Source of the DNA: Candidatus Woesearchaeota archaeon
GTDB taxonomy: Archaea; Nanobdellota; Nanobdellia; Woesearchaeales; DSVV01
Length of the DNA stretch: 9,298 nt
Direction of reading: 5' to 3'
Assembly: GCA_023267795.1 (NCBI GenBank)
Contig: JAHFMP010000029.1
Location: forward strand, 1 to 9,298
Part shown: positions 1 through 9,298 of the stretch, piece by piece
How positions within the stretch are numbered: position 1 is the first letter of the stretch
Layout of the letters: every line of letters begins with the position of its first letter
Made by a program: the position numbers and the translations under genes
Notes under the pieces: generated by a model
What the model saw: the letters and a program-made list of their open reading frames with translations, nothing else
Databases searched by the model: none
What the model was told of the DNA's origin: nothing

Positions 1-252
1 CCTGTTGAGAGTATTGCTGATTCTCTTCTTGTAGGATTTGGGCTTGAAGTTATTTCAACTCCTGGACATACTGTGGGAAGCATTTGCATTTATTCTGCAT
101 CACAAAAAATTCTTTTTAGTGGTGATACCATGTTTGCGCACACCTATGGCAGAGTTGATTTGCCAACATCAGTTCCCAAAGAAATTATGCGCTCGCTTTT
201 GAAATTGAAGAAACTCGATTACAAAACTCTGTGTCCTGGACATGATTATTGA
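1..252 (+). CDS. Metallo-beta-lactamase-fold hydrolase (glyoxalase II-like), 3' end only
   Basis: Only the last 83 residues are present; the 5' end lies outside the window, so the N-terminal HxHxDH metal site cannot be seen. The visible part has the C-terminal landmarks of the family: a TPGHT motif followed by GSICIY (metal-ligand His), then LFSGDTMF, where the Asp is the bridging metal ligand, then GRVDLP, and finally LCPGHDY, whose His is the last metal ligand. This order and spacing match glyoxalase II-like hydrolases, which cleave thioesters or related substrates with two metals in the cytoplasm. The substrate cannot be told from this fragment. The reading frame is open from base 1 to the TGA. 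It converges with the HAD gene, with only 13 bp between the stops. Confidence 0.85.
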   Translation, partial: PVESIADSLLVGFGLEVISTPGHTVGSICIYSASQKILFSGDTMFAHTYGRVDLPTSVPKEIMRSLLKLKKLDYKTLCPGHDY

Positions 253-265
253 GATTTGGAAGAAG

Positions 266-964
266 TTATACTTTTACTCCAAATTCACGCAAGCTATTTT
301 TTACTTCACGTATTGATTTTGCACTTTTCAACCAAGGATGTTGATATCCTGTATCACTATGACTCTTTCTTTGCGGCTCAGTTGTATCTGGATATTCAAC
401 ATAATGTATTCCTTTCCATCCTCTTTGAATCCCTACTTTCAAATATGCATCTTTGTCATCAATAAAAATAATATTTTCAAACCCAACAACTGCATCATAT
501 ATTCTAGGCTCAGGTTTCATTACTTTTACCTGATATGAAAGAAGCGAAGGACACATTGGATTATATACTGCAAATATTTCAGGATATCTTTTTAATAAAA
601 TTTTATGGACATGTTCTCCAATGTTTGATAAAATCCCTACTGCGTATCCTATTTGATGCAGTTGCTCTTTTAGTGCAATCATTTCACTTATTTGATCAGG
701 AAAGGTAGCTCCTACTATTCTTTCAAGCTCTTCTTGCGTTACTTTTTTTGGAATCTCTAAACAATCTCTTAATTCATTCATAAACTCTAATGCAGTAATC
801 TCTCCCCTACACACACGGAAGTCTAATCTGCTTTGAATATATTTTTTTTCAATCTCTTTTGCGGAATGCGATGAGTATTTTGCAGCCTGCTCATAAAAAT
901 TGCCATAGTTTAGTTTCACAAGCACTCCACCAATATCAAAAAGAATCAGTGTTTTAGAATACAT
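266..964 (-). CDS. HAD-superfamily hydrolase (subfamily IA, YihX/GGVL type)
   Basis: 232 residues with the four HAD motifs in order. Motif I is LFDIGGVLV with nucleophile Asp10; the usual second Asp is Gly12, as in the 'FDxGGVL/FDLGNV' branch (for example YihX). Motif II is ILSNIG with Ser113. Motif III lies in VMKPEPRIY with Lys150. Motif IV is FIDD with Asp169/Asp170. Residues 17-90 form the helical cap. The family removes phosphate from small phosphorylated metabolites in the cytoplasm; the substrate is unknown. The last 40 residues are polar and charged, a tail beyond the Rossmann core ending in a short helix. The ATG is chosen because a TATA-like box lies 26-27 bp upstream, giving a leaderless transcript. 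Its stop converges on the hydrolase to its left. Confidence 0.85.
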   Translation of the reverse strand: MYSKTLILFDIGGVLVKLNYGNFYEQAAKYSSHSAKEIEKKYIQSRLDFRVCRGEITALEFMNELRDCLEIPKKVTQEELERIVGATFPDQISEMIALKEQLHQIGYAVGILSNIGEHVHKILLKRYPEIFAVYNPMCPSLLSYQVKVMKPEPRIYDAVVGFENIIFIDDKDAYLKVGIQRGWKGIHYVEYPDTTEPQRKSHSDTGYQHPWLKSAKSIREVKNSLREFGVKV

Positions 965-986
965 TTCTGCAATTATTCATTATTTG

Positions 987-994
987 TTTTTAAA
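987..994 (-). promoter_or_regulatory. TATA box of the HAD gene
   Basis: On the minus strand this reads TTTAAAAA. It is centred 26.5 bp upstream of the ATG at 964, the usual archaeal TATA-to-start distance, so transcription should begin at or next to the A of the ATG. The rest of 965-1054, between this gene and the ATPase gene, shows no clear terminator. Confidence 0.45.
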
Positions 995-1054
995 TCTTAT
1001 CTTAGCAAAACTTTCTGCTTTTTGGTGCAGCTTTACTTCTTGATTTTATTATTG

Positions 1055-1843
1055 TTACTTTTTAATAAAATTCCAACCAGCCAATATCTCTCGTGTCATG
1101 GAAGGAACATGCTTTTGTCTTTTTGTCGGATGATATTCTTCTCCTACTAATTTTGCAGCAAGCTGCTTATATGCCACACTAACATTTCCTTCAGGATGCG
1201 TATAGAGTACAGGACTCTTGAGCTGATATGCTTGCCGTACTGTTGTTTCTTCAGGAATAACACCAACAACTGAATTCTCTAAAAACGCTTCAATGTTTAA
1301 CACGTCTACTTCGTGTGATTCCCCGCGAACACGATTCACAATAATACCAAAAATTTCTTTGTTGAGTTCTCGTGCCATCTTTATTGTTTTTCTGCAGTCA
1401 CTCATTGCAGCCAAATCAGGGGTTGTAATCGGAAGCACATAATCCACTGCATCAATGATTGTTTGCGCTTCAGGACTAACTCCTGGAGCACCATCAACAA
1501 GCACAATCTCTGCTTTCCCGTGGAGTTCTTGAAGCATATATTTGAAATTTCCCAAATTAATTCCTTTTGAACTTTCATACGCAAGATTTCCAGGAATGAT
1601 TCGCAATCCAGAAGGATGATAATAGAGGCATGCACTCAGTGGTACTTTTCCTTCTAATGCATCATGGAGAGAGCGAAAAAGATTTGGAATACCCAGATGA
1701 ATGGACATATTTGGTGCTGTCAAATCTGCATCTATTGCAATAACCTCCCTTCCAAAAGAAAGCAGTGCACTGGCAAGATTGATTGTTGTTGTTGTTTTTC
1801 CAACACCGCCTTTTGCACTAATAATTGCAAAAAATTTTGTCAT
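1055..1843 (-). CDS. MinD/ParA-family deviant Walker A ATPase
   Basis: 262 residues from the ATG at 1843. The protein opens with MTKFFAIISAKGGVGKTTT, the deviant Walker A motif with its signature lysine (Lys11) and the P-loop lysine Lys16. Switch I follows as IDADLTAPN (Asp38, Asp40), and Walker B is IVLVDGAPG (Asp118). VLPITTPDLAAMSD and GIIVNRVR are also typical of MinD. Such ATPases dimerise on ATP and position proteins on membrane or nucleoid; archaeal MinD homologues act in positioning of surface or division machinery. The last residues (REILAGWNFIKK) could form an amphipathic helix like the MinD membrane anchor, but this is weak. A GTG at 1864 would add seven residues, but the ATG starts the fold directly. 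The gene lies 93 bp after an unknown helical protein on the same strand; two inverted repeats occupy that gap. No MinE or FtsZ is in view. Confidence 0.88.
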   Translation of the reverse strand: MTKFFAIISAKGGVGKTTTTINLASALLSFGREVIAIDADLTAPNMSIHLGIPNLFRSLHDALEGKVPLSACLYYHPSGLRIIPGNLAYESSKGINLGNFKYMLQELHGKAEIVLVDGAPGVSPEAQTIIDAVDYVLPITTPDLAAMSDCRKTIKMARELNKEIFGIIVNRVRGESHEVDVLNIEAFLENSVVGVIPEETTVRQAYQLKSPVLYTHPEGNVSVAYKQLAAKLVGEEYHPTKRQKHVPSMTREILAGWNFIKK

Positions 1844-1849
1844 AAAAAA

Positions 1850-1880
1850 ATTCGTTCTGCTCACTTTGTTCGCAACGAAT
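1850..1880. repeat. Imperfect palindrome directly upstream of the MinD-like gene
   Basis: The arms ATTCGTT (1850-1856) and AACGAAT (1874-1880) are perfect inverted repeats. They extend inward by GC/GC if a two-base bulge is allowed. The element ends six bases before the ATPase ATG, a position suited to an operator or to an mRNA hairpin in the 5' leader. It covers the alternative GTG start at 1864. Confidence 0.45.
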
Positions 1881-1899
1881 TTTACACCGTGTTTCTCTT

Positions 1900-1937
1900 A
1901 AAAATCCTCCAAGAGCATGGCGAATCTGGGGATTTTT
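1900..1937 (-). terminator. Hairpin with flanking T runs after the helical-protein gene
   Basis: AAAAATCC (1900-1907) pairs perfectly with GGATTTTT (1930-1937). After one bulged base CC pairs with GG, and after another AGA pairs with TCT, leaving a loop of about 10 bases. On the minus strand the stem ends in TTTTT and overlaps the stop codon of the helical-protein gene, as a terminator would. The plus strand also ends in T residues, so it could act in both directions. If it terminates, the ATPase gene needs its own promoter in the remaining 55 bp. Confidence 0.5.
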
Positions 1938-2383
1938 TACATGAATGATTTTATGTATTCCATATATCTTTTCAAATTTTTATAAAATTCTGTGACTTTA
2001 TCAATATGCACATGATATTCACCTTCCTCCAATTGCGCAATTAAAGTAACGTGTCGTCTATATTCATTAATACTGTTGTATTCTGCCTTGCTTAATGCCT
2101 TGAGGAGAATATAAAATTCTAAAAAATCAATTAGTTGTTGTTCTGCTGCATACAGCTGTTTGAGTTCTTTGCATTTCATCATTGGCTGTATAGGAAGTGT
2201 TTTTATCTTTCCTGTTTGTTTTGCATGCTCTCCAAGCGCATTCATCATGCATTCTGCTGTGGTAATCATGCGCTCAATAACATTTTTGAGCACATCTGTT
2301 GTTCGCGTATATTTGAGACTCACATAGATTAAATGATCTACTCGTTTTAGCTCTTCACTCGCTTCTGCCACACGATCCTGCAT
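1937..2383 (-). CDS. Conserved-looking all-helical protein of unknown function
   Basis: 148 residues, not recognised as a named family. It appears entirely alpha-helical and soluble, with no signal peptide and no membrane segment. A first long helical stretch runs roughly 3-56 (heptad-like Leu/Ile/Val spacing, containing DHLIYVSLKYTRT), a second 70-100, and a third 103-147. A Pro/Lys-rich linker near 60-68 separates the first two. The fold could resemble small helical-bundle families such as HEPN or MazG-like bundles, but the catalytic signatures of those families are not visible (no Rx4-6H for HEPN). The ATG is supported by a TATA-like box 27 bp upstream (leaderless). It precedes the MinD-like ATPase on the same strand, so a functional link is possible but unproven. 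Confidence 0.75.
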   Translation of the reverse strand: MQDRVAEASEELKRVDHLIYVSLKYTRTTDVLKNVIERMITTAECMMNALGEHAKQTGKIKTLPIQPMMKCKELKQLYAAEQQLIDFLEFYILLKALSKAEYNSINEYRRHVTLIAQLEEGEYHVHIDKVTEFYKNLKRYMEYIKSFM

Positions 2384-2406
2384 TCTATAATGATTATATA
2401 TTCTTG

Positions 2407-2414
2407 TTTATATG
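2407..2414 (-). promoter_or_regulatory. TATA box of the helical-protein gene
   Basis: On the minus strand this reads CATATAAA, centred about 27 bp before the ATG at 2383, predicting a leaderless transcript. A second AT-rich match at 2393-2403 sits too close to the start. Between this box and the divergent plus-strand promoter, 2426-2490 is very T-rich on the plus strand (several runs of six to eight T) and contains no gene. Confidence 0.4.
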
Positions 2415-2496
2415 CTTTGTGTGGCTTTTTTGTTTTTTTGTTTTCTTCTTCATTACCATTTCGTACTTATTTTTTGTTTTTTTATTCACTGATTTC

Positions 2497-2545
2497 CGTA
2501 AAGTTTATATACTCATTTTTCGTAAAAATAAAATATACATATTTT
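2497..2545 (+). promoter_or_regulatory. Promoter of the small-protein cluster, built on an imperfect tandem repeat
   Basis: Two adjacent copies of a 24-25 bp unit begin at 2497 and 2521. Each starts CGTAAA, has ATATAC in the middle, then a CAT/ATTTT tail. The first copy contains a good TATA box, TTTATATA (2504-2511), preceded by purine-rich BRE-like bases. It predicts a start near 2534 and a leader of about 33 nt. The second copy would start transcription inside the ribosome binding site, so it is more likely a regulatory or relic copy. The leader carries GAGGTG (2557-2562) five bases before the ATG. Confidence 0.5.
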
Positions 2546-2567
2546 ACTAAAAAAAAGAGGTGTTCAT

Positions 2568-2738
2568 ATGGCGATTAAGGATGCAAAAACTGTGGCTACC
2601 AAAAAAGCTTCTGGTGGTGTCAAAGCAACAGCAAGTGCAGCTGCACGTGCAAAACATGGCGATAAAACAGGCGGTGACCAAATGTCTCATGAACAACAAC
2701 TTGGTGTCAAAGGCTCTGGTTTGAAAAGACGATCTTAA
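2568..2738 (+). CDS. Small basic Gly/Lys/Ala-rich protein 1 (56 aa), unknown function
   Basis: Not recognised. 56 residues with 9 Lys, 3 Arg, 8 Gly and 10 Ala but only 4 acidic residues, giving a net charge near +8. It has no aromatic residue and no Cys, so it should be disordered or fold only on a partner such as nucleic acid. The sequence runs from KKASGGVKATASAAARAK, histone-tail-like, through GDKTGGDQMSHEQQ to a terminal GLKRRS. The ATG is preceded by GAGGTG at ideal spacing, which matches the archaeal anti-Shine-Dalgarno end. It is the first of four similar tiny genes. It shares the short strings TVAT with protein 2 and VKAT with protein 3, hinting at a loose common origin. Hydrophilin-like or nucleoid-binding roles are guesses. 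Confidence 0.75.
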   Translation: MAIKDAKTVATKKASGGVKATASAAARAKHGDKTGGDQMSHEQQLGVKGSGLKRRS

Positions 2739-2784
2739 ATTTTATTAAAAAATATTCAAAATAAAAAACTAAAAAGGTGATTGT

Positions 2785-2937
2785 ATGGTAGGAAAAGATT
2801 ATGTCAATAAAGTGGGATCCACTGTCGCAACACAGGGTGCAAAAGGAAAGAAACATGAAAATGATTTTCCTGAAGGATCGGGAAAAACATTTAGTAGCGA
2901 AAAAAGACAATTTGGTGGTTTGAGGAAAGCAAAATAA
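2785..2937 (+). CDS. Small basic Gly/Lys-rich protein 2 (50 aa), unknown function
   Basis: Not recognised. 50 residues, with 9 Lys, 2 Arg and 8 Gly against 5 acidic residues (net about +6). The first half contains KVGSTVATQGAKGKK, the second ENDFPEGSGKTFSSEK and a terminal FGGLRKAK. It has no hydrophobic core or membrane segment. A GGTGAT Shine-Dalgarno sequence (2776-2781) sits three bases before the ATG, and the gap to gene 1 is 46 bp of AT-rich DNA without a convincing separate TATA box, so co-transcription is likely. The same composition and short basic C-terminus occur in the neighbouring small genes. Confidence 0.75.
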   Translation: MVGKDYVNKVGSTVATQGAKGKKHENDFPEGSGKTFSSEKRQFGGLRKAK

Positions 2938-2939
2938 TA

Positions 2940-2970
2940 GAGAATTTTGCGCATAAACAGTAAAGTTCTC
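2940..2970 (+). repeat. Inverted repeat between small-protein genes 2 and 3
   Basis: GAGAATTTT (2940-2948) can pair with AAAGTTCTC (2962-2970) as nine RNA base pairs, one of them a G-U, around a 13-base loop. It begins two bases after the stop of gene 2. It has no T run directly after it, so an mRNA stability or processing element is more likely than a terminator. Confidence 0.4.
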
Positions 2971-2999
2971 AATAATTATTGTGAAGGAGGTTTGAGATA

Positions 3000-3173
3000 A
3001 TGGCAACAGCAGGAAAAGTAAAGGCAACAGTCGGTGGTAGCGGAGGAAAAAGTTCATTTGGACTTATTGCAAAGAAGAGCAGTGAAAATCGTCGAGCTGC
3101 TGGGCAAACCAATCAAAAGACAGGAATTGTTGCAGCAAAAATTGCTCAAGGAAAAAAAGTAGGAAAACAATAA
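3000..3173 (+). CDS. Small basic Gly/Lys-rich protein 3 (57 aa), unknown function
   Basis: Not recognised. 57 residues containing 10 Lys, 2 Arg and 10 Gly with a single acidic residue (net about +11), the most basic of the four. It begins MATAGKVKATVGGSGGKSS, continues through FGLIAKKSSENRRAAGQ and ends IAQGKKVGKQ. It has no Cys or Trp and a single aromatic (Phe20). The start is firmly set by GGAGG (2986-2990) nine bases upstream. An 18-bp hairpin-rich stretch separates it from gene 2. The next small gene begins one base after its stop, so the two are probably translated in a coupled way. Confidence 0.78.
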   Translation: MATAGKVKATVGGSGGKSSFGLIAKKSSENRRAAGQTNQKTGIVAAKIAQGKKVGKQ

Positions 3174-3174
3174 T

Positions 3175-3363
3175 ATGGTTTTCAAAGCAAAGTCAACAGG
3201 CAGAAAAGCAGATGATTCTGTAGGATTGTTTGACAGTCGGCTTAGAAAAGCTCAGGCATCAGGATTGACAAGAGGCACTGCATCTGTTTCTTCAGGGAAA
3301 ACAGGAAATGTCAATAAACAAAAATATGCCCTTAATTCAAGAGGTAATCTTGGATATAAATAA
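3175..3363 (+). CDS. Small basic Gly/Ser/Lys-rich protein 4 (62 aa), unknown function
   Basis: Not recognised. 62 residues with 8 Lys, 5 Arg and 8 Gly against three Asp (net about +10). It opens MVFKAKSTGRKADDS, has a possible short amphipathic helix VGLFDSRLRKAQ, then a Ser/Thr/Gly-rich stretch, and ends SRGNLGYK. The ATG lies one base after the TAA of gene 3, which argues for translational coupling. It has only a weak AGGAAAA upstream, inside gene 3. It is the last member of the cluster; T-rich DNA and a new promoter follow before the methyltransferase-like gene. Confidence 0.75.
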   Translation: MVFKAKSTGRKADDSVGLFDSRLRKAQASGLTRGTASVSSGKTGNVNKQKYALNSRGNLGYK

Positions 3364-3376
3364 AATTTGCAGTAAG

Positions 3377-3384
3377 TTTTAAAA
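3377..3384 (+). promoter_or_regulatory. TATA box of the THUMP methyltransferase-like gene
   Basis: TTTTAAAA is centred 27-28 bp before the GTG at 3408. This spacing implies a leaderless mRNA beginning at the GTG and explains why no Shine-Dalgarno sequence is present. Confidence 0.45.
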
Positions 3385-3388
3385 GCAT

Positions 3389-3407
3389 CTTCTTTTCTTT
3401 TGTTTTT
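3389..3407 (+). terminator. T-rich tract after the small-protein cluster
   Basis: A pyrimidine tract with 15 T in 19 bases, including runs of 4 and 5, follows the last small gene by 25 bp. Archaeal RNA polymerase terminates at U-rich tracts without a hairpin, so this may end the cluster transcript. It overlaps the promoter-to-start region of the next gene. Confidence 0.3.
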
Positions 3408-4547
3408 GTGAAAGAAAAAGAATATCTTGCATTTGCGTTGACATTTGTTGGTTTTGAAACTATTGCACAACAGGAAATTCATGAATTGCTCTCAAAAAAA
3501 GCAACTATTGAAAAAGGTATTGTACAGTTCTCTGCAACTGACAAAGAAATTGCGGAACTTTGTTATAGAACACAAGCATTGCGCATTGTTTGTAGACAAC
3601 TTGCACTGTTCTCTTTTTCACATTCTCTTGATGATTTTAAAAAACAAGCAAAAGAGCATTTGAAATTCAGTGATCTTTCTCTTTTTTCTGAAAAAACCTT
3701 TCGCGTGAATTGTGACAGAGCAGGACAGCATGATTTTACAAGCAACGATGTTGCAGCAGCACTTGGAGAGCTTTTTTTGGACATGCAACCAAAAACATCT
3801 GTGCGCCTTGTCAATCCAGAACTTTTTGTGTATTGTTTGATAGAGGATTCTCAGTGTTTTATCGGCATTAACTTTGCCGGATTTGATCTCTCCAAGAGAG
3901 AATATAAAATTTATAATCAGGCAAACACACTCAATGCAGCATTTGCATATTGTGTTGTTCGCTATGCCGGCTACACAGGCAAAGAAGTTCTTCTTGATCC
4001 TTTGTCTGGGGTCGGTTTATTGCCTATAGAAGCATCATTATTTGCAACAAAAACTTCTCCAAGGTTATATCAAAAAGATCAGTTTGCATTTCAGAGATTT
4101 TTCAAGATCGATCTCTCTTCTTTTGACAAAGAGCCTGATGCAAAGAAAGCAAAACAACTTTCTTTGACAGGCTATGATGTTCATTTACGCAACATGGAGG
4201 CAGCAAAAAAGCATGCAAAACTGTGCAACGTTAGCAAATACGTGACATTTGCTCGTGGAGATATTGAGTGGATTGACACAAAAGTTGATGAAAAATCAGT
4301 TGATATTATTGTATGTCAAGCTCCTGTTGAAGGTCGTGCTGTTTCTGAAAAAGAGCTTGAGAAATTTTACAAAGAATTCTTTTATCAATTGGAGTTTGTT
4401 TTGAAGGATAGTGGAAAAATGATATTAGTCTGCCTGAAAACAGCCCTGTTGAAAAAAGTGTTGCAGTATTTTACTATTGTGGATGAGCATCTGGTCTATC
4501 AGGGCGAGCAGGAATTTGTGCTGGTGACGTTGAAGAAGAAAAAGTAA
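3408..4547 (+). CDS. THUMP-domain RNA methyltransferase-like protein with altered catalytic motif (Trm14/TrmN-like)
   Basis: 379 residues from a GTG start that opens KEKEYLAFALTFVGFETIAQQEI, the usual family N-terminus. Residues 1-60 form the ferredoxin-like domain and about 60-155 the THUMP RNA-binding domain. The linker 'GFDLSKREYKIYNQANTLNAAFA' (159-181) is typical of Trm14/RlmL-type proteins, which make N2-methylguanosine in tRNA or rRNA. The Rossmann domain follows: DPLSGVGLLPIEA (197-209) is the SAM-binding motif I, GYDVHLRNMEAAKKHA (255-270) gives the acidic ribose contact Asp257, and GDIEWI (284-289) contacts adenine. Motif IV, normally (T/S)NPPYG, reads CQAPVEG (303-309): the Asn and Tyr needed for base amine methylation are absent, and motif I lacks the usual FCGSG. 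The protein may be catalytically dead or altered while keeping RNA binding. The frame is intact and the sequence shows no sign of decay. Confidence 0.82.
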   Translation: MKEKEYLAFALTFVGFETIAQQEIHELLSKKATIEKGIVQFSATDKEIAELCYRTQALRIVCRQLALFSFSHSLDDFKKQAKEHLKFSDLSLFSEKTFRVNCDRAGQHDFTSNDVAAALGELFLDMQPKTSVRLVNPELFVYCLIEDSQCFIGINFAGFDLSKREYKIYNQANTLNAAFAYCVVRYAGYTGKEVLLDPLSGVGLLPIEASLFATKTSPRLYQKDQFAFQRFFKIDLSSFDKEPDAKKAKQLSLTGYDVHLRNMEAAKKHAKLCNVSKYVTFARGDIEWIDTKVDEKSVDIIVCQAPVEGRAVSEKELEKFYKEFFYQLEFVLKDSGKMILVCLKTALLKKVLQYFTIVDEHLVYQGEQEFVLVTLKKKK

Positions 4548-4562
4548 ACTGATTCAATAACA

Positions 4563-5048
4563 TTACAAACGTGCATCTCGTCTACATCCAAGAGTTTCCA
4601 AGTATAGCAAAGTAAGATCAGACAAGTAAGGAAGTTTTTTTATTTTTTCTAAACTTAGGAAAATCTGTTGTGTATGTTTTTGAGGTTCATTGTTCTTCAT
4701 AATTCCAGAATAGGTGAGAACTTCAAACAAATGAAAAATGACAGTGACTTGCTTTCCAGCTCTGATATATACATATTTTTTTGTAGTTATCTCATTAAAA
4801 TCATCGATAAGTAAGTTGCATTCTTCTAAAAGTTCTTGTTCCATCCCTTCTTCAACACGTTGTCTGTTTTTTACTTTACCAGCAGGGATTGTCCAAAACC
4901 CGTATTTTACATGCTCCTGCATGAGTATCTCTCCTTTGTTGTTTTTTATAATTGCAGCAACAGCGTGATGGTTGATGATATCTTCCGCAGTATATTTGAT
5001 TTCATTCACAAAAATGAAGAGTTTAGTAATCTTTTTAACTTTTTCCAA
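4563..5048 (-). CDS. Nudix hydrolase-like protein with a partly degenerate Nudix box
   Basis: 161 residues. The domain starts near residue 27 (HHAVAAIIKNNKGEILMQEH); WTIPAGKV precedes the box. Aligning to Gx5Ex7REUxEExGU from Gly57 gives exact spacing. Glu72, Glu75 and Glu76, the metal-binding core, are present, but the upstream Glu is Gln63, the Arg is Gln71 and the late Gly is Asn78. The family hydrolyses nucleoside diphosphates linked to another group (damaged NTPs, ADP-ribose, dinucleotides), and the substrate here cannot be named. No ATG fits: the start is taken as TTG at 5048 because a TATA-like TTTTAATA lies 26-27 bp upstream, giving a leaderless mRNA. A GTG at 5009 would also keep the whole domain. 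It converges with the THUMP gene with 15 bp between stops. Confidence 0.75.
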   Translation of the reverse strand: MEKVKKITKLFIFVNEIKYTAEDIINHHAVAAIIKNNKGEILMQEHVKYGFWTIPAGKVKNRQRVEEGMEQELLEECNLLIDDFNEITTKKYVYIRAGKQVTVIFHLFEVLTYSGIMKNNEPQKHTQQIFLSLEKIKKLPYLSDLTLLYLETLGCRRDARL

Positions 5049-5070
5049 AATTCGGGAACCGTTACCTTAA

Positions 5071-5078
5071 TATTAAAA
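5071..5078 (-). promoter_or_regulatory. TATA-like box of the Nudix gene
   Basis: On the minus strand this reads TTTTAATA, centred 26.5 bp before the TTG start at 5048. The region 5091-5250 that separates it from the rnpB promoter holds no recognised gene. Confidence 0.4.
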
Positions 5079-5254
5079 ATTATTATATTGTGATTCGACT
5101 TTCTGTGATTTTGTTTTTGTTTATTTCATCGAGGAATGTGCGAGATCAGTTTGGAAATGTGCTTACAAAGAAAATAACAGAGTCTCGTGGTTTCAGATAA
5201 TCAAAACTATAGAGAATAAATATGTTGAAGTAACAGCCTCCAAATGACGAAAAA

Positions 5255-5262
5255 TATAAAAA
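5255..5262 (+). promoter_or_regulatory. TATA box of the RNase P RNA gene
   Basis: TATAAAAA preceded by purine-rich GAAAAA (BRE-like) is centred 26.5 bp before the 5' end of helix P1. The agreement between this box and the structurally defined 5' end of the RNA supports both. Confidence 0.6.
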
Positions 5263-5284
5263 CAAAGCCACTTTCTTCTCTTCT

Positions 5285-5616
5285 GAAATAGGACAATACT
5301 GTGTTATCGGAAATGCTGCTGAAATGCAGTGTTGCTGAGGAAAGTCCGTCCACTACACAAAGATAGACAGCCTCTGAAAGAAGGAATGTGAAAACATTGG
5401 CAACCACACAGAAATGAACTCCTGCAGAATAATGGAATGATGCATGCGACATTTTTGGCAACAAAAACAAGCTGAGCTGCTGACGTCTTTTGCAGTGAAG
5501 ATGAAACAGTGAGCCCCTGTTAGTGCAAGTCGGATTTCGACGCTAAGTGGAATACACAAACACTTGTTCATGTAAAGTGAAAGTGCACAGAAGACGGCTT
5601 ATGATTGTCCTATTTC
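5285..5616 (+). ncRNA. rnpB: RNase P RNA
   Basis: This is the catalytic RNA of RNase P, which removes 5' leaders from pre-tRNAs. The 5' and 3' ends form a perfect 13-bp helix P1: GAAATAGGACAAT (5285-5297) with ATTGTCCTATTTC (5604-5616). Inside lie the conserved core pieces in the right order. GAGGAAAGTCC, the 5' strand of P4 (CR I), is at 5337-5347. CCACACAGAAA is at about 5404-5414, in the CR II/III area of archaeal RNAs. AGTGCAAGTCGG is at about 5523-5534, in the CR IV area, and ACAGAAGACGGCTTA, the 3' strand of P4 (CR V), is at 5587-5601. A small GTCG/CGAC hairpin follows CR IV. The length of about 332 nt is normal for archaeal type A. A TATA box and a T run flank it exactly. Open reading frames across it are chance. 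Confidence 0.93.
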
Positions 5617-5623
5617 TTTTTTT
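5617..5623 (+). terminator. Oligo-T terminator of rnpB
   Basis: Seven T residues directly follow the 3' strand of helix P1. The P1 stem plus this U run resembles an intrinsic terminator, and archaeal polymerase stops at such runs. Confidence 0.5.
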
Positions 5624-5630
5624 CTAAAAC

Positions 5631-5638
5631 TTTATAAA
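5631..5638 (+). promoter_or_regulatory. TATA box of the Sec61-beta/NAC unit
   Basis: TTTATAAA is centred 26.5 bp before the ATG at 5661, predicting a leaderless transcript. It begins eight bases after the rnpB T run, so the two units are packed back to back. Confidence 0.55.
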
Positions 5639-5660
5639 CAACTTCTTCTGCCAGCATCTT

Positions 5661-5834
5661 ATGGCACAAAACAGAATATCAATGCCGTCTGGAACAGGTG
5701 GCTTAGTACGCTATTTTGACGACTACAAAAGTAAAATTAGCATTCAACCAGTTCATGTTATTGTTTTTATTATCCTTGTTATTCTTGTTATTATTCTTTT
5801 GCAGATATTTGGTGTTTCTCTTTTGGGATTTTAG
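5661..5834 (+). CDS. Preprotein translocase subunit Sec61-beta (archaeal SecG)
   Basis: 57 residues, the usual length. The cytosolic N-terminus has the family signature: MPSGTGGLVRYFDDYKSKISIQP (8-30), matching the P-G-T-A/G-G-L-x-R-Y/F pattern of archaeal and eukaryotic Sec61-beta. A single Ile/Val-rich membrane helix spans about 32-50, with the C-terminus short and outside. It is the small non-essential subunit of the SecYEG translocon in the cytoplasmic membrane and binds next to SecY/SecE. The ATG is supported by a TATA box 26-27 bp upstream (leaderless). The NAC gene follows nine bases after its stop, so both are very likely one transcript joining nascent-chain handling to secretion. Confidence 0.92.
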   Translation: MAQNRISMPSGTGGLVRYFDDYKSKISIQPVHVIVFIILVILVIILLQIFGVSLLGF

Positions 5835-5843
5835 GTGATTTCT

Positions 5844-6200
5844 ATGATTCCTGGCTTTCCTGGAAAAATTGATCCACGCATGATGAAGCAGGCAATGAAA
5901 CGCATGGGAATTGATGAAACTGAACTTGCGGATGTACAGGAAGTTATCATTCGTTTTTCTGACAAAGTGCTTGTTGTTGCACCTGCACATGTCTCAAAAG
6001 TCAGCGCAATGGGAAATATCAGCTATCAAGTGAGTGGTACAACTACTGAACGATCACTGGATACAAAACCAACTATTTTTGAAGAAGACGTGCAGACTGT
6101 GATGGAACAAACAGGTGTTGATGAAAAAACTGCACGCTCTGCAATTGAAGCTGCAGAGGGAGATTTAGCTGCTGCAATTTTGGAATTGGAGAAAAAATAA
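5844..6200 (+). CDS. Nascent polypeptide-associated complex protein (archaeal NAC-alpha homologue)
   Basis: 118 residues. The N-terminus MIPGFPGKIDPRMMKQAMKRMGI is the typical basic ribosome-contacting segment of archaeal NAC. The NAC beta-barrel domain follows at about 27-75 (VQEVIIRFSDKVLVVAPAHVSKV and the strand NISYQVSG). A UBA domain closes the protein at about 81-118 (FEEDVQTVMEQTGVDEKTARSAIEAAEGDLAAAILEL). Archaeal NAC is a homodimer that binds ribosomes and emerging chains. The ATG at 5844 is preferred over the GTG at 5835 because GGTGA (5834-5838) lies five bases before it and it matches the family start. It is the second gene of the Sec61-beta unit. It ends 11 bp from the convergent PRC-barrel gene. 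Confidence 0.93.
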   Translation: MIPGFPGKIDPRMMKQAMKRMGIDETELADVQEVIIRFSDKVLVVAPAHVSKVSAMGNISYQVSGTTTERSLDTKPTIFEEDVQTVMEQTGVDEKTARSAIEAAEGDLAAAILELEKK

Positions 6201-6211
6201 TAATCTATTCT

Positions 6212-6496
6212 TCATTCTACTTCTTGCTGGGTTGATTCCTCCACATTCAAATTAGGCACTGCTGCTCTGCTAACAATCATAATGTCTCCCATGCTTTTGA
6301 CTAGTGCGTGCGGCACAATCACTCCTTTTGCATTCCCAAGAATTTTGTTCAAAAAAGAATTCTTTGTACTCCTGATGCGCCACCCAAATATTTTGTTATT
6401 TGTGAGAATTGATTCTTCAACATCTCCAAAATAATCTCCTGTATCTGTAAATACTTTCATCTCGTACGTGTCTGTAATTCGCTTCATCTTTAACAT
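6212..6496 (-). CDS. PRC-barrel domain protein (CdpB-like)
   Basis: 94 residues from the ATG at 6496. An ATG at 6511 would add MEGIT, but its second and third codons are GGAGGG, a strong Shine-Dalgarno sequence seven bases before the inner ATG, so the inner start is chosen. The body is one PRC-barrel: MKVFTDTGDYFGDVEESIL, then NNKIFGWRIRS, then GVIVPHALVKSMGDIMIVSRAAVP. These are the strand pattern and the 'G-x-V-x-D/E' and 'V-x-x-I-G/M-D-I-I' turns of the family. The last 14 residues are a polar tail. Archaeal stand-alone PRC-barrel proteins of this size include CdpB1/CdpB2, which link to SepF in the division machinery, so a cell-division role is plausible. SepF and FtsZ are not in the window, so this stays an inference. 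Confidence 0.78.
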   Translation of the reverse strand: MLKMKRITDTYEMKVFTDTGDYFGDVEESILTNNKIFGWRIRSTKNSFLNKILGNAKGVIVPHALVKSMGDIMIVSRAAVPNLNVEESTQQEVE

Positions 6497-6521
6497 AGTA
6501 ATTCCCTCCATAAAAATCCTT

Positions 6522-6536
6522 TACTCCGAAGGAGTA
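6522..6536. repeat. Perfect palindrome in the divergent PRC-barrel/TraB promoter region
   Basis: TACTCCGAAGGAGTA is a perfect 6-bp inverted repeat around a 3-base centre. It lies 25 bp upstream of the PRC-barrel ATG, between that gene and its likely TATA box. It could be a repressor site. If transcribed, it could be a leader hairpin whose CTCC competes for pairing with the GGAGG ribosome binding site. Confidence 0.45.
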
Positions 6537-6540
6537 GACA

Positions 6541-6577
6541 GAACTTTTAAACTACAAAGTATTTAAGTATATAAACT
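6541..6577. promoter_or_regulatory. Divergent promoter region of the PRC-barrel and TraB genes
   Basis: For the plus strand, TTTAAGTA (6562-6569) is centred 26.5 bp before the TraB ATG (leaderless), and TATATAAAC (6568-6576) overlaps it. For the minus strand, TTTAAAAG (6544-6551) predicts a start near 6521 and a leader of about 25 nt containing GGAGG. The AT-rich palindromic centre could alternatively serve both directions. Confidence 0.45.
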
Positions 6578-6591
6578 TTTTCAAATCAAAC

Positions 6592-7305
6592 ATGAAAAAA
6601 CTAAAATATACGCAAATTGAAAATGTTGTTCTTGTAGGAACCTCTCATATAGCAAAAGAAAGTGTGGATAATGTTGCTGCTGTCATTGATCATTTTCACG
6701 CAGCAGGATCATGTGTTGTTGGTGTTGAACTTGATAAACAGCGTTTTTATTCTCTTGTGTCTGGTCAAAAGCAGGCAACAATTTTTTCTTTGGAAAACAT
6801 CAAGCGCTTTGGTTTCAAAGGTTTTGTTTTTGCAATGCTTGCCTCTATTTTTACAGAAAAACTTGCAAAAGTAGTTGGCGCAAAACCAGGAGATGATATG
6901 CTCTCTGCAATACGCACTGCAAAAAAATGTGATTTAGTGATTGCATTGCTGGATCAACCTATTCAAATTACATTGCGCCATTTTTCTCAGAAATTAACAT
7001 GGAAGGAAAAATGGCATTTTTTTGTTGATATTTGTGCAGGCTTCCTGTTTCCTAAACAGCAAATAAAAAAATATGGTTTGGAAAACATTGATCTTCGAAA
7101 AGTTCCACCAGAAACACTTATTCGAAAGCTGTTGTTTTATGTGAAAGAGCGGTATCCAAACATTTATACTGTTTTGATTAGTGAACGAAATCAGTATATG
7201 GTGCAGAAGATTCGGAAGTTTCAGCAAAAATATCCTGAGAAAATCATTATTGCTGTTATTGGTGCTGGACATGAAGAAGGAATGAAGAAACTTTTAGAAA
7301 ATTGA
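6592..7305 (+). CDS. TraB/PrgY-family protein, short soluble form
   Basis: 237 residues with the TraB landmarks in order. GTSHIAKESV (16-25) has the first conserved GxxH. VELDKQR (45-51) has the conserved Glu and Arg. PGDDMLSAI is at 99-107. LLDQPIQITLRH (119-130) corresponds to the usual 'DRDIxxTLxR' but with Gln in place of the Arg, and LISERNQYM (195-203) has the conserved Glu-Arg. GAGHEEG (224-230) is the second GxxH. The family is predicted to be related to Tiki/EreA metal-dependent hydrolases or proteases; PrgY reduces pheromone activity in enterococci. Many archaeal members are longer, with a C-terminal membrane domain; this one stops right after the catalytic part. The ATG is set by the divergent promoter. 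A membrane protease gene follows under its own promoter. Confidence 0.85.
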   Translation: MKKLKYTQIENVVLVGTSHIAKESVDNVAAVIDHFHAAGSCVVGVELDKQRFYSLVSGQKQATIFSLENIKRFGFKGFVFAMLASIFTEKLAKVVGAKPGDDMLSAIRTAKKCDLVIALLDQPIQITLRHFSQKLTWKEKWHFFVDICAGFLFPKQQIKKYGLENIDLRKVPPETLIRKLLFYVKERYPNIYTVLISERNQYMVQKIRKFQQKYPEKIIIAVIGAGHEEGMKKLLEN

Positions 7306-7323
7306 TGATGTTTTTTCGCTATC

Positions 7324-7331
7324 TTTATATA
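7324..7331 (+). promoter_or_regulatory. TATA box of the membrane protease gene
   Basis: TTTATATA is centred 27-28 bp before the ATG at 7355, predicting a leaderless transcript separate from the TraB gene that ends 18 bp upstream of the box. Confidence 0.55.
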
Positions 7332-7354
7332 CCTCTTTTTCCAAAAAAACAGCA

Positions 7355-8092
7355 ATGGTCAATTATGCAGAACTCAAATATAGAATTCGTGATTTTTTTG
7401 TTTTTTCTCCAAGAGAAATGAGAGATCTTTTTATTGCAATGGCTGTTATTACTTTTGCTTTTGCATATGATGATGGAAGAGAAACATTTGAACTAGCATC
7501 ATGGGCTTTTAATTATCTTAAAATATTTTTTATTGTTGCTCTCGCTTTCTTTTTTCATGAATCAGCACATAAAATAATGGGATTGTCTGTCGGAATCAGA
7601 ACAGAATACAAACTCTGGACATTGGGGACATATATAACTATTCTCTGCACCTTTTTATTTCAGGGAAAAATTGTTATTATTTTGACAGGTGGAGTTGCTT
7701 TTTACCACATGGTCATCCAGAGATTAGGTCATTTTCGTTACGGACTTAATCTTCTTTCTTGCGGGCTTATTGGTGCAATAGGTCCATTGGCTAATCTTAT
7801 CATGGCAACACTTTGGGAAACATTGGCTCTCAATGGCATTATGCCTGATTTTTTTCACCAAATGACTTTTATTAACTTGTACTATGCTGTCTTTTCCATG
7901 CTTCCTTTGCCAAATCTTGACGGCATCAGCCTGTTTTTTGCTTCTCGAATGAATTATGTGTTTTTCTTTAGCATATTACTTTGTTATATTGCACTCTTTG
8001 TTTTAGGTGTCTATTCTCTCATTTGGGCACTTATTTTAGCAGGAATTATGTGGGCCCTTTATTGGTATTATGTTGAGCAAAAAATCAGGTGA
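7355..8092 (+). CDS. Site-2-type intramembrane metalloprotease (peptidase M50 family)
   Basis: 245 residues and strongly hydrophobic. Membrane segment one is at about 24-38. The zinc-binding HESAH (68-72) lies in the next segment (55-72), giving His68, catalytic Glu69 and His72. GPLANL (143-148) is the family's conserved turn, and the third zinc ligand sits in LPLPNLDG (184-190, Asp189), the equivalent of N/LxxPDG. Two more hydrophobic segments end the protein (about 202-242). The order HExxH, GPxxN, LDG identifies an M50 protease, which cuts membrane helices of regulators or leftover signal peptides. There is no PDZ domain, as in other minimal archaeal forms. It has its own promoter. The next gene begins within six bases of its TGA behind a GGTGAT ribosome binding site that overlaps this stop, so the two are an operon. 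Confidence 0.9.
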   Translation: MVNYAELKYRIRDFFVFSPREMRDLFIAMAVITFAFAYDDGRETFELASWAFNYLKIFFIVALAFFFHESAHKIMGLSVGIRTEYKLWTLGTYITILCTFLFQGKIVIILTGGVAFYHMVIQRLGHFRYGLNLLSCGLIGAIGPLANLIMATLWETLALNGIMPDFFHQMTFINLYYAVFSMLPLPNLDGISLFFASRMNYVFFFSILLCYIALFVLGVYSLIWALILAGIMWALYWYYVEQKIR

Positions 8093-8097
8093 TTTGT

Positions 8098-8427
8098 ATG
8101 TTTGGAAAAAAAGCAGCATTGAATCTTGTTGACAACTGGGTGGATTATGTTGCTATTCTTTCTTTGATTGGAGGTGTTATTATTTCTTTCATTGCAGGAA
8201 GTAAAGTACTTTCTGTTATTATTGTTTTTATTTCTGGTTTGATAATAGGCCGATGGATTTATTTTAGAAAATACAAACATCATCTTCGTTTTTGGTATCC
8301 ATTGACAGGTTTTATTCTTGGACTTATTTTTGGCTCTCGGTTTTTGAGTTATAAAGCTGTTCTTGTAACATTTGTAATAGGAACATTTGTTGGGTATTAT
8401 ATTAAAAAGCAGCATATACTTGATTAA
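8098..8427 (+). CDS. Small multi-pass membrane protein, unknown function
   Basis: 109 residues, not recognised. After a short basic N-terminus (MFGKKAALNLVDNWVDY) there are about four hydrophobic stretches: 17-34, 37-55, 67-80 and 87-102. A strongly basic loop lies between the second and third (FRKYKHHLRF, 56-65). Glycines repeat within the helices (GG, GLIIG, GFILGLIFG, GTFVG), suggesting tight helix packing. The ATG is preceded by GGTGAT (8088-8093), which overlaps the stop of the protease gene; a GTG at 8089 is the competing start but lies inside that ribosome binding site. Its place directly behind the membrane protease suggests a partner or substrate of it. Its TAA shares bases with the stop of the convergent gene. 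Confidence 0.75.
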   Translation: MFGKKAALNLVDNWVDYVAILSLIGGVIISFIAGSKVLSVIIVFISGLIIGRWIYFRKYKHHLRFWYPLTGFILGLIFGSRFLSYKAVLVTFVIGTFVGYYIKKQHILD

Positions 8428-9260
8428 GTGGCTATCTTTGTTCCTATGTATGGTTGTGCCAATAGATCAGTGTTACTAGTGCATAGTACAACATCTAAAA
8501 AAGGATATATCTCATTAGAAAAAGGTTGCAAAGGGCTCAAAGCACCACCAAAATTTTCAGGGGGTATAATTGCCTCATAAAAAACACCATTTTCTGTTAA
8601 AATAATGTCAATGGCGTTGCTTAGTGGTATATCATATTTGTCCCTAAAATTCTGCTCGTTTTCTATATGAATATTCATCCATGAGCGAAGTGTTGATGCA
8701 TACACTACATCATATGTTTTGTTGTTGCTTGCTTCTCTTTCTACAAACTGCAAAAATTCTGCTTCTTCAATTGTCCAACATCCTTTTTTAATAGCTTCTT
8801 TTACCTGTTGATATGTTTTCGAATCTCGAACAAATGGATATACATTGAAAAGTTTCTTTTCTTCAGGAATCATTTCACACCTAATTTTATTATCTGTTTC
8901 TTCTATACCAAGATATTTCTCAGCAAGTAACACTGCAAATGTTCTATATTCCTCAGGAACTTCTTCTGCGATTGAACAGATAAACTCTTGATTTGCTCGT
9001 TGTTGCATAAATCGCAACGCTTCATCATATTCACACTTTTGAATCATTGTTCTGAGAAATAAATTCCATGCAACTTTTTTAGGATCAACATCAAAAGAAG
9101 CAACAAAAGAGGCTCCTTCAGCAAGAAATGCAAGCGGATAACCATAACTCGCAACAGCAAGAACACGCTTTCCTCTGGGTTCTGTATTTACTAAAATATC
9201 CTCCAACTCTTCTCTTCTGGGACTGAACCAGAATTCTTTCTCGTATAAATGTTCATACAT
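8424..9260 (-). CDS. Class I SAM-binding-fold protein resembling BtaA/DUF3419 aminocarboxypropyltransferases
   Basis: 278 residues from the ATG at 9260. Residues 30-58 (GKRVLAVASYGYPLAFLAEGASFVASFDVD) look like the glycine-rich SAM motif and the acidic end of strand 2 in BtaA-type proteins (VLxIxSGGCNAL...VxAVDxNP), followed by PKKVAWNLFLRTMI like their PxQxxLLELK helix. The usual SGGC is changed to SYGY. YDVVYASTLRSWM (183-195) fits strand 4 with its following loop, and IILTENGVFYEAII (219-232) the later strand. The middle (about 75-180) is a charged helical insertion. BtaA transfers the aminocarboxypropyl group of SAM to a lipid; a transferase or methyltransferase role here is inferred from fold only. 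The ATG at 9260 is preferred to one at 9275 because TTTATAAA is centred 26.5 bp upstream of it (leaderless). Its stop overlaps that of the convergent membrane protein. Confidence 0.6.
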   Translation of the reverse strand: MYEHLYEKEFWFSPRREELEDILVNTEPRGKRVLAVASYGYPLAFLAEGASFVASFDVDPKKVAWNLFLRTMIQKCEYDEALRFMQQRANQEFICSIAEEVPEEYRTFAVLLAEKYLGIEETDNKIRCEMIPEEKKLFNVYPFVRDSKTYQQVKEAIKKGCWTIEEAEFLQFVEREASNNKTYDVVYASTLRSWMNIHIENEQNFRDKYDIPLSNAIDIILTENGVFYEAIIPPENFGGALSPLQPFSNEIYPFLDVVLCTSNTDLLAQPYIGTKIAT

Positions 9261-9282
9261 AATAAGTAGAAACATAGACCAA

Positions 9283-9290
9283 TTTATAAA
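9283..9290 (-). promoter_or_regulatory. TATA box of the BtaA-like gene
   Basis: TTTATAAA, the same on both strands, is centred 26.5 bp before the ATG at 9260. An ATG at 9275 would lie upstream of the predicted transcription start, which decides between the two. Confidence 0.5.
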
Positions 9291-9298
9291 ATTTACCC

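Follow-up and report, generated by a model that had tools for sequence, protein, structure and literature searches.

Introduction

Tandem small orphan genes are common in archaeal viruses, and leaderless bacteriocin clusters of the aureocin A70 type combine tandem hydrophobic or amphipathic cationic peptides with adjacent transport or immunity genes. Hydrophilins are defined by a hydrophilicity index > 1.0 and a Gly content > 6% (quoted in PMC7448490). Woesearchaeota are stated in PMC6136690 to carry histones and Alba. Function-unassigned families confined to an archaeal lineage are described by Meheust et al. (2022, PMC9258230).

In this study, we followed up an array of four tiny genes, S1-S4, in a Woesearchaeota-like archaeon (assembly G000) and compared it with G008 and G009, the two other members of the genus examined. 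The array shares with the families of Meheust et al. the lack of an assigned function and the confinement to an archaeal lineage. Those families are described in that source as near-ubiquitous in major groups, whereas the array is tiny and was found in one genus among the genomes searched. Archaeal histones and Alba are likewise small, and nucleic-acid binding may be a role common to them and the array. Unlike them, the array proteins have no family match or confident predicted fold, and the genus carries histone and Alba as separate genes. The locus appears to be a clean case of a young, taxonomically restricted gene array. Its families are mostly unrelated by sequence, yet alike in charge, size and composition and kept adjacent, which makes the array a good test of lineage-specific functions in tiny basic disordered proteins. 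It also illustrates a kind of gene that is easily overlooked when length cut-offs or single-sequence searches are used. We found no account of such an array in the open-access papers searched, and absence from print is not claimed.

Results

The window is the whole stretch of DNA analysed (9,298 nucleotides), an entire contig of G000, which has 995,997 bases in 151 contigs and is 89.39% complete. Four ORFs, all tiny and basic, lie in a row on the plus strand at 2568..3363 (Table 1). The coordinates and lengths given by the original prediction were exact. Recomputation returned the predicted net charges of about +6 to +11 and 8-10 Gly per protein (13-18%), with Cys and Trp absent from all four, and the S3 and S4 genes are indeed one base apart. 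Strong Shine-Dalgarno sites had been claimed for the whole array; this is true for three of the four genes, since S4 has a weak site only, inside the 3' end of the S3 gene. Similarly, short basic C-termini are present in S1-S3, and S4 ends in GNLGYK. The label of low complexity holds only mildly, the whole-protein entropy being 3.4-3.8 bits across the five groups described below.

Table 1. Positions of the features of the window discussed in the text
Feature	Coordinates	Strand	Remarks
Divergent 148-aa protein, function unassigned	1937..2383	-	Synteny anchor
BRE/TATA-like element CGTAAAGTTTATATACT, upstream of S1	2497..2513	+	Aligned across three genomes
Shine-Dalgarno-like GAGGTG of S1	2557..2562	+	
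S1 (group I)	2568..2738	+	56 aa, net charge +8, 8 Gly
Shine-Dalgarno-like AAGGTGA of S2	2774..2780	+	
S2 (group II)	2785..2937	+	50 aa, net charge +6, 8 Gly
Shine-Dalgarno-like AAGGAGG of S3	2984..2990	+	
S3 (group IV)	3000..3173	+	57 aa, net charge +11, 10 Gly
S4 (group V)	3175..3363	+	62 aa, net charge +10, 8 Gly; best conserved member of the array
TATA-like element AAGTTTTAAAAG, before the methyltransferase	3374..3385	+	Identical string in G008 and G009
THUMP/UPF0020 RNA methyltransferase, Trm14-like	3408..4547	+	Synteny anchor outside the array
Archaeal RNase P RNA	5309..5610	+	Rfam RF00373, 106.2 bits
Short protein followed by a presumably NAC-like protein	5661..6200	+	C-terminal half of the short protein hydrophobic
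Protein presumably resembling the TraB/PrgY family	6592..7305	+	
Membrane-type protein	7355..8092	+	HESAH string

The shared promoter region that had been proposed is borne out by a promoter-like string upstream of S1, with an alignment of (C/T)AA(A/G)(G/T)TTTATATACT across the window, G008 and G009. A separate TATA-like string, AAGTTTTAAAAG, lies approximately 23 bases ahead of a possible methyltransferase start in each genome. Based on the archaeal promoter consensus, we take both strings to be promoters. The second one probably gives the methyltransferase its own promoter, so the array is probably a unit of its own and the methyltransferase can be transcribed separately. The methyltransferase scored 173.3 bits against NCBIfam Trm14_Arch, below the 280-bit cut-off. 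Counting the window's own, 10 of 11 family genomes had a match to the 148-aa protein on the other side, with identities of 86% in G009 and 79% in G008; its Pfam match to Med15_fungi (E 0.0022) is below the curated cut-off.

Homologues in the same tandem arrangement, which the original prediction had proposed to look for, were found in G008 (five genes) and G009 (four genes). In all three genomes the array is located between the 148-aa protein and the Trm14-like methyltransferase. The genes form five orthologous groups, I (S1), II (S2), III, IV (S3) and V (S4), and membership varies between species. All five are present in G008. G009 is without II, for which no orthologue was found there in a profile search of 11 family genomes. 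In the window, groups I, II, IV and V are present, and a profile search of the window's own assembly returned no match for III. Identities to the window copies in G008 and G009 were 49% and 61% for group V, 37% and 39% for group IV, and 42% and 33% for group I, respectively; group II showed 46% in G008. The orthologues were located via synteny from the methyltransferase, which was matched in 10 of the 11 family genomes. Single-sequence searches of these 11 genomes with S1 and S3 returned only the window's own genome, plus one weak S3 stretch (E 0.32). They thus missed the copies of the same genus, which indicates that little can be concluded when a single-sequence search with such a protein is negative. 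Frame-breaking differences, regarded in the original prediction as a sign against real genes, were absent, as all compared orthologous frames are open in the three genomes. On this comparative sequence evidence, S1-S4 are real, conserved genes.

The relations between the groups were assessed by hhalign profile comparison with 100 column-shuffled controls per pair and with reversed controls. The III-IV pair scored 31.9, and none of the 100 shuffles was as high; III and IV therefore read clearly as paralogues. The I-III pair scored 21.4 over 17 C-terminal columns, again with no shuffle as high; the two groups share a basic tail, GLK(K/R), at the C-terminus. GL(K/R) was present within the last 12 residues in all but one of the 13 group I sequences and in all 13 of group III, in one of two in group II, in one of three in group IV and in none of the 16 in group V. 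Sequence-specific residues are also conserved, namely GHTL and a Q in III and a GL(W/F)xxR region in V. The IV-V pair scored 14.2, with 4/100 shuffles as high, and the six pairs not named here by score had 14-75/100. The short strings TVAT (S1 and S2) and VKAT (S1 and S3), once read as hints of loose paralogy, do exist in the proteins; the paralogy itself did not hold up, because shuffles equalled the II-I score of 11.2 in 5/100 cases and the I-IV score in 30/100. Groups II and V appear to stand apart from the remaining groups, although remote relations could be missed because the profiles of II and IV comprise two and three sequences.

An ORF filter (45-75 aa, ATG start, net charge ≥ +5, Gly ≥ 12%, hydrophobic residues ≤ 25%, no Cys) was applied to the window and to 400 kb of relatives' sequence. 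None of 2000 dinucleotide-preserving shuffles of 2381-3408 yielded any plus-strand ORF that passed, against four observed, so the array is no chance occurrence; as the filter was chosen after the window had been inspected, it measures rarity and is no independent test. In G008 (140 kb), 4/252 ATG ORFs of 45-75 aa passed, all of them the orthologous array, of which the group V copy fails by its Gly content. None passed among 200 such ORFs in G003 (180 kb) and 77 in G002 (80 kb).

The ratio dN/dS was computable for nine of 11 small-protein pairs, the two other pairs being saturated. Neutral values had been named as a mark of false genes. Eight pairs were below 1 (0.23-0.59) and one, group I between the window and G009 over 41 codons, was 1.00; these ratios are rough, since all finite dS values are at least 0.77. 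The neighbours gave 0.23 for the methyltransferase, 0.10-0.19 for the MinD-like protein and 0.04-0.06 for the 148-aa protein (one pair saturated). The dN of the small proteins was 0.40-0.80, higher than that of the methyltransferase (0.32, one pair), the MinD-like protein (0.14-0.21) and the 148-aa protein (0.08-0.14). The small proteins thus diverge more rapidly than any of these three neighbours.

A database search with S1 returned S1 itself and one relative. With the group V profile, 15 proteins were obtained at E ≤ 1, and with the combined I/III profile 28 at E ≤ 10, the window and genus members included in both cases. The group V alignment contains the 15 database proteins and the G008 copy (16 rows). 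The I/III alignments hold 26 of the 28 proteins; P0031, which copies P0030 with a 5' extension, and P0041, which is closely related to P0042, were omitted from that of group I, which includes eleven database sequences beyond the G008 and G009 orthologues of S1. Equal sizes of the source contigs suggest two further contigs that carry I, III and V together (270,143 and 1,249 bp) and another two that carry III and V (6,863 and 1,063 bp). Where a name is given, the database relatives are called 'hypothetical protein' only, and most of those of I, III and V could derive from other genera.

Groups I, III and V were searched by profile over 352 genomes of the order and group II over the 11 family genomes, so statements on range hold more firmly for I, III and V than for II and IV. 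Strong matches were obtained in three of the 352 genomes for group V (3/3 genus members), two for group III and three for group I, all of this genus. The group II profile gave two strong and two weak matches. Among 371 genomes drawn from the phylum, a sample that may have lacked G009, only the window's own and G008 matched group V at E ≤ 0.01, and a group V scan of genome contigs gave one locus, the G009 contig. Further matches in the order at E ≤ 0.1 (12 genomes for V, 4 for III, 4 for I) were short and weak. Altogether, 23 weak matches outside the genus (S3 1, V 12, III 4, I 4, II 2; E 0.005-0.33) were judged to be chance, and 11 of them contain stops. With no convincing match outside it among the genomes searched, the array is apparently restricted to one genus and apparently young.

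At 14 loci of other genera, some clipped at contig ends, no such array was present within approximately 1.5 kb of the 148-aa protein or the methyltransferase. In the other genera of the family, a second protein of approximately 155 aa stands beside the protein of approximately 150 aa in 7/7 loci, and a MinD-like ATPase gene lies beside the latter in 6/7, the seventh locus ending there. The 155-aa protein occupies the place that the small-protein array has in this genus.

Each of the 47 aligned sequences carries a net charge of +6 to +11 and 8-24% Gly, and the charge stays positive while the sequences diverge. The highest 15-residue mean hydropathy among them was 0.79, and thus neither a signal peptide nor a membrane segment is to be expected. 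By the charge-hydropathy boundary, all 13 proteins from the three genomes are predicted to be disordered. AlphaFold models of V (window copy; mean pLDDT 53.2, pTM 0.18) and III (G009 copy; mean pLDDT 54.1, pTM 0.16) had no residue at 70 or above; this low confidence may come from shallow alignments (16 and 13 rows, respectively) instead of disorder. In Pfam, the single match to S1-S4 at E ≤ 1 was PLRV_ORF5 to S4 (E 0.09, below the curated cut-off). The array proteins had no meaningful match in NCBIfam or PADLOC and none better than E 0.3 in PHROGs. A defence system was rejected, with no PADLOC match. In the PDB, the sole match was eL43 for group V at E 0.4, and groups I, III and IV had none at E ≤ 10; these four groups showed no supported relation to a solved ribosomal chain.

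Discussion

Charge, predicted disorder and basic tails lead us to favour, at a probability of about 0.4, the reading that S1-S4 are disordered basic chains acting together as nucleic-acid-binding accessory proteins, with RNA as the most probable target. The four genes would share a single transcript and their products would be abundant, the latter being a guess that draws on the promoter-like and Shine-Dalgarno-like sites. The Lys/Arg/Gly-rich chains and their basic tails would contact phosphate backbones, and the proteins would serve RNA chaperoning or compaction beside histones and Alba, not instead of them. Many functions are compatible with such a charge and Gly content, and no family, fold or solved structure tied any group to nucleic-acid binding in Pfam, NCBIfam, PHROG and PADLOC or, for I, III, IV and V, in the PDB. 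The conserved residues of III and V suggest a defined partner, and that partner could be a protein.

Simple replacement of nucleoid proteins is excluded, since the genus carries histones and Alba alongside the array. Histone (PF00808) was matched in G008 and G009 and Alba (PF01918) in all three genus members. S1-S4 themselves had no Pfam match to either family at E ≤ 1. A histone match was obtained in 10/10 family relatives versus none in G000, which is 89% complete; the missing match is probably missing sequence. An extension of the preferred reading, which we regard as doubtful, is a kit of the genus's own, in which five tiny, mostly unrelated, basic disordered proteins under one promoter would form a condensate or package RNA or the nucleoid beside histones and Alba; nothing comparable would exist in other genera.

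The conserved specific positions in III and V would also suit small cofactors of a specific cytoplasmic machine, such as the ribosome or tRNA processing, that dock via short linear motifs, for example the GLK(K/R) tail. The Trm14-like methyltransferase adjoins the array and RNase P RNA lies further along. We consider this reading unlikely, because the methyltransferase is preceded by a conserved TATA-like element of its own, no array was present near it in 7/7 loci from other family genera, and restriction to a single genus counts against a core machine part.

Less likely still are lineage-specific stress protectants of the hydrophilin or LEA-like kind, which would shield proteins or membranes by solubility and flexibility. 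Like these, the array proteins are small, Gly-rich (8-24%), hydrophilic and predicted to be disordered. The original prediction had named hydrophilin-like protection as one possibility from composition; taking a hydrophilicity index > 1.0 as GRAVY < -1, hydrophilin membership stands for S2 (-1.08) and fails for S1 (-0.77), S3 (-0.50) and S4 (-0.74), while the Gly contents of all four exceed 6%. Thus, the definition covers 1/4 window proteins and 4/13 over the three genomes. Furthermore, no sequence relation was found, and protection does not need the uniformly positive charge that the array has throughout.

A role as exported or host-directed peptides, such as cationic antimicrobials or symbiosis peptides, would explain the rapid evolution and the genus restriction. 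The array is cationic, tandem and fast-evolving, with variable gene content, and it shares several small cationic peptides in tandem genes with the multi-peptide leaderless bacteriocin clusters. The array is far more hydrophilic than these, its top 15-residue hydropathy falling short of the hydrophobicity of the bacteriocin type. No hydrophobic leader or segment was present, and inspection by eye of the genes immediately beside the array showed no transporter or immunity gene, so we hold such a function to be improbable. Descent from a virus or other mobile element, which small tandem orphan genes recall, is very improbable, because group V was absent from viral contigs (one scan, made with group V only), the S4 query found none in phage records, the best PHROG matches were as weak as stated above, and the chromosomal position is fixed in three species.

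The remaining observations concern the rest of the window. A sub-threshold Rfam match to CrcZ was recorded. The membrane-type protein weakly matched the M50 peptidases (E 0.0022, below the cut-off), and G008 contains an ORF similar to it, as well as one similar to the protein that we take to resemble TraB/PrgY. The short protein with the hydrophobic C-terminal half is followed by a presumably NAC-like protein, and the order of these two is identical in G008.
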